Positions 1-64,000 of a DNA stretch of 64,000 nt are shown in pieces. The DNA is taken from positions 1 through 64,000 of the forward strand of contig NZ_LXYE02000045.1 in the NCBI RefSeq assembly GCF_001659685.2, read 5' to 3'. The notes beneath the pieces were generated by a model. The model saw only the letters and a program-made list of their open reading frames with translations. It ran no database searches and was not told where the DNA came from. Source of the DNA: Labilibacter marinus (lineage in GTDB: Bacteria; Bacteroidota; Bacteroidia; Bacteroidales; Marinilabiliaceae). Both the position numbers and the translations under genes were made by a program. Each line of letters begins with the position of its first letter. Positions within the stretch are counted from its first letter, which is position 1.

Positions 1-9
1 AATTAATTA

Positions 10-75
10 CCTAGGGCGGCACTACGTTTACCCTAGGCTGATATCTTTAGCACCGTTGGCGCTTATTTACATCTC
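10..75. repeat. dispersed palindromic repeat, copy A
   Basis: A non-coding stretch carries CCTAGGG at 10-16 and its inverted partner CCCTAGG at 31-37, followed by a segment reading ...TTTAGCACCGTTGGCGCTTAT. Nearly the same sequence recurs at 252-316, and a shorter version (TTTAGCACCATTGGCACTTTAT) at 484-506. This looks like an intergenic repeat family. No reading frame is supported. Confidence 0.7.
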
Positions 76-184
76 CAACCTTTTCCATCATCTATATTTC
101 TAACACGCCCATTGGCTCTCCTCATTACCAAGGAGGAGTACGACGAGGAACGAGTCGGGAGGTGGTTTTAAACTACTGCTTATT

Positions 185-233
185 CCGACGCAAATGAATT
201 TGGCATAGATTAATGAATACGTGATGCGTCGGG
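185..233. repeat. 49-bp REP-like element, copy 1
   Basis: The element starts with CCGACGCA and ends with its inverted repeat TGCGTCGG, so a transcript could fold into a long hairpin. A second copy lies in inverted orientation at 399-447 and a third at 59987-60036. The interior (AAAT, then an AT-rich stretch, then ACGTGA) is also similar between copies. Confidence 0.7.
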
Positions 234-251
234 TTGAGGATTCATTAAATA

Positions 252-316
252 CCTAGGGTGGCACTACGTTTACCCTAGGCTAATACCTTTAGCTCCGTTG
301 GCGCTTTATCCACATC
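252..316. repeat. dispersed palindromic repeat, copy B
   Basis: This is the second copy of the repeat at 10-75. It has the same CCTAGGG (252-258) and CCCTAGG (273-279) arms at identical 21-bp spacing, then the same tail TTTAGCTCCGTTGGCGCTTTAT. It lies between the two inverted 49-bp elements at 185-233 and 399-447. The whole 1-633 region holds repeats and no supported gene. Confidence 0.7.
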
Positions 317-398
317 CTGCCCATCAAGCCCCGAAGTGGGCGATACATATTAGCCCGGGGCAAGTGAAACGGTGCCCTGGGAATACAAGCAAAATAAA

Positions 399-447
399 CC
401 CGACGCACCACACGTCATATTTAATATACCAATTGTATTTGCGTCGG
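399..447. repeat. 49-bp REP-like element, copy 2 (inverted)
   Basis: This is the inverted partner of 185-233. Read on the minus strand it starts CCGACGCAAAT and ends TGCGTCGGG. Together the two copies bracket about 165 bp that contain repeat copy B. No ORF is associated. Confidence 0.7.
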
Positions 448-633
448 AAATTATACATCCAAAATCTTCTATAAATACAAAGGCTTTAGCACCATTGGCA
501 CTTTATTTATATTCTCTAAAATCATAAAAACAAGATAAATGATGATTGTACATGGTGGATTATTAACTATGGGTATAGCAAAAATCAAAAAAGATGCATT
601 ACTTTTGATAAGTACAATATAGCCAGATTAACT

Positions 634-2214
634 ATGCGTAAACCAATTACTCCCCCAGTCTACTTACTCATAATCTTTTTATATACAACAATCACCATTT
701 CTGCACAAAAAACCCATAAAAAGGTTCAGGATGACTTACTCAATATTGAAGAAAAACTATACTTCTACCCCGCTCAGGGCGAAGATTTACTGGTTGGTTT
801 AAAATACCGATTCAACAAAAAGGAATTGGCTAATTACCAGGAGAGCATTCACTTTTTACATGGCTTGTTGGCGTATAAAAAAGCGCAACCCGACAGTGCC
901 ATTCATCATCTGGAGAAAGCACTCATTGCTTCCACCAAAAAGAAGAACAAGCTCTATCAGGCCAAATCGCAATTAATTATAGGCTGGTTATCGGAACGAA
1001 CGGGTTATTGGGAGCAAGCCAAGCTAAATTATTTAAAGGTTATTCAGGTAGCCCAGCAAAAACACACTTACGAGCGAGGCATGGCTTATCTTGGCATAGC
1101 CAGATGTAAAATGTTCTTAAGGGAGAGTCCCGATGATGAGCTAGAAAAAGGACGAGCTTTAATTAAATCGTTAAACTCCCTCCAAAATAATTTATACGCC
1201 GATTACTTGGCGTGCAACATCAATCATTCAAACCCAGATAAACTAAAGCAACTACAGCACATTGCCAATAGCTATATGGATTTGGGCTTAAATAAAAAAG
1301 CAGCAGGTGTATACAAAAGCATAAGTTCCTATTATCGCCAAAAACGGGTTTTAGATTCGGCCTTATATTATCTGGACAAAGCCATTCCTTTAAGTATTTC
1401 TGATTACCCCGAAACCTCTATGACGCCCTCCTTACATCAGCATAAGGGCTATGTGTTGCTATTAAAAAAGGAATATAAAAAGGCTCGGTTCCACTTCAAT
1501 AAATCGATAGAATTATGCGATAAGTACAAACAACAAACCACCAAGCAGTATGCCTACGATTGCCTTTACCGACTAGATACTATTCAGGGCGATTTTAAAC
1601 AGGCATTTTATCATCTTTCGGAAGCACGCAAAAACGAAAAGATACTTTTAAACCGCACCAAACGACAGCTCTCAAAAATAATGGAGGTTTCGGCTAATGT
1701 AAAAGTGCTAAAAGAAGAAGCCGCACTCCTAAAGAACCAGGAAAAAAATACCATCCTTATTTCCATCATCATCATACTAACTTTACTGGTTGTTTGGATT
1801 ACGAGTATGAACCGAAATAAACAGAAAATACTGCGCGAGAAAGAAGCCCGATTGGAGCTACAGAAACTTATTTCGGGGCTTGGCGAAGTGAAACTACTAC
1901 AGAAAAACTACACCCTTTCTGATCAAGAAAAACGAGAAACCCATTTATTACCCGATCAATTTGAAGCCAGCTATGCCGAGCATATTAAACGCATTAGGCA
2001 TCAATTTAAAACTTTAACGGATGACGATGTAAGATATGTGGTAATGTTTGCCGCCGATATTTCGGATGATGTTATTGCTCAAATTAGAAACATTAACAGA
2101 CCGAGTATTCTGAAAACTAAACGTCGAATTAGAACTAAACTTGGGCTAAAAAAAGGACATGATTTAAAAGCTTACTTCTTGCCGTATTTAAACAATAATA
2201 GCACAAAAAAATAA
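634..2214 (+). CDS. TPR-repeat membrane regulator with C-terminal LuxR-like helix-turn-helix
   Basis: This 526-aa protein opens with a signal peptide or signal anchor (residues 1-24). A helical, TPR-like region follows (about 70-340; for example ALYYLDKAIPL and KKARFHFNKSIELC). Next come a charged coiled coil and one transmembrane helix near 373-392 (TILISIIIILTLLVVW). The C-terminus (about 445-520) resembles the helix-turn-helix of LuxR/GerE-type regulators found at the end of many Bacteroidota TPR sensors. Such proteins are thought to sense an envelope or periplasmic signal and bind DNA from the membrane; the signal is unknown here. It stands alone, with repeats upstream and a small secreted-peptide gene downstream. 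Confidence 0.7.
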   Translation: MRKPITPPVYLLIIFLYTTITISAQKTHKKVQDDLLNIEEKLYFYPAQGEDLLVGLKYRFNKKELANYQESIHFLHGLLAYKKAQPDSAIHHLEKALIASTKKKNKLYQAKSQLIIGWLSERTGYWEQAKLNYLKVIQVAQQKHTYERGMAYLGIARCKMFLRESPDDELEKGRALIKSLNSLQNNLYADYLACNINHSNPDKLKQLQHIANSYMDLGLNKKAAGVYKSISSYYRQKRVLDSALYYLDKAIPLSISDYPETSMTPSLHQHKGYVLLLKKEYKKARFHFNKSIELCDKYKQQTTKQYAYDCLYRLDTIQGDFKQAFYHLSEARKNEKILLNRTKRQLSKIMEVSANVKVLKEEAALLKNQEKNTILISIIIILTLLVVWITSMNRNKQKILREKEARLELQKLISGLGEVKLLQKNYTLSDQEKRETHLLPDQFEASYAEHIKRIRHQFKTLTDDDVRYVVMFAADISDDVIAQIRNINRPSILKTKRRIRTKLGLKKGHDLKAYFLPYLNNNSTKK

Positions 2215-2498
2215 GGCTTACTTGCCAGTATTTCAGTTTCACACCTACTATATACTATTCTATCAGGCTATTTAACCGTTAAACTTCCTTCTTTTAGTAA
2301 AACAGCTATTTTATCCTATAAGCCTATATACTACAATAATAGGCAAATATAGCTCGCTGTCCCCTCTTTGTCTTTTTAAGGTTTATTAGCCTGCTTTACT
2401 GCACCTTACAATTTCCCCCTGAATGTCTTCATTACATTTTTCTTTGGGGCTTCTGACGTGTTTATCATTAAGCCAAACAATTTAAACACGCATTAAAA

Positions 2499-2702
2499 AT
2501 GAAGAAAAGAAAGTTTATTTGGGGCTTATTACTACTACTGGCCATTGGCGTAAACACATCAGCATTAGCTAACAAACAATCGGAAAACGATAAGGTTGAA
2601 ACCCGCACCAACACATCGGAGGGCGACGAAGAAGATCCGGTTGACCCTTCTATGGAATTAAACAGTGCCGTTTCGTGGTTGATGACATTAATCGGATTTT
2701 AA
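2499..2702 (+). CDS. small secreted hypothetical protein
   Basis: A 67-aa ORF starts MKKRKFIWGLLLLLAIG, a clear signal peptide with probable cleavage after ALA near residue 24. The mature part is short and acidic (SEGDEEDPVDP) and ends in a hydrophobic stretch (SAVSWLMTLIGF). The ATG follows an AT-rich leader. Similar short acidic exported peptides are often encoded near TPR/LuxR-type regulators in Bacteroidota, but no function can be assigned. The signal peptide makes it more credible than a chance ORF. Confidence 0.5.
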   Translation: MKKRKFIWGLLLLLAIGVNTSALANKQSENDKVETRTNTSEGDEEDPVDPSMELNSAVSWLMTLIGF

Positions 2703-2788
2703 TACTTCATGAAAAATAACCTACACATAGAATTTATGCATTGAATAATAAACTGATATATTTTTTTAACCCTTAAAACTGAACAGTT

Positions 2789-3526
2789 ATGCCGCAAGAA
2801 AACGATTTAAACCTGCTAACAGAAGAAATTGAAGCCATTAAAAAAGAAGAAACACTAGAGCCTTACATTCCCGTAGATACTTATATTCAGGAAGCTAAAG
2901 ACCTTAATTACTGGGTAACAAAAGACATGGATGCCTTTAAAAACATAGGTTTTAACATGCAATACATGGATACTTTAGCTACCAGAGCAGGCGCTTTAAG
3001 CGAAGCGCAAAGCCGTTGGACAGGCGAAAAGAAAAGTGTGGCAGATGCACAGACTGCCTGGAAACTGGAAAGTCCTGCCGCTTTTCAACTTCAAAACAAA
3101 TTAATTAGTGCTTTTAATTATGCTTTCAGAAAAGATAAGGAGGCCAAAAGCACAGTAGACCTGATTGCTGAAGGCACAGGTAATGCAGATATGATACAAG
3201 ACCTAAACGATTTGGCGGTAGTAGGCAAAGGTAAACCTGAACTATTGGCAGCCATTAAATTTGACATGACCTTATTGGATACTGCAGCACAATTGAGTGA
3301 TAGAATGGGTGAGATAAGAGCTGCGGCCAATGGCGAAAGCAAAGAGTTTAAAGAAGAAAAGTTATTACGCGATAAGGCCTATACCTATTTAAAAGAGGCG
3401 GTAGATGAAATTCGTGATTGCGGTAAATACCTGTTTGCTGATAATAAAGACAGACTAAAAGGTTACCGAAGCGAATTTATACGCAGAAAGAACAACACTA
3501 AAAATAACCAGGAAGACACGGAATAG
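2789..3526 (+). CDS. hypothetical helical protein
   Basis: This 245-aa ORF has no signal peptide or membrane helix. The composition is strongly helical, charged and Ala/Lys/Glu-rich throughout, with a basic C-terminus (RSEFIRRKNNTKNNQ). I do not recognise a family. It lies 86 bp after the small secreted peptide and before the 21-bp repeat array. Good codon structure and length support a real gene. It could belong to the small accessory block that continues with the HNH protein. Confidence 0.6.
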   Translation: MPQENDLNLLTEEIEAIKKEETLEPYIPVDTYIQEAKDLNYWVTKDMDAFKNIGFNMQYMDTLATRAGALSEAQSRWTGEKKSVADAQTAWKLESPAAFQLQNKLISAFNYAFRKDKEAKSTVDLIAEGTGNADMIQDLNDLAVVGKGKPELLAAIKFDMTLLDTAAQLSDRMGEIRAAANGESKEFKEEKLLRDKAYTYLKEAVDEIRDCGKYLFADNKDRLKGYRSEFIRRKNNTKNNQEDTE

Positions 3527-3582
3527 TACCTATAGAAATTCTTGATACGATGCCCTGCAATGCCAACAAAAGGCAGCAGGGC

Positions 3583-3823
3583 TAATTCGTGAAGCCCCCA
3601 ATAGCGATTCGGCTTTATAAAAAACTGATTCGTACGAGCAAATACCTGATTTGTGGGCATAAAATAATGATCTGGATACCCTAATACTATGATTCGTGTA
3701 CCCCAAAAGATGATTCGAAGGGGGCATAGGGCGATTTGGCTGGGGTAAAAACTAGATTCGCCAAGCTTATTTACTGATTTGGCTGGCTAAAATAATGATT
3801 CGTACTACTCAAAAAAGTATTAG
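3583..3823. repeat. degenerate 21-bp phased tandem array (YGATTYG)
   Basis: A heptamer close to TGATTCG recurs at 3583, 3605, 3626, 3647, 3668, 3690, 3711, 3732, 3754, 3775 and 3796. The intervals are 22, 21, 21, 21, 22, 21, 21, 22, 21 and 21 bp. The rest of each unit is degenerate but often AAAA-rich. This fills most of the gene-free 3527-3868 gap. Minus-strand ORFs across it show a loose 7-aa periodicity but look non-coding. Confidence 0.8.
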
Positions 3824-3868
3824 CCCCAGGTTTTATAACACGAGTGGCGTTGGAAAACAGTTGAATAA

Positions 3869-4111
3869 TTGATGGAGAATATAATGAGATGTACTAACAC
3901 CAAAGGTTTAGAGGTGCACCACAAACGCAGAGATGGTGGTATAGACTTAAGCAATGCAGAGGTTTTATGCCACCATTGCCATGTTAATACCTCAAGCTAC
4001 GGAACGCCTGGCAAATCGCCTCATCCGTTTCCTGTGTTGGTAAAAGCAAATGCATTAAAAAGAGCAGGCAACAGATGCGAGTGTACCAGAGCTGCTTGCG
4101 GAACGCATTAA
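3869..4111 (+). CDS. small HNH-type zinc-binding protein
   Basis: This 80-aa ORF has an HNH/zinc-finger signature: CTNTKGLEVHHKRRDGG, then LSNAEVLCHHCH. That gives the HH pair, the central Asn and the C-x2-C-type zinc ligands typical of HNH nucleases. A second cysteine motif (RCECTRAACGTH) sits at the very C-terminus, where longer family members would continue, so the protein may be shortened. If functional it would be a metal-dependent DNA-nicking or DNA-binding protein. It is 21 bp upstream of another tiny ORF. The start was chosen at the first ATG; a methionine at residue 5 is also possible. Confidence 0.55.
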   Translation: MMENIMRCTNTKGLEVHHKRRDGGIDLSNAEVLCHHCHVNTSSYGTPGKSPHPFPVLVKANALKRAGNRCECTRAACGTH

Positions 4112-4132
4112 TACCCACTAAAACAATAAGCC

Positions 4133-4330
4133 ATGGGAGAAATAATAGGACAAGTAGTGGCTAAAAAATCGCATAAAACCTATGCTGTAAAGTACGAAGC
4201 CCAAGATGGCACCGTATGGATAAGCGAAGATAAAATAACGTGGACTTTTGTTTGCGAAAATATTACAAACAAAGAAGATGCCCTTACATGCGCACAAGGA
4301 CATATCGACTTTCAGGATAAGTTGATTTAG
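4133..4330 (+). CDS. small hypothetical protein
   Basis: This 65-aa ORF (MGEIIGQVVAKKSHKTYAV...) is predicted mainly beta-stranded and soluble, with two cysteines (VCEN, LTCAQGH). No family is recognised. It follows the HNH gene by 21 bp and ends just before a run of ten G residues. Cotranscription with the HNH gene is likely from the spacing only. Confidence 0.4.
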   Translation: MGEIIGQVVAKKSHKTYAVKYEAQDGTVWISEDKITWTFVCENITNKEDALTCAQGHIDFQDKLI

Positions 4331-4332
4331 GA

Positions 4333-4342
4333 GGGGGGGGGG
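4333..4342. repeat. poly-G tract (10 G)
   Basis: There is a run of ten G in an otherwise AT-rich region, directly after the stop codon of the small ORF and about 120 bp before the kwaA start. Such homopolymers can slip during replication, and they can also be assembly errors. Confidence 0.6.
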
Positions 4343-4464
4343 TGATACTCTCAATCACAGTTATGGAAAAGCATTTCTTAATTAGAAAAGAGAGAACCTT
4401 GTTATTGTCAAAAGAGACCAATTCAAATTAAAATACTTAAAGAAGCATCTAAAACTAGACATAT

Positions 4465-5013
4465 ATGGTAAATTGGCTATACCGCATATTACTTACATTT
4501 AACTCAACATCATTATTGCTAGTCGTCTTTTGGATTAAAGATGAGTATATCATTTCTTGGGAGAAGCTATTCCCTAACCATGATGTCAGTATAATTCCAG
4601 ATTGGATTTCCTACATTTTATATTTTCTTCTACCTATAGCTACAACCCTTATAAGCTTAGGACTCGCTCGTTTTTTAGACAATGATAGCGTTAACAATAT
4701 TGAAGAAGTTGAACAGGCAAATAATGCATTTCTACCAAGTTATTTAGGATACTTTTTTGTGGCGCTTGGTGTTGGTAATTGCAATACTTTATGGTATATA
4801 TTTTCGATACTTTTTGTCTTTACTTATTTTTCCCAAACACTCTATTTCAATCCATTATTTCTACTGTATAAATACCATTTCTATTACTTAACTACATCCA
4901 ATCGAGTAAAAATATTTGTGATTACAAAGAAGACTCTAAAAAGTCCATCTTCAATAAAACTAGAGCAACTTAAAAGAATAAACAATTTTACCTTCATTGA
5001 TAAAGAAAAATGA
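4465..5013 (+). CDS. kwaA: probable Kiwa defence membrane protein KwaA
   Basis: This 182-aa protein has about four hydrophobic segments (near residues 8-23, 46-68, 88-104 and 108-128) and a basic cytoplasmic tail (KRINNFTFIDKEK). Size, topology and position directly before a DUF4868-like gene match KwaA of the Kiwa anti-phage system, where a membrane sensor works with KwaB. The stop codon overlaps the next start (ATGA, 5010-5013), so the two are translationally coupled. A poly-G tract and a 130-bp leader precede it. KwaA proteins diverge strongly, so the call rests largely on the partner and the layout. Confidence 0.62.
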   Translation: MVNWLYRILLTFNSTSLLLVVFWIKDEYIISWEKLFPNHDVSIIPDWISYILYFLLPIATTLISLGLARFLDNDSVNNIEEVEQANNAFLPSYLGYFFVALGVGNCNTLWYIFSILFVFTYFSQTLYFNPLFLLYKYHFYYLTTSNRVKIFVITKKTLKSPSSIKLEQLKRINNFTFIDKEK

Positions 5014-5861
5014 CTATGAACTACCTATTAGCTGAAATAAAACAAAGAGGCAAATCTGATAAAACCTTGAAAGTATTCTCTGAAGCAGACGAGATTTATC
5101 CATTCCCTAATGACCTAGATAATCCTAAAGAATATGACAGCGATTATAAACTAGAAGATGATGAATGGTTTCATATCCCCAACTTTAAGACAACTGATTA
5201 TTCAATTGATATATTAAATAAAGATTTTAGCTCAACAGAGTACAATAACATATCCAAGCTACAACAAGATAAAATCAAATACTTGATGGCTTTTCAAAAA
5301 CATGACAACAATACCTCATACTTTTTTTTCCAAAAGGTAAATTCGTCGCAAGTTCTTCATAAAAGTTGGTTTAAAATTTCTGATACACCTACACTTGAAA
5401 AGGATTCTCCAATCATTATTGTAAACAACTATGCAGATGCCATTTATGACATTAACAATGACATACTTTATTTCAAAAAGCTAACTTCTATAACTACAAT
5501 ATTTCAAGGTATATCTGAACTATATAAAGAAGCTACTCAAGAGGAAACTGAAAAATTCTTGGATGAAAAATTTATTAATTTAGAGGATAACTTTCAAGCA
5601 AATAACGTTGGCACTGCAAATAGAAAAAGAATTGCAATGGCTGTAGAAACTTTAAATTCATTTTCGCCAACTGAAAAAACGACCATCTTTGATTATATAA
5701 AAGGTTATTGTGCCAACATACCTTTCGATGAAACAGCCAAGACATTTACCGTTTCAGATGAAGAAAAATTAAAGCACCTGCTTTGGGGTATAGAACAACG
5801 TTACTATACAACTAAAGTCGGAGATGAAAAGCGAGTAGCAAACTCTGTTTCTACTTTATAA
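5010..5861 (+). CDS. kwaB: probable Kiwa defence protein KwaB (DUF4868-like)
   Basis: This 283-aa soluble protein has no signal peptide. The middle holds a beta-rich part (SPIIIVNNYADAIYDINNDILYFKK, near residues 132-156) followed by a helical region with FLDEKFI. The C-terminal segment (about 200-280; NRKRIAMAVETLNSF, then HLLWGIEQRYYTT) resembles DUF4868/KwaB proteins. In Kiwa, KwaB is the DNA-associated effector that acts with membrane-bound KwaA against invading DNA. The length is slightly below the usual figure of roughly 300 residues. It overlaps kwaA by 4 bp. The family call is from memory of the pattern, not from a search. Confidence 0.62.
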   Translation: MTMNYLLAEIKQRGKSDKTLKVFSEADEIYPFPNDLDNPKEYDSDYKLEDDEWFHIPNFKTTDYSIDILNKDFSSTEYNNISKLQQDKIKYLMAFQKHDNNTSYFFFQKVNSSQVLHKSWFKISDTPTLEKDSPIIIVNNYADAIYDINNDILYFKKLTSITTIFQGISELYKEATQEETEKFLDEKFINLEDNFQANNVGTANRKRIAMAVETLNSFSPTEKTTIFDYIKGYCANIPFDETAKTFTVSDEEKLKHLLWGIEQRYYTTKVGDEKRVANSVSTL

Positions 5862-6105
5862 GTGACTTATCGGCATCCACTTCATCGCAAAAAACACCAT
5901 CCATAACCTGAATGAATACTCTCATGCAGCTCTTTGCGATCAATATAGCTAATCATTAAATCTATCCAGCGAAAGATCGGCCGTAAAAATTAATCTTAGA
6001 AAATCATCTTAAAAACCTATACTAATATTAATACTTGATATTCTGGCCTCTAAAAACAAATAATATACGTAAATAACTATTCATTCTAATAATTTCAAAT
6101 AACCA

Positions 6106-6684
6106 ATGAAGTTTAACATACATCCAAAAATTGATTCTGAATCTATTTTATTTTTTGATATGGACGGCACTTTGATTGATACCGACTATGCAAATTTTTT
6201 ATCTTACAAGAATTCTATACAAACTGCAATTTCTATTGACAAGAAAATTGAATATAACTCCAAAGTTAGATTCAATCGGACTTCTTTAAAAACTGTTTTT
6301 CCAGATCTTACAACAAACGAATATGAAAAAATAATACAAGATAAAGAGAAAAATTTCTCGAAGCACCTATCACACACTACCTTGAAAAGTGCGGCTGTTG
6401 ATATTTTAAATCAATATTCAATAACGAATAAAACTGTTTTAGTTACGAATTGTCGTGAAGATAGAGCATTACTGACTTTAGATTTCCATAATCTTACTAA
6501 TAAATTTAACAATCTATTTTTCAGACAATCCATAAAAAATGGAAATCACATTAACAAATACCAACATGCTATCACAACATTAAATGTATCGGTTAATAAG
6601 ATTATAGTTTTTGAAAATGAAATCCGAGAAATAGACGATGCTTTAAAAACTGGCATTCCAATTAAAAACATAATTAAATTCTAA
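6106..6684 (+). CDS. HAD-family phosphatase (first gene of HAD-PRTase-DprA operon)
   Basis: This 192-aa protein has HAD motif I as FFDMDGTLIDT (nucleophile D18, acid/base D20) and motif II as VLVTNCRED (near residues 110-118). The motif IV region reads IIVFENEIREIDDA, with Glu in place of the first Asp of the usual DD. The length fits a small HAD phosphatase with a helical cap. It starts a tight operon: 10 bp to the PRTase-like gene, which is 2 bp from the DprA-like gene. By analogy with published comparative-genomics neighbourhoods of HAD, PRTase and Smf/DprA genes, it may process a nucleotide or nucleoside. The substrate is unknown. Confidence 0.72.
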   Translation: MKFNIHPKIDSESILFFDMDGTLIDTDYANFLSYKNSIQTAISIDKKIEYNSKVRFNRTSLKTVFPDLTTNEYEKIIQDKEKNFSKHLSHTTLKSAAVDILNQYSITNKTVLVTNCREDRALLTLDFHNLTNKFNNLFFRQSIKNGNHINKYQHAITTLNVSVNKIIVFENEIREIDDALKTGIPIKNIIKF

Positions 6685-6694
6685 TGTTATCACA

Positions 6695-7333
6695 ATGAAC
6701 AGGTTTACAATTAAATCAAATAGATATTTAAATCAGGATATTCGGTCTTTTTATCATACAGATTTTGGAGGTTATCAACTTCCAAACAATCCAAATTACT
6801 TATATAAATTCAAGAATGACCCGCACCATAATTGGTCAAACTTCCATATCAAGCAGGCAAAGGAGGAATTACTACAGGTGCTAATCAATGATTTACCAAC
6901 AATTAAAACTGAAATAAATATTAATCCCTTAACAGTCTGCGTTATCCCAAGAGCAAAGGCAGATAACACATATCGACCAGATCAATTACTTTTTAAAGCT
7001 ACAGTAAGACAAGCGACACTTCAATTAGTCAACAATGGTTTTATTGACGGAACAAACTATATTACTCGACATACAAATACAAAGACTACTCATCTTAGGA
7101 AACCTATTTCTGGCTATAAAAATGATGGTCCAGAGCCATATGTCGGTATTAGTTCTGCTACTTGTAATATTTCTAATAATATCATAGGGAGAAATATTCT
7201 ATTAATTGATGATATTTATACTAAAACAGTAAATATTGATGAAGATATGATACAAACGCTTATTGATTATGGTGCTAATTCAATTATTTTCTATGCAATT
7301 GGAAAAACTATCTTTGAAAAGGAAAATGTTTAG
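6695..7333 (+). CDS. phosphoribosyltransferase-like protein
   Basis: This 212-aa protein carries a type I PRTase-like signature near residues 167-183: ILLIDDIYTKTVNID. This corresponds to the strand and acidic pair of the PRPP loop. The usual TTGxT that binds phosphate is replaced by TKTVNID, so PRPP binding may be altered. A second conserved strand, TVCVIPRAKA (about residues 76-86), resembles the region before the PPi loop. It sits between the HAD and DprA-like genes with gaps of only 10 and 2 bp. Likely role: making or cleaving a ribosyl-phosphate compound for the system. That is inference. Confidence 0.65.
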   Translation: MNRFTIKSNRYLNQDIRSFYHTDFGGYQLPNNPNYLYKFKNDPHHNWSNFHIKQAKEELLQVLINDLPTIKTEININPLTVCVIPRAKADNTYRPDQLLFKATVRQATLQLVNNGFIDGTNYITRHTNTKTTHLRKPISGYKNDGPEPYVGISSATCNISNNIIGRNILLIDDIYTKTVNIDEDMIQTLIDYGANSIIFYAIGKTIFEKENV

Positions 7334-7335
7334 AA

Positions 7336-8319
7336 ATGAAATATACAGATAACGCATTGAATATTATCACAACAAAATCATACAAAGGAATCGGTAGAGC
7401 TTGGATTGTAAAGAATTTAATTGGCAATGAGAGTGTAAATGAAATCATTACTCTTTTAAACAACAAGTCCAAACAAGTCGAGACTGTAACTGTTGAAGAT
7501 TTTGAATACAAAAAAAAACATACAATTAATCAAATTAATAACCTTAAAGAAAGTTGTGATGGCATAATTGCGATTGGTGATAATAACTTTCCTAAACATA
7601 GAGGAAATGTAAAGGACAGTGAACGTCCTATATTCCTTTTTTACAAAGGCGATATAAATCTTTTAAGTATCAATAATAATAATATAGCAGTGATTGGCCT
7701 TCTTAATCCAGACGAATCAATTGAGTACAGAGAACAAAAGATTGTTAATGAAATTATAAAACAAGGTGTTACTATTGTTAGTGGATTAGCTTTAGGATGT
7801 GATAGCATCGCACATAAGCAAGCTCTTACAAGCGGCTTAACCGTAGCTATCTTACCTAGCCCATTAAACAACATTATGCCAGCTAAGAATAAAGGTCTAG
7901 CATTAGAAATCATTAAAAAAGGTGGACTTTTAATTACAGAATACTCTGACAAACATAAATCCGCAATGGAGTTAAGTAGCCGCTACAAAGAAAGAGATAG
8001 ATTACAAGCTTTATTTTGCGATGCAATAATATTAGTAGCAAGCTACGCACAAGACTCGGCTAAACGATGGAATATCTTTAACGAAAAATTGGATAGTGGA
8101 GCAAGATTAGCAATGAGATTTGCAAAAGATTATAGCATTTCGCAAGCTGTAATGTATGATGAGAAAGCGGACTTAAATAATCCAATGTTTGACCTGAATC
8201 GACAGTTAATTGATGAACATAAAAGCATTACCATCCTAACTCCAAAACACCTTGAAAATTTAATTAATATGGTAAAAAATCAATCAACAACATTTCAGTC
8301 TAACCTGTTTGATAAATAA
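7336..8319 (+). CDS. DprA/Smf-like Rossmann (SLOG-type) protein
   Basis: This 327-aa protein has the DprA/Smf Rossmann core. The motifs are IAVIGLLNPDESIEYRE (about 115-131), IVSGLALGCDSIAHKQAL (about 148-165), VAILPSPLNNIMPAKN (about 171-186), GGLLITEYS and a RYKERDRLQALFCDAIILV segment. The canonical GSR is replaced by GLL and the usual RNR by KERDR. The C-terminal winged-helix domain of true DprA is missing, ending instead in a short tail. True DprA loads RecA in natural transformation. This divergent copy in a HAD/PRTase operon more likely binds a nucleotide-type ligand or processes DNA in a stress or defence system. Confidence 0.72.
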   Translation: MKYTDNALNIITTKSYKGIGRAWIVKNLIGNESVNEIITLLNNKSKQVETVTVEDFEYKKKHTINQINNLKESCDGIIAIGDNNFPKHRGNVKDSERPIFLFYKGDINLLSINNNNIAVIGLLNPDESIEYREQKIVNEIIKQGVTIVSGLALGCDSIAHKQALTSGLTVAILPSPLNNIMPAKNKGLALEIIKKGGLLITEYSDKHKSAMELSSRYKERDRLQALFCDAIILVASYAQDSAKRWNIFNEKLDSGARLAMRFAKDYSISQAVMYDEKADLNNPMFDLNRQLIDEHKSITILTPKHLENLINMVKNQSTTFQSNLFDK

Positions 8320-8372
8320 ATAGTACTTGTCCTATCCGCTCTTGCACACAACCCCTTCCCCTATCTAAAAGT

Positions 8373-8416
8373 AAACAACAAAGCTCTCTTCAGTTAAAAA
8401 GAGAGCTTTGTTGTTT
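8373..8416. terminator. long perfect hairpin, bidirectional terminator
   Basis: The arms AAACAACAAAGCTCTCTT (8373-8390) and its exact complement (8399-8416) enclose an 8-nt loop. The 18-bp stem is perfect and has T-rich ends on both strands. It sits between the convergent DprA-like gene and GH16 gene, so it likely ends both transcripts. Confidence 0.8.
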
Positions 8417-8462
8417 ATATGCTTTGGATTATAGCCCAATGCATTAATAATAGGGAATTAAA

Positions 8463-10160
8463 CTAATTAATCATCACTTTTTGGGTAGCATATTTATTGG
8501 CTGCGGTAAGTTTTACAAAATACATTCCTTTAGTCAGGTGGCTTACGTCAATGGCCTTTTCTGTACTTTCTTTTTCTACCGACTTTACTAATACACCCAC
8601 GTGGTTATACACCTGCACCACGCCATTTTCGTCAGAACTTACATGCACCATCCCCTCTGCAGGATTGGGATAAATGCGCATGTCTTTAATTAAGTTAGCT
8701 TCAACCTTTGAGGGAATTTCCTCGCTACACTCGGGGCAAGCGGGGCATTCTGTACCATCCGAGTCATCGTTAAAACGAATATCATCAATATAAAATAAAG
8801 CTTCGGCGCTATTTACATCGGCACCACGCAAAGTTATTTGTATTCTATCGCCATTGCTTAAACTTGGGTTAGAGGCTGCATTTCGGCTAAAAGTTTGGCT
8901 TACTTCCACCCACTCGCCTTTGCTTACCCCTGTTAAATCAAAGGATAAGGTCTTCCATGGATTGGCCAACATCATATCTAACTTATTGATATCGGTACTT
9001 GGATCAATCCAAATTTTAAACTCCACTTCGTTTTCGCCGCTTGGTAAATCCAACGATCCGTACGGAGAAAAGGTAGAGTAATTACCCGAAAATGGGCCTT
9101 CGTGCTGATATCTTAAACTAAACTCGCCACACGATGCTTTTTCGTCTTTCATTCTCCATTTGGCATTGGGCGCATTCCACCATCCAATGCTTCTTCCCTG
9201 AAAATAAAAGGGACCTTCAAAGCCCAATGCATTAAAGCTAGGACCATTCACCTTACGTTGCCACACCCTCACATAATCAATCTGATATTCGGCAGGCGTA
9301 GCCAGGTCAGCCTCCGACGGCAGCCCATACCACGAAAACACCTCTGAGTTCAACCAAATTTCGTGTGGATACTGATATTTCCATTGGTCATTGGCCTCTA
9401 ACTCTTGTCTGCTAACATACCTAACCAACTCACCATTAAAATAGGTTTTCATATAATTTTTGTCCCACTCAAAGCCAAACACATAAAAATCGGAAGCCAT
9501 ACGCACATCCATCACGTCCTCCACTTTCCATTCTTCATGATCTGGCGCTTTATCCGGATCCCAACTAATTAGGTTTGTACGGTATTTACGTTCCAGCTCT
9601 TCTGGTCTGTTTTCAGGATTACCTATGGGTCTTTTTCCGTAGTTCTCCGTCATATCAATTTCGCCATGGTAGCCTGTTGTCCAAAAAGAAGAAGTAACTG
9701 GTGCATCCGCCGCTTTACAACGAATTTCCATGTATCCATACTTAATAAACGTTTCGCTCATTACACAGGCCTGCGTTATGGGTTTACTTTTATCCGGAGC
9801 ACTTGAAGTACCACCGTAATAACAGCCGTTATTGGTTTCGTTGGCAAAATTAAAATCAGGATCCCAACGACTCATCAACACTAAATTACCATTTTCTACC
9901 TTAACATTATGCGCGGCAAACTGCCCCGGCGCGCGACCTTTCCATTTGCTTCTGTAATCGTTGTTTTCGCCTAAAATCCACCATTTGCTTTTATCCAACT
10001 CCGTTCCGTTAAACTCGTCACTTATATTTTCATTTAAAATCCAGTTTCCACTATTTCGTGGATCCGACATCGGATAATTTTGCCCGTTTGCCATATGCAT
10101 AGCAAACAACAACACGACTATAACAAAAGCCTTTTGTTGTATTCCTGTAAACTTTTTCAT
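8463..10160 (-). CDS. secreted GH16 glycoside hydrolase with CBM-like module and T9SS sorting domain
   Basis: This 565-aa protein has a signal peptide (1-27) and a GH16 catalytic domain (about 45-303) with the motif GEIDMTE. E167 is the nucleophile, D169 assists and E172 is the acid/base. A jelly-roll, carbohydrate-binding-like domain covers about 310-465, and a Cys-rich linker (CPACPEC) follows. A type A T9SS C-terminal domain covers about 490-565 (IYPNPAEG...GMYFVKL...QKVMIN). It should be exported through the T9SS encoded in this window and cut a beta-linked galactan. The neighbouring GH117 suggests agarose or porphyran; laminarin is a weaker alternative. It diverges from the sensor kinase gene. 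Confidence 0.85.
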   Translation of the reverse strand: MKKFTGIQQKAFVIVVLLFAMHMANGQNYPMSDPRNSGNWILNENISDEFNGTELDKSKWWILGENNDYRSKWKGRAPGQFAAHNVKVENGNLVLMSRWDPDFNFANETNNGCYYGGTSSAPDKSKPITQACVMSETFIKYGYMEIRCKAADAPVTSSFWTTGYHGEIDMTENYGKRPIGNPENRPEELERKYRTNLISWDPDKAPDHEEWKVEDVMDVRMASDFYVFGFEWDKNYMKTYFNGELVRYVSRQELEANDQWKYQYPHEIWLNSEVFSWYGLPSEADLATPAEYQIDYVRVWQRKVNGPSFNALGFEGPFYFQGRSIGWWNAPNAKWRMKDEKASCGEFSLRYQHEGPFSGNYSTFSPYGSLDLPSGENEVEFKIWIDPSTDINKLDMMLANPWKTLSFDLTGVSKGEWVEVSQTFSRNAASNPSLSNGDRIQITLRGADVNSAEALFYIDDIRFNDDSDGTECPACPECSEEIPSKVEANLIKDMRIYPNPAEGMVHVSSDENGVVQVYNHVGVLVKSVEKESTEKAIDVSHLTKGMYFVKLTAANKYATQKVMIN

Positions 10161-10530
10161 GCGTTATCTTTTTATTTATTCACTACTATCCATTACTTCC
10201 AAAAGCAGACAACTATGCCCTGCATAATTATTATACCTAAACAAAGTGCTTTTATCAGTAAGCCGTGTCCTAGTTTGTAAAAAGCTTGTCCAACTGCTAA
10301 AAACGCGTATCAAATCCTCTCTAACATTCACTTACAAAGCTTTAGTTAACACCCAACACAAAGTCTTCAACAGTTGTGTGCTTTGGCAATAAAGCGGAAT
10401 ATAACATGCTATAGTAAACTTGGTTTTTTATATAATTTTAACTATCTATGAAGACGATTTTCTGAAAGGAAGTGGAGAGAAACACCAGAAACTGGTTATA
10501 GTTGAAACAGTTGTTATTTGAAGAGTACTT
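10161..10530. other. intergenic region between divergent GH16 and sensor kinase genes
   Basis: These 370 bp separate the divergent starts and must hold the promoters of both. I see no ORF with coding character, no clear TTTG/TAnnTTTG pair and no convincing operator. Confidence 0.5.
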
Positions 10531-13500
10531 ATGGGTCGCATATTCTTAATTTTCATCCTTTGTTGTTTTGCTTATGCAGATATATATGCACAGGATCTTA
10601 GGTTTACTCCACTTACCTCCGACGATGGCCTACCGCATAATTTAGTTTTTGGTATTAATCAGGATACAGACGGTTTTATTTGGATAGCCACCAACAATGG
10701 CTTAAGCCGATTTGATGGTTACTCTTTTAAAAACTTTCAACCCTCTTCGTCTAAAAAAAATTCTATTAGCGATAAGTCGGTTAGCGGAATACATGCCGAT
10801 TCAAAAGGTAATCTATGGGTTATTATTCAGGAAAAAGGCCTCAATAAGATGAATCTTTCCACCGAGGAATTCTCTTATTTTTTACCTAACGCAGATACCA
10901 CATGCTCGCTTAAAGCCAATATACCCTATCATTTTACCGAAGATAGCAAGGGTACTTTATGGATTGCCACAAACGCAGGCATCTATTATTATCTGGATGC
11001 CGAAGATAAATTCATTAACGTACTCCCCGACTCCATTACCCAACACAGCTACCCCAACAATAAGGTATTTAGCATGTGTTTTGACGATAAAAATGGGCTT
11101 TGGTTTGCCTCCGCAAGAGGAGTTGCAAGATTAGATACTACCTCAAAGCAAATTAAAACACTAGCCCAACTCACGCAACAACCAGCCTTCAACACCCTTT
11201 TTAGGCAAAGAAATTTATATATTGACCCAACTACCAACAACCTTTATTTTTCTATCGCTGGTAAAGGTTTATACTGCTATAATATACAACAGCAAAAACT
11301 CCTGTACCATCTTAACAGAAAGAGTTACATCAGTAATTTTAAACGTCGGAAAAACGGATTGTTTTATTGCTATATAGATAGTACCCAAAGTGGCTTGCTC
11401 GAAATAGATGACTCAACCGGATCGCCCACAGTACAGAAGTTATACCCAATATTTAAGGATCCGAATAAATTTGGTCCTATAGCCTTTAGCGAAGACAAAC
11501 AAAATAACCTTTGGGTGAGCAGCTCGCAAGGGATTAGACGAATTGACAGCATAGGTAATTTGTATAACTACAACATTGATCAAAGCATACCCAATAGCCT
11601 GAGAGACGAAAATGTTATTATGACCTTTGTGGATAAAACAGATAACCTTTGGGTTGCTGTAAACAGAAAAGGCATTGACATTGCGGACGTAATGCAAAAC
11701 AAGTTTAAAAACTTCTACCCTTTATCTAACAAACCAAATCAATCTATCTGTGGAGAAAATATTACCCTGGTATTTGAAGATTCAAATAAAAGAATTTGGA
11801 TAGGTTGCTTTGGCAAGGGGATTACATGCTACAACCCTAAAGACAATTCGTATAAAACGATCCCATTTAACTCTCATGATAAAACCAAACTAATATTCAA
11901 AGCTCCTTCGGCTATGGCTGAAGATTTAGACGGAAACCTTTGGCTTGGGTTTTATGATGGGCAGATGGTTAAAATAAACCCAGACAGTTTTGAGCTCGAA
12001 TACCATTCGTCCATGCCCCATTTATCGGGCAACAACAACTATTTTAACGGATGGGGTATTCGAAAAATACTTTGCGATACCAATGGTAACTTATGGATTG
12101 CCAGTACTTCGTTTGGCTTGGTAGAGAAAAACATAAAAACAGGAAAGCTGACCAACCACTCTACCCTATACGAAAAGGACTTTAGCCAGAATAGTTACTA
12201 TAGATATCTATGCATGACTAAGGATCAAGATGTTTGGACAGGAACGCAAAACGGTGGACTGGGGCACTACGCCGTAAAAACTAATACATTTAAGCACTTT
12301 CATCACAGTAGGCACGATACCAATTCTATATCGAGCAATACGGTTTATGCTATCTATGAGGAATCTGACGAAATATTATGGGTAGGAACATCTGAAGGTC
12401 TGGATCAATTTAACCGCATCACAAAGCAGTTTACTCGATTTAAAATAGAGCGCAATGAAACGGCATGCGCCGTGTATAGCATTACACCCGACAAGAAGGG
12501 TAACTTTTGGCTATCGGGAGATGGTGGTCTGGTAGAGTTTAACCCTAATACTCAAAAAACTTCTTTTTTTACGCAGGAAGATGGCATTGCTTTTAATCAA
12601 TTTAACACAACCGCATCCTGCAAAACCACCGATGGTAAAATATACCTGGGTACATCCAAGGGGCTTACCTCGTTCTACCCAGAGGATATTCAGGATATGG
12701 CCTTTAAATCGAAACCTATTGTTACAAACCTAAAAGTATTTAACAGAGAAGTATCTCCAGGCGACGAAATAGAAGGCATCTCACTTATCCAAAAGCAAAT
12801 ATGGGAAGTAGACAAACTAGAAATTCCGCATAGCATCAACGATTTCACCCTGGAGTTTTCTGCTCTTAATTATTCATCTCCTAAAAAGGTAATATACGAG
12901 TACAAACTAGAAGGCTTTAACAAGGAATGGGTAAAAACCAATTCGGACAGAAGGTGGGCCAACTACACTGGATTAGCACCAGGTGATTACACCTTTAGAT
13001 TACGAGCTGGGAATAAATCGGGCTTAAACTTTAATGCAGATGATGAATTTACCTTACCTATATCTATAAAACCACCTTTTTATCTAACCTTATGGTTTGT
13101 ACTGGCGTGCGTTATTACATTAATAGCCCTAATTCTATACATTATATGGTTAAGAACAGAGCGATTAAAAAGACAGAAAAAAGAACTCAAAGAGAAAGTG
13201 AATGAGAGAACTGCTGCCTTAGGAAAAGCCAACTCTCTGTTGCAAGAAAAACAAGAGGAGATTATATCGCAGAATGAAGAATTGCACGAGCACAGAAATA
13301 ACCTGGAGATTATTGTTGATAAAAGGACTATAGAGCTAAAGCAGGCTAAAGAAAAGGCGGAAGAATCTAATAATTTAAAAACTGCTTTCTTAGCCAACCT
13401 AAGCCATGAAATACGAACTCCAATGAACTCCATTATTGGATTTTCATCTTTACTAGAGGCCTCTGGTTCGGAAGAAGACCGCAGCTATTTTATTCAAATC

Positions 13501-14040
13501 ATCAATCAAAACTGTGAATCGTTACTGGTACTGATTAGCGACATTATGGATATTTCATTAATTCAGGCCAATCAGGTAAAAATCAACAAACAAATATTTA
13601 ACGTCGATTCCGTGATTAGTGAATTAAAAATTCATTTTTCTAAACTCACCAAAGAGTGCGTCAGTTTTAATTACCACGAAAAAGATATTCAACTTGAACT
13701 ATGTAATGATGCCATTAGGTTTAAGCAAGTATTAAACAACCTGATTAGTAATGCCATTAAGTTTACTTCAGAAGGTAAAGTTGAAGTGGGCTTTAATAGT
13801 ACTACATCAGAGGTAACATTTTATGTAAGCGATACCGGTATTGGTATCCAAAAGGAAAACATAGAAAAAATATTCGACCCATTTATGAAAATAGAATATC
13901 AATCAGAGGTGTTATACGGAGGTACTGGTATTGGCTTATCCATCTGCCAAAGATTGATTGAGCTAATGGGTGGTAAACTTTGGGTAGAATCTGAAGTAAA
14001 TAAAGGCTCAACTTTTTATTTTACACTACCTCTTTCCTAA
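10531..14040 (+). CDS. propeller/Y_Y_Y sensor histidine kinase (no fused receiver)
   Basis: This 1169-aa protein has a signal peptide (1-21), then periplasmic two-component propeller repeats (many copies of a D-x-x-GNLWI/LWVGT pattern, to about 760). A Y_Y_Y domain (about 775-850) and one transmembrane helix (about 853-874) follow. After a coiled coil comes HisKA with [15 protein letters not shown] (phospho-His H959), and an HATPase with N, G1 (SDTGIGI) and G2 (GGTGIGLS) boxes. It ends right after the ATPase (FYFTLPLS). It therefore lacks the REC and AraC domains of classical hybrid two-component systems and needs a separate response regulator. It is 38 bp upstream of the GH117 gene. Likely ligand: an agar-derived oligosaccharide. 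Confidence 0.88.
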
Positions 14041-14078
14041 AAAATAAAAACCATATATTATATATTAATCATTTAGAA

Positions 14079-15437
14079 ATGAAGAAAAATATTTTCACCT
14101 ATTTATTCATATGCGTGTACTTGTTGTCTAGCGCATGCATCCAAGCAACTAACATTAAAGGAACAGTAAAGCATGCTGAAACCATGAATCCTGTGCCTAA
14201 TGTACTCATCACAGATGTGCATAAAACAATATCTACCAGAACGGATATAAACGGGAATTTTAACCTCGATATTTCTGCTGACAATACCTTTAGCTTAGTA
14301 TTCGACAACTCTCTTTTTATCGTTCAAGAAAAAACGTTTTCGCTTACTGACAATAGCATCGAAGTTCTATTGATTCCTCGAAAAACAAGTGCAGCTACAG
14401 CCAGATGGCGCGATTATATTGAAACACCTAAGGCTTATAACCAAACGCGCTTTGTTAAAAACGAAGGCTGGGGTCTGCAATTTGAGCAAGCAAAACTTAA
14501 AGGCGACTTTGCTGTAGATACCACTATGATACGTCGAGATCCGAGTGCTGTGATAAAAGTGGGCAAAACCTATTACACCTATTATACCAGAGGTACTCGC
14601 TACAGGCCAGGTGGCGAAGAAAAATTCTTTCCTTGGGATGAATGTGATGTGTGGTATGCAACATCCAAAGATGGTTGGAAATGGAAAGAACATGGACCCG
14701 CTGTAGAAAGAGGAGTAAAAGGCGCATTCGACGATGCTTCGGTTTTTACACCAGAAATATTAGCACACAACGGTATGTATTACTTGGTATACCAATGCGT
14801 AAAGAACCCCTATATTCACCGAGTAAAAAACACCGTAGGCATGGCTGTAGCCAGCTCTCCTGATGGCCCATTTAAAAAATTAGCTCAGCCTATTTTGGTA
14901 CCAACCAACAACGGCCAGTGGGACAAAGGAGATCATGATGAAGTATTAAAAAAAGGTGATTTTGATAGCCATAAAGTTCATGATCCTTGTTTAATGTTTT
15001 ATAATAATAAGTTTTACCTGTACTATAAAGGAGAACGAATGGGCGAAGAGAAGATGCATGGACAACGTGAAATTAAATGGGGAGTAGCTATCTCCGAAAG
15101 CCCTACAGGACCGTACATCAAATCGCCTTGCAACCCAATTACTAACAGTGGACATGAAGTTTGTGTTTGGCCATACAAAGGCGGCATTGCCCTTATCCAT
15201 ACTGATGATGGTCCCGAACGACATACTATTCAGTGGTCACCTGATGGCATTAATTTTGAAATAATGGGCAAAATCAATCCACATACACCTAAGGCTTTCG
15301 GTATTTTCCGCACAGATAACCATGATGAAAGTCCAACTGAGGGAATTCGTTGGGGACTATGCCATAAATACGGTGGAGATCATTGGAGAACTGGATATAA
15401 TTATATTCAAAGGTTCGATACAAAAGAAAAAGAGTAA
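14079..15437 (+). CDS. GH117-like 3,6-anhydro-alpha-L-galactosidase (neoagarooligosaccharide hydrolase)
   Basis: This 452-aa protein has an N-terminal export signal (MKKNIFTYLFICVYLLSSAC; possibly a lipoprotein) and a carboxypeptidase-regulatory-like Ig domain (about 24-95). A five-blade propeller (about 120-450) follows. Motifs typical of GH117 include RRDPSAVIKVGKTYYTYYT, DVWYATSKDGWKW, FTPEILAHNGMYYLVYQ, NTVGMAVASSPDGPF and HDPCLMFYNNKFYLYYKGE. The enzyme removes the terminal 3,6-anhydro-L-galactose from neoagaro-oligosaccharides. It probably acts after the GH16 enzyme and is cotranscribed with the upstream sensor kinase. The alternative is a related GH43-like clan member. Confidence 0.8.
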   Translation: MKKNIFTYLFICVYLLSSACIQATNIKGTVKHAETMNPVPNVLITDVHKTISTRTDINGNFNLDISADNTFSLVFDNSLFIVQEKTFSLTDNSIEVLLIPRKTSAATARWRDYIETPKAYNQTRFVKNEGWGLQFEQAKLKGDFAVDTTMIRRDPSAVIKVGKTYYTYYTRGTRYRPGGEEKFFPWDECDVWYATSKDGWKWKEHGPAVERGVKGAFDDASVFTPEILAHNGMYYLVYQCVKNPYIHRVKNTVGMAVASSPDGPFKKLAQPILVPTNNGQWDKGDHDEVLKKGDFDSHKVHDPCLMFYNNKFYLYYKGERMGEEKMHGQREIKWGVAISESPTGPYIKSPCNPITNSGHEVCVWPYKGGIALIHTDDGPERHTIQWSPDGINFEIMGKINPHTPKAFGIFRTDNHDESPTEGIRWGLCHKYGGDHWRTGYNYIQRFDTKEKE

Positions 15438-15453
15438 TTCTTCTAAAAAACAG

Positions 15454-15494
15454 AAAGCTAATGTATTTCAACACGAAGTACTTTAGCTTTTTTT
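15454..15494 (+). terminator. rho-independent terminator after GH117 gene
   Basis: The stem AAAGCTAA (15454-15461) pairs with TTAGCTTT (15483-15490) and is followed by a T run. It ends the kinase-GH117 transcript. Confidence 0.6.
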
Positions 15495-15553
15495 GTTAGA
15501 TACAACTTCCGAAAGTGATCCCGTATTAGGATAGAGAGGAGAATAGCATATAA

Positions 15554-15584
15554 CAAAAAAGGTCTACAGAAAATCTGTAGACCT
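15554..15584 (-). terminator. rho-independent terminator of tRNA-Val operon
   Basis: The arms AGGTCTACAGA (15560-15570) and TCTGTAGACCT (15574-15584) form an 11-bp perfect stem with a 3-nt loop. On the minus strand it is followed by six T. It lies just after the second tRNA in the direction of transcription. Confidence 0.85.
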
Positions 15585-15588
15585 TTAG

Positions 15589-15663
15589 TGGGCGATGAGG
15601 GAGTCGAACCCCCGACCCCTTGGGTGTAAACCAAGTGCTCTGAACCAACTGAGCTAATCGCCC
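15589..15663 (-). tRNA. tRNA-Val(TAC), copy 2 in transcription order
   Basis: On the minus strand the sequence folds into a full cloverleaf. It has acceptor stem GGGCGAT/ATCGCCC, D stem GCTC/GAGC, anticodon stem CTTGG/CCAAG with loop TTTACAC (anticodon TAC, valine), a GGGGG/CCCTC T stem with TTCGACT loop, and discriminator A. No CCA is encoded. It is identical to the copy 106 bp away. Confidence 0.95.
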
Positions 15664-15694
15664 GAAATGCTTTCGAACTTTTCAATAAAGTGAG

Positions 15695-15769
15695 TGGGCG
15701 ATGAGGGAGTCGAACCCCCGACCCCTTGGGTGTAAACCAAGTGCTCTGAACCAACTGAGCTAATCGCCC
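15695..15769 (-). tRNA. tRNA-Val(TAC), copy 1 in transcription order
   Basis: This is identical in sequence and fold to the gene at 15589-15663, with a 31-bp spacer between them. The tandem pair is probably processed from one transcript that ends at the hairpin at 15554-15584. Confidence 0.95.
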
Positions 15770-15874
15770 TTTTTAAAACATTGACCAAATTACCTTTGTA
15801 ATCCGTTGCCCCTGTTTTCAAAAGCGATGCAAATATAGGAGTCTTTTTTATATCTGCAAAACTTTTTATTAAAA

Positions 15875-17164
15875 TCACACTACCTCAGCTACCACAAAAG
15901 TACTTCCTCCAATGAATATCAAATCATTAGACGCTGCATTTTTTTTTGCTTTTTTTACGGCATCATTAACCGAAGTACAAACCAGCGCCTGCAAACCTAC
16001 TTTTTGGGCCTCCCTATTTAGTTCCTCTGCATCTAATCCTCGCGGAATATTAGGTTTTGCAAAATAATAATTGGCATTAGCCGGTAATAATTGCAACACT
16101 TTTGTAATATCCTTATCATTCACCATTCCCCAAACAATATGCAAGTTTTTATGCGCTGTTTGTTTTATTTGCTCTACCAACTGCGAAACGCCTTCAACAT
16201 TATGGCCTGTATCGCAAATTATTGCAGGATTAGCCCCCAACACTTGCCATCTTCCCATTAACCCAGTATTTCTAATCACATTTTTAAGTCCTGCATAAAT
16301 ATGATTCTCCCCTATTAAGAATCCTTTAGAACCAATAACATCAATAGTTTGCAATACGGTTTTTATATTTTTTTGTTGATACACACCTAGTAAGTCTAAC
16401 TTTAAATCGGCGTATATCAATTTATCTTTTTTATAAACTTGTAAAACCTGAGTAGCATCTACACCATTCATGGCCACAGGAATATCCCATTCTTGGTCAG
16501 TATAATAAATTGGAGCAGAATTACGAGAAGCTACCTCGTTAAAAATAGGTTTCGTTATTTCATTCGACTCCCCAATAACAACAGGTGTATCAGGTTTAAT
16601 TACACCAGCCTTTTCTATTGCTATTAACTCTAAAGTATCACCCAATAAAGCAGTATGATCCAGGCCTATATTTGTAATTACCGAAACTTCAGGTCTTATA
16701 ACATTTGTAGAATCCAGACGTCCGCCTAAGCCCACTTCAATAACAGCAACATCAACTTCTTGCTTGGCAAAATACTGAAAAGCCATGGCTACAGTCATCT
16801 CAAAAAAGCTAGGTTGTACTTCCTTTATGATGCCTTGATGCTCATTCACAAAATCAACTACCTCATCCTCCGAAATACAATCTCCATTTATTTTAATTCG
16901 CTCTCTAAAATCTTTTAAATGAGGAGAAGTATATAAACCTACTTTATACCCCGCCTCCATTAAAACCGAAGTTAAGCAATGCGAAACCGACCCTTTACCG
17001 TTAGTTCCTGCTACATGTATCGTCTTAAATTTTTTATGTGGATTATTAAAATAATCATCTAACCGATGGGTGTTATCCAGATTTGCTTTATATGCCACTT
17101 TGCCCGCACGCTGGTACATTGGCAATTGCGAAAACAGAAAATCTAAAACTTCACTATACTGCAT
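15875..17164 (-). CDS. folC: folylpolyglutamate synthase / dihydrofolate synthase
   Basis: This 429-aa Mur-ligase-family enzyme adds glutamate to dihydropteroate and folates using ATP. The P-loop HVAGTNGKGSVSH lies near residues 49-61, and the Mg/ATP-binding motif region VAVIEVGLGGRLDSTN near 138-153. ITNIGLDHTALLG follows near 163-175. The C-terminal ligase domain has the ICDTGHN motif. The length fits the family. It precedes the tRNA pair on the same strand, and the next gene upstream (phoH-like) is divergent. Confidence 0.93.
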   Translation of the reverse strand: MQYSEVLDFLFSQLPMYQRAGKVAYKANLDNTHRLDDYFNNPHKKFKTIHVAGTNGKGSVSHCLTSVLMEAGYKVGLYTSPHLKDFRERIKINGDCISEDEVVDFVNEHQGIIKEVQPSFFEMTVAMAFQYFAKQEVDVAVIEVGLGGRLDSTNVIRPEVSVITNIGLDHTALLGDTLELIAIEKAGVIKPDTPVVIGESNEITKPIFNEVASRNSAPIYYTDQEWDIPVAMNGVDATQVLQVYKKDKLIYADLKLDLLGVYQQKNIKTVLQTIDVIGSKGFLIGENHIYAGLKNVIRNTGLMGRWQVLGANPAIICDTGHNVEGVSQLVEQIKQTAHKNLHIVWGMVNDKDITKVLQLLPANANYYFAKPNIPRGLDAEELNREAQKVGLQALVCTSVNDAVKKAKKNAASNDLIFIGGSTFVVAEVV

Positions 17165-17266
17165 TATTTTTTGTTTTTATTCATAATATTTAACTCCTCA
17201 ACACCGTATTTTCCACGAAATTTTAAATATATTTAGAATATGTTCAACCACTAAAAACCTCTGCAT

Positions 17267-18589
17267 ATGGCTAAGAAGAAAAAAGTATTTATCCTAGATA
17301 CAAATGTGGTGTTACACGATCACAAATGTATATACAACTTCGAAAATAACGACGTTATACTACCTATTGTTGTTCTTGAAGAACTCGACAAATTTAAGAA
17401 AGGTAATGATCAGATTCACTATCAGGCTAGAGAATTCGTTCGCGATTTAAATAAAATTTCTGGCGAAAAGCTATTCAATGAAGGTGTTCCTCTTGGTCCT
17501 AAACAGGGAAAACTGTTTGTGGCAACAGGTAAGCCTTTTACAAAGGAGATGCAAGACTCCTTCTTTGAAAAATCTGCAGATCATCGAATTCTAGCGATTG
17601 CACTCTACGTGAAAGAAGAGTTCAATACTAGAGTTGTTACACTCATTACCAAGGACATTAACCTTCGAATGAAAGCCAAATCGCTTGGTTTAAACAGCGA
17701 AGATTATACTACCGACAAGGTAAAAGATATCGATGTATTAGATAAAGGTGTTCAAATTCATGAAGACTTTGATCCAAAAGCTATTGAAGAATTATACCAA
17801 TCGGATGGTATTCCTGAGGAAGAATTTCCAATTCAGGATTTACCTGCCAACCAGTATTTTGTTTTAAGGAATACCAACAAAAGTGTACTGGCCTATTTTG
17901 ACCCTTTCAACAAACTTATAAAAAGGGTAGAAAAATCAGGTTCTTTTGGCATTGAGCCAAGAAATGCAGAGCAGACATTTTCGTTAAATGCATTAATGAA
18001 CCAGAATATAAAACTTGTTTCACTTACAGGAAAAGCTGGTACTGGAAAAACATTATTAGCATTAGCCGCGGCGCTACAGCAAAATAAAAGCTTTAAGCAG
18101 ATTCTGTTGGCTCGTCCTATTGTGCCTTTGGCTAATCGTGATTTAGGTTTTCTACCGGGCGATGTAAACGATAAGATTGGCCCATACATGCAACCACTCT
18201 TTGACAACTTGAGTGTAATAAAGCACAGTCATGGAAATAAAAGTCGAGAAAATATCATCATTGAAGAAATGCAACGAGATGAACAACTCGTCATTACTCC
18301 TTTAGCGTATATTAGAGGACGAAGCTTATCCGATGTATACTTCATTGTAGATGAGGCTCAAAACCTAACCCCACACGAAGTTAAAACAATTATCACCAGA
18401 GCTGGTGCTGGAACAAAAATCATCTTCACTGGTGATATCGAGCAAATTGATTCTCCGTACTTGGATAAAACATCCAATGGCTTAGCATACTTAACGGAGA
18501 AAATGAAAGGGCAAGATATCTTTGCACATGTTAACCTAATTAAAGGAGAACGCAGTTATCTAGCCGAATTAGCCAGCGATTTATTATAA
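17267..18589 (+). CDS. PIN domain-PhoH family ATPase
   Basis: This 440-aa protein has an N-terminal PIN-like nuclease domain (FILDTNVVLHD near residues 7-17, acidic residues through about 145). A linker follows, then a PhoH-type ATPase with Walker A SLTGKAGTGKTLLALA (about 251-266) and Walker B YFIVDEAQNL (about 360-369), and a further TGDIEQID motif. Such PIN-PhoH (YlaK-like) proteins are believed to be ATP-dependent RNA helicase-nucleases. A hairpin terminator follows 24 bp after the stop. Confidence 0.9.
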   Translation: MAKKKKVFILDTNVVLHDHKCIYNFENNDVILPIVVLEELDKFKKGNDQIHYQAREFVRDLNKISGEKLFNEGVPLGPKQGKLFVATGKPFTKEMQDSFFEKSADHRILAIALYVKEEFNTRVVTLITKDINLRMKAKSLGLNSEDYTTDKVKDIDVLDKGVQIHEDFDPKAIEELYQSDGIPEEEFPIQDLPANQYFVLRNTNKSVLAYFDPFNKLIKRVEKSGSFGIEPRNAEQTFSLNALMNQNIKLVSLTGKAGTGKTLLALAAALQQNKSFKQILLARPIVPLANRDLGFLPGDVNDKIGPYMQPLFDNLSVIKHSHGNKSRENIIIEEMQRDEQLVITPLAYIRGRSLSDVYFIVDEAQNLTPHEVKTIITRAGAGTKIIFTGDIEQIDSPYLDKTSNGLAYLTEKMKGQDIFAHVNLIKGERSYLAELASDLL

Positions 18590-18612
18590 TAACATTCACT
18601 TTAAATATCCTA

Positions 18613-18643
18613 AGAGTCAGAATTATTTTCTGGCTCTTTTTTA
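18613..18643 (+). terminator. rho-independent terminator after phoH-like gene
   Basis: The stem AGAGTCAGAA / TTCTGGCTCT (18613-18622, 18628-18637; one G-U type pair) is followed by TTTTTT. It separates the phoH-like gene from the mtaB operon. Confidence 0.75.
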
Positions 18644-18762
18644 TACCCCCATTTCCTTCTTCATAATTTGTTACTTTTCATTATCTTTGTGCGCTTTTTC
18701 TGATTCAAAATCAGAAACATGATTACCCAGATGTGTTTTTATAAAAAGGAGAAAGAATTAAA

Positions 18763-20082
18763 ATGATTGATAAGTCGTTATTTTTAGAGAAGAAGGTTGC
18801 GTTTCACACTTTGGGGTGTAAGTTAAATTTTAGCGAAACCTCAACAATAGCCAGAGCGCTAACTGAAGAAGGTTTTATTAAAGTAAAATACGATGAATTT
18901 GCCGATGTATATCTTATTAACACGTGTTCGGTAACTGAAATTGCAGATAAAAAGTGTCGTCAGGCAATAAAAAAGGCCATCAGACAAAACCCCAATGCTT
19001 TTGTTGTGGTAACCGGATGCTTTGCTCAGCTAAAACCCTTAACCATTGCAGAAATGGAAGGTGTTGACCTTGTATTGGGTTCCAACGAAAAGTTTAAGAT
19101 GGCAGATTACCTGGGCGATTTACAGAAAAAAGCATCAGGAGAGGTACATGCAGGCAAAATCATGACCAATAAAGAGTTCTTTCCGTCATACTCTATGGGC
19201 GACAGAACGCGTACTTTTTTAAAAGTACAAGATGGCTGTGACTATTTCTGTTCGTATTGTACTATACCGTTGGCCAGAGGTAAAAGCAGAAATGCAGATA
19301 TTAAAACAACCATAGAGCTGGCTAAAAAAGCTGCCTCAGAAGGTGCTCAAGAAATTATCTTAACAGGTGTAAATATTGGCGACTTTGGGAAAAGCACCAA
19401 TGAAACTTTTTTTCAATTAGTTCAGGAATTAGATAAAGTTGAGGAGATAAAACGATTTAGAATTTCGAGTATAGAGCCTAACCTTCTTTCGGATGAAATT
19501 ATAGAATACGTAGCACGTTCTAGCAAATTTATGCCACATTTTCATATTCCTTTGCAATCCGGTTCAAACAAGGTTTTGGCATTAATGAAACGTAAGTACA
19601 ATCGCGAATTGTTTGCTCATCGAGTTGATAAAATTAAATCATTGATTCCTCATGCATTTATTGGAGTGGATGTAATAGTTGGTGTAAGAGGTGAAACAAG
19701 CGCTCATTTTAATGAAGCACTAGAGTTTATTCACGGATTAGATATCTCTCAACTACATGTATTTACTTATTCAGAAAGGCCAAATACTAAAGCGTTGACT
19801 ATAGAACATGTTGTTCCTATCCCCGAAAGGAAACTTAGAAGCCAAATTCTCCATCAAGTTTCAGATAAAAAGACACGCCATTTTTACAATCAGTTTGTTG
19901 GACAAACAGCTAGTGTACTATTAGAAGGAAGTGAGAACGAAGGAATGATGAATGGTTTTTCAGAAAACTACCTAAAAGTGAAGGTTCCATTTGATGCTTC
20001 ATTAAAAAATACGATACAAAAGGTTAAACTAAAATCCTTTATTTCTGATGAGATGGTATTTGATGTGGAATTAATGGATTGA
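18763..20082 (+). CDS. mtaB: tRNA t6A37 methylthiotransferase
   Basis: This 439-aa radical SAM enzyme converts t6A37 to ms2t6A37 in tRNA. The N-terminal MTTase domain has three cluster cysteines (TLGCKLNFSET, NTCSVTEIADKKC, TGCFAQL). The radical SAM motif is CDYFCSYCTIPLARG (C-x3-C-x2-C, near residues 162-176). A C-terminal TRAM-like segment starts near 375. A TATCTTTG -7-like box lies at 18682-18689, but with no well-spaced -33. It heads a likely operon with the IMPase, acyltransferase and glycosyltransferase genes (spacings 31 bp, 5 bp, then a 4-bp overlap). Confidence 0.92.
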   Translation: MIDKSLFLEKKVAFHTLGCKLNFSETSTIARALTEEGFIKVKYDEFADVYLINTCSVTEIADKKCRQAIKKAIRQNPNAFVVVTGCFAQLKPLTIAEMEGVDLVLGSNEKFKMADYLGDLQKKASGEVHAGKIMTNKEFFPSYSMGDRTRTFLKVQDGCDYFCSYCTIPLARGKSRNADIKTTIELAKKAASEGAQEIILTGVNIGDFGKSTNETFFQLVQELDKVEEIKRFRISSIEPNLLSDEIIEYVARSSKFMPHFHIPLQSGSNKVLALMKRKYNRELFAHRVDKIKSLIPHAFIGVDVIVGVRGETSAHFNEALEFIHGLDISQLHVFTYSERPNTKALTIEHVVPIPERKLRSQILHQVSDKKTRHFYNQFVGQTASVLLEGSENEGMMNGFSENYLKVKVPFDASLKNTIQKVKLKSFISDEMVFDVELMD

Positions 20083-20113
20083 TTTCTTAGATTTGCGTGT
20101 AAATAAACTAGCC

Positions 20114-20905
20114 ATGGATTTAGCCACTTTATGCCATTCTGTAACAGAATTGGCAAAGAAAACAGGACAATACATCAGAGAAGAAGCAGCCAAAGCCAAA
20201 CGCATTGAAGTGAAAGGCAAAAATGACTTTGTAACTCATATCGACAAAGGATCTGAAGAACGAATTGTGGCTAAACTATCTGAATTACTGCCAGAAGCAG
20301 GCTTTATTGCTGAAGAAGGGACTTCTGATAAAGTTGGAGAACGTTACAACTGGATTATAGATCCCATTGACGGCACAACCAATTTTATTCACGGTCTAGC
20401 TCCACATGCCATTAGCATTGCTTTGGAAGATAAAAATGAAATTGTTTTAGGCGTAGTTTTCGAACTTGGGTTGGATGAATGCTTCTACTCTTGGAAGGGA
20501 GCTGATGCCTTCTTAAATGGAAATAAAATTGAGGTTTCTAAAGCTCCATCAGTAGCTGATAGTTTATTAGCTACAGGATTTCCATATTCCGATTACAGTA
20601 AGATGAGTGGCTTTATGAAGTCTCTGGATTACTTTATGAAGAATTCTCACGGACTAAGAAGACTTGGTTCTGCTGCTACAGACTTGGCATACGTGGCTTG
20701 TGGTAGGTTTGAAGGTTTTTACGAGTATGGCTTAAAACCTTATGACGTTGCTGCCGGCGCTTTTTTGGTAAAACAAGCTGGCGGCGATAACTGCGATTTT
20801 AAAGGAGGGGATGATTTTATTTATGGCGAAGAAATTATTTCAAGCAACGCATTTATTCACCAAGAATTAAAAGGAATCATCAAACAAATAATGACAGAGG
20901 AGTAA
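20114..20905 (+). CDS. inositol monophosphatase family protein
   Basis: This 263-aa Mg-dependent phosphatase of the IMPase/SuhB family has FIAEEG (near residue 68) and the metal site WIIDPIDGTTNFIHG (near residues 81-95). A later metal ligand lies in the segment YDVAAGAFLVKQAGG. I chose ATG at 20114 (MDLATLCHSV) over the upstream TTG because the N-terminus then matches the family. The likely substrate is inositol-1-phosphate or a related sugar phosphate. Confidence 0.9.
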   Translation: MDLATLCHSVTELAKKTGQYIREEAAKAKRIEVKGKNDFVTHIDKGSEERIVAKLSELLPEAGFIAEEGTSDKVGERYNWIIDPIDGTTNFIHGLAPHAISIALEDKNEIVLGVVFELGLDECFYSWKGADAFLNGNKIEVSKAPSVADSLLATGFPYSDYSKMSGFMKSLDYFMKNSHGLRRLGSAATDLAYVACGRFEGFYEYGLKPYDVAAGAFLVKQAGGDNCDFKGGDDFIYGEEIISSNAFIHQELKGIIKQIMTEE

Positions 20906-20910
20906 TATAA

Positions 20911-21789
20911 ATGGGCGTAAAAATTGGCATCTTTTTTATTAAACTAATTGGGTATTTACCATTCTGGTTTCTATTCATTCTATCTGATGGTTTTTACTAT
21001 TTAATAAAGCTTTCTGGCTACCGTAAAAAGGTAGTTCTGGAAAACCTGAGGAATTCTTTTCCAGAAAAATCAGAACAGGAATTAAAACAAATTTCTAACA
21101 AGTTTTTCAGACACTTGGCCGATATGTTTTTCGAGACATTTAAAATATATAGAATGTCAGAAGAGGAGCTCCACAAAAGAATACGATTTAAAAACACTGA
21201 ACTAATAGACAGATATTACAACGAAGGTAAAGATGTAATTGCCATGTTAGGTCATTATGGCAACTGGGAATGGATGCCCTCAATGAATCTATCTATTAAA
21301 TCACAAGGATGTCAAGTTTATCAACCCCTTAGAAGTAAGGAGTACGATAAGTACATGTTAGAAATAAGGTCTAAATGGGGTACACTTAATTTTACCATGA
21401 AAGCTTCATATAGATCAATGCATAAATTGAGGATGGAAAACAAACGCTTCCTAATTGGTATGATATCGGATCAATCACCTCGAAAAAACAAAATACAGCA
21501 CTATGTTAATTTTCTAAATCAAGACACCCCAGTGCATACTGGTGCAGAAAAAATGGCAGTAAAAACCAATAGCCCCGTTGTATTTTTCAGATTAGAAAAA
21601 GTTAAGCGCGGATATTACGACATCACAATTGAATCTCTTTTTGAAAATCCTACCGAAACTAAAGATTTTGAAATTACTAACACTTTCAATAGACACCTCG
21701 AAGATTTAATCAAAGAAAGACCTGAATTATGGCTTTGGTCGCACAAAAGATGGAAGCATAAACGAAACGAAGCACCTAAACAAGCATGA
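20911..21789 (+). CDS. lipid A biosynthesis acyltransferase (HtrB/LpxL family)
   Basis: This 292-aa protein has an N-terminal hydrophobic anchor (about 5-30). The acyltransferase H-x4-D/E motif appears as GHYGNWEW (near residues 110-117). Further conserved segments are MISDQSP and a C-terminal WLWSHKRWKH block. It transfers an acyl chain to lipid A or a related precursor at the inner membrane. It starts 5 bp after the IMPase gene and overlaps the next start by 4 bp (ATGA). Confidence 0.9.
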   Translation: MGVKIGIFFIKLIGYLPFWFLFILSDGFYYLIKLSGYRKKVVLENLRNSFPEKSEQELKQISNKFFRHLADMFFETFKIYRMSEEELHKRIRFKNTELIDRYYNEGKDVIAMLGHYGNWEWMPSMNLSIKSQGCQVYQPLRSKEYDKYMLEIRSKWGTLNFTMKASYRSMHKLRMENKRFLIGMISDQSPRKNKIQHYVNFLNQDTPVHTGAEKMAVKTNSPVVFFRLEKVKRGYYDITIESLFENPTETKDFEITNTFNRHLEDLIKERPELWLWSHKRWKHKRNEAPKQA

Positions 21790-22814
21790 CCAAAGTAGCT
21801 GTAGTAATATTAAACTGGAACGGAGAAAAACTTATTAAAGAATTTCTTCCAGAAGTTATCAAATATTCAAATGTCGACGGAGTTGAAATAATAGTTGCTG
21901 ATAATGCATCTACGGATTCATCGATTGATATTTTAAACAATGAATACCCTGAAATAAAAATTATTTCACTGGACAAAAACTATGGCTTTACAGGTGGATA
22001 TAATCGAGCCCTAAATCAAGTAAAGGCAGAATACTTTATTCTACTCAATTCAGACATAGCGCCTGCAAAAGACTGGTTACCTCCATTAATTAAAGAAATG
22101 GATGAGAATACCCAAACGGGCATTTGTGTTCCTAAAATAAAAAGCTACCGACAACCAACAGAGTTTGAATATGCAGGGGCCGCGGGTGGCTATATTGACA
22201 AATATGGATTCCCTTTTTGCAAGGGCCGCATCTTTAATCAAATAGAGGAAGATAAAGGACAATACAACGAGTCCTCTTCTATATTTTGGGCTAGTGGAGC
22301 AGCTCTAATGATACGTAGTAAACTTTATTTTGAAACAGGAGGACTGGATGAGGATTTCTTTGCTCACATGGAAGAAATTGATTTGTGCTGGCGTCTAAAA
22401 AATAGAGGTTGGGATATCAAATATATACCCAATAGCGAAGTATACCATTTAGGAGGAGCTACACTTGATTATGCAAACCCTAAAAAAGTGTATCTAAATT
22501 TTCGCAATAACTTGTTTCTATTGACTAAAAATATAGCTAAAAACAAACTATTTATTAAGCTTATCCAACGGATGCTTCTAGATGGGATTGCGGCAATAAA
22601 GTTCTTAGCTTCAAACGAAATTAACAACTTCCTATCTGTATTAAAAGCGCATTTTAGCTTCTATTCTTTGTTTAGAACAATGTATAAGAAGCGATTACTA
22701 AACCTCAAATACACAAAAATTAATAAACACCCCGAAATATACTCCCGCTCAATAGTTGTACAATTTTTCATTAAAAAAAGAAGACAGTATAGTCAACTAG
22801 AAGATATCTTTTAA
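21786..22814 (+). CDS. family 2 glycosyltransferase
   Basis: This 342-aa GT-A enzyme starts VAVVILNWNGEKL. The nucleotide-sugar site includes VADNASTDSS (about 37-46) and FILLNSDIAP (about 82-91, with NSD in place of DxD). Acceptor-side motifs include FFAHMEEIDLCWRL (about 192-205). The pattern is that of WbbL/rhamnosyltransferase-like GT2 enzymes. Together with the acyltransferase it may modify lipid A/LPS or another surface glycan. Its stop codon nests with that of the convergent murF gene in a shared TTAA. Confidence 0.87.
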   Translation: MTKVAVVILNWNGEKLIKEFLPEVIKYSNVDGVEIIVADNASTDSSIDILNNEYPEIKIISLDKNYGFTGGYNRALNQVKAEYFILLNSDIAPAKDWLPPLIKEMDENTQTGICVPKIKSYRQPTEFEYAGAAGGYIDKYGFPFCKGRIFNQIEEDKGQYNESSSIFWASGAALMIRSKLYFETGGLDEDFFAHMEEIDLCWRLKNRGWDIKYIPNSEVYHLGGATLDYANPKKVYLNFRNNLFLLTKNIAKNKLFIKLIQRMLLDGIAAIKFLASNEINNFLSVLKAHFSFYSLFRTMYKKRLLNLKYTKINKHPEIYSRSIVVQFFIKKRRQYSQLEDIF

Positions 22815-24109
22815 AGCACTTCTTTTAGACCTTCAAGCTTATTACTTCTTGACCCCTTCACAAGGATAAACGAATCAAGCAAAGCATTATCCTGTAAGTA
22901 TGCTTTTAGTAAATCTACAGAATTAAACCACTTAAAATTATCGTCTGCTCGTATAATAGTCGTGTATTGATCACCTACCAGAAATACTTTAGCTTCACCA
23001 TTCTTCCTAACACTATCTAATAGTATTGAGTGCTCCTTTTCACTATCATCTCCCAGCTCTTTCATTTCACCAAGTATCATCACTTTATTATCTTCTTCTA
23101 GCGAAAGAAAATTCCCTACCGCTAAACCCATACTAGTAGGATTAGCATTATATGCATCAAACAACACCTTATTATGCTCTGTAGTGATTAATTGAGATCT
23201 GTTATTATTGGGTACATACTCTTCAATTGCTTTAACAATTTCATCTACTCTAACACCCAGATACTTTCCAATAGATATTGCCGCCAGGGCATTTTCTAAG
23301 TTATAGCCTCCTATTAAATGCGATTTAACATGAACCGTTTTTCCATCAACAAAACAATTAAAAGCCAAATTAGGGCTTGATTCAACAGAAACAAAACGCA
23401 CTTCACAAGTATCATCCGCACCATAATAGAATAAATCCGCACCCTCTCCTAACATTCCTTGTAAATGATTATTCTCCTTATTAACAAATAAAAGGCCAGC
23501 TTTAGATTCAATGAATTTATATAGCTCACTTTTCGTCTTCTTAACTCCTTCAAAAGAACCAAACCCTTCTAAATGCGCCTTACCAACATTCGTAATTAAT
23601 CCCATTGTAGGCTCAGCTATTTCGCACAAAAAAGCAATCTCTCCTTGGTGATTTGCCCCCATTTCTATGACAGCAACTTCGCAACTATCCTTAATGGAAA
23701 GCAAAGTCAATGGAACACCTATATGGTTATTAAAATTACCCTCAGTAGCCAATACCTCAAACTTCCGATCCAGAACTGATTTGATCAATTCTTTAGTTGT
23801 TGTCTTACCATTAGTTCCTGTTACTCCAATAACAGGGATATCCAAGGTATTCCTATGGTAATTAGCTAAGTCTTGTAAAGTCCTTAGCACATCACTCACA
23901 AAAAAATATTGCTCTCCATCCACTACAGACACATCATCCACAACTACAGCTAGAGCTCCTGCCTCAATGGCCTTTGTCGCAAATAAATTACCATTAAAAC
24001 TTGCCCCTTTTAATGCAAAAAACAAACATCCTTTAGTAATAGAACGGGTATCAGTACAAACACCTGTGGAGTTTTTATAAACCTTATATAATTCTTGAAT
24101 TGAAGTCAT
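22811..24109 (-). CDS. murF: UDP-N-acetylmuramoyl-tripeptide--D-alanyl-D-alanine ligase
   Basis: This 432-aa Mur ligase adds D-Ala-D-Ala to the UDP-MurNAc tripeptide in the cytoplasm. Motifs are GVTGTNGKTTTKELI (P-loop, near residues 95-109), EMGANHQGEI (about 146-155), TNVGKAHLEGFGS (about 168-180) and LFDAYNANPTSM. It lies downstream of gldJ on the same strand, with a terminator hairpin between them. The gldJ-murF adjacency is a familiar arrangement in Bacteroidota. Confidence 0.93.
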   Translation of the reverse strand: MTSIQELYKVYKNSTGVCTDTRSITKGCLFFALKGASFNGNLFATKAIEAGALAVVVDDVSVVDGEQYFFVSDVLRTLQDLANYHRNTLDIPVIGVTGTNGKTTTKELIKSVLDRKFEVLATEGNFNNHIGVPLTLLSIKDSCEVAVIEMGANHQGEIAFLCEIAEPTMGLITNVGKAHLEGFGSFEGVKKTKSELYKFIESKAGLLFVNKENNHLQGMLGEGADLFYYGADDTCEVRFVSVESSPNLAFNCFVDGKTVHVKSHLIGGYNLENALAAISIGKYLGVRVDEIVKAIEEYVPNNNRSQLITTEHNKVLFDAYNANPTSMGLAVGNFLSLEEDNKVMILGEMKELGDDSEKEHSILLDSVRKNGEAKVFLVGDQYTTIIRADDNFKWFNSVDLLKAYLQDNALLDSFILVKGSRSNKLEGLKEVL

Positions 24110-24117
24110 AGTACAAA

Positions 24118-24151
24118 AATAAAAAAAGGCTAGTTTTTACAAACTAGCCTT
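24118..24151 (-). terminator. terminator between gldJ and murF
   Basis: The perfect arms AAAGGCTAGTTT (24124-24135) and AAACTAGCCTTT (24140-24151) enclose a 4-nt loop, with a T-rich tract next on the minus strand. It sits about 24 bp after gldJ and directly before murF, so it may also attenuate read-through. Confidence 0.8.
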
Positions 24152-24174
24152 TACATATAATAAGATAAATATTT

Positions 24175-25671
24175 CTATTTTTTCTTTCCTGCTGCAACTG
24201 GACTTCCTACTCGAGTCATAGCACATCTAAATCCAAGATCATCACGAGCCTCACGTTCATCAAGATATCTTCTACTACCTGGGCTTAACCAATATGCTCT
24301 ATCTCTCCAAGAACCACCTTTATAAACTCTGGTTCTATCAGAAACTAAAGACCCCATTTTACCAGTGTGAGCACCATACATATCCGTAGTCTCTTGCTCA
24401 TTATCGTGCCACTGATCACCAACTGTAATGTTTGACTGAGCATCACCATCTTGGAAGTTTCTATTATCAGCTGTGCGATAATTCTTTCTATCCATGATAT
24501 CTTTATCAGTTTCTAAACGATATCGAATACGACCTAAACTATCTTTCTCAACAAGATAACCTTCTTCGTCCAACACTTTAGTTTTAAACTCATTTCCTCT
24601 AAAAGGACTAAACTCATCAACTTCATCAAACGAAAGAGGACGGTAAACATCAGCTACCCACTCATTAACATTACCTGCCATACAATATAATCCATAATCA
24701 TTTGGATAATACGAATGAACATCAACAGTAATATCTCCACCATCGTTTAAGTTTCCGGCCATACCCATATAATCACCTCGGCTTCTAACAAAGTTAGCCA
24801 TCATTTTTCCACGCTCTGTTTTATCAGCATTTCTTGTAATATGACCATCCCAAGGGTAAATACGTCTATTTGTCATTCTCTCTTCCTGAGAATTTCCAAT
24901 TAATCCTAATGCCGCATATTCCCATTCCGCTTCAGTTGGCAGGCGGTATCTAGGTAGCAGGTATCCATCTTCCCAACGAACACGTCTACTATCCTTATTC
25001 GGATCTAAGTCTTCAATAGGTTTTTTTCCTGCAATACCATCATACTGACCATATAAATATGATTCCGTATTAAAGTTATTTTCACCTTGTTGATTTACAT
25101 CCATTTCAAGGACACCCATATCAACAAGAATTTTCTCATTTACTCTATCCGTTCTCCACTTACAAAAATCATTTGCTTGTAACCAATTAACTCCAACTAC
25201 AGGATATTTACTATAAGCTGTATGACGAAAATAATTTTTGGTCATTGGTTCATTATAAGCTAAAGCTCTACGCCAAACTAAAGTATCAGGCAAAGCTTTT
25301 CTATAAACTTCTGGATATTCTACAAAAACGCGATTGATCCAATATAAGTACTCACGGTAGTCAACATTTTTAACTTCTGTTTCATCCATATAAAATGAAG
25401 GAACAGTTACTCTTCTTGGCACATTATTCCAATCGTAAAGTACATCTTGCTCAACCCTACCCATAATAAAAGTACCACCTTCTACAAATCTAAGGCCTGG
25501 ACCAAGTTCTTGTTCATAACCATCGTAATATTCAAAACCTCCATTCTCAGGAGCATTGTACTCCCAACCTGTAGAAGAGGAAACATTACCGGAACTTCCT
25601 TTACTACATGAAGTCATTGCTAAAACCCCTAGCGCTAGCACAATGTGGAAAAGTCTAAATTTAAGCCTCAT
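24175..25671 (-). CDS. gldJ: gliding motility / T9SS lipoprotein GldJ
   Basis: This 498-aa lipoprotein has the lipobox region VLAMTSC (Cys22). The rest is a formylglycine-generating-enzyme-like (SUMF1) fold: GLRFVEGGTFIMG (about 54-66), DETEVKNVDYREYL, YPVVGVNWLQANDFCKW, YRLPTEAEWEYAALG, MAGNVNEWVADVY, and finally YKGGSWRDRAYW and ARDDLGFRCAM. GldJ belongs to the outer-membrane ring around the gliding/T9SS machinery and stabilises GldK. It diverges from porU, and the gldJ-porU-porV block is typical of T9SS genomes. Confidence 0.92.
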   Translation of the reverse strand: MRLKFRLFHIVLALGVLAMTSCSKGSSGNVSSSTGWEYNAPENGGFEYYDGYEQELGPGLRFVEGGTFIMGRVEQDVLYDWNNVPRRVTVPSFYMDETEVKNVDYREYLYWINRVFVEYPEVYRKALPDTLVWRRALAYNEPMTKNYFRHTAYSKYPVVGVNWLQANDFCKWRTDRVNEKILVDMGVLEMDVNQQGENNFNTESYLYGQYDGIAGKKPIEDLDPNKDSRRVRWEDGYLLPRYRLPTEAEWEYAALGLIGNSQEERMTNRRIYPWDGHITRNADKTERGKMMANFVRSRGDYMGMAGNLNDGGDITVDVHSYYPNDYGLYCMAGNVNEWVADVYRPLSFDEVDEFSPFRGNEFKTKVLDEEGYLVEKDSLGRIRYRLETDKDIMDRKNYRTADNRNFQDGDAQSNITVGDQWHDNEQETTDMYGAHTGKMGSLVSDRTRVYKGGSWRDRAYWLSPGSRRYLDEREARDDLGFRCAMTRVGSPVAAGKKK

Positions 25672-26063
25672 AGCGAAATATAATCTTTAAGTTATTCTTT
25701 ATCTTTAATTTAAGTTTAATGTCTGTAAAAACATCTGTAGCCTTATACTGCAAAAATAGAAAAAGGTTATAATCTTGAAATTATTCTTCCTCTTTTTTTA
25801 CTTCCTAATTAAATACAGCGTATAAAAATAGGAATAATTTAATACACTTTCATCCTTTTTAAGAAACATATCCTTAATAAAATACGTTATTTCTTTAACT
25901 AACAAGTGTAATAATTCAAAGTTACAAACGTTATATCAATTGAAATCTTGTGTAAATAAGCTCTTTTTTGTTTTTTATTTACATTTGTGGCGTAAAATTT
26001 GAACTATATAGGAGTTATAACTATACGGCTAACCGTATCAGCAGTAAAGAAATATTGAATTAT
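25672..26063. other. divergent promoter region of gldJ and porU
   Basis: These 392 AT-rich bp have no gene. A minus-strand -7-like box (CAAAAATA, read TATTTTTG) lies at 25751-25758 for gldJ, and a plus-strand TACATTTG at 25980-25987 for porU. Neither has a TTTG box at the usual 17-23 bp, so both are tentative. Confidence 0.4.
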
Positions 26064-29000
26064 ATGTGTATAAAAAAGATTGGTTTGTGGGGATTCTTTT
26101 GTATTATTAGTATAACTATTCATGGTCAAGTAAATACTAGCTATACTAAGAAAGTTAAATGGGAAGAAGCTATTTCTTTACAGGATGGAGACAGGGACGT
26201 AACTCTGTTACAATTCTCTAATATGGGAGATTTAAATTCTGAAACCAACATCCCTTATATTTCAGAGTCCATTCCTATTTTAACTGAAAATCCCCAAAGT
26301 GTCCATATTTCTATTTCTGACGAAAAATATATCTGGCCTACTCCTCTTGAGCATACAAGCTTTGCCTCGCAGATTAACAATAAAGAATTAAAATATACAT
26401 ATTCCATTTCACAAAGTGGACAGCAATATTATTTAGATATTGATATATACCCTGTAATAAAACCAGAAAGTGCACAAAGCTTTCAAAAACTTTCTTCCTA
26501 CACCATCAACCTTTCCTACCAAGAAAATAAAGCCCCCTCATTAAAAAGTTATAGTGCAAACAGCAACTATACCAATAAGTCAGTATTAAGTGAAGGCTCT
26601 TGGGTAAAAGTAAGCGTGCAAAAATCAGGCATTCATAAAATTAGCTATTCTACCCTTAAAGAGTGGGGAATTTCAAACCCTCAGAATGTGGGTATTTATG
26701 GAAATGGTGGAAAAATGCTACCTGCATTAAACAGCGACTTTAGACATGATGATTTAGTTGAAAATTCGGTTTGGCATAACAATAATACTATTTTCTTTTA
26801 TGCAGAAGGCCCGGTAACCTGGACTTATAACGAAGAATCAGAGATGTTTATTCACGAAAAGAACAACTTTAGCAATTACTCCTATTATTTTATTACTCAA
26901 AAAGAAGATAACTCAAAAGATATACTAAGTAGTACTTTACAAACGGACTTATACGAAGAGGAAATTGACTACTTTACAGACTTTGCGTACTACGAAGAAG
27001 ACAACTTCAATATAATAAAATCAGGTAATGTATGGTTTGGAGAAAAGTTTGACTACTATACCAATACCAGTTCTAGCTATAACTATAAATTCCCGAATAC
27101 TGTTTTTGGATCAAAGTCTAAAGTATATGCTAAAGTTGCTGCAAGATCAAATACAACCACTGAATTTGAGATCTATGCAAATGAGATGTCTGTTGATAAA
27201 ACAGATGTTTATAATATTAATACATCTAGCCACACTAGCTATTTTGCTAGAGAAGCTAACCTGGGAGGTTCGTTTGACAATATTACTGATGATATTTCAT
27301 TGAGATTGGATTTCAATCTTAAAAACTCTCAATCTTCATCCATTGGTTATTTGGATTACATCTGCTTAAATGTGGACAGAGAATTAACTTTTGTAAAAAA
27401 TGAACTTGTTTTTAGAAACCATAACTTTGTAAAAAGTAATAACACTGTTAAATATAAAGTTAAAGGTGCTGATAATTTAATAATTTGGGACGTTACTAAC
27501 TCTTTAAGCCCTCTTAATCTTGATGTTGAAAACGAAGCTGGTGTAGTTTTCTTTAATTACAAAGCGGATGAACTGAAGGAATTTGTTGCGTTCGACCCCA
27601 ATGCTTCTTTTGCGTCTCCTGAGTTTGTTAAAAATCTTGAGAATCAGAATTTGCATGGTTCAGATTTTGCCAACTACATCATTGTTACTCATCCTGAGTT
27701 TAAAGGTGAAGCAGAAAGGTTAGGTACTATTCATCAGGGCTATAATGGAATGTCCTATAAAGTAGTTACAACAGAACAAATATATAACGAGTTTTCATCG
27801 GGTAAACCAGATGTTACTGCCATCCGTGATTTTGTTAGAATGCTGTACAAAAAAGCAGAAGGTATCGATAGCAAGAAACCACATAACTTATTGCTGTTTG
27901 GAGATGGTTCTTATGATAATCGTCAAGGCATTGCCGAAAACACCAATAAAGTCCTAACCTATCAATCAGATAACTCTATACACCAAACTAATTCATTTGT
28001 TTCCGATGACTATTTTGGACTATTAGATGATACTGAAGGAGCCAATATAAAATCTGAAAAAGTAGATATTGGAATCGGAAGATTTCCCGTAAACACGTTG
28101 GAAGAAGCCAAAAATGCGGTGGACAGAACTTACAACTACTATTATAATCAATCTGATGATAGTTGGAAAAGCGAATTGACTTTTATTGGCGATGATGGCG
28201 ATAATAATATTCATATGAATGATGCCAACAGCTTAACGTTAAAGTTGGAATCAACCCATCCTGAATACAATATATCAAAAGTATATTTCGATGCTTTTGA
28301 AAAAGTAACCACCACATCGGGGCATATAATACCAGGTGTAGAAGATGAAATTGATAAAGCTATTAGTAATGGTACTTTAGTATTTAACTATACAGGACAT
28401 GGCGGGCCATCTGTTTTAGCACACGAAAAAGTGATTACTATCCCTAAAATTCAAGGTTGGAATAATTTTGACAAACTGCCCTTGTTTGTTACAGCTACTT
28501 GTGAGTTTAGTCGCTTTGACGACAAAGGGCATACCTCCGCTGGAGAATTGACTTTCCTTAACCCTTTGGGTGGAGCGATTGCTCTTTTTACAACTACGCG
28601 CATTGTATATTCAAGTTTAAATAAATCTTTAAATCATAGCTTTTACAATTTTGCCTTCGAACGGGATGAACAGGGTGAACCTTATACCTTAGGGCAAATT
28701 ATGAGACATACAAAAAATGGACTTTCAGCTAGTGTAAATAAATTAAACTTTACGTTACTTGGAGATCCTGCCATACGATTAATTTATCCTAAATCGAAAA
28801 TAGGCACATCCAAAATTAATGATGAAAATGTATATATTACTATTGATGATGCAATTGTAACAGCTCCAATAGATAGTTTAAAAGCCTTAAGTAAAATTAA
28901 AGTTTCAGGTGTTGTAACCAATGGAGTTAATGAATCCATAAATGACTTTAATGGTGAGATTTTTATTTCTGTATTCGATAAACAAAGTCAAATAACAACC

Positions 29001-29909
29001 CGAGGCAATGGGGGTGCAAGTCCTTACTCATTTGAAACCTTTGACAAGGTAATCTTTAGAGGTTCCGCCGACGTATCTAATGGTGAATTTGATTCTGAGT
29101 TTGTCATACCTAAGGACATCCGTTATAATTACGATAAAGGAAAAGTAAGTTACTATGCATATTCCAACAATAATAAAGGGGAAGCTTTTGGTGCTTTTTC
29201 TGATGTAGTAATTGGAGGTATTGATGAAAATGCTAAAAACGACGAAATTGGACCCAATATCTTACTTTGGCTAAACAACCAATCTTTTAAAAGTGGTGCC
29301 AAAGTAGGTTCTCGACCTGTTTTATTATCCGAAATATCAGACGAATCAGGAATTAACACAACAGGTAATGGAATAGGGCACGATATAACATGCATTATTG
29401 ATGAACAAAGTGCTTCTCCTATAATCCTGAATGATGCTTTTAAGTCTTCGATGAATGATTATACAACAGGAACTATTCAATACCAGCTAACCGACCTAGA
29501 AGAAGGAAATCACACATTAACACTTAAAGCTTGGGATGCATATAATAACTCCTCCAGCAGCACAATTAATTTTACGGTAACTAAAGAGGGAAATATTACA
29601 ACATCAAATACGTCGGTATATCCTAATCCAGTAGTTCAAAATCAAAGTTCATTTGTATCGTTTGAACACGATGAGCCCAATGTGAGGTTAGATATACAAT
29701 TATTGATATTTAATATGTCCGGTCAACTGTTATCTACCACCAATACGTCGGTAATATCATTAAACAATACAATACCTCCTATTGAGTTCATGACTGAAAC
29801 AGATAATGGAACACCACTTACGCCTGGAACATATATTTATAAAGCTGTTATTAATTCTCAAACCGGAAGAAAAGGTGCTGTTTCTGGAAAAATTTTAGTT
29901 ACGCTATAA
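26064..29909 (+). CDS. porU: T9SS C-terminal signal peptidase PorU
   Basis: This 1281-aa gingipain-family (C25) cysteine protease removes the C-terminal sorting domain from T9SS cargo at the cell surface. I start it at ATG 26064 (MCIKKIGLWGFFCIIS, a signal peptide); the in-frame extension upstream lacks one. The catalytic His lies in NYTGHGG (H779) and the Cys in TATCEF (C813). A C-terminal sorting-like domain (VYPNP near 1188, ending VSGKILVTL) is present, as in other PorU proteins. It is 58 bp upstream of porV. Confidence 0.93.
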   Translation: MCIKKIGLWGFFCIISITIHGQVNTSYTKKVKWEEAISLQDGDRDVTLLQFSNMGDLNSETNIPYISESIPILTENPQSVHISISDEKYIWPTPLEHTSFASQINNKELKYTYSISQSGQQYYLDIDIYPVIKPESAQSFQKLSSYTINLSYQENKAPSLKSYSANSNYTNKSVLSEGSWVKVSVQKSGIHKISYSTLKEWGISNPQNVGIYGNGGKMLPALNSDFRHDDLVENSVWHNNNTIFFYAEGPVTWTYNEESEMFIHEKNNFSNYSYYFITQKEDNSKDILSSTLQTDLYEEEIDYFTDFAYYEEDNFNIIKSGNVWFGEKFDYYTNTSSSYNYKFPNTVFGSKSKVYAKVAARSNTTTEFEIYANEMSVDKTDVYNINTSSHTSYFAREANLGGSFDNITDDISLRLDFNLKNSQSSSIGYLDYICLNVDRELTFVKNELVFRNHNFVKSNNTVKYKVKGADNLIIWDVTNSLSPLNLDVENEAGVVFFNYKADELKEFVAFDPNASFASPEFVKNLENQNLHGSDFANYIIVTHPEFKGEAERLGTIHQGYNGMSYKVVTTEQIYNEFSSGKPDVTAIRDFVRMLYKKAEGIDSKKPHNLLLFGDGSYDNRQGIAENTNKVLTYQSDNSIHQTNSFVSDDYFGLLDDTEGANIKSEKVDIGIGRFPVNTLEEAKNAVDRTYNYYYNQSDDSWKSELTFIGDDGDNNIHMNDANSLTLKLESTHPEYNISKVYFDAFEKVTTTSGHIIPGVEDEIDKAISNGTLVFNYTGHGGPSVLAHEKVITIPKIQGWNNFDKLPLFVTATCEFSRFDDKGHTSAGELTFLNPLGGAIALFTTTRIVYSSLNKSLNHSFYNFAFERDEQGEPYTLGQIMRHTKNGLSASVNKLNFTLLGDPAIRLIYPKSKIGTSKINDENVYITIDDAIVTAPIDSLKALSKIKVSGVVTNGVNESINDFNGEIFISVFDKQSQITTRGNGGASPYSFETFDKVIFRGSADVSNGEFDSEFVIPKDIRYNYDKGKVSYYAYSNNNKGEAFGAFSDVVIGGIDENAKNDEIGPNILLWLNNQSFKSGAKVGSRPVLLSEISDESGINTTGNGIGHDITCIIDEQSASPIILNDAFKSSMNDYTTGTIQYQLTDLEEGNHTLTLKAWDAYNNSSSSTINFTVTKEGNITTSNTSVYPNPVVQNQSSFVSFEHDEPNVRLDIQLLIFNMSGQLLSTTNTSVISLNNTIPPIEFMTETDNGTPLTPGTYIYKAVINSQTGRKGAVSGKILVTL

Positions 29910-29967
29910 TAAATTTAAATAATTTGAGTTTACATTTGTAGTCTTATTAAAATAATGAATATTTCTT

Positions 29968-31068
29968 ATGCGAAACTTTTTTTTTAGAACCTTAGTAATC
30001 CTATCCTTCCTAATTATTACAACGGTTAATATAAGTGCACAAATTGATAAGGATGAAGTTGTACCAACAGCTGCTCCTTTTTTAACTATCTCGCCAGAAT
30101 CAAGAGGTAGTGCTATGGGTGACGCTGGTGTAGCCACTGCTCCAGATATTAATTCTCAGCATTGGAACTCTTCTAAATATGCTTTCCTTGACCAAGACAT
30201 GGGCGTATCTTTATCTTACACACCTTGGTTAAGAGATTTAGTGGATGATATTAACTTGTACTACCTTACTTTTTTCAAGCGTATTGATAAACGTCAAACA
30301 TTTAGTGCTTCACTTAGGTACTTTTCTTTAGGTACAATTTATTTTCAAGAAAGTGAAGGAGCTGTTGCTTATACAGGAAAACCTAACGAATTTGCCCTTG
30401 ACGCAGCGTATTCTCTTAAATTATCCGATGTAATTTCGGGTTCGGTTGCCCTTAGATATATTCGTTCAGATATTAATAATGGTAGTGGTACAGATGCGGT
30501 ACCAGGAAATGCTTATGCTGCCGATATCAATTTCTTTTACATGGAAAACGTAAAATGGGGAGGACGCAAAGGTGATGTTTCTGCTGGATTAAATATTTCT
30601 AATCTTGGATCTAAGATATCTTATGACGGAGGCTCTTCTCAGGAGTTTTTACCTGCTAACTTAAGGTTAGGAGGTGCATACTCAACGGCTATTGATAGAT
30701 ACAATAAAGTAGGTTTTACCTTAGATATTAATCGCCCAATGGTAGCTAAAAATGCAGATGGTGAAGACAATAGTGATTTATCTTCAATCTCTTCTTTCTT
30801 TAGTTCTTTTGGAGATTTTAAATTTACCGATTTAAGATTTTCTGTGGGTGGTGAATACTGGTATAACGAGCAGTTTGCAGTTAGAGCAGGTTATTATCAC
30901 GAAGATGAGATTGTAGGAAATAGAAAGTTTGCTACCGCTGGTGCAGGACTTAAATTTAACATGTTTACCATTGATGCTTCTTACTTAATTTCTGTAGCTC
31001 AAAATAACCCATTGGCAAATACCATTAGATTCACACTTGGATTTGATTTAGATCAGGTAGGTCGTTAA
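29968..31068 (+). CDS. porV: T9SS outer membrane protein PorV
   Basis: This 366-aa protein has a signal peptide (MRNFFFRTLVILSFLIITTV..., cleaved near residue 25) and the PorV N-terminal motif TAAPFLTISPESRGSAMGDAGVATAPD. A FadL-like 14-strand barrel follows, ending FTLGFDLDQVGR. PorV shuttles cargo from the translocon and works with PorU in the attachment complex. A TACATTTG box (29931-29938) lies in the porU-porV gap, and a strong terminator follows the gene. Confidence 0.93.
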   Translation: MRNFFFRTLVILSFLIITTVNISAQIDKDEVVPTAAPFLTISPESRGSAMGDAGVATAPDINSQHWNSSKYAFLDQDMGVSLSYTPWLRDLVDDINLYYLTFFKRIDKRQTFSASLRYFSLGTIYFQESEGAVAYTGKPNEFALDAAYSLKLSDVISGSVALRYIRSDINNGSGTDAVPGNAYAADINFFYMENVKWGGRKGDVSAGLNISNLGSKISYDGGSSQEFLPANLRLGGAYSTAIDRYNKVGFTLDINRPMVAKNADGEDNSDLSSISSFFSSFGDFKFTDLRFSVGGEYWYNEQFAVRAGYYHEDEIVGNRKFATAGAGLKFNMFTIDASYLISVAQNNPLANTIRFTLGFDLDQVGR

Positions 31069-31095
31069 AAAAACAAAAGAGATTTATATTATACG

Positions 31096-31123
31096 ATCCC
31101 GAATGAAAATTCGGGATTTTTTT
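31096..31123 (+). terminator. rho-independent terminator after porV
   Basis: The arms ATCCCGAAT (31096-31104) and ATTCGGGAT (31109-31117) enclose the loop GAAA and are followed by seven T. It also lies directly upstream of the TACATTTG box (31128-31135) before ispF. Confidence 0.9.
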
Positions 31124-31154
31124 GTTTTACATTTGTTCTATAAAGAAATATAAG

Positions 31155-31631
31155 ATGAAAATAAGGGTTGGTTTTGGTTACGATGTTCACAAACTAGGTG
31201 AAGATGAAGAGTTATGGATAGGAGGAATTCATGTTCCACATATTAAAGGTTCTATAGGACACTCCGATGGAGATGTTCTAATTCATGCCATTTGTGATGC
31301 CTTATTAGGTGCAGCGAACATGAGGGATATTGGTTTTCATTTTCCAGATACTTCAGCTGACTTTAAAGGCATTGATAGTAAAATTTTACTAAAAAGAACG
31401 GTTTCTATCATTCAAGAAAAAGGCTATAGCATTAGTAATATCGATTCAACCATTTGCCTAGAAAAACCAAAGCTCAAGGACTTAATTCCAGAAATGCAAA
31501 GTGTATTAGCTAAAGTAATGGACATTGACATTGAAGACATTGCCATTAAAGCAACTACAACGGAGAAATTAGGTTTTGTTGGCACACAAGATGGCATAGC
31601 TGCTTATGCCAGCGTACTCATTCAAAAGTAA
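31155..31631 (+). CDS. ispF: 2-C-methyl-D-erythritol 2,4-cyclodiphosphate synthase
   Basis: This 158-aa enzyme of the MEP isoprenoid pathway forms MEcPP from CDP-ME 2-phosphate. The zinc-binding N-terminus is RVGFGYDVHKL (Asp8, His10). HSDGDVLIHAICDALLGA and FPDTSADFKGIDS follow, and the C-terminus has IKATTTEKLGFVG. I use ATG 31155 (MKIRVGFGYD) because the longer ORF adds residues not found in the family. Confidence 0.95.
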   Translation: MKIRVGFGYDVHKLGEDEELWIGGIHVPHIKGSIGHSDGDVLIHAICDALLGAANMRDIGFHFPDTSADFKGIDSKILLKRTVSIIQEKGYSISNIDSTICLEKPKLKDLIPEMQSVLAKVMDIDIEDIAIKATTTEKLGFVGTQDGIAAYASVLIQK

Positions 31632-31719
31632 CTGACATGGCCAGCGCAAATTAATTGGGCACATAGGAGCATGATTAAAATTTGCATTGACACTCACATT
31701 TTTGCTAATTTATAAACTT

Positions 31720-32082
31720 ATGAAAAAAAAGACTTTAGTAATTGGAGCTAGTGAAAATCCCGAAAGGTATTCGAACAAAGCGATCAAAAAATTAAAACAG
31801 AATAACCATCCAATTGTAGCTATTGGACTGCGAGATGGTGAAGTTGACGGAGTTAAAATAAGTAAAGAAGTTGTTGATACAAATGACATTGATACCGTTA
31901 CAATGTATGTTGGCCCAAAACATCAAGCAAGTTATTTTGATATTATCTCAAACATAAAACCTCAAAGGATTATATTAAATCCAGGCACTGAGAATGCGGA
32001 AATAGAAAAACTAGCCCAAGAAAATGACATTGAAGTTGTTCATGGCTGTACTTTAGTAATGCTAAGCACAGGGCAATATTAA
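31720..32082 (+). CDS. CoA-binding domain protein
   Basis: This 120-aa single-domain Rossmann protein of the CoA_binding_2 type has KKTLVIGASENPERYSNKA at the N-terminus, YVGPKHQASYFD in the middle and RIILNPGTEN, then VHGCTLVML at the end. Such proteins bind CoA or a related nucleotide; the physiological role is poorly defined. The start at 31720 (MKKKTLVIGA) was chosen over an upstream codon. A thioredoxin-like gene follows 20 bp downstream. Confidence 0.85.
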   Translation: MKKKTLVIGASENPERYSNKAIKKLKQNNHPIVAIGLRDGEVDGVKISKEVVDTNDIDTVTMYVGPKHQASYFDIISNIKPQRIILNPGTENAEIEKLAQENDIEVVHGCTLVMLSTGQY

Positions 32083-32102
32083 TTTAATAGCTTTAGTATT
32101 CG

Positions 32103-32435
32103 ATGCAAGAAATAAGATCATTACAAGAATGGCAGCAAGCGCTCACAGTGGAATCTATTGTAATTGGCTATTTTTCTCATGATAAGTGCAGTGTTTGTAA
32201 GGTGCTTTTGCCCAAGGTTGAACAATTAATGAGTAACAATTACCCAAAGGCCAAACTACTCTATTGCAACATAGAGCAGTCGCCAGAGCTAGCTGCACAG
32301 CAAAGCGTATTTACAGCGCCTACTATCGTTATTTTTGTTGAGGAAAAAGAATATGTGCGCTTTAGCAGAAACATTGGGTTAGTTCCGCTAGGCGATTCCA
32401 TAAGTCGCCCATACAGTATGCTTTTTAGTGATTAA
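32103..32435 (+). CDS. thioredoxin-like protein
   Basis: This 110-aa protein has a thioredoxin fold with the redox motif CSVCK (C-x2-C, near residues 28-32) and the cis-Pro region as FTAPTIVIF (about 66-74). There is no signal peptide, so it is cytoplasmic. It may supply reducing power for an unknown target. It is probably cotranscribed with the CoA-binding protein gene. Its stop codon nests with that of the convergent hutU in a shared TTAA. Confidence 0.8.
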   Translation: MQEIRSLQEWQQALTVESIVIGYFSHDKCSVCKVLLPKVEQLMSNNYPKAKLLYCNIEQSPELAAQQSVFTAPTIVIFVEEKEYVRFSRNIGLVPLGDSISRPYSMLFSD

Positions 32436-34441
32436 AAGAGCTTATCAAGCAATTCATCATCTGCCTCGTTTGGAATAGTTACTTTTAAAGATGGATTTAT
32501 TGCCATCGCTCTTTTAATGGCAAATACTGCCCCTTTATTTCTAGCCCAACTGCGGCGCGATATACCATTATTCACATCCCAAAACAGCATGGATTCTATA
32601 TTTTTAAATGAAGCCTCACTCCCATCGATAAGCATTCCGAATCCGCCATTAATCACCTCGCCCCAGCCAACACCTCCTCCGTTATGAATAGAAACCCAAG
32701 TAGCTCCTCTAAAACTATCACCAATCACATTCTGAATCGCCATATCTGCCGTAAAACTGGAACCATCATAAATATTAGAAGTCTCTCTGTATGGACTATC
32801 CGTTCCTGAAACATCATGATGGTCGCGCCCTAAAACAATAGGAGCCGATATTTCTCCATTGGCAATAGCCCTATTAAAGGCCTCAGCAATCTTCATCCTT
32901 CCTTCAGCATCCGCATACAAAATACGGGCTTGCGAACCAACCACTAGTTTATTTTTTCCAGCTTCTTTTATCCAATGAATATTGTCGGCCATTTGTTGCT
33001 GTATTTCTTTTGGAGAATCCTTTCGTAATTCCTCCAAAACATCGCAAGCAATCTGATCACTCCTTTGTAAATCCTCCTGATTATTACTAGTACATACCCA
33101 CCTAAAAGGACCAAAACCATAATCAAAACACATGGGTCCCATAATATCCTGCACATACGATGAATATTTGAATTTGCCATCTTTTTCAAAAACATCTGCA
33201 CCAGCCCTACCCGATTCTAACAGAAATGCATTTCCATAATCAAAAAAGTACATGCCCTGCAAAGCCAACTTATTAATAGCTGCCACATGCCTTTTTAAGG
33301 AACTTTGAACTTCCTCCTTAAATAGTGTCGGGTTATTGGCCATCATCTCATTAGACTCTTGATAAGATAATCCAACAGGATAATAACCTCCTGCCCAAGG
33401 ATTATGCAAAGATGTTTGGTCTGAACCTAAATCCACTTTAATTTCTTTTTCGGCAAAATATTCCCAAACATCAACTACATTTCCGCTGTAAGCGATAGAA
33501 ACAACTTCCTTATTTTGCTGAGCCAATTTTACACGAGCCACCAGTTCGGTTAAGCTCTCTACCACTTCGTCTACCCAACCTTGAGCATGTCTTGTGTGCA
33601 ATGCCTTAGTATTTACTTCGGCAGTAATGCTAATACATTTTGCAATATTGGCTGCTTTGGGCTGAGCTCCACTCATTCCGCCTAAACCTGCTGTTATAAA
33701 TAACTTTGGGGTATCATTGCTCTGTTTGGTAGATTCTATTTTTCTGATAGCATTTAAAACGGTAATAGTAGTACCATGAACAATGCCCTGAGGACCTATG
33801 TACATAAAAGATCCAGCTGTCATTTGTCCGTATTGCGAAACACCCAAGGCATTCATCTTTTCCCAATCGTCGGGTTTAGAGTAGTTAGGTATTACCATTC
33901 CGTTGGTAACAACCACTCTGGGTGCATTTGTATGCGATGGATATAACCCCATAGGATGACCCGAATACATCGTTAAAGTTTGCTCATCGGTCATGGTAGC
34001 CAAATACTGCATGGTTAATAGGTACTGCGCCCAGTTCTGAAACACAGCGCCATTCCCTCCGTAGGTAATTAGCTCGTGTGGATGTTGTGCTACGGCATAA
34101 TCCAAGTTATTACAAATCATCAACATAATAGCTGCTGCCTGTTTACTTTGATGTGGAAAATCATCAATATGCCTGGCCTTTATCTCATACTCTGGACGAA
34201 AACGATACATATAGATCCGACCATAATCTTTTAATTCTCGTAAAAACTCAGGAGCTAACACCTGATGATGATGCGCTGGAAAATATCTTAATGCATTTTT
34301 TAAAGCCAACTTTTTCTCTTCCTCCGTAAGGATATCTTTACGAATGGGAGCATGATTTATAGTGTAATCATACTTTTTAAGAAGCGGCAACTCCTCTGGT
34401 ATACCTGCTAAAATGATTTCTTTAAATAAAATACTATCCAT
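32432..34441 (-). CDS. hutU: urocanate hydratase
   Basis: This 669-aa urocanase converts urocanate to imidazolone propionate in histidine breakdown, using tightly bound NAD. Recognisable blocks are TYGGNGAVFQNWAQYL (about 122-137), TAGLGGMSGAQPKAA (about 249-263), LGSDQTSLHNPWAGGYYPV (about 339-357) and GGVGWGEVINGGFG near the C-terminus. The length matches the longer Bacteroidota form. No other hut gene (hutH, hutI, ftcD) is nearby, so the pathway is split in the genome. Confidence 0.93.
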   Translation of the reverse strand: MDSILFKEIILAGIPEELPLLKKYDYTINHAPIRKDILTEEEKKLALKNALRYFPAHHHQVLAPEFLRELKDYGRIYMYRFRPEYEIKARHIDDFPHQSKQAAAIMLMICNNLDYAVAQHPHELITYGGNGAVFQNWAQYLLTMQYLATMTDEQTLTMYSGHPMGLYPSHTNAPRVVVTNGMVIPNYSKPDDWEKMNALGVSQYGQMTAGSFMYIGPQGIVHGTTITVLNAIRKIESTKQSNDTPKLFITAGLGGMSGAQPKAANIAKCISITAEVNTKALHTRHAQGWVDEVVESLTELVARVKLAQQNKEVVSIAYSGNVVDVWEYFAEKEIKVDLGSDQTSLHNPWAGGYYPVGLSYQESNEMMANNPTLFKEEVQSSLKRHVAAINKLALQGMYFFDYGNAFLLESGRAGADVFEKDGKFKYSSYVQDIMGPMCFDYGFGPFRWVCTSNNQEDLQRSDQIACDVLEELRKDSPKEIQQQMADNIHWIKEAGKNKLVVGSQARILYADAEGRMKIAEAFNRAIANGEISAPIVLGRDHHDVSGTDSPYRETSNIYDGSSFTADMAIQNVIGDSFRGATWVSIHNGGGVGWGEVINGGFGMLIDGSEASFKNIESMLFWDVNNGISRRSWARNKGAVFAIKRAMAINPSLKVTIPNEADDELLDKLF

Positions 34442-34671
34442 GACTATATGTTTTTAACACGATGAATATAATGCAAGTACCTAACTTTTAAAATGACAAA
34501 AAACACCTAGCTCGCAACGACATTTAATCTCGTGCAGAAAAACATTCCACTTTGTGAAATATAATCGATATTAATGCCCACGGCAGCATTAAAGCCATAA
34601 TATGCATTAGAAAATCTACTATACCAATATTCCATTGAAATTACTTCAAAACAAGACTCTTCGTTACTTCA

Positions 34672-34905
34672 CTTCAACTCAATCCAAACGAACCTTCCTA
34701 AGTAGTACGGAAGCTGGATTCCATTTCATTTGGATCAAAAACACAGCTTGCGTAGCTTCAACTCAACCCAAACGAACCTTCCCAAGTAGTGTGGAAGCTT
34801 GTTTTTATTTCGTTTGGATCAAAACCACAACTTAGGTAGCTTCAACTCAACCCAAACGAACCTTCCTAAGTAGTGTGGAAGCTTGTTTTTATTTCTGTTT
34901 GAACA
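34672..34905. repeat. 84-bp tandem repeat (about 2.8 copies)
   Basis: Units start at 34672, 34756 and 34840, each beginning CTTCAACTCAAYCCAAACGA, with exact 84-bp spacing. Copies 2 and 3 are almost identical; copy 1 is more diverged. Inside each unit TTCC...GGAAGC arms could pair. The last unit runs into the promoter of the M28 peptidase. An ORF through the array (34635-34835) is only repeat sequence and is not called. The rest of 34442-34958 holds no gene. Confidence 0.9.
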
Positions 34906-34928
34906 TAATAGAATATTTTATACTTTTG
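34898..34928 (+). promoter_or_regulatory. Bacteroidota-type promoter of M28 peptidase gene
   Basis: A -33 box TTTG (34898-34901), a 19-bp spacer and a -7 box TACTTTTG (34921-34928) match the primary-sigma consensus TTTG-N19-TAnnTTTG. The ATG at 34959 leaves a leader of roughly 24 nt. The -33 box is part of the truncated last copy of the 84-bp repeat. Confidence 0.75.
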
Positions 34929-34958
34929 TTCGATTAAAACCAATAATACTTATACACT

Positions 34959-36419
34959 ATGCAGTACCGATTAATATTACTTTTTACGATCGCACTATGC
35001 AGTTTTACATTCAGTAAAGCTCAAAATGCAGACCTAAAGGCTTCATTAAAAAAACACGTTGAAATATTAGCATCTGATTCTTTACAAGGAAGAGGTATTG
35101 GCACCGTTGGAAAAACAAAGGCTGTTGATTATATCGCAAGTCATTTTAAAGCGGCTGATATATCTTCTATTGGACCATCCTATTTACATCACTTCGATAA
35201 AATGGATCAGCTATCCAGAATAAGTCTGACCAATGTTGTGGGCTTAATCGAAGGTAAACACCCAGAGCTTAAAGACGAATATATTGTTTTAGGTGCACAT
35301 TATGATCATTTAGGTTGGAGAGAAAAAAAGAAAGGCGAAGACGACATTACCATTTATAATGGTGCCGATGACAATGCATCTGGTACAGCTACAATTATTG
35401 AGCTCGCCCATCTTCTTGCTAAAGAAAAAATGGATAGAAGTATTATTCTGGTAGCATTTGATGGAGAAGAAAGTGGCCTTTGGGGTTCGGCCCAATTCTT
35501 AAAAGACTCGATTGTAGATCCTAGCCAAATAAAAATGATGTTTAGTTTGGATATGGTGGGTATGTACGACGAATATGGAGGAGTAGATTTAACAGGTTTA
35601 GATTTACTGATGAACGGAACCGCCATGCTAAACCAAGCCAATACACACCAGGTTAAAATCAATAAAACTGGTGATAAGAAAGAAAACAGAACGGATACTA
35701 AATCATTTTTAGATAAAAATATTCCTGCAGCTCATGTATTTACGGGCTTAGACTCTCCTTACCACAAGCCAGAAGATACCGCCGAAAAGCTTGATTACGA
35801 TGGTATGGAAGAGATTTGCATCTTAATGAAAGACTTTACCATTTACATGGCTAATCAAGATGAGTTGGTTGCTAACCAAGCCGTAGAAAAAGTATTTAAT
35901 CCAAACCCAACGTTTACTGTTGGATACAAATTAGGAATTGGAACCTCTCACTTAAGTTATAAAGAAAGCTCACTACGGAGCAAGTATGGGATTGGAATAG
36001 AAACAGGTCTTCAAACCCAATTAAAACTAAGTAAAAGTTTATTTCTTGCTACGGATGTATTATACGAATACAGCAAAAATAGGCTAGAAACGGGTAACAT
36101 AAACCTACATTCACTTACCGTTCCTATGCAGATAAAACTCAAAACCAAATATACTGATGCATACAGCCCACGCTTATTTGTTTCTGCAGGAGCTTATTAT
36201 TCATACCATTTTGCCCAAGGCATGGATATGTTAGATGAACTGATTACAGAAGATAACATTAATGATGACTTTGGTATTTGCTTTGGTTTAGGTATGGAGC
36301 TACAACGCTTTACCATTGATTACACTTGGCGAAGAGCAAGCAATGACATGATAAGTGATGAAAATATGTTTTCGCTTAGCCGAAATACAAGCAAATTTTC
36401 TGTGGGATACAGGTTCTAA
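34959..36419 (+). CDS. M28 metallopeptidase with C-terminal outer-membrane beta-barrel domain
   Basis: This 486-aa protein has a signal peptide (1-21). The M28 peptidase domain (about 25-300) has zinc ligands and catalytic residues in GAHYDHLG, GADDNASGTA, FDGEESGLWGS, SLDMVG and DSPYHKPED. From about residue 318 the sequence becomes alternating amphipathic strands ending in an aromatic residue (SVGYRF), typical of a PorT/OMP_b-brl-type barrel. Most M28 aminopeptidases lack this. The fusion suggests a peptidase tethered in the outer membrane. Confidence 0.85.
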   Translation: MQYRLILLFTIALCSFTFSKAQNADLKASLKKHVEILASDSLQGRGIGTVGKTKAVDYIASHFKAADISSIGPSYLHHFDKMDQLSRISLTNVVGLIEGKHPELKDEYIVLGAHYDHLGWREKKKGEDDITIYNGADDNASGTATIIELAHLLAKEKMDRSIILVAFDGEESGLWGSAQFLKDSIVDPSQIKMMFSLDMVGMYDEYGGVDLTGLDLLMNGTAMLNQANTHQVKINKTGDKKENRTDTKSFLDKNIPAAHVFTGLDSPYHKPEDTAEKLDYDGMEEICILMKDFTIYMANQDELVANQAVEKVFNPNPTFTVGYKLGIGTSHLSYKESSLRSKYGIGIETGLQTQLKLSKSLFLATDVLYEYSKNRLETGNINLHSLTVPMQIKLKTKYTDAYSPRLFVSAGAYYSYHFAQGMDMLDELITEDNINDDFGICFGLGMELQRFTIDYTWRRASNDMISDENMFSLSRNTSKFSVGYRF

Positions 36420-36440
36420 AGCATAAGCCCGAGGAATTCT

Positions 36441-37961
36441 TTATAATTCCTTGGGTGATTTCTTTTTACGATACACCCAATACCACAGAAAGAAACCGCT
36501 GACTAATACCATCAAAACACAAATGCCAGATAGCGGTACATACAAAATATAAAACGGACCTAGAAAAGATTCAAAAATTCTTCCGGTATGAATCTCTAAA
36601 CATAAATTCCAAAGAGAAATGGGTGCCTGGGCTATTACTTTAGGCATCTCAGCAAATTCTTTTTCAGCAGTAATACGCTGCATACCCTTATTATAATCGG
36701 AATACCAGGCATTGGCATTGTCTAGGTAAACCAATCCACTTACCATATGGTTTGATATGGGTCTTCCCATAGTTTCTTTGGTTGCGTAAGGTTTTCCATT
36801 ACCTACATCGTAAACCAAACCTGATTTTATATTCCAGCTAAATAATCCCGAAAAGGAACCTACTATGTATTCGGTAGACGACACCTGCTGTAACACATTG
36901 CACCCCATAACGCTTACAGGCGGCTGAACTATCTTGGGCTGATGGGAGATTGAGCAAGTCTCATTCAAAAAATAAAACCCTTCCGAACTTGAAAGTATAT
37001 AAATACCTAAGTCCTCATTCCATCGTATTTTCCTTAGTTTATCGTACCAAGGGTTATCATTATCTAAATGCGTATGAGGTATTATTGACATTTTTGCTTT
37101 GGCAATGGCAATTAACAATGGAGGTCGTAAAAACATGCCACTTAAAGCATTGATCATTAAAAACAATACAAACCAATATCCTAACTTATTGTGCCAATTT
37201 AAATTTTGTTGTTTAAATGACTTTGATATCTTTTTCTTTACATACTTACGATAAAAATAATGAATAAGGCCAGTTATACTTATAATGATTACAACTATAC
37301 CTAATAAATCTACCAATAACTTACCTACTATACCAAACAGCTCACCACTATGTAAGTTCCATAAAAACTTAAACCATGAAGTTTGTTTTTTATAACCCTC
37401 AGGAGCAGCTATTTCTATCACTTCGGAGTTTATGAGCTTTACGGATTTTAGCATATAATCCCGAGTAAGAATAATCAGCGTATCTCCTTTTTGAGTTAAA
37501 TCTGTAATTCTTTCGTTAGATACGGGTAGGCTTACCTTCTGCCAATTATTGTTGGATTGACATAGATACAGACCATGCAGAGTTCCTGCCACTAAACCTG
37601 TTTGTTGCGTATGGATTAATGAGGTAATCGATCTATTATCAATACCCGAAGGAAAACCTTTGTTATAATTCGAAAATGAGGTAAAGCTTTTATCTGTAAG
37701 AAAAACGCCTGCTTTGCCATAAACAAAAACAGAATCATCTGAAAGAACCAAACTTCCTTTAACCGCATCTAGATTCCAATGCTTATAAGTATAACTTTGA
37801 GGCAAAAGCTTCCTGGATACTTCCGCTGAAGAAAATACACTTCTATGATTCATCACAATTCCAGAAACAGCAAATAACACCGCTAAAAAAGCAATAATTA
37901 TAGCTGGCCACTTGTGCCATGTTTTAAATCGTTTTATCCACCTAACCCTTTTCTTACTCAA
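36441..37961 (-). CDS. PepSY-associated transmembrane protein
   Basis: This 506-aa membrane protein starts with WHKWPAIIIAFLAVLFAVSGIVMNH (a PepSY_TM-type first helix, about 16-39). An extracytoplasmic domain with beta-propeller-like repeats follows. Further helices lie near 210-235, 255-275 and 470-497. Such proteins are linked to metal or redox processes at the membrane, often iron or siderophore reduction. It follows the porin gene and a strong hairpin, on the same strand as the nrf genes. Substrate unknown. Confidence 0.7.
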   Translation of the reverse strand: MSKKRVRWIKRFKTWHKWPAIIIAFLAVLFAVSGIVMNHRSVFSSAEVSRKLLPQSYTYKHWNLDAVKGSLVLSDDSVFVYGKAGVFLTDKSFTSFSNYNKGFPSGIDNRSITSLIHTQQTGLVAGTLHGLYLCQSNNNWQKVSLPVSNERITDLTQKGDTLIILTRDYMLKSVKLINSEVIEIAAPEGYKKQTSWFKFLWNLHSGELFGIVGKLLVDLLGIVVIIISITGLIHYFYRKYVKKKISKSFKQQNLNWHNKLGYWFVLFLMINALSGMFLRPPLLIAIAKAKMSIIPHTHLDNDNPWYDKLRKIRWNEDLGIYILSSSEGFYFLNETCSISHQPKIVQPPVSVMGCNVLQQVSSTEYIVGSFSGLFSWNIKSGLVYDVGNGKPYATKETMGRPISNHMVSGLVYLDNANAWYSDYNKGMQRITAEKEFAEMPKVIAQAPISLWNLCLEIHTGRIFESFLGPFYILYVPLSGICVLMVLVSGFFLWYWVYRKKKSPKEL

Positions 37962-37983
37962 ACCCTAACACATATTTAATGAC

Positions 37984-38027
37984 AAAACAATCCCCTTCTT
38001 ACTCTACGACAAGAAGGGGATTGTTTT
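37984..38027. terminator. strong hairpin terminator after porin gene
   Basis: The arms AAAACAATCCCCTTCTT (37984-38000) and its exact complement (38011-38027) have a 10-nt loop and end in TTTT. It ends the minus-strand porin transcript, 12 bp after its stop codon. Confidence 0.85.
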
Positions 38028-38039
38028 GCTTATTTATAC

Positions 38040-39311
38040 TTACTTAATAAAATCGGGAGTAACCGTAATCATTACATAACCCCACTGTTGAAACTCTTCA
38101 TGATCGCCTCCTTTAAGCATTTGCATCGATTCTGTTGCAAATAATGTTGACCATCCAAAATCAAACTTAATCATAGGTTTAAACTTCCATCCCATCGACA
38201 AATCAATCTCAGTACCCAAGCCTTTATCCACATCTTCTCCTATATCAGCTGCCGCAGAAAAATAATGAATATTGCCTCCAAAACTAAGCTTATCTACCTG
38301 ATGAGATACTTTGGCGTAAATATCTGTTAAACCAACCGTGTTCATATGATTTCCTACATAAAAGTAATCCATAAAACCATTGAATTTATGATTGGTACCA
38401 TAGAATGGAGAAAACGACTTATTCTTATCTGCGTCTTCGTCCCAAGCCGTTCCCGAAAGAAGCTCAACTCCACCTGTTAAACCTGTACTTTTAGATAATT
38501 TACCAGAAACTTCGAGCAATAGGTTGTAAGCACTTAAACTACGATCTATGTTATCTTTACCTGTTTGCACATATGCATTCGCAGCAATACCAACAGCATT
38601 TAAATCAGTTACAAACCTACCTCCTATCGTTTGGCTATACATAACTTTTTGTTTCTCCGTATTTGCTAATCCATCCGTAGATTCACCAATACCATTATTT
38701 AAAAACATCAAGCTCAATTTTGAAGCATCCCATTTTTTATGCATCCACAAAAACTGCAGATTTTTATACGCATCCGGGCCATCGTAATGAGAATTCACAA
38801 TTTCATCATTCTGATGAAAAGCAAAACCAGCATGTAAGTCTATTCCTTTTTTATATTTAAATAAAAACATATCATGCGAGCGTGCTTGCTGCGCCCAGGC
38901 TACACTACCAAAAATTCTATGATCATCATAAATCACCTCTTGCCTACCAGCTTTTAAACTTAATTCAGAGCTAAAACTAATCTCGGCCCAAGCCTCATGT
39001 ACCGAAATAGAATTTGCCTCGTTACCCACCAGCTGCTTTTGATTACCCCATTGGCGAACATCCTGCAAAACTAATTTAGTTAATACATACTCGTTCTTAA
39101 ACATACCATTCAATCGCGTACGTTGAGTTGTAATTAACGACGCTTTTTGATCTGTTGCGGCCAATGATTTATATCCTCTATTTAACTCAGCACGAGGACG
39201 AATTTCTCCACCTAATGTAAACTGTGCTACCATCATTCCTGGCAAAACAAAAGACAATAGAGCACTTAACATGAAACCTCTAAGCATACTTTTTGAGTTG
39301 TTCTTTTTCAT
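38040..39311 (-). CDS. outer membrane porin-like protein (alginate-export/OprD-type fold)
   Basis: This 423-aa protein starts at ATG 39311 with signal peptide MLRGFMLSALLSFVLPGMMVAQ (residues 8-29). The mature part is a run of amphipathic beta strands with FTLGGEIRPRAELNRGY at its start, LKAGRQEVIYDDHRIFG in the middle and MIKFDFGWSTLFA near the end. This is the pattern of alginate-export-type barrels in Bacteroidota. The substrate is unknown. A hairpin separates it from nrfA, so it may be partly independent; the position suggests a link to nitrite or anion uptake. Confidence 0.7.
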   Translation of the reverse strand: MKKNNSKSMLRGFMLSALLSFVLPGMMVAQFTLGGEIRPRAELNRGYKSLAATDQKASLITTQRTRLNGMFKNEYVLTKLVLQDVRQWGNQKQLVGNEANSISVHEAWAEISFSSELSLKAGRQEVIYDDHRIFGSVAWAQQARSHDMFLFKYKKGIDLHAGFAFHQNDEIVNSHYDGPDAYKNLQFLWMHKKWDASKLSLMFLNNGIGESTDGLANTEKQKVMYSQTIGGRFVTDLNAVGIAANAYVQTGKDNIDRSLSAYNLLLEVSGKLSKSTGLTGGVELLSGTAWDEDADKNKSFSPFYGTNHKFNGFMDYFYVGNHMNTVGLTDIYAKVSHQVDKLSFGGNIHYFSAAADIGEDVDKGLGTEIDLSMGWKFKPMIKFDFGWSTLFATESMQMLKGGDHEEFQQWGYVMITVTPDFIK

Positions 39312-39333
39312 TTTTGTAGATTTTATTGGGTTC

Positions 39334-39372
39334 AAAAAAAGCAACAGCTAAAACATAGAATAACTGTTGCTT
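39334..39372 (-). terminator. terminator/attenuator between nrfA and porin gene
   Basis: On the minus strand, AAGCAACAG pairs with CTGTTGCTT (39364-39372 with 39339-39347) and is followed by a T run. It lies just after the nrfA stop codon. Confidence 0.75.
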
Positions 39373-39394
39373 ATATTTTATTTACAAAGTAGAT

Positions 39395-40879
39395 TTACGA
39401 CTTTTCTCGTGCCTGAGCCTCTTTAATCCATTGAGGAACTAGATTCTCTTTAAACTCTTTTTTCTCTGTATTTAATTTTTTCATATCTAATCCGATATAC
39501 TCTTGCGCTTTCGCTTTGGTAGCAATATCTGGATAAGGTACTTCTTCGTTATGACCTAACTCAGCTAATAATCTAGCAAGCTTCACTCTGGTTTCTTGAG
39601 CAATATCGATACCCGTGCCAATAACACGACCAATTTCAACCGGAGCATGGAAAGAACCACCATGACTGGCCGCCGCATAATCCCAACGCCATTGTGCATG
39701 TCTAATTCCCATTAAAATATCTTTCATTTGATCTTCAGAAGCACCTACGTCCCAAGCTTTTTTAGCTTCAACATGCGCACGTACTACTAACTCTTCAAGC
39801 TTATCGCGATTTTCAATAATCCTATCCTGATTAGAATATACATTAGCAATTAAGTTTGCTGTTTCCTGACGGTGACATACTTGACATGAGTTAGCCACAT
39901 TATTAAGCGGCGATTGTATTTTATGATCAGTAAATTTCTGTCCACCTTCACTTTTGTATGGCATATGACAATCTGCACATGAAACACCACGATCAGCATG
40001 AATACCTGTTAAATAAACCTCATAACCTGGGTGCTGAGCTTTTAACATGGGCGCTTTACTTAATTTATGCGTCCAATCTTTAAACTCTATCTCATCGTAA
40101 TACTCTTCCATGGCCTCTACATCCATTCCTTTATCCCAAGGAAAGGTTAGGTAATTGGCGCCATCCACTGTTTTTTTATCGAAATAGTATTCTACGTGAC
40201 ATTGCGCGCAAACTAAAGAACGCATTTCTTGATGCGTAGATTTTGTAATATCCTTGCCTTGACGCTCAAAAGCCTCAATTAAAGCAGGACGAGTAATTCT
40301 TAAATTCATGGTTTTAGGATCGTGACAATCGGCACAACCAATAGGATTAACAATCTCAGCTCCTAAACGTGCCCACTTACCTTTATAGAATTCTGCCACA
40401 CCATGCTCACTCATTAATCTAGGAACATCTGGGCTTTTACAGGTCCAACAAGTAGATGGCATAGGACCTGACTCCGAATCCGTAGGACCACCTGTACGCA
40501 AAGTATTTACTACATCTTTTACAGCATAATAGTGTCCACGCCCTTGATTATAATCTTTAGAGAAACCATAGCCAGCCCAAAGAACAACTAATCTAGGGTC
40601 TACTTCTAACATATCAATTGTAGCACTACCATTATACTTACTTGCAAAAGTGGTATCTGCAGTTTGATAATATGACTGGAATTCTCTTGGGTAATTTTCT
40701 CCCCATTTTTCATTTACTGGTTCAAATTCCGACAGCTCAGCTTTTGGAACGTTTACATATGACGCTTCAGCTCTTCTTTCTACAATGGAAGATGCTAATA
40801 ATCCGAGTAAGAAAACAGCAACAATCGTTGCAATAAATAAAAACCATGGTAACCATGGACGTTTTTCAAACATTTTCAT
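39395..40879 (-). CDS. nrfA: ammonia-forming cytochrome c nitrite reductase NrfA
   Basis: This 494-aa pentaheme cytochrome c552 reduces nitrite to ammonium in the periplasm using six electrons. It has an N-terminal signal anchor (about 10-31). The catalytic heme motif is CWTCK (C144-x2-C147-K148), and four CxxCH motifs follow: CADCH, CAQCH, CADCH and CQVCH. Other family marks are HQEMRSLVCAQCHVEYYF and the C-terminal WRWDYAAASHGGSFHAP. It is 25 bp downstream of nrfH in the operon. Confidence 0.96.
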   Translation of the reverse strand: MKMFEKRPWLPWFLFIATIVAVFLLGLLASSIVERRAEASYVNVPKAELSEFEPVNEKWGENYPREFQSYYQTADTTFASKYNGSATIDMLEVDPRLVVLWAGYGFSKDYNQGRGHYYAVKDVVNTLRTGGPTDSESGPMPSTCWTCKSPDVPRLMSEHGVAEFYKGKWARLGAEIVNPIGCADCHDPKTMNLRITRPALIEAFERQGKDITKSTHQEMRSLVCAQCHVEYYFDKKTVDGANYLTFPWDKGMDVEAMEEYYDEIEFKDWTHKLSKAPMLKAQHPGYEVYLTGIHADRGVSCADCHMPYKSEGGQKFTDHKIQSPLNNVANSCQVCHRQETANLIANVYSNQDRIIENRDKLEELVVRAHVEAKKAWDVGASEDQMKDILMGIRHAQWRWDYAAASHGGSFHAPVEIGRVIGTGIDIAQETRVKLARLLAELGHNEEVPYPDIATKAKAQEYIGLDMKKLNTEKKEFKENLVPQWIKEAQAREKS

Positions 40880-40904
40880 AGGTGTATTCTTTAAGGTTTA
40901 TTTT

Positions 40905-41474
40905 TTATTCTGTATATTTTTTTAACCAATCTGGCACTGGGCTTTCAGGTAACGGTACTCGTGCATTAGGAGTACTTGAAAGACTGTTGACTCTGCCATG
41001 CGGAACCTCTCGATGACATTCCCAACATTTTCTGTCTTCCATATGGCCAGCATGCCCTTCAACTGAAGAAGCTAGTTTAGGATCGGTTATTTGCTGCTGA
41101 TGACATCTGACGCAATTCTGATGCACCACTTCAGCGCCCTCTTCCTTTATAAAAATCACCTGAGGTTCGCCTCGCATAGTAAAAACTGTAGCATGTCTTA
41201 ATCCATCCTTAGCCTTAAAAAAGTACTTGTTTAGTACATTATTATGCGGCACGTGGCAATCGTTACAATTGGCCCACTCTCTATGCGAACTATGATTCCA
41301 CGTTGCGTACTGCGGTGCCATAATATGACAGTTTACGCATGTTTTAGGGTCATCTGACAAATAAGATGAAGCATTGGATACCCTGAAAGTAAATAATGCC
41401 AGGCCTATAAAAACACCAATCACTATTAATACAGGAAATCGCCATTGGGGTGGCGGAATTAGGAATTTAAGCAT
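40905..41474 (-). CDS. nrfH: cytochrome c nitrite reductase small subunit NrfH
   Basis: This 189-aa NapC/NirT-type tetraheme membrane cytochrome has one N-terminal helix (FPVLIVIGVFIGLALFTF) and four heme motifs: CVNCH, CNDCH, CVRCH and CWECH. It takes electrons from the menaquinol pool and passes them to NrfA. The start at 41474 (MLKFLIPPPQW) fits the family better than the longer ORF. A Crp/Fnr-like palindrome lies 60 bp upstream. Confidence 0.95.
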   Translation of the reverse strand: MLKFLIPPPQWRFPVLIVIGVFIGLALFTFRVSNASSYLSDDPKTCVNCHIMAPQYATWNHSSHREWANCNDCHVPHNNVLNKYFFKAKDGLRHATVFTMRGEPQVIFIKEEGAEVVHQNCVRCHQQQITDPKLASSVEGHAGHMEDRKCWECHREVPHGRVNSLSSTPNARVPLPESPVPDWLKKYTE

Positions 41475-41533
41475 AACAACATTTATAATGTTTATATATA
41501 ACAATAAATGTAAGAAGATTAATTCGGTAAAGT

Positions 41534-41549
41534 TGTAACAGATGTTACA
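41534..41549. promoter_or_regulatory. candidate Crp/Fnr-family operator upstream of nrfHA
   Basis: TGTAACAGATGTTACA is a perfect inverted repeat with TGTAA-N6-TTACA geometry, the same as Crp/Fnr-family sites. It is about 60 bp upstream of the nrfH start. A nitrosative-stress or anaerobic regulator such as HcpR or Fnr is a plausible binder; this is inference. Confidence 0.65.
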
Positions 41550-41610
41550 CTTACTTCATAATTATGTAATGAAATGCTTATTTATAATGATTCTAATATG
41601 AATTCACATA

Positions 41611-42975
41611 TCATACTTTATTACAATGGTTTACATCAACACAAAAGCTAAACTCCGAACCATACCCTAACTTAGAATTTACGGTTATTCTACCACCTAA
41701 AAGCTTAACTAAATTTTTAGTAATGGTAAGTCCTAAACCATTACCTGCAATAGTTTTATTTACATCATCCGTTACTCTACTAAAACGACTAAAAATCATT
41801 TCGTGCAAACCATCATCAATGCCAATACCCTCATCCTTTATCGAAAACCATATTTGCGAACCTTTTAATTCGTACTTAATATAAATTATCCCTTTAAAGG
41901 AAAACTTAACAGCATTACTTAATAAATTAGTCAGAATTTGTTTCAAGCGTAATTCATCGGTATGGAGACTAGTGATTTTTGAACCTACTTCGTTAACTAC
42001 CTTCACACTAAGATCAGGTTTATCATATTGTCTTATGAGCGATCTTGTAAGCATTTCTACCTCCTTAATGGTATCATGAATATTGAATGATAAGCAATGT
42101 AATTGTAACTGGTTCGCCTCAATCTTTGAGAAGTCAAGTAGATCATTAATTAAATTTAATAAGGATAAACTATTAGAGTAAATTAGACTAGCATAATTCT
42201 CTATTTCAGTCGAGTCACAACTCTTACTTTCCAATAGTTCGCTAAAACCAACAATGGCATTCATGGGAGTTCGGATTTCGTGACTCATATTAGCTAGAAA
42301 TGCCGACTTTAAACGGTCAGACTCTTGTGCTTTATCCCTGGCTTTGGTCAGCTCAATGGTTCTTTTTAGCACCTTCTCTTCAAGATCTCGATTTAATTCT
42401 TCTATTTCAGCGATGTACGACAAATTCTCTATTCTGGCCACAACCATTCTAATAGCCTGTCTAACCACCATTAGCTTGGTATGCAAGGTGTGGCCATTTT
42501 TTTCATCCATAAAAACAAATACACCTTCCTTAACTTGTCTACCATTAAAATAAACAATAAGTATTTCCGTATTATCAGTAACATGAGTAGGATATACAAG
42601 CCCCTTGCCTTCCGTAGCTAAACCACAATACATTTGGGCATTACAAATTTCTTCTAGAATTTCATTACCAAGTTTAATTTCTGGAGCAATTTCATTTATA
42701 TAAGGATCTGAAATATAACCAGAATAAAGATGATATTTCCCTTCAATAATTTCATAACAACAACAAAGTGAGATATTATTTAAGATGGAAATTTTTTCCA
42801 ACAACTCTTCTATTAGCTGCTTTTCATTATCAATAGAAGAAATGGTATCACCAAGCATGCTTAAAAGAAGAATCTCCTCAGCTCTTTCTGCCAAAGAATC
42901 ATTTTCTTCTTCTAAACTTTTAACTCGTTCTAGTAGTTCGTGATACTTTATTTTCTCTTCTTCACAGTCACTCAT
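41611..42975 (-). CDS. soluble sensor histidine kinase with GAF-like input
   Basis: This 454-aa kinase has no signal peptide or membrane helix. An N-terminal coiled coil (about 5-40) leads to a GAF-like domain (about 45-195) with a cysteine cluster (SLCCCY, then NAQMYCG). A second coiled coil and HisKA ([15 protein letters not shown], phospho-His near residue 235) follow, then an HATPase with SIKDEGIGID and NGLGLTI boxes. It overlaps the alpha/beta-hydrolase gene by 8 bp. It precedes nrfH on the same strand with the operator palindrome in the gap. The cysteines could sense redox state or bind a cofactor, but that is unproven. No response regulator is adjacent. Confidence 0.85.
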   Translation of the reverse strand: MSDCEEEKIKYHELLERVKSLEEENDSLAERAEEILLLSMLGDTISSIDNEKQLIEELLEKISILNNISLCCCYEIIEGKYHLYSGYISDPYINEIAPEIKLGNEILEEICNAQMYCGLATEGKGLVYPTHVTDNTEILIVYFNGRQVKEGVFVFMDEKNGHTLHTKLMVVRQAIRMVVARIENLSYIAEIEELNRDLEEKVLKRTIELTKARDKAQESDRLKSAFLANMSHEIRTPMNAIVGFSELLESKSCDSTEIENYASLIYSNSLSLLNLINDLLDFSKIEANQLQLHCLSFNIHDTIKEVEMLTRSLIRQYDKPDLSVKVVNEVGSKITSLHTDELRLKQILTNLLSNAVKFSFKGIIYIKYELKGSQIWFSIKDEGIGIDDGLHEMIFSRFSRVTDDVNKTIAGNGLGLTITKNLVKLLGGRITVNSKLGYGSEFSFCVDVNHCNKV

Positions 42976-43795
42976 GTTTTTCTATAAATTCGGTAAGAAT
43001 ATTAGCAATCATTTCTGGCTCATCCTCCATGGCATAGTGACCTGCCGTTGGTATAATATTACTTTCACAATGCTTTAGGTTTTCTACCAATTTTTGCGTG
43101 ATTGATGTACTAAGGTAGGCATCTGTTTCTCCTCTAATTATTAGAAAGTTTAAATTTGATTGATGCAGATCATCAGATATATTTAGTAGATCGGCATTAT
43201 CTAAACTACTTGCAAAATGTAAAAATGCCTTTCTGCCTTCTTTAGTTTTAAATGGTTTACGAAAATACTCGAATAACTCAGCTGTGTTTGAATTACTATG
43301 ATACAAACCCTTTTTAATAATTATTTTTAGGGTCCAAGTATCTAAAGTTGCGATAGCTAACTGCCTTAACACAGGGGTACGCATGGAAACAATGGGTTGA
43401 ACTGGCCAAAAATCGTAAGCCACAGAATTTATCATTGAAACAGACAGAAGAGTTTCTGGCTTCTGAACACTCATCACCTGCGCAATACCTCCCCCTACAT
43501 CATGGGATATCAGGTGATATTTAGGATGCTTTAACGCTTCCATCAATAAATGCATATATTTAGCCTGATTAATAAGTCCAAATGAAACATCGGTTCTTAA
43601 ATCGGAATCGCCACAGCCCAATAAATCAATAACTATTACCTTATAATTGGGAATGAAATATGGAATTACCTTTCTCCAGATAAATGAATAAGTAGAAATG
43701 CCATGAATAAATAATATGGGAGTACCTTCTCCTCCTTCGTGATAAACGAATTCACGATCATCAAGCCATACTTTATTTTTGATTAGATCAGTCAT
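42968..43795 (-). CDS. alpha/beta hydrolase
   Basis: This 275-aa alpha/beta-hydrolase-fold protein has the oxyanion region ILFIHGISTYSFIWR (about 27-41). At the nucleophile elbow it reads SHDVGGG (about 98-104), where Asp takes the place of Ser, as in haloalkane dehalogenases and epoxide hydrolases. Other residues are an acid in IIRGETDAYL and the catalytic His in PTAGHYAMEDEPE. It is cytoplasmic and translationally coupled to the downstream kinase (8-bp overlap), suggesting a linked role. The substrate is unknown. Confidence 0.82.
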   Translation of the reverse strand: MTDLIKNKVWLDDREFVYHEGGEGTPILFIHGISTYSFIWRKVIPYFIPNYKVIVIDLLGCGDSDLRTDVSFGLINQAKYMHLLMEALKHPKYHLISHDVGGGIAQVMSVQKPETLLSVSMINSVAYDFWPVQPIVSMRTPVLRQLAIATLDTWTLKIIIKKGLYHSNSNTAELFEYFRKPFKTKEGRKAFLHFASSLDNADLLNISDDLHQSNLNFLIIRGETDAYLSTSITQKLVENLKHCESNIIPTAGHYAMEDEPEMIANILTEFIEKHE

Positions 43796-43922
43796 GTCGC
43801 ATAGGGTATATTATCCTAAATATAAGAAAAATAAACCATAAATAGAATGCGATTACTTCTTCAAAATACAGGCTTAAATTAAGACCTTAATATCCTCTTT
43901 AAAAAAAAGAGTGAGAAATTAC

Positions 43923-44894
43923 TTAATCGAATGTTTGATTGGAGTTAGATGAGCGTTCAATCATTTCTTCGTACTCATCTGCAGATAGATCATTAAAATA
44001 GTAGTGAGAAGGATTTACCTTTCTGTTTTTTACATGCACTTCATAATGTAAATGAGGAGCGGTGGATGTACCCGAATTTCCTACATAACCAATTACATCG
44101 CCTCGTTTTACTTTTTGACCTTTTCTTACATTGAAACCATCAAGGTGGGCATATAAGGTTTTAAAACCAAAGCCATGGTCTATTTCGATGCGATTTCCAT
44201 AACCCGTCTTTTCTCTGGTTATTTTGGATACCTTACCATCTCCTGTGGAGTAGATCTCGGTACCTGTAGGTGCGGAAAAATCCATACCCGAATGAAACTT
44301 ACGTGTTTTATAAATAGGATGAATTCGATACCCCCAACCTGAAGCTGTACGCTTTAAATCTTTATTGTTTAAAGGCATAATAGCAGGTGTAGCTTTAATC
44401 AAGTCTTCCTTATTTTTAGCCAACTCAATTATATCATCAAATGACTTTGATTGCACATAAGTCTGTTTCATGATAACATCTAACTTTTTGGCCGTAGAAA
44501 TAACCAACTCCGCGTTATCTAAGTCCTCCAAAGGCTCATATCTATTTACCCCACCAAAACCAGCTTTTCTAATAGAATGCGGAATAGAATCAGCCTGGAA
44601 AATTACACGGTAAATATTTTCATCTCTACGCTGAATATCATCAATAACCTTAACGGTTTCATCCAAACGATTACTCATTATTTCAAACTGCGTAGTTAAA
44701 CGAGCATTCTCTCTAATTAAACGTTTTTCCTTAGGGCTATCAATCACGTATGAGTAGGCAAAAAAGTAAATCATGCCCAATACGCCACCAAAGAAGAAAT
44801 GCATAAATACACGAGCAATGTAATACTTAAAATCCTTCTCAATTTTATCGTAACTAAGTGTTTCTGGATTATATCGAAATTTAACTTTTGACAT
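43923..44894 (-). CDS. M23 family (LytM) peptidase
   Basis: This 323-aa protein starts at ATG 44894 (MSKVKFRYNPETLSYDKIE). One transmembrane helix (about 30-50) is followed by a coiled coil (about 55-95) and a LytM/M23 domain (about 185-290). Zinc-site residues are in HSGMDFSAPTG and HLHYEVHV. It likely cuts or regulates cutting of peptidoglycan cross-links at the periplasmic side of the inner membrane. It diverges from alaS and the two promoters overlap. Confidence 0.9.
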   Translation of the reverse strand: MSKVKFRYNPETLSYDKIEKDFKYYIARVFMHFFFGGVLGMIYFFAYSYVIDSPKEKRLIRENARLTTQFEIMSNRLDETVKVIDDIQRRDENIYRVIFQADSIPHSIRKAGFGGVNRYEPLEDLDNAELVISTAKKLDVIMKQTYVQSKSFDDIIELAKNKEDLIKATPAIMPLNNKDLKRTASGWGYRIHPIYKTRKFHSGMDFSAPTGTEIYSTGDGKVSKITREKTGYGNRIEIDHGFGFKTLYAHLDGFNVRKGQKVKRGDVIGYVGNSGTSTAPHLHYEVHVKNRKVNPSHYYFNDLSADEYEEMIERSSNSNQTFD

Positions 44895-44938
44895 GAAGTA
44901 ACGAAGTTTATATTTCTTATGCGGATTTTTACCTGATA

Positions 44939-44972
44939 TTCGCTGCAAAATTAGCGAAATAATCTACCTTTG
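44939..44972 (+). promoter_or_regulatory. candidate alaS promoter
   Basis: The -7-type box TACCTTTG lies at 44965-44972, with a weak -33 (TTCG, 44939-44942) 22 bp upstream. It overlaps the divergent promoter of the M23 gene. Confidence 0.45.
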
Positions 44973-44975
44973 CAA
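44946..44975 (-). promoter_or_regulatory. candidate promoter of M23 peptidase gene
   Basis: Read on the minus strand: TTG (44975-44973), a 19-bp spacer, then TAATTTTG (44953-44946). This matches the TTTG/TAnnTTTG consensus. The -33 bases touch the -7 box of the divergent alaS promoter. Confidence 0.6.
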
Positions 44976-45027
44976 CTTCCAAATTTAAGTGGATATTCTC
45001 AAAATTAAAACAATAATTGCAATTAAT

Positions 45028-47658
45028 ATGAATGCTTCTGAGATAAGAAAGAGTTTTTGGTCGTTTTTTGAATCAAAACAGCACCAAATTGTTTCTTCGG
45101 CACCTATGGTGGTTAAAAACGATCCTACCCTAATGTTTACCAATGCGGGTATGAACCAGTTTAAAGATATTTTTCTTGGAAACAGTAAACCAGCCTCTCC
45201 AAGAGTGGCTAACTCTCAAAAGTGTTTACGCGTTTCTGGTAAGCATAACGACTTAGAGGAAGTGGGTCATGATACCTACCACCATACTATGTTTGAAATG
45301 CTAGGAAACTGGTCGTTTGGTGATTACTTTAAAGAAAACGCAATTAATTGGGCTTGGGAATATTTAACCGAAGTGCTAAAAATTGATACGAGCATTTTAT
45401 ATGCTTCGGTTTTTGAAGGCGATAAAGACATGGGCCTAGAGAAGGATATGGAAGCTTTTAACTTTTGGAAGCAATATCTTCCGGAGGATAAAATCATCAA
45501 CGGAAACCGAAAGGATAATTTTTGGGAAATGGGTGAAATGGGACCTTGTGGACCATGTTCAGAAATTCATGTAGACCTACGTTCAGAAGAAGAAAAAGCA
45601 AAAGTGCCAGGAGCAGAATTGGTGAATGCCGACCATCCTGAAGTGATTGAGGTTTGGAACTTGGTGTTTATTCAATATAACAGAAAAGCCAATGGCGACT
45701 TGGAAGCTTTGCCTTCAAAGCACGTAGATACTGGTATGGGTTTCGAACGTTTATGCCGTGTTATTCAGAATAAAAAATCGAATTACGATACCGATGTTTT
45801 TGTACCAATCATTAATGAGATTGCAAAAATAACCAACACTCCTTATGGTAACAACGAAGAGAAAGATATTGCCATGCGTGTTATTGCCGACCACGTTCGT
45901 ACTATTTCATTCTCTATTACCGATGGTCAGCTACCTTCAAATAATAAAGCTGGTTATGTTATCAGAAGAATCTTGCGTAGAGCAGTTCGTTATGGATATA
46001 CTTTCCTGGAGCAACGTCAGTCGTTCATGCACAAGTTATTGCCTGCTTTAATTGACTCTATGGGTGATGCATATCCTGAGTTGAAAAACCAACAGGAGTT
46101 AATTACCAAAGTAATTAAAGAAGAAGAGGAATCATTCCTTAGAACTTTAGCTACTGGTATTTCTATGCTAGATAAAATCATTAAACAAACCAAAGATGGA
46201 GATTATAAGGTTGTTGATGGTAAAGTGGCATTTGAATTATACGATACCTACGGATTTCCATTGGATTTAACGGAGTTGATATTAAAAGAGAATGACTTAG
46301 TAGTTAACCGTAAGGAGTTTGAAAAAGAGATGGAAGCACAAAAAGAGCGTGCTCGTAGTGCAACAGCCATCGAAACAGAAGACTGGGTTACCCTTTTACA
46401 TGATGATGTTGAAGAGTTTATTGGATACGACTACTTAGAAACGGATATTACCATTGTTAAATACCGTAAGATTACCGCCAAGAAAAAAACGTTGTTTCAA
46501 ATAGTATTTAATATTACTCCTTTTTATGCTGAGAGTGGTGGACAAGTTGGTGATACTGGATATATTGACAATGGGTCTGAAAAGATTGAGATTATCGATA
46601 CCAAAAAAGAAAATAACTTGATTGTACATCTTGCTAAAAAACTACCGAAAGAATTAAAAGGTGAATTTAAAGCAATTGTAAACACAAACAAGCGACAAAA
46701 CATTGCTAATAACCACACAGGCACCCACCTGTTACACCAAGCTTTACGCGAAGTACTAGGAACGCATGTTGAGCAAAAAGGATCTTTGGTTCATCCTGAA
46801 TATTTGCGATTTGACTTTGCACACTTCCAAAAGATGACGCGTGAAGAAATTGAGCAGGTAGAGAAGCTGGTAAACCAACGTATACGTACAAATTATGCTT
46901 TAGAAGAAATGCGTGATATACCTGTAGCAAAAGCGCACGATTTAGGTGCAATGATGTTATTTGGTGAGAAATATGGCGATTTAGTCCGTGCCATTAAGTT
47001 TGGCGACTCTATTGAGCTTTGCGGAGGTACACACGTAAAGCACACAGGCGAAATAGGTTTCTTTAAAATTATTAGCGAAGCCTCTATTGCTTCTGGTGTT
47101 AGACGTATCGAAGCCATTACAGGCGAAAAAGCAGAAGAAATGATTTTAGGTCAGCATAGTTTAATGTTGGCTATTCAGGATATGTTTAAGTCATCGGGTG
47201 ATTTACGTAAGAATATTGAATCGTTAATGACTGATAATTCAAAATTAGGAAAGGACTTGGATGGGATGAAACAAAACTTCATTAACATTGAGAAACGCGA
47301 CCTAATAGACAGTGCTATTGAAGTAAATGGCGTTAAATTAATTGCAGCTAAAGTAAAACCTATACTGGGCGATAAACTAAAAGACCTGGCTTTCCAAATT
47401 AAAAAAGAAATGGGTGATTTTGTTGCTGTACTAGGTGCTGATGTTAACGGCAAGCCTCAATTAAGCGTTATAGCTTCTGACGATCTAGCTAAATCAGGTA
47501 AGATTAACGCAGTGGAAGTTATTAGAGCCAGTGCTAAAGAAATTCAAGGTGGTGGTGGTGGCCAACCATTTTTTGCAACCGCAGGTGGTAAAAAAGTAGA
47601 AGGTTTAGATGCCGCTATTGAAACAGCAAAAGCTTTTGTTACCGAGAAATTAAGCTAG
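45028..47658 (+). CDS. alaS: alanyl-tRNA synthetase
   Basis: This 876-aa class II synthetase charges tRNA-Ala. Motif 2/3 regions include [12 protein letters not shown]-like [13 protein letters not shown] at about residues 37-49 and [13 protein letters not shown]. The editing domain has the zinc-binding [12 protein letters not shown] and [10 protein letters not shown] motifs. A C-terminal C-Ala part ends with [14 protein letters not shown]. The start at 45028 ([15 protein letters not shown]) fits the family; the GTG at 44989 adds an unlikely extension. A terminator follows. Confidence 0.96.
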
Positions 47659-47681
47659 TAACTAAGTAGTTTAGAAATATT

Positions 47682-47721
47682 AAAGCCAGCAATCTTAATT
47701 GAATGCTGGCTTTCTTTTCTT
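47682..47721 (+). terminator. rho-independent terminator after alaS
   Basis: The arms AAAGCCAGCA (47682-47691) and TGCTGGCTTT (47704-47713) enclose a 12-nt loop and lead into CTTTTCTT. Confidence 0.85.
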
Positions 47722-47899
47722 AGGACATATTAATGAAACATCAAAAAGTCACGCACATAATTAGGTTTACTTACTTTAACCATAGAATAACCTGTATTAA
47801 CAAAAACATACTTGACTATTGTTAGCAGAGTTTTTACTTTTATAGTCCTATGAAAATTTGCCAATAAAGCACAAACACTTATCTATCATAATTAAAAAA

Positions 47900-50800
47900 A
47901 TGAGGTCGGTCAGAAATAAATCATTATACATATACTTTGTGAGCTTAACCTTTTTAAGCATAATTATCAATATAGATATATTAGCGAACGACTTTCCCAA
48001 TCATCAAAATGGTGATTCTTTAAAAGTAGCAACTGCAAGTGATGTTTCTGGAGTGATATTAACCCCAACAGGAGAACCTCCTTATAAGGCTCTCAATTTG
48101 ATCGGTTTATTGAGTAAATCGAGTAGTGACAAAAAATACTTTGCCACTTTTACTGCTAATGGTGAATATACTGTGCTGACTGACGTGGGCGTTAAAGATA
48201 TTGCATATAATAATAAAAATGGTATTATTGATGTTGGTGGTGCAGACGCTGCAGCAAATCTAAAAGGGCGTTTAGCTACTAATATTGAACATACTGCTAT
48301 TAATGGTGCTATTATTACTTTACTTGGAAATTCAATTTTGGCTATTACTGATATTGAGTATGATCCCATATCTGGGGAAGTATTTGCTTATCAAAACTTG
48401 AGTAGCTTACCTGGTGGTTTTTATCTGGCTCGCCTCTACGATAACAAAGGCACTATACTTTCTACTAAACTTCTAAACAACCCAAGTGGTGATAATAGTC
48501 GAAAAGATATTTCTTTAGAGAATATCACAAGTCAAGCTTCTTATGGTTTAAAGTCTGGTCAATTAGAAGAAGGTTATAATTTCACAGTTAGTCATACTGA
48601 TGACTATTTTGAAACAACTACTTATGAGAATGTTCCAGTTGAAGAAAATCAAGCAACTTCATTTAATGCTACTATTGAGCATAAAGGAGAATCTCCAATC
48701 ACAGTAAAACTAACTGATGAAAGTGGTAATCCTGTTACTAATCAAAGAGTTATTTTTGAATACGCTGGAAGCAATACTGTTGATGGTCCAATTCGAGATA
48801 CTGTTTTTGTTACTAATGCAACTACTGACGCAACTGTTGATTTAGATCGTGTTGGTTATGATGCAATGGCATATACTGAAACATCCGATGATTATGAAGA
48901 AGCTTCGCAAATTATTACTTTAAATCCTGAGAATAACACGTTAGAAATGCAAATCCAAAGTATTGCACAACCTATTCCTAAAGGAAATATCTCTGGAGAC
49001 TTAGATGTAAACTTAAGCGAATCACCTTATGGTGCAAGTCAATATGTTGGGACAATGGTTGCTAATGATGGAACAGAAACTAGCTTTACAATTGATAGTG
49101 AAGGAAAATTTAATGTAAATAATTTATCATTAGAAAGCGGAGCAGTATACACTATTAATATTGATGACGAAAATAATTTATTAAATGATATTTCTGAAAC
49201 AGTAACATTACAAAACGGACAAACAATAGCGTATAACAAAGTAATGACTCACGCTGTACCTGCAACATTTAATCTAAGTGTTGAAAATGAAAATAATGTT
49301 TCTGTAACTGGATTCCCAATTACATATACTGCAACAAGTGATGCAAATAGTTCTGTACAAAAACAAGTAACTAGTGCAACAACTCCTATTAGTATTGACC
49401 TAGATGAAACTGGATATAATGTTAACGCATTATTACAATATGTTGAAGGAGCATCAAGCGAGTTTGAAAACAAAACAGTAAGTAATATCACTTTAGTTCC
49501 TGGAACTAATAATGCTAAAACACACACAGTCCAAAGTATTGCACAACCTGATCAAGGAACTCTTTCTGGAAGTTTAGAAAGTACTTTAGGTCAAGCATTG
49601 TATAATATTGCTAATTGTTCAGTTAGCGTTATTGCTCCTGATGGAACTTCTTATCCAGCTACTGTTTCTAGTGATGGTAGCTTTGAAGCTACTAATTTAC
49701 CTGAAGATGTAGTGTATGATATTTCTGTTACTGATAACGCAGGGAATATTACTGACAAAGTATTTGATGTTGATAAGGCAGCTAACACAACTGACTTTGT
49801 TGGACAATTATCTTACGCTAAGAATGCAACACAAAACATGGCTATTCGTCGAAGTGATGGCAATACACTTGACAATGTTCCAATTATTTTTAGTTATAAT
49901 AATGATGCTGAAAAACGAGATACTATTTGGATTACAGAAGTACCTCAAGTTATTGAAGTTGACATTAACAAAGTTGGAATTAATCCAACTTATGAAATCC
50001 CTAATGGTTTTGAACAGGATAATTTACCAAATCCAATTCTTCCTTTCAAAACTACAAATAGTACTGCTACTTTTATTCCTGGTACTAATCAAGAAAAAGC
50101 ATATGCTGTTCAAAAATATTTAGATGAACAAAAAAATATTCAAATTAAATACACTGATAATGTTACACCTGTTGGTGCTGGTTGTGTTGTTGAAGTAACT
50201 TATTTAGATGATAATAATAGAGTAGAGACTTACACTACAAATAGCAATAGTCAAATAACATTAGAACGTTTACCTCAAAATGATCGTGCTTTAATTCAAA
50301 TTAATAGTAATAGTGATTACTATGGACAAGCTCCAATTATCGATGCAATCCTTACGTATAACCAAGTAAAAACAGAAGCTGAACAGACTTCAACAACTAA
50401 TACTATGGTACAAAAAAGATTATATTTAGATGATGGAACTCCTATTACTGCAAATGAAATTAGACAAATGTTTGACAACGTAAGCCTTATTGCTCATAAT
50501 GATAAACAGAATGTCTATCATGCTCCTAGCTATGGACTTGATAAAGAAAGAGCAGAACAATGGTATAATAATTTAGATAATTGGTTTGGCACTAACTTTA
50601 ATTTAGTTGAATCAGCTAGCAATCCTACTCGTGCAGAGTTAGAAGCAGGATTTCCAGAAAACACATTCAATGATGAGTTAACAAATATAATTTCAGGAGG
50701 TTCTCCAACAACAGTTCCTCAAGAAATGACTTTACCAACCGGTAAAAGTATTTTTTCTCATGCAACAATAACAGATACAGGTGCAGAAAATTCATTTTAT

Positions 50801-50980
50801 AAAGAAAACATGAGAGGACTGGGCATTTATGCAAGTGATAGAAGTACAGGAATAATGGCAGACAATGCAAATGCTACACCTGACCAATGGGAGTTAAAAA
50901 TAATTCCAGAAATCTTACAATATCAAAAAACATTTACTGCAGATAATATTTATAAAACACTAGATGCTTTAACTGATTAA
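47900..50980 (+). CDS. large secreted repetitive protein of unknown function
   Basis: This protein of about 1026 aa starts MRSVRNKSLYIYFVSLTFLSIIINIDILA, a signal peptide. The body holds three diverged modules of roughly 190-220 residues. Each pairs an Ig/carboxypeptidase-regulatory-like fold (GxLxGSLxxxLG..., YDISV) with a segment whose end is marked by (V)QSIAQP or VQKYLDE. A different C-terminal domain (about 850-1026: YLDDGTPITANEIRQMF, ERAEQWYNNLDNWFG) is not recognised and has no T9SS sorting signature. Codons end in T or A unusually often compared with neighbours, which hints at foreign origin. It may be a surface or adhesion protein. Function unknown. Confidence 0.7.
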   Translation: MRSVRNKSLYIYFVSLTFLSIIINIDILANDFPNHQNGDSLKVATASDVSGVILTPTGEPPYKALNLIGLLSKSSSDKKYFATFTANGEYTVLTDVGVKDIAYNNKNGIIDVGGADAAANLKGRLATNIEHTAINGAIITLLGNSILAITDIEYDPISGEVFAYQNLSSLPGGFYLARLYDNKGTILSTKLLNNPSGDNSRKDISLENITSQASYGLKSGQLEEGYNFTVSHTDDYFETTTYENVPVEENQATSFNATIEHKGESPITVKLTDESGNPVTNQRVIFEYAGSNTVDGPIRDTVFVTNATTDATVDLDRVGYDAMAYTETSDDYEEASQIITLNPENNTLEMQIQSIAQPIPKGNISGDLDVNLSESPYGASQYVGTMVANDGTETSFTIDSEGKFNVNNLSLESGAVYTINIDDENNLLNDISETVTLQNGQTIAYNKVMTHAVPATFNLSVENENNVSVTGFPITYTATSDANSSVQKQVTSATTPISIDLDETGYNVNALLQYVEGASSEFENKTVSNITLVPGTNNAKTHTVQSIAQPDQGTLSGSLESTLGQALYNIANCSVSVIAPDGTSYPATVSSDGSFEATNLPEDVVYDISVTDNAGNITDKVFDVDKAANTTDFVGQLSYAKNATQNMAIRRSDGNTLDNVPIIFSYNNDAEKRDTIWITEVPQVIEVDINKVGINPTYEIPNGFEQDNLPNPILPFKTTNSTATFIPGTNQEKAYAVQKYLDEQKNIQIKYTDNVTPVGAGCVVEVTYLDDNNRVETYTTNSNSQITLERLPQNDRALIQINSNSDYYGQAPIIDAILTYNQVKTEAEQTSTTNTMVQKRLYLDDGTPITANEIRQMFDNVSLIAHNDKQNVYHAPSYGLDKERAEQWYNNLDNWFGTNFNLVESASNPTRAELEAGFPENTFNDELTNIISGGSPTTVPQEMTLPTGKSIFSHATITDTGAENSFYKENMRGLGIYASDRSTGIMADNANATPDQWELKIIPEILQYQKTFTADNIYKTLDALTD

Positions 50981-50989
50981 GAAAATAAT

Positions 50990-52183
50990 TTATTTTTCGC
51001 CCAAGCGTTTCTTTCTTAGTTTAACTTGGCTTACAACACCTTCTCCGTCTTTTATTTTAAGGAGTAACTCGCTTGGTTTTGAGTCCATTAAATGAATGTA
51101 ATCGCAAAAATTACTTCCTTGTGTAAAATCAAGCTCATTGACTTTTAAAATTTCCATCATAGGATGAATGCCTGCCTGAGCAGCTACTGAATTTTCGATG
51201 ACTGCCTGCACTGCCACAGCATTGTTGTTTCCTGGCCCTACTTGCATGCCAAACACTTCGTAAGCACTGCTTGCTTTATTATTTCGCATTAAGCGGAGTT
51301 CATGATTTTGCCAATCGATAAAAACATTATACCTCGATAATACTTCACGCCCTAGTATATTTGAGTAACCTGATTTTACCAAAACATTAGAGATAGTAAC
51401 TTCCTCAATCTGAACCGTATCTACATGGCCTATCTTGTTTTCAAAAGACCTGACTTCTCCTAATAGTCCCGAAGATGATGCGCCTTTCTCTGTAAACGAT
51501 TCTTTCACAATACCATTTTCTTCAAGTTGTTTAAATGCAGTTTTGTTTACCAACAGGGAGCCATTAGAGCCATAATCAACCGTACAATTACTGGCCTTAA
51601 CATTCCCAATATTTATATCCATCTTCATATTATACTGCACATCTACTTTAAACGGAATAGGCATCACATCTTTCATAGATTCTGGCAAGCCATCATTACT
51701 TAACTGTAATACCTGTTCATCCTCTTTTATTAGCCAGTTACAATGACGCATCAAATTTGAACCAATAATTCCATCCAGCTCCATACAGGCAATGATAGGG
51801 TTAGCTTTAAAGTCTGCTACAAAAGCGGTTTGCTTATAAAAAGGGACATCTGCAATTAACAAGGAATCGACACTGACGTAATTTACCTTGGTTCTATTTT
51901 TATCTGTATCAACTATATTTCCTTTGGCGATGGTTTTATATTCAAGTTTATTCTGTAGCTCTTGCGAGATACTAAAAGGAGCTCCTGTATCAAATAAAAA
52001 TCGATAAGTTGTACCTTCAATTTCAACTGGAACAATGATTAATCGTAGGTATGAATCAAAAGTGACTTCTGCATTAAATTCCTTTTGTAAGGTACTTCCC
52101 ATTTGCATGGCCTTATTCCATTTCATAGAACAGGAGCCAAATAAAATTCCAATACCAATAATGGCAAGTATTTGTTTAAGCAT
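50990..52183 (-). CDS. lipoprotein with retropepsin-like aspartyl protease and PDZ domains
   Basis: This 397-aa protein has a lipobox (GILFGSC, Cys18) and an aspartyl-protease-like domain with RFLFDTGAPFSIS (about 63-75, the D-T-G motif). A second half carries NCTVDYGSNGSLLV (DYG in place of DTG). A PDZ-like domain (about 310-395: GNNNAVAVQAVIENSVAAQAGIHPMMEILKV) follows. This architecture is common in Bacteroidota; the substrates are unknown. It is convergent with the large repetitive gene, with a 9-bp gap. Confidence 0.8.
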   Translation of the reverse strand: MLKQILAIIGIGILFGSCSMKWNKAMQMGSTLQKEFNAEVTFDSYLRLIIVPVEIEGTTYRFLFDTGAPFSISQELQNKLEYKTIAKGNIVDTDKNRTKVNYVSVDSLLIADVPFYKQTAFVADFKANPIIACMELDGIIGSNLMRHCNWLIKEDEQVLQLSNDGLPESMKDVMPIPFKVDVQYNMKMDINIGNVKASNCTVDYGSNGSLLVNKTAFKQLEENGIVKESFTEKGASSSGLLGEVRSFENKIGHVDTVQIEEVTISNVLVKSGYSNILGREVLSRYNVFIDWQNHELRLMRNNKASSAYEVFGMQVGPGNNNAVAVQAVIENSVAAQAGIHPMMEILKVNELDFTQGSNFCDYIHLMDSKPSELLLKIKDGEGVVSQVKLRKKRLGEK

Positions 52184-52224
52184 CTTAATGTAAATTGTAA
52201 TTGTCCCCTAAATTAAATGAAAAT

Positions 52225-52860
52225 TTACGGATTCATCATATCTAGAATAATAGGTTTTAGTCCGCTAAAAAAGAACTCAACGGCAATAACCATCACAATT
52301 AAACCCATTAAACGCATCATTACATTATTACCCGTTTCGCCCAAGAACTTAATGATACGCGACGAACTATAATAAATTAGATAGGTAAGTATCATCACCA
52401 ATAACAAGGTAAAAATAAGCATGCCTTTCATTGCTGCATTATTGGCATCTTCCATTAACACAATGGCATTGGTAATAGCACCAGGTCCGCATATCATTGG
52501 AATAGCCAAGGGAGTAACGGAGATATCGTTGACGTAAGTTTTAATCTCAGAATCTTTAATTTTCACTTTACCTAAACGCGCTTGTAGCATATCCATGCCC
52601 ATCACAAAAAAGATAGCACCTCCTACAATACGAAAACTATTGACAGAAATACCGAAGAATTTAAATAATAATTGCCCCGAAAAAGCAAAAGCAACAATGG
52701 TAAAAAAAGAAACAATAGTGGCCTTTTTAGCGGTTTTTACTCTATGTTGCTGGTCTAAATCAGCCGTCATAGTCAAAAACACAGGCATTGAACCTAAAGG
52801 ATTTATTAGGGTAAAAAATGAAGTAAACGAAAGTAATCCGAAGGTAATTAATTCACTCAT
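52225..52860 (-). CDS. MarC family integral membrane protein
   Basis: This 211-aa protein has six hydrophobic helices. Family marks are FFTLINPLGSMPVFLTMT near the N-terminus, FRIVGGAIFFVMGMDMLQ and PLAIPMICGPGAI in the middle. MarC/UPF0056 proteins are inner-membrane transporters of unclear substrate (amino acids have been suggested). It follows the zinc-ribbon membrane gene after a terminator. Confidence 0.9.
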   Translation of the reverse strand: MSELITFGLLSFTSFFTLINPLGSMPVFLTMTADLDQQHRVKTAKKATIVSFFTIVAFAFSGQLLFKFFGISVNSFRIVGGAIFFVMGMDMLQARLGKVKIKDSEIKTYVNDISVTPLAIPMICGPGAITNAIVLMEDANNAAMKGMLIFTLLLVMILTYLIYYSSSRIIKFLGETGNNVMMRLMGLIVMVIAVEFFFSGLKPIILDMMNP

Positions 52861-52931
52861 GGTCTAACTGTTAAAATGTAACTGCAAGTAAGTTCCAATT
52901 TTAAGCACAGACAATGACTTTTATGGGTAAT

Positions 52932-52961
52932 AAAAATGGAGGTAGCAAACACCACCTCCAT
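52932..52961 (-). terminator. terminator after zinc-ribbon membrane protein gene
   Basis: The arms ATGGAGGT (52936-52943) and ACCTCCAT (52954-52961) pair, and the minus-strand transcript continues into TTTTT. It lies about 10 bp after the 52971 stop codon. Confidence 0.75.
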
Positions 52962-52970
52962 CATTTATTT

Positions 52971-53651
52971 TTAAGCTGCTTGCTTATTCTTCAAATGAAA
53001 AATATCTTTATCTGTAATTACTCTGAAAGAAAATTTATATCCTTCATAAAGAGCTATTCCGTAAAATATTACATCCATAAAACTGAATGTAGCCATCATT
53101 ACCTCAGGCAAATAAGCATAATCAAAATTAATCAGTGTCTCCACAATATTAAGTCCTTCCGATTGCGCAAAGAAGCCCATTACACCCAAAAAGTTACCCA
53201 ACGCAACACTCAAAAATGCTATGGCTGCACCCCAAATACCAAATGTTTGTTCTAAGCCGTTTCCGAACTTACGCATTGCAAAACCAACTGCGGCACCAAT
53301 TGCCACCGCCATATATCCTATCTGATATCCTGTTGTAACCGAAATTACTCCCCACAAAATGGCACCTACAACACCAACCACAACTGCTGCTACAATACCC
53401 AACATTAAATTTTGCTCAAGCTTTAATTCCTCAAATATTTCAGGAGAAAGGCTTTGTTGAATCTGCTCAGTAGCTAAACCCTCTGTTGCATCCAGCTCAT
53501 TTTCTTTTACTTTTTCATCTTCGTTAAAATCAGCACATTGGTCTTCGAAGTTTGCTTTTTCTTTGGTGATACTGCAAATTAAACCAGTTTTTAAATCCAT
53601 TTCGCGCTTAGTGCATCGCTTACAGAACAATAATCTTTCTTGATTTGTCAT
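52971..53651 (-). CDS. hypothetical membrane protein with N-terminal zinc-ribbon motif
   Basis: This 226-aa protein starts with a cysteine motif (CKRCTKREMD, then GLICSITKEK and DQCADF), a likely metal-binding knuckle within residues 9-41. An acidic linker and about four hydrophobic segments (near 84-105, 107-130, 138-156 and 175-205) follow. No named family is recognised beyond this small-membrane-protein pattern. A well-spaced promoter lies 47 bp upstream. Confidence 0.65.
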   Translation of the reverse strand: MTNQERLLFCKRCTKREMDLKTGLICSITKEKANFEDQCADFNEDEKVKENELDATEGLATEQIQQSLSPEIFEELKLEQNLMLGIVAAVVVGVVGAILWGVISVTTGYQIGYMAVAIGAAVGFAMRKFGNGLEQTFGIWGAAIAFLSVALGNFLGVMGFFAQSEGLNIVETLINFDYAYLPEVMMATFSFMDVIFYGIALYEGYKFSFRVITDKDIFHLKNKQAA

Positions 53652-53697
53652 GGGTTAAATTTATTAGTTAAACATAGTTTGTATTAAAAACACATTT

Positions 53698-53727
53698 CAA
53701 AACTAAACATTTAAGCCACATTTCAAA
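53698..53727 (-). promoter_or_regulatory. promoter of zinc-ribbon membrane protein gene
   Basis: On the minus strand, TTTG (53727-53724), 18 bp, then TAGTTTTG (53705-53698) matches the Bacteroidota primary-sigma consensus. The leader to the ATG at 53651 is about 40 nt. Confidence 0.7.
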
Positions 53728-53785
53728 TATTCAACACTTTATTTAAAATAGGTTTTAATAAGGTATTTACTAATTACCTCCATAG

Positions 53786-54328
53786 TTACTTACTCAATTC
53801 CTCCAACTTTAATACCGTCTTCCAGCTTCGAGTGGTAGCTGTAACTTTTAGTTTCTTCTCGAAAAAAGTATTCCCAAATTTAGTTTGATGGTATTTGCCT
53901 TTACAACATAAATAAACATTCTTCCCTTTAATGATAAAATCATCTAAAGCATCATCGATATAGCTAATTGCTTTTTCCTGACAGTCAGCGGAAGGCTCTT
54001 CTTTTAAAAAGGTAAGATGAAGTTGATTGATATCGATATTTTGTTGAAAAAAGGTATTACTCTGTATGGTTTCTTTTAACTCTTGATGCGTTGTTACAAT
54101 AACAGGTACCTCAAAACCATATTTGTTAAAAATGGCTTCTTCAATTTTAGTTGATAACGCAATTAAAGATGTAATATCCGTACTTTGGAAAAATATATTC
54201 CCACTCTGAATATAGGTGCTAGGATTCACAAGGCCAATATTTAAAAACATTTGCCTTAAATCGGCCATCAGTATTTTCCTTTTTCCGCCAACATTTATGC
54301 CTCGTAGAATTGCAATATAGGTCGTCAT
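53786..54328 (-). CDS. DUF1697 domain protein
   Basis: This 180-aa cytoplasmic protein has the DUF1697 start TYIAILRGINVGGKRKILM (residues 3-21), then TYIQSGNIFFQS (about 38-49), and ends with TATTRSWKTVLKLEEL. The function of the family is unknown. A Glu/Lys-rich middle and the KGKYHQTKFGN segment are also typical. It stands alone, with REP-like repeats upstream. Confidence 0.9.
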   Translation of the reverse strand: MTTYIAILRGINVGGKRKILMADLRQMFLNIGLVNPSTYIQSGNIFFQSTDITSLIALSTKIEEAIFNKYGFEVPVIVTTHQELKETIQSNTFFQQNIDINQLHLTFLKEEPSADCQEKAISYIDDALDDFIIKGKNVYLCCKGKYHQTKFGNTFFEKKLKVTATTRSWKTVLKLEELSK

Positions 54329-54535
54329 ATCTTTTTAGAGAAAACCGATAACCATTGAATTTGTTGTCGCATTTCACGTTTTGAAATCAAATCTATCACC
54401 TTAAGGACTTTCAGCCCTTTACAACCATCCCCTATAATCACAGCCCTAAAGGAATATGCTATTAGCTTAAGCACTTACTGCGCTTTTATTTATTACAATG
54501 AACCTGCACATTTATTAGTACAATTAGATTTTTAC

Positions 54536-54615
54536 TGACCTGAAAGGTCAGCCGGTAATAGCATAGGGTTTTAACCCTATGTGCACCGATAACACAAATA
54601 AAGTCCTGTAAGGAC
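54536..54615. repeat. cluster of three perfect small hairpins (REP-like)
   Basis: Three perfect inverted repeats follow each other: TGACCT-GAA-AGGTCA (54536-54550), CATAGGGTT-TT-AACCCTATG (54562-54581) and GTCCT-GTA-AGGAC (54603-54615). The style is that of dispersed REP-like sequences in Bacteroidota intergenic DNA. The 54329-54684 gap holds no gene. Confidence 0.75.
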
Positions 54616-54625
54616 GGCAGCTAAT

Positions 54626-54654
54626 AAAAAACGCCCGATGTAAAACACCGAGCG
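54626..54654 (-). terminator. terminator after POT transporter gene
   Basis: On the minus strand, CGCTCGGTG pairs with CATCGGGCG (9 bp, two of them G-U) around loop TTTTA, and TTTTTT follows. Confidence 0.75.
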
Positions 54655-54684
54655 CCTAGTTTTATAAATTAAAAGCTAATTAGC

Positions 54685-56463
54685 TTATTCAACATATTGA
54701 TTATATACTCTTTTTAGCCAAGGCATCAATAACACAATAATTAAAAATGCAGCAAAAGTTAAAACAGCATTTGTTAGGAAGAAATACGATTTCTTTTCGA
54801 ATAAATCCCAAAGTCCAGAAAGCACTCCCGACAATTTATTACCGATGGCAGTACTCAAAAACCATCCTCCCATCATCAAGGCTGCAATACGCTTAGGCGC
54901 TAACTTACTTACAAGAGAAAGTCCCATAGGGCTCAAACAAAGCTCTCCTACCGTTATTACACCGTACACGCCAAACAACCATCCTACAGATGCTTTATCC
55001 ATTCCGTTACCAGAATAAACAGCTCCTACTACCAGCACTAACCACGATAGAGCCGAAATAAGCATACCCCAAGCAATTTTTCCTGGTGTGGTAGGCTCTT
55101 TCTTTCTACGACGAAGCCAGCCAAATACACCCACCACTAAAGGCGTTAGTATAATAACAAAAAATGGATTTATAGCAGCTTGCAATTCTGTTGGCCAAAG
55201 GTCTAACTTACCTCCTTCTGCTTTTTGAGCAGCATTTAAAGATGCCCACTGTTCCTCTGTAACATCCGATGGTTTCCCATTTAAAGCGAGTCTTTGTTCA
55301 TCGGTTAAATCAGCCCAATCATCATCCATTATATCACTTGGCTGCCCCTCTAAATTACCCTTAGGTATTGCCTTGGAATAATTATCGAAATATGGATTAG
55401 GTCCTTCTTTAGTACCTAAATCTTCTCCGTGTAAACCTTGTATTTTTATCTCACGCGGCAGCGTAGATACATCTTCTGTTTTTGCAACAATATTAATGAC
55501 CTTTTCAGTCACACCTTTAACATCACGTGTTGTGTTACTTTTGGCCCAATAAGTAAGCGCAGAACCGTTTTGGTGAAACACTGCCCAAAAAATAATAACC
55601 ACACCAAACACCGTTAAGAGTGCAGCAATTGGTTCTCGCTCGGTCTTTTTGTCGGCAGTTTTCCATGTTGTAAAATAAAATATAAGTACCGGAATACAAA
55701 AGAAAGCAAAAGCATCCGTTGAGTCTGAACCAAGCATATTTCCTGGTATTAACCAACCTACTAATGCAGCTCCCAGCGCAGGTAAAAATAAAACGGAGAA
55801 AATTTTCCCCATAGAAATATCACTTGGTCGAGCAGGAGATATTTGGTCGGCCTCTTTAATCTCTGGCACTCTTTTAAGGCCAATAAAAAACCATATCATT
55901 CCTATAATCATACCAATGCCTGCAGCTGCAAAGGCCCAGCCCCAACCTAAGGATAATCTTAATTTTGAAGCAATAAACACACAAACAAAAGCCCCAATAT
56001 TAATACCCATATAAAAGATATTATAACCTGAATCTTTTAATGATTCATACTCTGGCTTCTCATATAACTTACCCAATAAAACCGATACATTAGGCTTAAA
56101 CATACCATTACCAATAATAATGAGCAATAAGGATACATAAAAGGCAGTCATCGAATTAGGAATTGCCAGTCCAATATATCCTGCAGCCATAAAAAAGGCA
56201 CCTATAAAAATGGCCTTTCTATATCCAATCATTCTATCGGCAATTAATCCGCCAAAAAATGGAGTTAAGTATACTAACGCTAAAAAAGAACCGTAAATAT
56301 CAGCCGCTTGCATATTAGTAAAACCTAAACCTGGAAATTTAGATGTGGTAGGCTCAATCATGTAAAGACTAAAGATCCCTAACAATAGATAGTAACCAAA
56401 ACGTTCCCACATTTCAGTAAAGAAGAGGATCATTAACCCCTTTGGATGTTTTTGTTTGGACAT
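54685..56463 (-). CDS. POT/PTR family peptide transporter
   Basis: This 592-aa MFS transporter imports di- and tripeptides with protons. The N-terminal POT motif is FFTEMWERFGYYLLLGIFSLY (residues 14-34), followed by YGSFLALVYLTPFFGGLIADR. There are 12-14 helices. A soluble insert of about 120 residues (near 310-430; it contains DDWADLTDEQRLAL and TEEQWASLNAAQ) interrupts the helices, as in other Bacteroidota POT proteins. It is flanked by repeats and appears monocistronic. Confidence 0.9.
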   Translation of the reverse strand: MSKQKHPKGLMILFFTEMWERFGYYLLLGIFSLYMIEPTTSKFPGLGFTNMQAADIYGSFLALVYLTPFFGGLIADRMIGYRKAIFIGAFFMAAGYIGLAIPNSMTAFYVSLLLIIIGNGMFKPNVSVLLGKLYEKPEYESLKDSGYNIFYMGINIGAFVCVFIASKLRLSLGWGWAFAAAGIGMIIGMIWFFIGLKRVPEIKEADQISPARPSDISMGKIFSVLFLPALGAALVGWLIPGNMLGSDSTDAFAFFCIPVLIFYFTTWKTADKKTEREPIAALLTVFGVVIIFWAVFHQNGSALTYWAKSNTTRDVKGVTEKVINIVAKTEDVSTLPREIKIQGLHGEDLGTKEGPNPYFDNYSKAIPKGNLEGQPSDIMDDDWADLTDEQRLALNGKPSDVTEEQWASLNAAQKAEGGKLDLWPTELQAAINPFFVIILTPLVVGVFGWLRRRKKEPTTPGKIAWGMLISALSWLVLVVGAVYSGNGMDKASVGWLFGVYGVITVGELCLSPMGLSLVSKLAPKRIAALMMGGWFLSTAIGNKLSGVLSGLWDLFEKKSYFFLTNAVLTFAAFLIIVLLMPWLKRVYNQYVE

Positions 56464-56535
56464 ATTAAATAAGTTAAATATTGAAAGTTATCTGTTGAAA
56501 GTTGATTTCTACCATGCTAAGTGAACCACCTCGGG

Positions 56536-56596
56536 GCAAGCCTAGAGGCATAAATTATGAATACTAACTGGATTAACCAAGCAAGCCTCGAGGTAT
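56536..56596. repeat. 16-bp direct repeats 45 bp apart
   Basis: GCAAGCCTAGAGGCAT (56536-56551) and GCAAGCCTCGAGGTAT (56581-56596) differ at two positions. They lie in the gene-free 56464-56849 gap together with a GGCGGCGCC palindrome. The style resembles the CCCGGGGCAAG stretch near 350. No coding or regulatory role is visible. Confidence 0.55.
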
Positions 56597-56849
56597 TAAA
56601 CCTTTTGGCGGCGCCAATAAATATAAGCTTTCAATAAACCACTTTCTCTGTTCGTAAAGGACACGAAAATAAAACTTTATAACTTAAGTCATAATGATTA
56701 ATGTTAGGGAATTGATAATTAAACCCGCATTATGCATTATAAATTCTATTCCACATTAAATCCGCAATATGCATTAGAAAATCTATTACGAAACAAAACT
56801 TTAAAATATAAGCGTATATTGAGGATATAAGCGTAACAAAAATTGATGT

Positions 56850-58040
56850 ATGTCTGAATTTTCAAATACCAAAGAAAGACGAATTACAAAATTAATGGAG
56901 GTATCGCATCTATTATTAAAAACAGGTAATGCGCATAGTTTTATCGTTAACAACAAGGACTTTATTGACACTATTATACCCACCGACTTTATCACCTTAT
57001 TCGATGAATTGATTAAAGAAGGGCATCCAACGGCAGACTTAAAAACACTCTCCAATAAAGTGTTAAATATCTTTCATATACCTATCGAGAATTTTGAAAG
57101 GATAACGCCAGAGCCCGATTCTTTTATTGGTATCCTTGAGCAAAACAATCAGGAGATGGAGCAGGTTTTAAATAAAATTCGTCCTGTTTTTAAATCATTT
57201 GTAAAAGATGTAGATCATTCTGATTTAAACGACGAACTCAAAGGCCTTTTTATCCACTTAGAAATATTTGTTAAACATTATACCATTAAGGAAAACGTGT
57301 TATTTCCTATTATTGAAAAAACCTGGAGCGATTACCGTTGTCTTCAAATCATGTGGTCGTTTCATGATGATATTAGGCGGAATATTAAATTTATCATCGA
57401 GCAACTCACCAATAAAATTGCGGACACAAAGCAATTCAACCGAAGCATCGGCGATGTATTTTTTAATATGCTCGCCATCAAATTTAGAGAGGAACGCATC
57501 CTATTTCCTTATATTCTTTCAAGCATTAGCGAAGAGGCTTTATCAAGCATGAATCGCGAAGGTTTTGAGATAGGTTACCCATACATAAAGCCATCAAAAC
57601 CAATAAAAGGCACAGAAAATATCCATTTAGAAAACAATACAGTTAACCTGGGAACGGGAGTTTTAAATGTGGAGCAGATTAAATTAATTTTCAATCACCT
57701 ACCTGTTGATATTACTTACGTAGATGAAAATAACCGGGTACTCTATTTTTCTACGCCTAAAAAGCGAATATTTCCTCGTACTACCGCTATCATTGGCCGA
57801 CAAGTAAGTAATTGTCATCCTCCAGAAAGCGTTCATGTAGTAGAGCAAATTGTTGAATCGTTTAAAAAAGGAGAACAGGACCAAGCCGATTTCTGGATTA
57901 AAATGAGAGGGGAATATATCCTTATACAGTATTTTGCGGTTAGAGACGAACAGAAAAAGTATAGAGGTGTGATTGAGGTTTCGCAAGAAATTTCGGAAAT
58001 AAAAGCCTTAGAAGGTGAAAAACGTTTGCTCGATTGGTAG
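56850..58040 (+). CDS. DUF438-hemerythrin-PAS protein
   Basis: This 396-aa soluble protein has an N-terminal DUF438 domain (about 10-85). A hemerythrin-like HHE region (about 95-240) follows, with candidate iron ligands in FIHLEIFVKHYTIKEN, SFHDDIRR and REERILFP. A PAS-type sensor domain (about 275-390: VDITYVDENNRVLYFS) follows. Family members are thought to sense or scavenge gases or redox signals through a di-iron or heme centre. There is no kinase or output domain, so it may act by interaction. Confidence 0.87.
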   Translation: MSEFSNTKERRITKLMEVSHLLLKTGNAHSFIVNNKDFIDTIIPTDFITLFDELIKEGHPTADLKTLSNKVLNIFHIPIENFERITPEPDSFIGILEQNNQEMEQVLNKIRPVFKSFVKDVDHSDLNDELKGLFIHLEIFVKHYTIKENVLFPIIEKTWSDYRCLQIMWSFHDDIRRNIKFIIEQLTNKIADTKQFNRSIGDVFFNMLAIKFREERILFPYILSSISEEALSSMNREGFEIGYPYIKPSKPIKGTENIHLENNTVNLGTGVLNVEQIKLIFNHLPVDITYVDENNRVLYFSTPKKRIFPRTTAIIGRQVSNCHPPESVHVVEQIVESFKKGEQDQADFWIKMRGEYILIQYFAVRDEQKKYRGVIEVSQEISEIKALEGEKRLLDW

Positions 58041-58066
58041 TAGACAGAAGCAAAAAAAAAATAGGC

Positions 58067-58165
58067 CGATAGGTATTTAGGCTATAAATGAGGGATCTAT
58101 TAAATCATTGGTTTGATAGAAAAAAAGACTGTAAAGGGTGTGAGGGTATAAAGGTTTAAAGGTAC
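58067..58165. repeat. imperfect direct repeat flanking fic gene, left copy
   Basis: It begins CGATAGGTATTTA and continues with TCATTGGTTTGATAGA and a GGGTGTGAGGGTATAAAGG-like tail. The same order recurs at 59608-59703. The two copies bracket the fic gene with its promoter. The rest of 58041-58416 contains no gene. Confidence 0.7.
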
Positions 58166-58367
58166 GAAGGTACAAGGTGTAATGGTTCAACGGATACAGG
58201 GCGTATTTTAAGTAAAAAAATATTTGCTCTGATGTGTTTAGAAGGTTTCGTTCATTAAATCCCAACACATTTCATCTGGCCAATCGTTGGCAAACATTAA
58301 AATTCACACAGCACTAATTAAGTAATTACTTTAATATTAAAAAAACACGACTCGTTATTTAAGAAAA

Positions 58368-58398
58368 TTGATAAAATCTTAAATAAGGATTATCTTTG
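58368..58398 (+). promoter_or_regulatory. promoter of fic gene
   Basis: TTG (58368-58370), a 20-bp spacer and TATCTTTG (58391-58398) match the -33/-7 consensus. The ATG follows 18 bp later. Confidence 0.7.
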
Positions 58399-58416
58399 TT
58401 TAAATAAATAAAGATA

Positions 58417-59541
58417 ATGAGGAACTTTAAAGCCGGTTATTATATAAATCAGGGAACTTTTAAAAGTTTTCAACCAGAGAGAATTAACAAGCAATGGATT
58501 CTTGAGAATATGGAGCTGGTTAATCTTCTTAGTCAAGCAGACAGACAACTTGGGCGCCTAGACATGTATTCTGAATACATCCCAAATATTGATTTATTTA
58601 TTAGCATGCACATTGCAAAAGAAGCCACAAAGTCAAGCAAGATTGAAGGAACTAAAACTAATATCGAAGATGCACTTTTGGACAAGGATGATGTTAATCA
58701 GGAAAAAAGAAATGATTGGGAAGAAGTAAATAATTATATATCAGCATTAAATTTAGCGGTAGAGAACCTAAAAAAAATACCTTTTTCATCTCGACTCATT
58801 AAAGAAACCCATAGAACCTTATTAAAAGGAGTTCGAGGAAAACACAAATTACCTGGTGAATTTAGAAGTAGTCAAAATTGGATTGGGGGAGCCTCAATTA
58901 AAGATGCCACATTTATTCCACCCTCCTTTGATTCTATTAATGAATATATGAGTGACATAGAAAAATTTGCACATTCTGAGGAATTCTACTTTCCAGATTT
59001 ATTGAAAATTGCACTTATTCATTATCAATTTGAGACAGTTCACCCATTTTTAGATGGAAACGGTAGAGTTGGTAGATTAATGATAACTCTATATTTAGTA
59101 GAAAAGGGTATTTTGAAAAAGCCTATTTTATACTTATCTGATTTCTTTGAAAGAAACAGAACCTTATATTATGATAATTTAACTAACGTTCGAGAAAAGG
59201 ACAATATAGTACAATGGTTCAAATTTTTCTTAGTTGGAGTAATTGAAACGGCAAAGAATGGTATTGAAACATTTGACGGAATTCTAAAACTGCAAAAGGA
59301 AGTTGAAGGAAAAATACAGGAATTAGGAAGTCGTTCAAGTAATGCTGGATTAATTCTAAATCATTTATTTCAACGACCAATAATTAATGCTCAAATTGCT
59401 CATCAAATAACAGGATTATCATTGCCTTCTGTCTATAAGCTAATTAAAGAGTTAGAAGACTTGAAAATTGTTGATGAAATCACTGGAGGTAAACGAGGTA
59501 AATTATTTGTATTCAACGATTATTTACAACTATTCCAATAA
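58417..59541 (+). CDS. Fic domain protein
   Basis: This 374-aa protein has a Fic fold with catalytic motif HPFLDGNGRVGR (H209 onward), the AMP-transfer signature HxFx(D/E)GNGRxxR. An N-terminal inhibitory motif S73-x3-E77-G78 (SSKIEG) marks it as a self-inhibited class II Fic, which AMPylates a target when relieved. The C-terminus (about 300-374) looks like a winged helix (AHQITGLSLPSVYKLIKEL), common in this subgroup. The target is unknown. It stands between imperfect direct repeats, suggesting insertion as a cassette. Confidence 0.92.
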   Translation: MRNFKAGYYINQGTFKSFQPERINKQWILENMELVNLLSQADRQLGRLDMYSEYIPNIDLFISMHIAKEATKSSKIEGTKTNIEDALLDKDDVNQEKRNDWEEVNNYISALNLAVENLKKIPFSSRLIKETHRTLLKGVRGKHKLPGEFRSSQNWIGGASIKDATFIPPSFDSINEYMSDIEKFAHSEEFYFPDLLKIALIHYQFETVHPFLDGNGRVGRLMITLYLVEKGILKKPILYLSDFFERNRTLYYDNLTNVREKDNIVQWFKFFLVGVIETAKNGIETFDGILKLQKEVEGKIQELGSRSSNAGLILNHLFQRPIINAQIAHQITGLSLPSVYKLIKELEDLKIVDEITGGKRGKLFVFNDYLQLFQ

Positions 59542-59607
59542 AGTATGCCAAAAATCAATATACGTAATGCGGTTCTAGTCGGCATTGTGCCAGCTAAAAA
59601 ATTAAAT

Positions 59608-59703
59608 CGATAGGTATTTAAATCAGTTAATGATGCATCTATAAATCATTGGTTCGATAGAGAAAAGGGTGGTAAAAGGTGTAGGGTGTGAAGGTGCGAG
59701 GGT
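59608..59703. repeat. imperfect direct repeat flanking fic gene, right copy
   Basis: It shares CGATAGGTATTTA, then AAATCATTGGTTCGATAGA and a run of GGTG/GGTGTGAAGG-like bases with the copy at 58067-58165. It immediately precedes the 42-bp repeat array. Confidence 0.7.
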
Positions 59704-59724
59704 ATTCAGGAAAATCATTTTCAT

Positions 59725-59850
59725 CTTCTGCAGCCCTACGGAAGTTACTTTTAAAATAGAAACAAGCTTCCGTACCCCTACAGAAGGTACTTTTAAAAAT
59801 AAAACAGACTTCCGTACTTATACGGAACCCACTTTTAAGGTAAAAACAGG
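59725..59850. repeat. 42-bp tandem repeat (three copies, translatable)
   Basis: Units start at 59725, 59767 and 59809, each CTTCYG...ACTTTTAAAR...AAACAG. In the plus frame they encode a 14-aa period close to TPTEGTFKNKTDFR. The surrounding ORF (59669-59944) has no further protein-like features, so I list it as repeat DNA. The rest of 59542-60321 holds the 50-bp element and no supported gene. Confidence 0.8.
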
Positions 59851-59986
59851 CTTAGCTACTATTAGCGTATATTGTTTTGTTATGAGATTTAGCCTTCTTC
59901 TATTTGAATTAAACCAAGAGATAAAATATAGTGCCATAGGGTGAGGTACGTACTGGGAGGTAGTTTCATCAATAATTGCTAAAGAT

Positions 59987-60036
59987 CCCGATGCAAATAT
60001 TTATAGTATAATTAAGTTACTTGATGATGCGTCGGG
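59987..60036. repeat. 50-bp REP-like element, copy 3
   Basis: It starts CCCGATGCAAAT and ends TGCGTCGGG, matching the 49-bp elements at 185-233 and 399-447 in ends and interior layout. Being some 60 kb from the others, it shows the family is dispersed. Confidence 0.65.
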
Positions 60037-60321
60037 CTTGCGTTTGTGCCATCCGGGAATGTGTTTGTAGGACTCGGCCGTGTATATATTGCTAAAAACA
60101 CCTGTTTATAAATAAAAACCATTCTTTTAAAAAGGGCAGTTCTTCCTTCTTTTTTGAAATGTTTTATATGATTAGTAGCGTACTAATACTATTTTAGTAG
60201 CCGCTAAATGGCGATAATATAGATTACCTCAAAAAATAACATGGACTATAAGTGGGGTAAAAAGCATATGCTTTATATTTTTTAGTTGAACGTTGTATGC
60301 CATGAAAAACAATACTGCAAA

Positions 60322-61221
60322 ATGATACAGATTGGATTATTAATAATGATTCTCTTATTGAATTATTCTTGTCGAGACAAGTCAGCTAAAGATAATGTAA
60401 GTAATAGAGATGAAAAGTCAGTAATTGAAAAAACTATAAAGGAAGAATTAAGTAAGACTGCTGATACTTTGGTTATAAATGAACCAAAAGATTCGTTGAC
60501 CAAGCCAGTTGTAGAACCTGATTACAGACAAAAAGTATTGGACTCTGGATTGTCAGAAGAATTTTCAAAAGCTATTAAGTGTTTTCCCAAAGACAGTTCT
60601 TCTCTTTACCGATTTTACATTAAACGAACTTCAATAAAAGACCAAGAAAGACTAAACAAACAGAAAAGACGATTAAATGAATTGACTTCAAAAGAATCTG
60701 TTAAGAAATATAAAACTATTGAAAGCTACTTGAAACCGTTAATGATTGATATTGTAAAATCTAATACCATTACTAAAGCTCAATCCTATAGCTTAGTGGA
60801 ACTTTATTCGAATTATGACAATTTTAAAGGTGAATCACTTTTTTCAAGTTTATTGACAAATGACGAGAACTATAGTTTAGTATGGAAATCATTGAAAATA
60901 ATGGTGAATGAAAGCAGTAAAGACACATGTTTTATATCTGGATTAATAAAACTCAATAAAAATGTTAGAACTAACATTGAGTTGGCTGAAGGTTTAGAGG
61001 ATTTTAAAGTGAAAGCTATTATTAATAATCCATTGGGTTTTCTAGATATGTATAATCTAAGACAAGGAAAACAAAGAAATAGCTTTGCATATAATATTAC
61101 AGTTTGGGATGACCCTACAAAAGAAATCATGGATTTATTAACTATAATATCCAATAACTCAACTGATGAGAATTATAAAAAAATAGCGACAGAACTGATT
61201 GATAAATTTAAAGTAGAATAA
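60322..61221 (+). CDS. hypothetical lipoprotein
   Basis: This 299-aa protein starts at ATG 60322 with a lipoprotein signal (IGLLIMILLLNYSC, Cys17) and a charged linker (DKSAKDNVSNRDEK). The rest is mainly helical and hydrophilic, with no recognised domain. The longer ORF upstream is less likely because it buries the signal. It is 28 bp upstream of the pentapeptide-repeat gene and probably cotranscribed. Low GC relative to the core suggests accessory DNA. Confidence 0.6.
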   Translation: MIQIGLLIMILLLNYSCRDKSAKDNVSNRDEKSVIEKTIKEELSKTADTLVINEPKDSLTKPVVEPDYRQKVLDSGLSEEFSKAIKCFPKDSSSLYRFYIKRTSIKDQERLNKQKRRLNELTSKESVKKYKTIESYLKPLMIDIVKSNTITKAQSYSLVELYSNYDNFKGESLFSSLLTNDENYSLVWKSLKIMVNESSKDTCFISGLIKLNKNVRTNIELAEGLEDFKVKAIINNPLGFLDMYNLRQGKQRNSFAYNITVWDDPTKEIMDLLTIISNNSTDENYKKIATELIDKFKVE

Positions 61222-61249
61222 ATCACGGCATACTACACGCTAGCATATT

Positions 61250-62095
61250 ATGAATAAATATACATCACATGTAAAGTATTGGATTAAGTACGAATTATTG
61301 AATTATTCTTCAATTCTATTTTTTGTAATTATTGCAATTTTAAGTCTAATTTTTATTGCAATACTTGATTTTAAGGACTCAGAATTTAATTGGCATGATA
61401 TACTCGTTGAAGCACATGGTTTAATTTTCGATTTATTCATATTCGGATTACTAATAACTGCATTCGACTTTGTAAGAAGTCGACGAGAAAAACGCCAGAG
61501 ATATAATGAGGAAATTCAAGACTTAATTGGTTGGAAAAGCGAAGAAGCAAAGGTTAAGATATTAGCAAAAGTAAAAAGGTTATACGATCTGGGACAACGA
61601 CGCTTTTTTCTTTCAAATTCTTATCTCAAAAGTGCTAATTTGAATGATTATGACCTAACGGATTCTGTTATTGTTTTGACAAATCTTAAGAAGAGTTCTT
61701 TCGCTAGAAGTAATTTGAAAAATGTTCAATTAACAGCATCTAAATTGAATAAGGTATATTTCACTTCAGCTAAACTTGAAAATACTGATTTATCGAATTC
61801 TATTTGCAACGGCGCATTCTTTGTAGATACAAACTTCGTTAATACTAAATTTAAAAGAGCTGATTTGAGAAAAGCTAGCTTTGTAGGGTGTAATTATGAA
61901 AATGTAAACTTAGAAAATGTAAAATTGGATGATGCTATAGTTGATGACTTAAGCTGGTTCGAAAAGCTGCAAAATAGCGGAGCAATAGGAATTGACAATT
62001 TAATGACTAAATACTATGTCAATTCTAAAAGCAGAAAAGAAGAAGATGGAATTGCGACATACTTTATTGAAAGAATAAAAACCAGCACACAATAA
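61250..62095 (+). CDS. membrane protein with pentapeptide repeats
   Basis: This 281-aa protein has two N-terminal transmembrane helices (about 19-39 and 55-75), a basic linker (RSRREKRQRYNEE), and pentapeptide-repeat sequence from about 120 to 240 (A(D/N)Lxx style: SYLKSANLND, SFARSNLKNV, KLENTDLSNS, RADLRKASF). Such right-handed beta-helices often mediate protein binding; the role is unknown. Similar TM-plus-pentapeptide proteins occur in accessory and defence regions. Confidence 0.75.
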   Translation: MNKYTSHVKYWIKYELLNYSSILFFVIIAILSLIFIAILDFKDSEFNWHDILVEAHGLIFDLFIFGLLITAFDFVRSRREKRQRYNEEIQDLIGWKSEEAKVKILAKVKRLYDLGQRRFFLSNSYLKSANLNDYDLTDSVIVLTNLKKSSFARSNLKNVQLTASKLNKVYFTSAKLENTDLSNSICNGAFFVDTNFVNTKFKRADLRKASFVGCNYENVNLENVKLDDAIVDDLSWFEKLQNSGAIGIDNLMTKYYVNSKSRKEEDGIATYFIERIKTSTQ

Positions 62096-62265
62096 ATAAA
62101 ACTATGAGAGGTCGGCACGACCCAGCGATAAGTTCCGGTTGAACTGCAACCCGGCCTTTATTTCAGTTCTTTTAATGAAAAAAAATCTAGACATCTATTT
62201 TTAAACAAAAATAGTCGCAGAAGTAATAAGCAGCCGCTAGGCCATTGGATTAGCGAAGAATAACC

Positions 62266-63711
62266 CTAATTTATCCACCACTCAGCTTTTACACCCAAAT
62301 AATATCCCCAACGCTTAGCGCCTACTGTTGCCAAGTAGGGTGAGTAAAGACTATCCATAGCTGCGTCGTTATAGCGCGCTACTGAAGTTACAAAACGCAA
62401 GTGCGGACGAGCCCAGAAGCTTCTTTCGCCCGTAGGAACAAGTGTAGGAGCCAAACTAAATTTCATCATTGAGTTAAGAGGAGAAACACCATCTCTTCGT
62501 TGAGAGTAATGTGCTTCTGAAATTAAATGAAATTTATCCGTCACATATCGTATATGACGAAAACCAACAGTAAGATCCTTTTTCTGATTAAAAACTTCAC
62601 GACCAAAATATGTTTTTGCTGTACTATCTGAACTCGCAGCTCCTTTACTGTAATTATAGATTAAATATAAGTTCAGGCTACTTTTATCCGAAAAGTTTAA
62701 CAGTAAGTCGTCAACAATAGAAAAAGACATAGCTCCTTCATAGTTTTTTTTATTTAGGTCGGGCGCTCCATAGGTCAACCAGGTTCTAGACATTCCACCA
62801 TCTCCCCCATTCGCTATTCTACTTCCATAACGCACAGCAATTTGATTATTGGAACCTTCTCCAATTTTATCAATACTACTCGTTAAGCGCACACCTGCAA
62901 CCAAGCCATAATCAGATTCATAATCTAAAATTATATCTGTAGTATCTGGTAGCTCTATATCCTCATCTAAATAATTTCCCATATAGTGGGCTTCTCCCAA
63001 AAGCGTAATCTTTTGCTTCTCCGAAAGCTGAATATCATGTTCTAAAACAAAAACATTTCGTTGACGTAAAGCTGCACTTGGCGTACCAGAAGCAATATTA
63101 AGGTAAAAATAAGGCGGCACCGTAGCACTTGTATCTGTTGAAGAAATAAACAGAGATGCAAAACGCGTGTTTTTGTATTCTACTCCAAATCCCTGTCCAG
63201 AATGGTCATTAAAATAAAAATGATCTGTAATGTGCACATCAGGTCCCCTGTACAAGCGAGAACCCACCCAAACATTTACTCCAGAACCCGAGATGTTTTT
63301 AGCTTCTACATACATCTCAGGAATTGATAAAGTTAAGCCACCTAAACTACTGCTTGTTGAATTACCAAATAAGGAAAGGCTATTGGAGTATAATGCAAAA
63401 CGAAAATTCACATTTATTTGTGTTGGGTCAGAATCGTTAAAAGGCTTAAAATGAATAGATGGGGCTAACTCCAAATAATCTTGTTCTTCTAATCGGCCAC
63501 CAATACTGCCCATGTTATTTAAGTTTAATCGCTGACCAATAGAACCATTATTCTCAAATGACCAATCAACCCCTATTCGTCCGTATGATCCCATGGAGAA
63601 GTTTTTATTACTAACATTGGCATACGAAATCTGACTATATAAATTTTGTATACCTAATACGGTTAGCACTATCAACAGGTACATTGCCCTCAAACGATTA
63701 ATCTTACTCAT
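62266..63711 (-). CDS. LamB-like carbohydrate porin
   Basis: This 481-aa outer-membrane protein has a signal peptide (about 1-27, ends LYSQ). The N-terminal maltoporin-like motif is GSYGRIGVDWSF, with GGRLEEQDYLEL, VGSRLYRGPDVHITDHFYF and many amphipathic strands ending FHLISEAHYSQ and WGYYLGVKAEWW. It probably forms a trimeric sugar-selective channel. No sugar-transport or hydrolase genes are adjacent inside the window. Confidence 0.82.
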   Translation of the reverse strand: MSKINRLRAMYLLIVLTVLGIQNLYSQISYANVSNKNFSMGSYGRIGVDWSFENNGSIGQRLNLNNMGSIGGRLEEQDYLELAPSIHFKPFNDSDPTQINVNFRFALYSNSLSLFGNSTSSSLGGLTLSIPEMYVEAKNISGSGVNVWVGSRLYRGPDVHITDHFYFNDHSGQGFGVEYKNTRFASLFISSTDTSATVPPYFYLNIASGTPSAALRQRNVFVLEHDIQLSEKQKITLLGEAHYMGNYLDEDIELPDTTDIILDYESDYGLVAGVRLTSSIDKIGEGSNNQIAVRYGSRIANGGDGGMSRTWLTYGAPDLNKKNYEGAMSFSIVDDLLLNFSDKSSLNLYLIYNYSKGAASSDSTAKTYFGREVFNQKKDLTVGFRHIRYVTDKFHLISEAHYSQRRDGVSPLNSMMKFSLAPTLVPTGERSFWARPHLRFVTSVARYNDAAMDSLYSPYLATVGAKRWGYYLGVKAEWWIN

Positions 63712-64000
63712 TGCTTCTATATTATAAATATCTTATTATCTATCTGTTATTTTTATTGATGCAAGCTAATTCCTCAGTGAAAAATAAACAAATATAATTT
63801 TATCATTTCAAGTAGAGTTTTAATATACCTATTTCCTTAAAAAGTATACAAGCTAAGTAGAAATGTATACAATTACTTGTGGCAATTCCCTTAGTTTTGT
63901 AATGTGCTTATTCCGTCAGAACGATATGAGTACATCATTGTTAGTTTAGTAATCATTATAATGACCAGTGACTAATTTAATTATGGATAACATCATTAAA
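63712..64000. other. right-edge intergenic region, possible start of next gene
   Basis: Nothing certain lies here. A minus-strand CAAATATA at 63789-63796 reads TATATTTG and could be the -7 box of the porin gene, without a matching -33. An ATG at 63983 (reading MDNIIK) may begin a plus-strand gene cut by the window end; six codons are too few to judge. Confidence 0.3.

Follow-up and report, generated by a model that had tools for sequence, protein, structure and literature searches.

A probable split-gene ShosTA-type locus beside Kiwa in Labilibacter marinus, with a sliding-clamp-binding-like peptide at the end of its DprA-like protein

Next to the Kiwa genes of Labilibacter marinus lies a compact cluster of three genes, encoding a HAD hydrolase, a PRTase and a DprA-like protein, which raises the question of whether the trio forms a defence module and, if so, how such a module would sense infection. 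The locus was analyzed within the first 64,000 nucleotides of contig NZ_LXYE02000045.1 (referred to as the window), and the coordinates of its features are collected in Table 1. The trio is best read as a split-gene variant of the known, structurally solved ShosTA system. We assign a probability of about 0.7 to the reading that it is a three-gene toxin-antitoxin defence module of the ShosTA type, in which HAD and PRTase would make up a split toxin, ShosA would be the antitoxin, and the ShosA tail would most likely act on DnaN.

Table 1. Features of the trio and its surroundings (positions in the window)
Feature	Position	Strand	Remarks
HAD hydrolase gene	6106..6684	+	192 aa; Pfam HAD_2, 1.7e-8; corresponds, as a separate gene, to the HAD-like half of ShosT
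PRTase gene, ComF/ShosT-type (putative toxin core)	6695..7333	+	212 aa; PADLOC ShosT, 2.2e-9
DprA-like gene (ShosA, putative antitoxin, without winged helix)	7336..8319	+	327 aa
KwaA (Kiwa), neighbour outside the trio	4465..5013	+	PADLOC KwaA, 4.6e-12
KwaB (Kiwa), neighbour outside the trio	5010..5861	+	PADLOC KwaB, 5.6e-20
HAD nucleophile motif DMDGT, residues 18-22	6157..6171	+	D18, D20 and T22 invariant in 46 sequences
Altered PRPP loop DDIYTKTVNIDED, PRTase residues 172-184	7208..7246	+	loci partly selected by loop motif
C-terminal QSNLF, sliding-clamp-binding-like peptide, residues 321-325, in disordered tail	8296..8310	+	
Perfect 19-bp inverted repeat downstream of the trio	8372..8417	.	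terminator-like on the - strand (scan)

The three open reading frames were found on the same strand with gaps of 10 bp (HAD-PRTase) and 2 bp (PRTase-DprA) and beside Kiwa, just as the original prediction had described; they begin 244 bp after the end of the Kiwa pair. The AT-rich codon use ascribed to all three genes was also recovered: the GC content of the trio is 0.302 vs. 0.355 for the window, and its GC3 values (0.22-0.25) resemble those of Kiwa (0.26-0.27) and differ from those of the two downstream genes tested (0.37 and 0.42). A search for RNA elements within 4000-8600 gave no Rfam match at gathering scores. Two further features were recorded nearby, i.e., a 245-aa protein (2789-3526) with no Pfam match above the cut-off, relatives of which occur in eight of nine genomes of the genus (its own included), often in multiple copies, and degenerate TGATTCG/TGATTTG-type repeats (3600-3850) upstream of a short ORF (3869-4111) named HNH-like by eye.

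A scan of GTDB genome contigs with a PRTase alignment yielded 72 loci, which, judging from record titles, span Bacteroidota, Pseudomonadota, Chloroflexota, Planctomycetota, Spirochaetota, an archaeal bin and others, although many of the records are metagenome bins, for which the phylum could be misassigned. The loci were found by the PRTase patterns VNIDED[AMV]I and TV[CV]V[VI]PR[AS]K, so these stretches are conserved partly as a result of the search itself, and two loci (L004 and L005) look identical to two others (L050 and L051), with the same HMM scores. The expected recurrence of the trio as a unit was borne out: all three genes lie within 1.5 kb in 56 of the 72 loci, the HAD alone is missing in 13, the DprA alone in two, and both in one. 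Of the 67 loci with at least 700 bp upstream, 57 have a HAD no more than 1.5 kb from the PRTase and 10 gave no HAD, and a DprA was found in 69 of the 70 loci with at least 700 bp downstream. Trios of the same order had been seen before the scan in L004, L005 and a Synechocystis plasmid (there beside an Abi-family gene). Natural fusions also occur, with HAD and PRTase in one frame in L064 and L077, PRTase and DprA in one frame in L046, and the PRTase joined to part of the DprA in L044. As separate observations, the trio of L025 is followed by another copy of the PRTase (6730-7368), L076 has a partly duplicated cassette (389-4019), and L142, from a Deinococcus plasmid, encodes a direct fusion of HAD and DprA (2796-4214), where no PRTase was seen.

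The window-type PRTase was detected in three of 395 sampled genomes of the window's phylum, its own included, and in none of the eight other genomes of the genus searched, which does not fit genes kept for housekeeping in all relatives. The trio is accessory within the genus and patchy, and it may have moved horizontally. Viral contigs contributed one window-type PRTase locus (L104), and no PRTase match was found in the phage collection searched. A scan of flanking genes, run without a control on 133 of the 226 flanking ORFs of 37 loci, gave scattered defence hits (132 families matched; among the 25 listed, all but one in a single member), and with such single-member matches and no control we make no claim of enrichment in defence islands. 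The idea of a frequent partnership with Kiwa was also set aside, as phmmer found no Kiwa near the other loci, in a weak search that missed the match between the KwaB proteins of the window and of the Pf phage PfAC02a.

The reference ShosT of E. coli is a fusion of a HAD-like N-terminus with a PRTase, and its ShosA is DprA-like. In the window, a ShosT-type PRTase adjoins a DprA-like gene, and the HAD-like toxin part is present as a separate, adjacent HAD gene in place of a single fused ShosT gene; because the two are separate, the trio was filed as a variant of ShosTA. Filing by PADLOC scores alone was rejected, and the ShosTA label needed independent support, since the PADLOC models are nonspecific. 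The ShosT model finds matches in 13 of 14 controls and in every one of the 21 genomes searched, and within the window's own genome another locus reaches 48.3 bits vs. 34.5 bits for the window PRTase; the ShosA model matches 147 of 148 genomes and gives 214 bits to a second, longer DprA of the same genome, with a winged-helix-like tail, vs. 152 for the window protein. It should be stressed that these models (PDLC03961 and PDLC03962) match housekeeping DprA-/ComF-like loci in nearly all genomes searched, and score them above the proteins of the window, so that surveys relying on them may overcount ShosTA. The Ter-linked stress systems brought up in the original prediction need not be invoked, because ShosTA accounts for the trio.

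Among the 45 relatives whose start is clean, 44 retain the DxDGT motif of the HAD, and K151 and E170 are, like the motif residues in Table 1, invariant across the 46 aligned sequences; with its catalytic residues conserved, the protein is likely a live hydrolase. It is thus not degenerate, and the ENE noted earlier in place of the usual DD occupies the position at which beta-PGM-type HADs carry ED. PDB relatives of the protein include beta-phosphoglucomutases and inorganic pyrophosphatases. At the corresponding place, the HAD half of the E. coli P2-type ShosT has no DxD in its sequence, so the chemistry of the two may differ. The PRTase gave no Pfam match. Its PRPP loop is altered as previously described (DDIYTKTVNID), in a form usual among relatives, the loci of which were found partly by this motif; DD, YT and DED are invariant in 51 sequences, again partly through the search pattern. 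The model structure of the PRTase matches ComF first and ShosT (8zvc and 8zvd) at ranks 2-3, and in a sequence search of the PDB a PRTase profile built from four sequences retrieved no ShosT.

The DprA-like protein, matching Pfam DNA_processg_A (7.4e-35) and PADLOC ShosA (8.7e-46), carries the Smf Rossmann motif SGLALGCDSIAH and has a ShosA-type DprA fold. The alteration of its key residues proved general, with the canonical GTR in none of 64 relatives (GLL in 57 of them), and the GTR pattern was matched in 11 of 13 DprAs taken as housekeeping. The GTR arginine belongs to the ssDNA pocket of DprA, so with its loss DNA binding may differ. The winged helix is missing as well, since neither helices nor strands occur beyond residue 315 in the confident model (pLDDT 94.5). 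By sequence, the DprA-like profile finds its best PDB match in ShosA; the model itself scores higher with ordinary DprA (3maj, 29.1; 3uqz, 28.4) than with ShosA 8zva (25.7), so the fold cannot separate ShosA from DprA. In a tree of 44 proteins (the window's, 16 sampled from the 64 relatives, 14 other DprA-likes and the 13 taken as housekeeping), all 17 window-type proteins form one clade (100/100) outside the housekeeping DprAs (95/89). The window protein, placed in this separate clade, has neither the GTR nor the C-terminal winged helix of a housekeeping DprA. The P2 ShosA falls on the housekeeping side, unjoined to the window clade, on long branches that make its placement unsure, and a single origin of ShosA is therefore not established by the tree.

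In each of the first four DprA-like sequences, a variable linker leads into a C-terminal Q-x-x-L-F. Among 69 relatives, Q..[LMI][FLWY] was present within the last 30 residues in 46 (3.9 on average and at most 10 over 2000 rounds of shuffling) and Q..LF in 42 (0.55 on average and at most 4), the shuffles leaving the relatedness of the sequences in place; within the last 10 residues, the counts were 44 and 40. These 69 come from the 72 loci after three without a DprA ORF above 100 bits (L058, L070 and L073) were dropped, and the tails of L044 and L046, from broken or fused frames, were scored as misses. In 225 flanking ORFs used as a control, the two patterns occurred four times and once, respectively, in the last 30 residues, and twice and once in the last 10. 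The motif was found in none of 31 DprAs taken as housekeeping, the control DprAs being the 30 best-scoring ones of a 148-genome search, called so by length and winged-helix-like tails, not by neighbourhood. In the window protein, pLDDT falls below 50 over three or more consecutive residues only at positions 321-324, which places the motif in an exposed, flexible segment; in the E. coli ShosA structures, chain 8zva lacks the last 14 residues and 9vzo has them.

The motif extends beyond the window family. Eight of nine readable P2-type viral ShosAs (10 loci) carry it, seven as QLSLL and one as QFSLF, several of these proteins being nearly identical. Eleven divergent DprA-likes with a PRTase include five with the five- or six-residue form (P2 QLSLL, Priestia QLNMF, Sinorhizobium QISMDF, Rhizobium QTSMAF and Bradyrhizobium QMSML), two near-misses (Psychrobacter and Hymenobacter) and four without it, PfAC02a ShosA being among the six that miss it when near-misses are counted as missing; none of five divergent DprA-likes without a PRTase seen has the motif. 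These 16 phage and plasmid loci were hand-picked from 24 phage and 147 plasmid records, and some of the PRTase matches are weak.

In its shape, the QxxLF tail resembles motifs that bind the sliding clamp (DnaN), for which PMC13254535 gives the recent consensus Q-phi-x-[L/M]-[F/L] or Q-phi-x-[L/M]-x-[F/L], with phi aliphatic. The P2 ShosA QLSLL fits this strict form. Speaking against clamp binding, only seven of the 69 tails fit it (shuffle mean 0.85, maximum 6, with none of 2000 rounds reaching 7), and the window QSNLF lies outside it: Q, L and F fit, and the second residue, mostly T, K or G in the window family, is not aliphatic. The host genome encodes DnaN, as well as two DinB-like proteins, one with an internal QIRLF and the other ending in QLTIDF. 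The resemblance suggests binding to DnaN; the peptide might bind the clamp only weakly, or might have a different partner, such as the toxin. We consider it rather unlikely, yet a serious alternative, that the tail binds its cognate toxin (PRTase or HAD) instead of DnaN, in the manner of a classical toxin-plugging antitoxin. Antitoxins commonly have disordered C-terminal tails, most tails of the window family miss the strict consensus, and among divergent DprA-likes the motif was seen only in those with a PRTase partner (5/11 vs. 0/5); however, Q, L/M and F/L recur across families whose toxins are differently fused and ordered.

The preferred reading, with the tail on the clamp, builds on published work. 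According to the review PMC12593503, reporting on Pu et al. 2025 (doi 10.1038/s41467-025-58540-9), ShosT is a PRTase plus pyrophosphatase that disturbs purine metabolism, leading to DNA duplications and filamentation, ShosA binds DNA and likely recruits further factors for recombination, and T7 Gp0.7 triggers ShosTA. PMC9122126 and PMC4670107 describe, respectively, defence by a P2-type DprA plus PRTase against T7 and lambda, and a PRTase domain of RqlH, with a DprA-like partner, that is genotoxic through its PRPP site. By analogy, the window PRTase would be the toxin core and the separate HAD its partner hydrolase, the two probably acting jointly in place of the halves of fused ShosT and, once released, consuming PRPP and unbalancing purine nucleotides. 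The DprA-like ShosA would be their antitoxin, its Rossmann body contacting DNA or toxin and its disordered QxxLF tail most likely docking on DnaN, so that antitoxin activity would be held at replication forks. Phage takeover of, or damage to, replication would then disturb this fork-held activity and might thereby act as the trigger. More tentatively, and at slightly less than even odds, we propose that ShosA-type antitoxins at large, including that of E. coli (tail QQLSLLGDE), are tethered to DnaN at forks, and that takeover of the replisome frees or redirects ShosA, releasing the HAD/PRTase nucleotide-pool toxin.

The model offered in the original prediction, in which a nucleotide signal produced or removed by HAD and PRTase would be sensed by the SLOG/DprA pocket, appears improbable. 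The DprA-like model structure does match nucleotide-binding LOG proteins and the ThsA SLOG domain, but the picture given in PMC12593503 is one of a nucleotide-pool toxin countered by a DNA-binding antitoxin. ComF and DprA are competence proteins, and although the PRTase and DprA-like folds are nearest to ComF and ordinary DprA, an ordinary competence or nucleotide-salvage operon (of ComF and DprA paralogues) without a defence role is very improbable given the second, longer DprA of the genome with its winged-helix-like tail, the lack of the PRTase in all eight sister genomes, the deep clade of the DprA-like protein and the adjoining Kiwa.

Should ShosA indeed be a clamp client, this would put a name to the unnamed factor it is said to recruit. 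A clamp-like tail could explain how ShosTA-type systems monitor replication, would connect a defence switch with the replication clamp and, recurring in divergent ShosAs, provides a concrete, quickly testable answer to the question of how DprA-like antitoxins sense infection. This tail appears to be new; no mention of it was found in the paper listings searched, which left out the text of Pu et al. 2025. The split form with its catalytically intact HAD also makes the two toxin activities genetically separable.

Among known systems, SocAB and RipA are reported to be toxin-antitoxin systems tied to the sliding clamp; there the toxin acts on the clamp, whereas in the window the antitoxin would bind it. 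RqlHI/PsyrTA share a DprA-like antitoxin for a PRTase-bearing toxin, with an E. coli plasmid relative (L093) having an N-terminal HAD, but their toxin carries a RecQ-type helicase, absent from the window trio. The closest counterpart is ShosTA of E. coli and P2-like phages (PDB 8zva-8zvd, 9vzo, 9w2p and 9w2q), which shares with the trio the DprA-like ShosA, the ComF-like PRTase, the HAD-like partner domain, an accessory location and the Q-x-x-L-(L/F) tail. The two differ in gene order (HAD-PRTase-ShosA, with the toxin split in two genes, vs. ShosA-ShosT in P2), in the HAD catalytic residues, intact in the window and without DxD in P2 ShosT, in the PRPP loop (TKTVN vs. a G-containing loop), and in the window DprA-like protein having no GTR and lying far from P2 ShosA in the DprA tree. 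Finally, PfAC02a (OR790968; L135, 3330-7169) encodes HAD, PRTase and DprA in the order of the window, directly beside Kiwa, although there the HAD is fused to the PRTase, Kiwa lies convergent on the opposite flank and a clamp-like tail is lacking; its fused ShosT, ShosA and Kiwa are a precedent for the Kiwa-ShosTA neighbourhood of the window.
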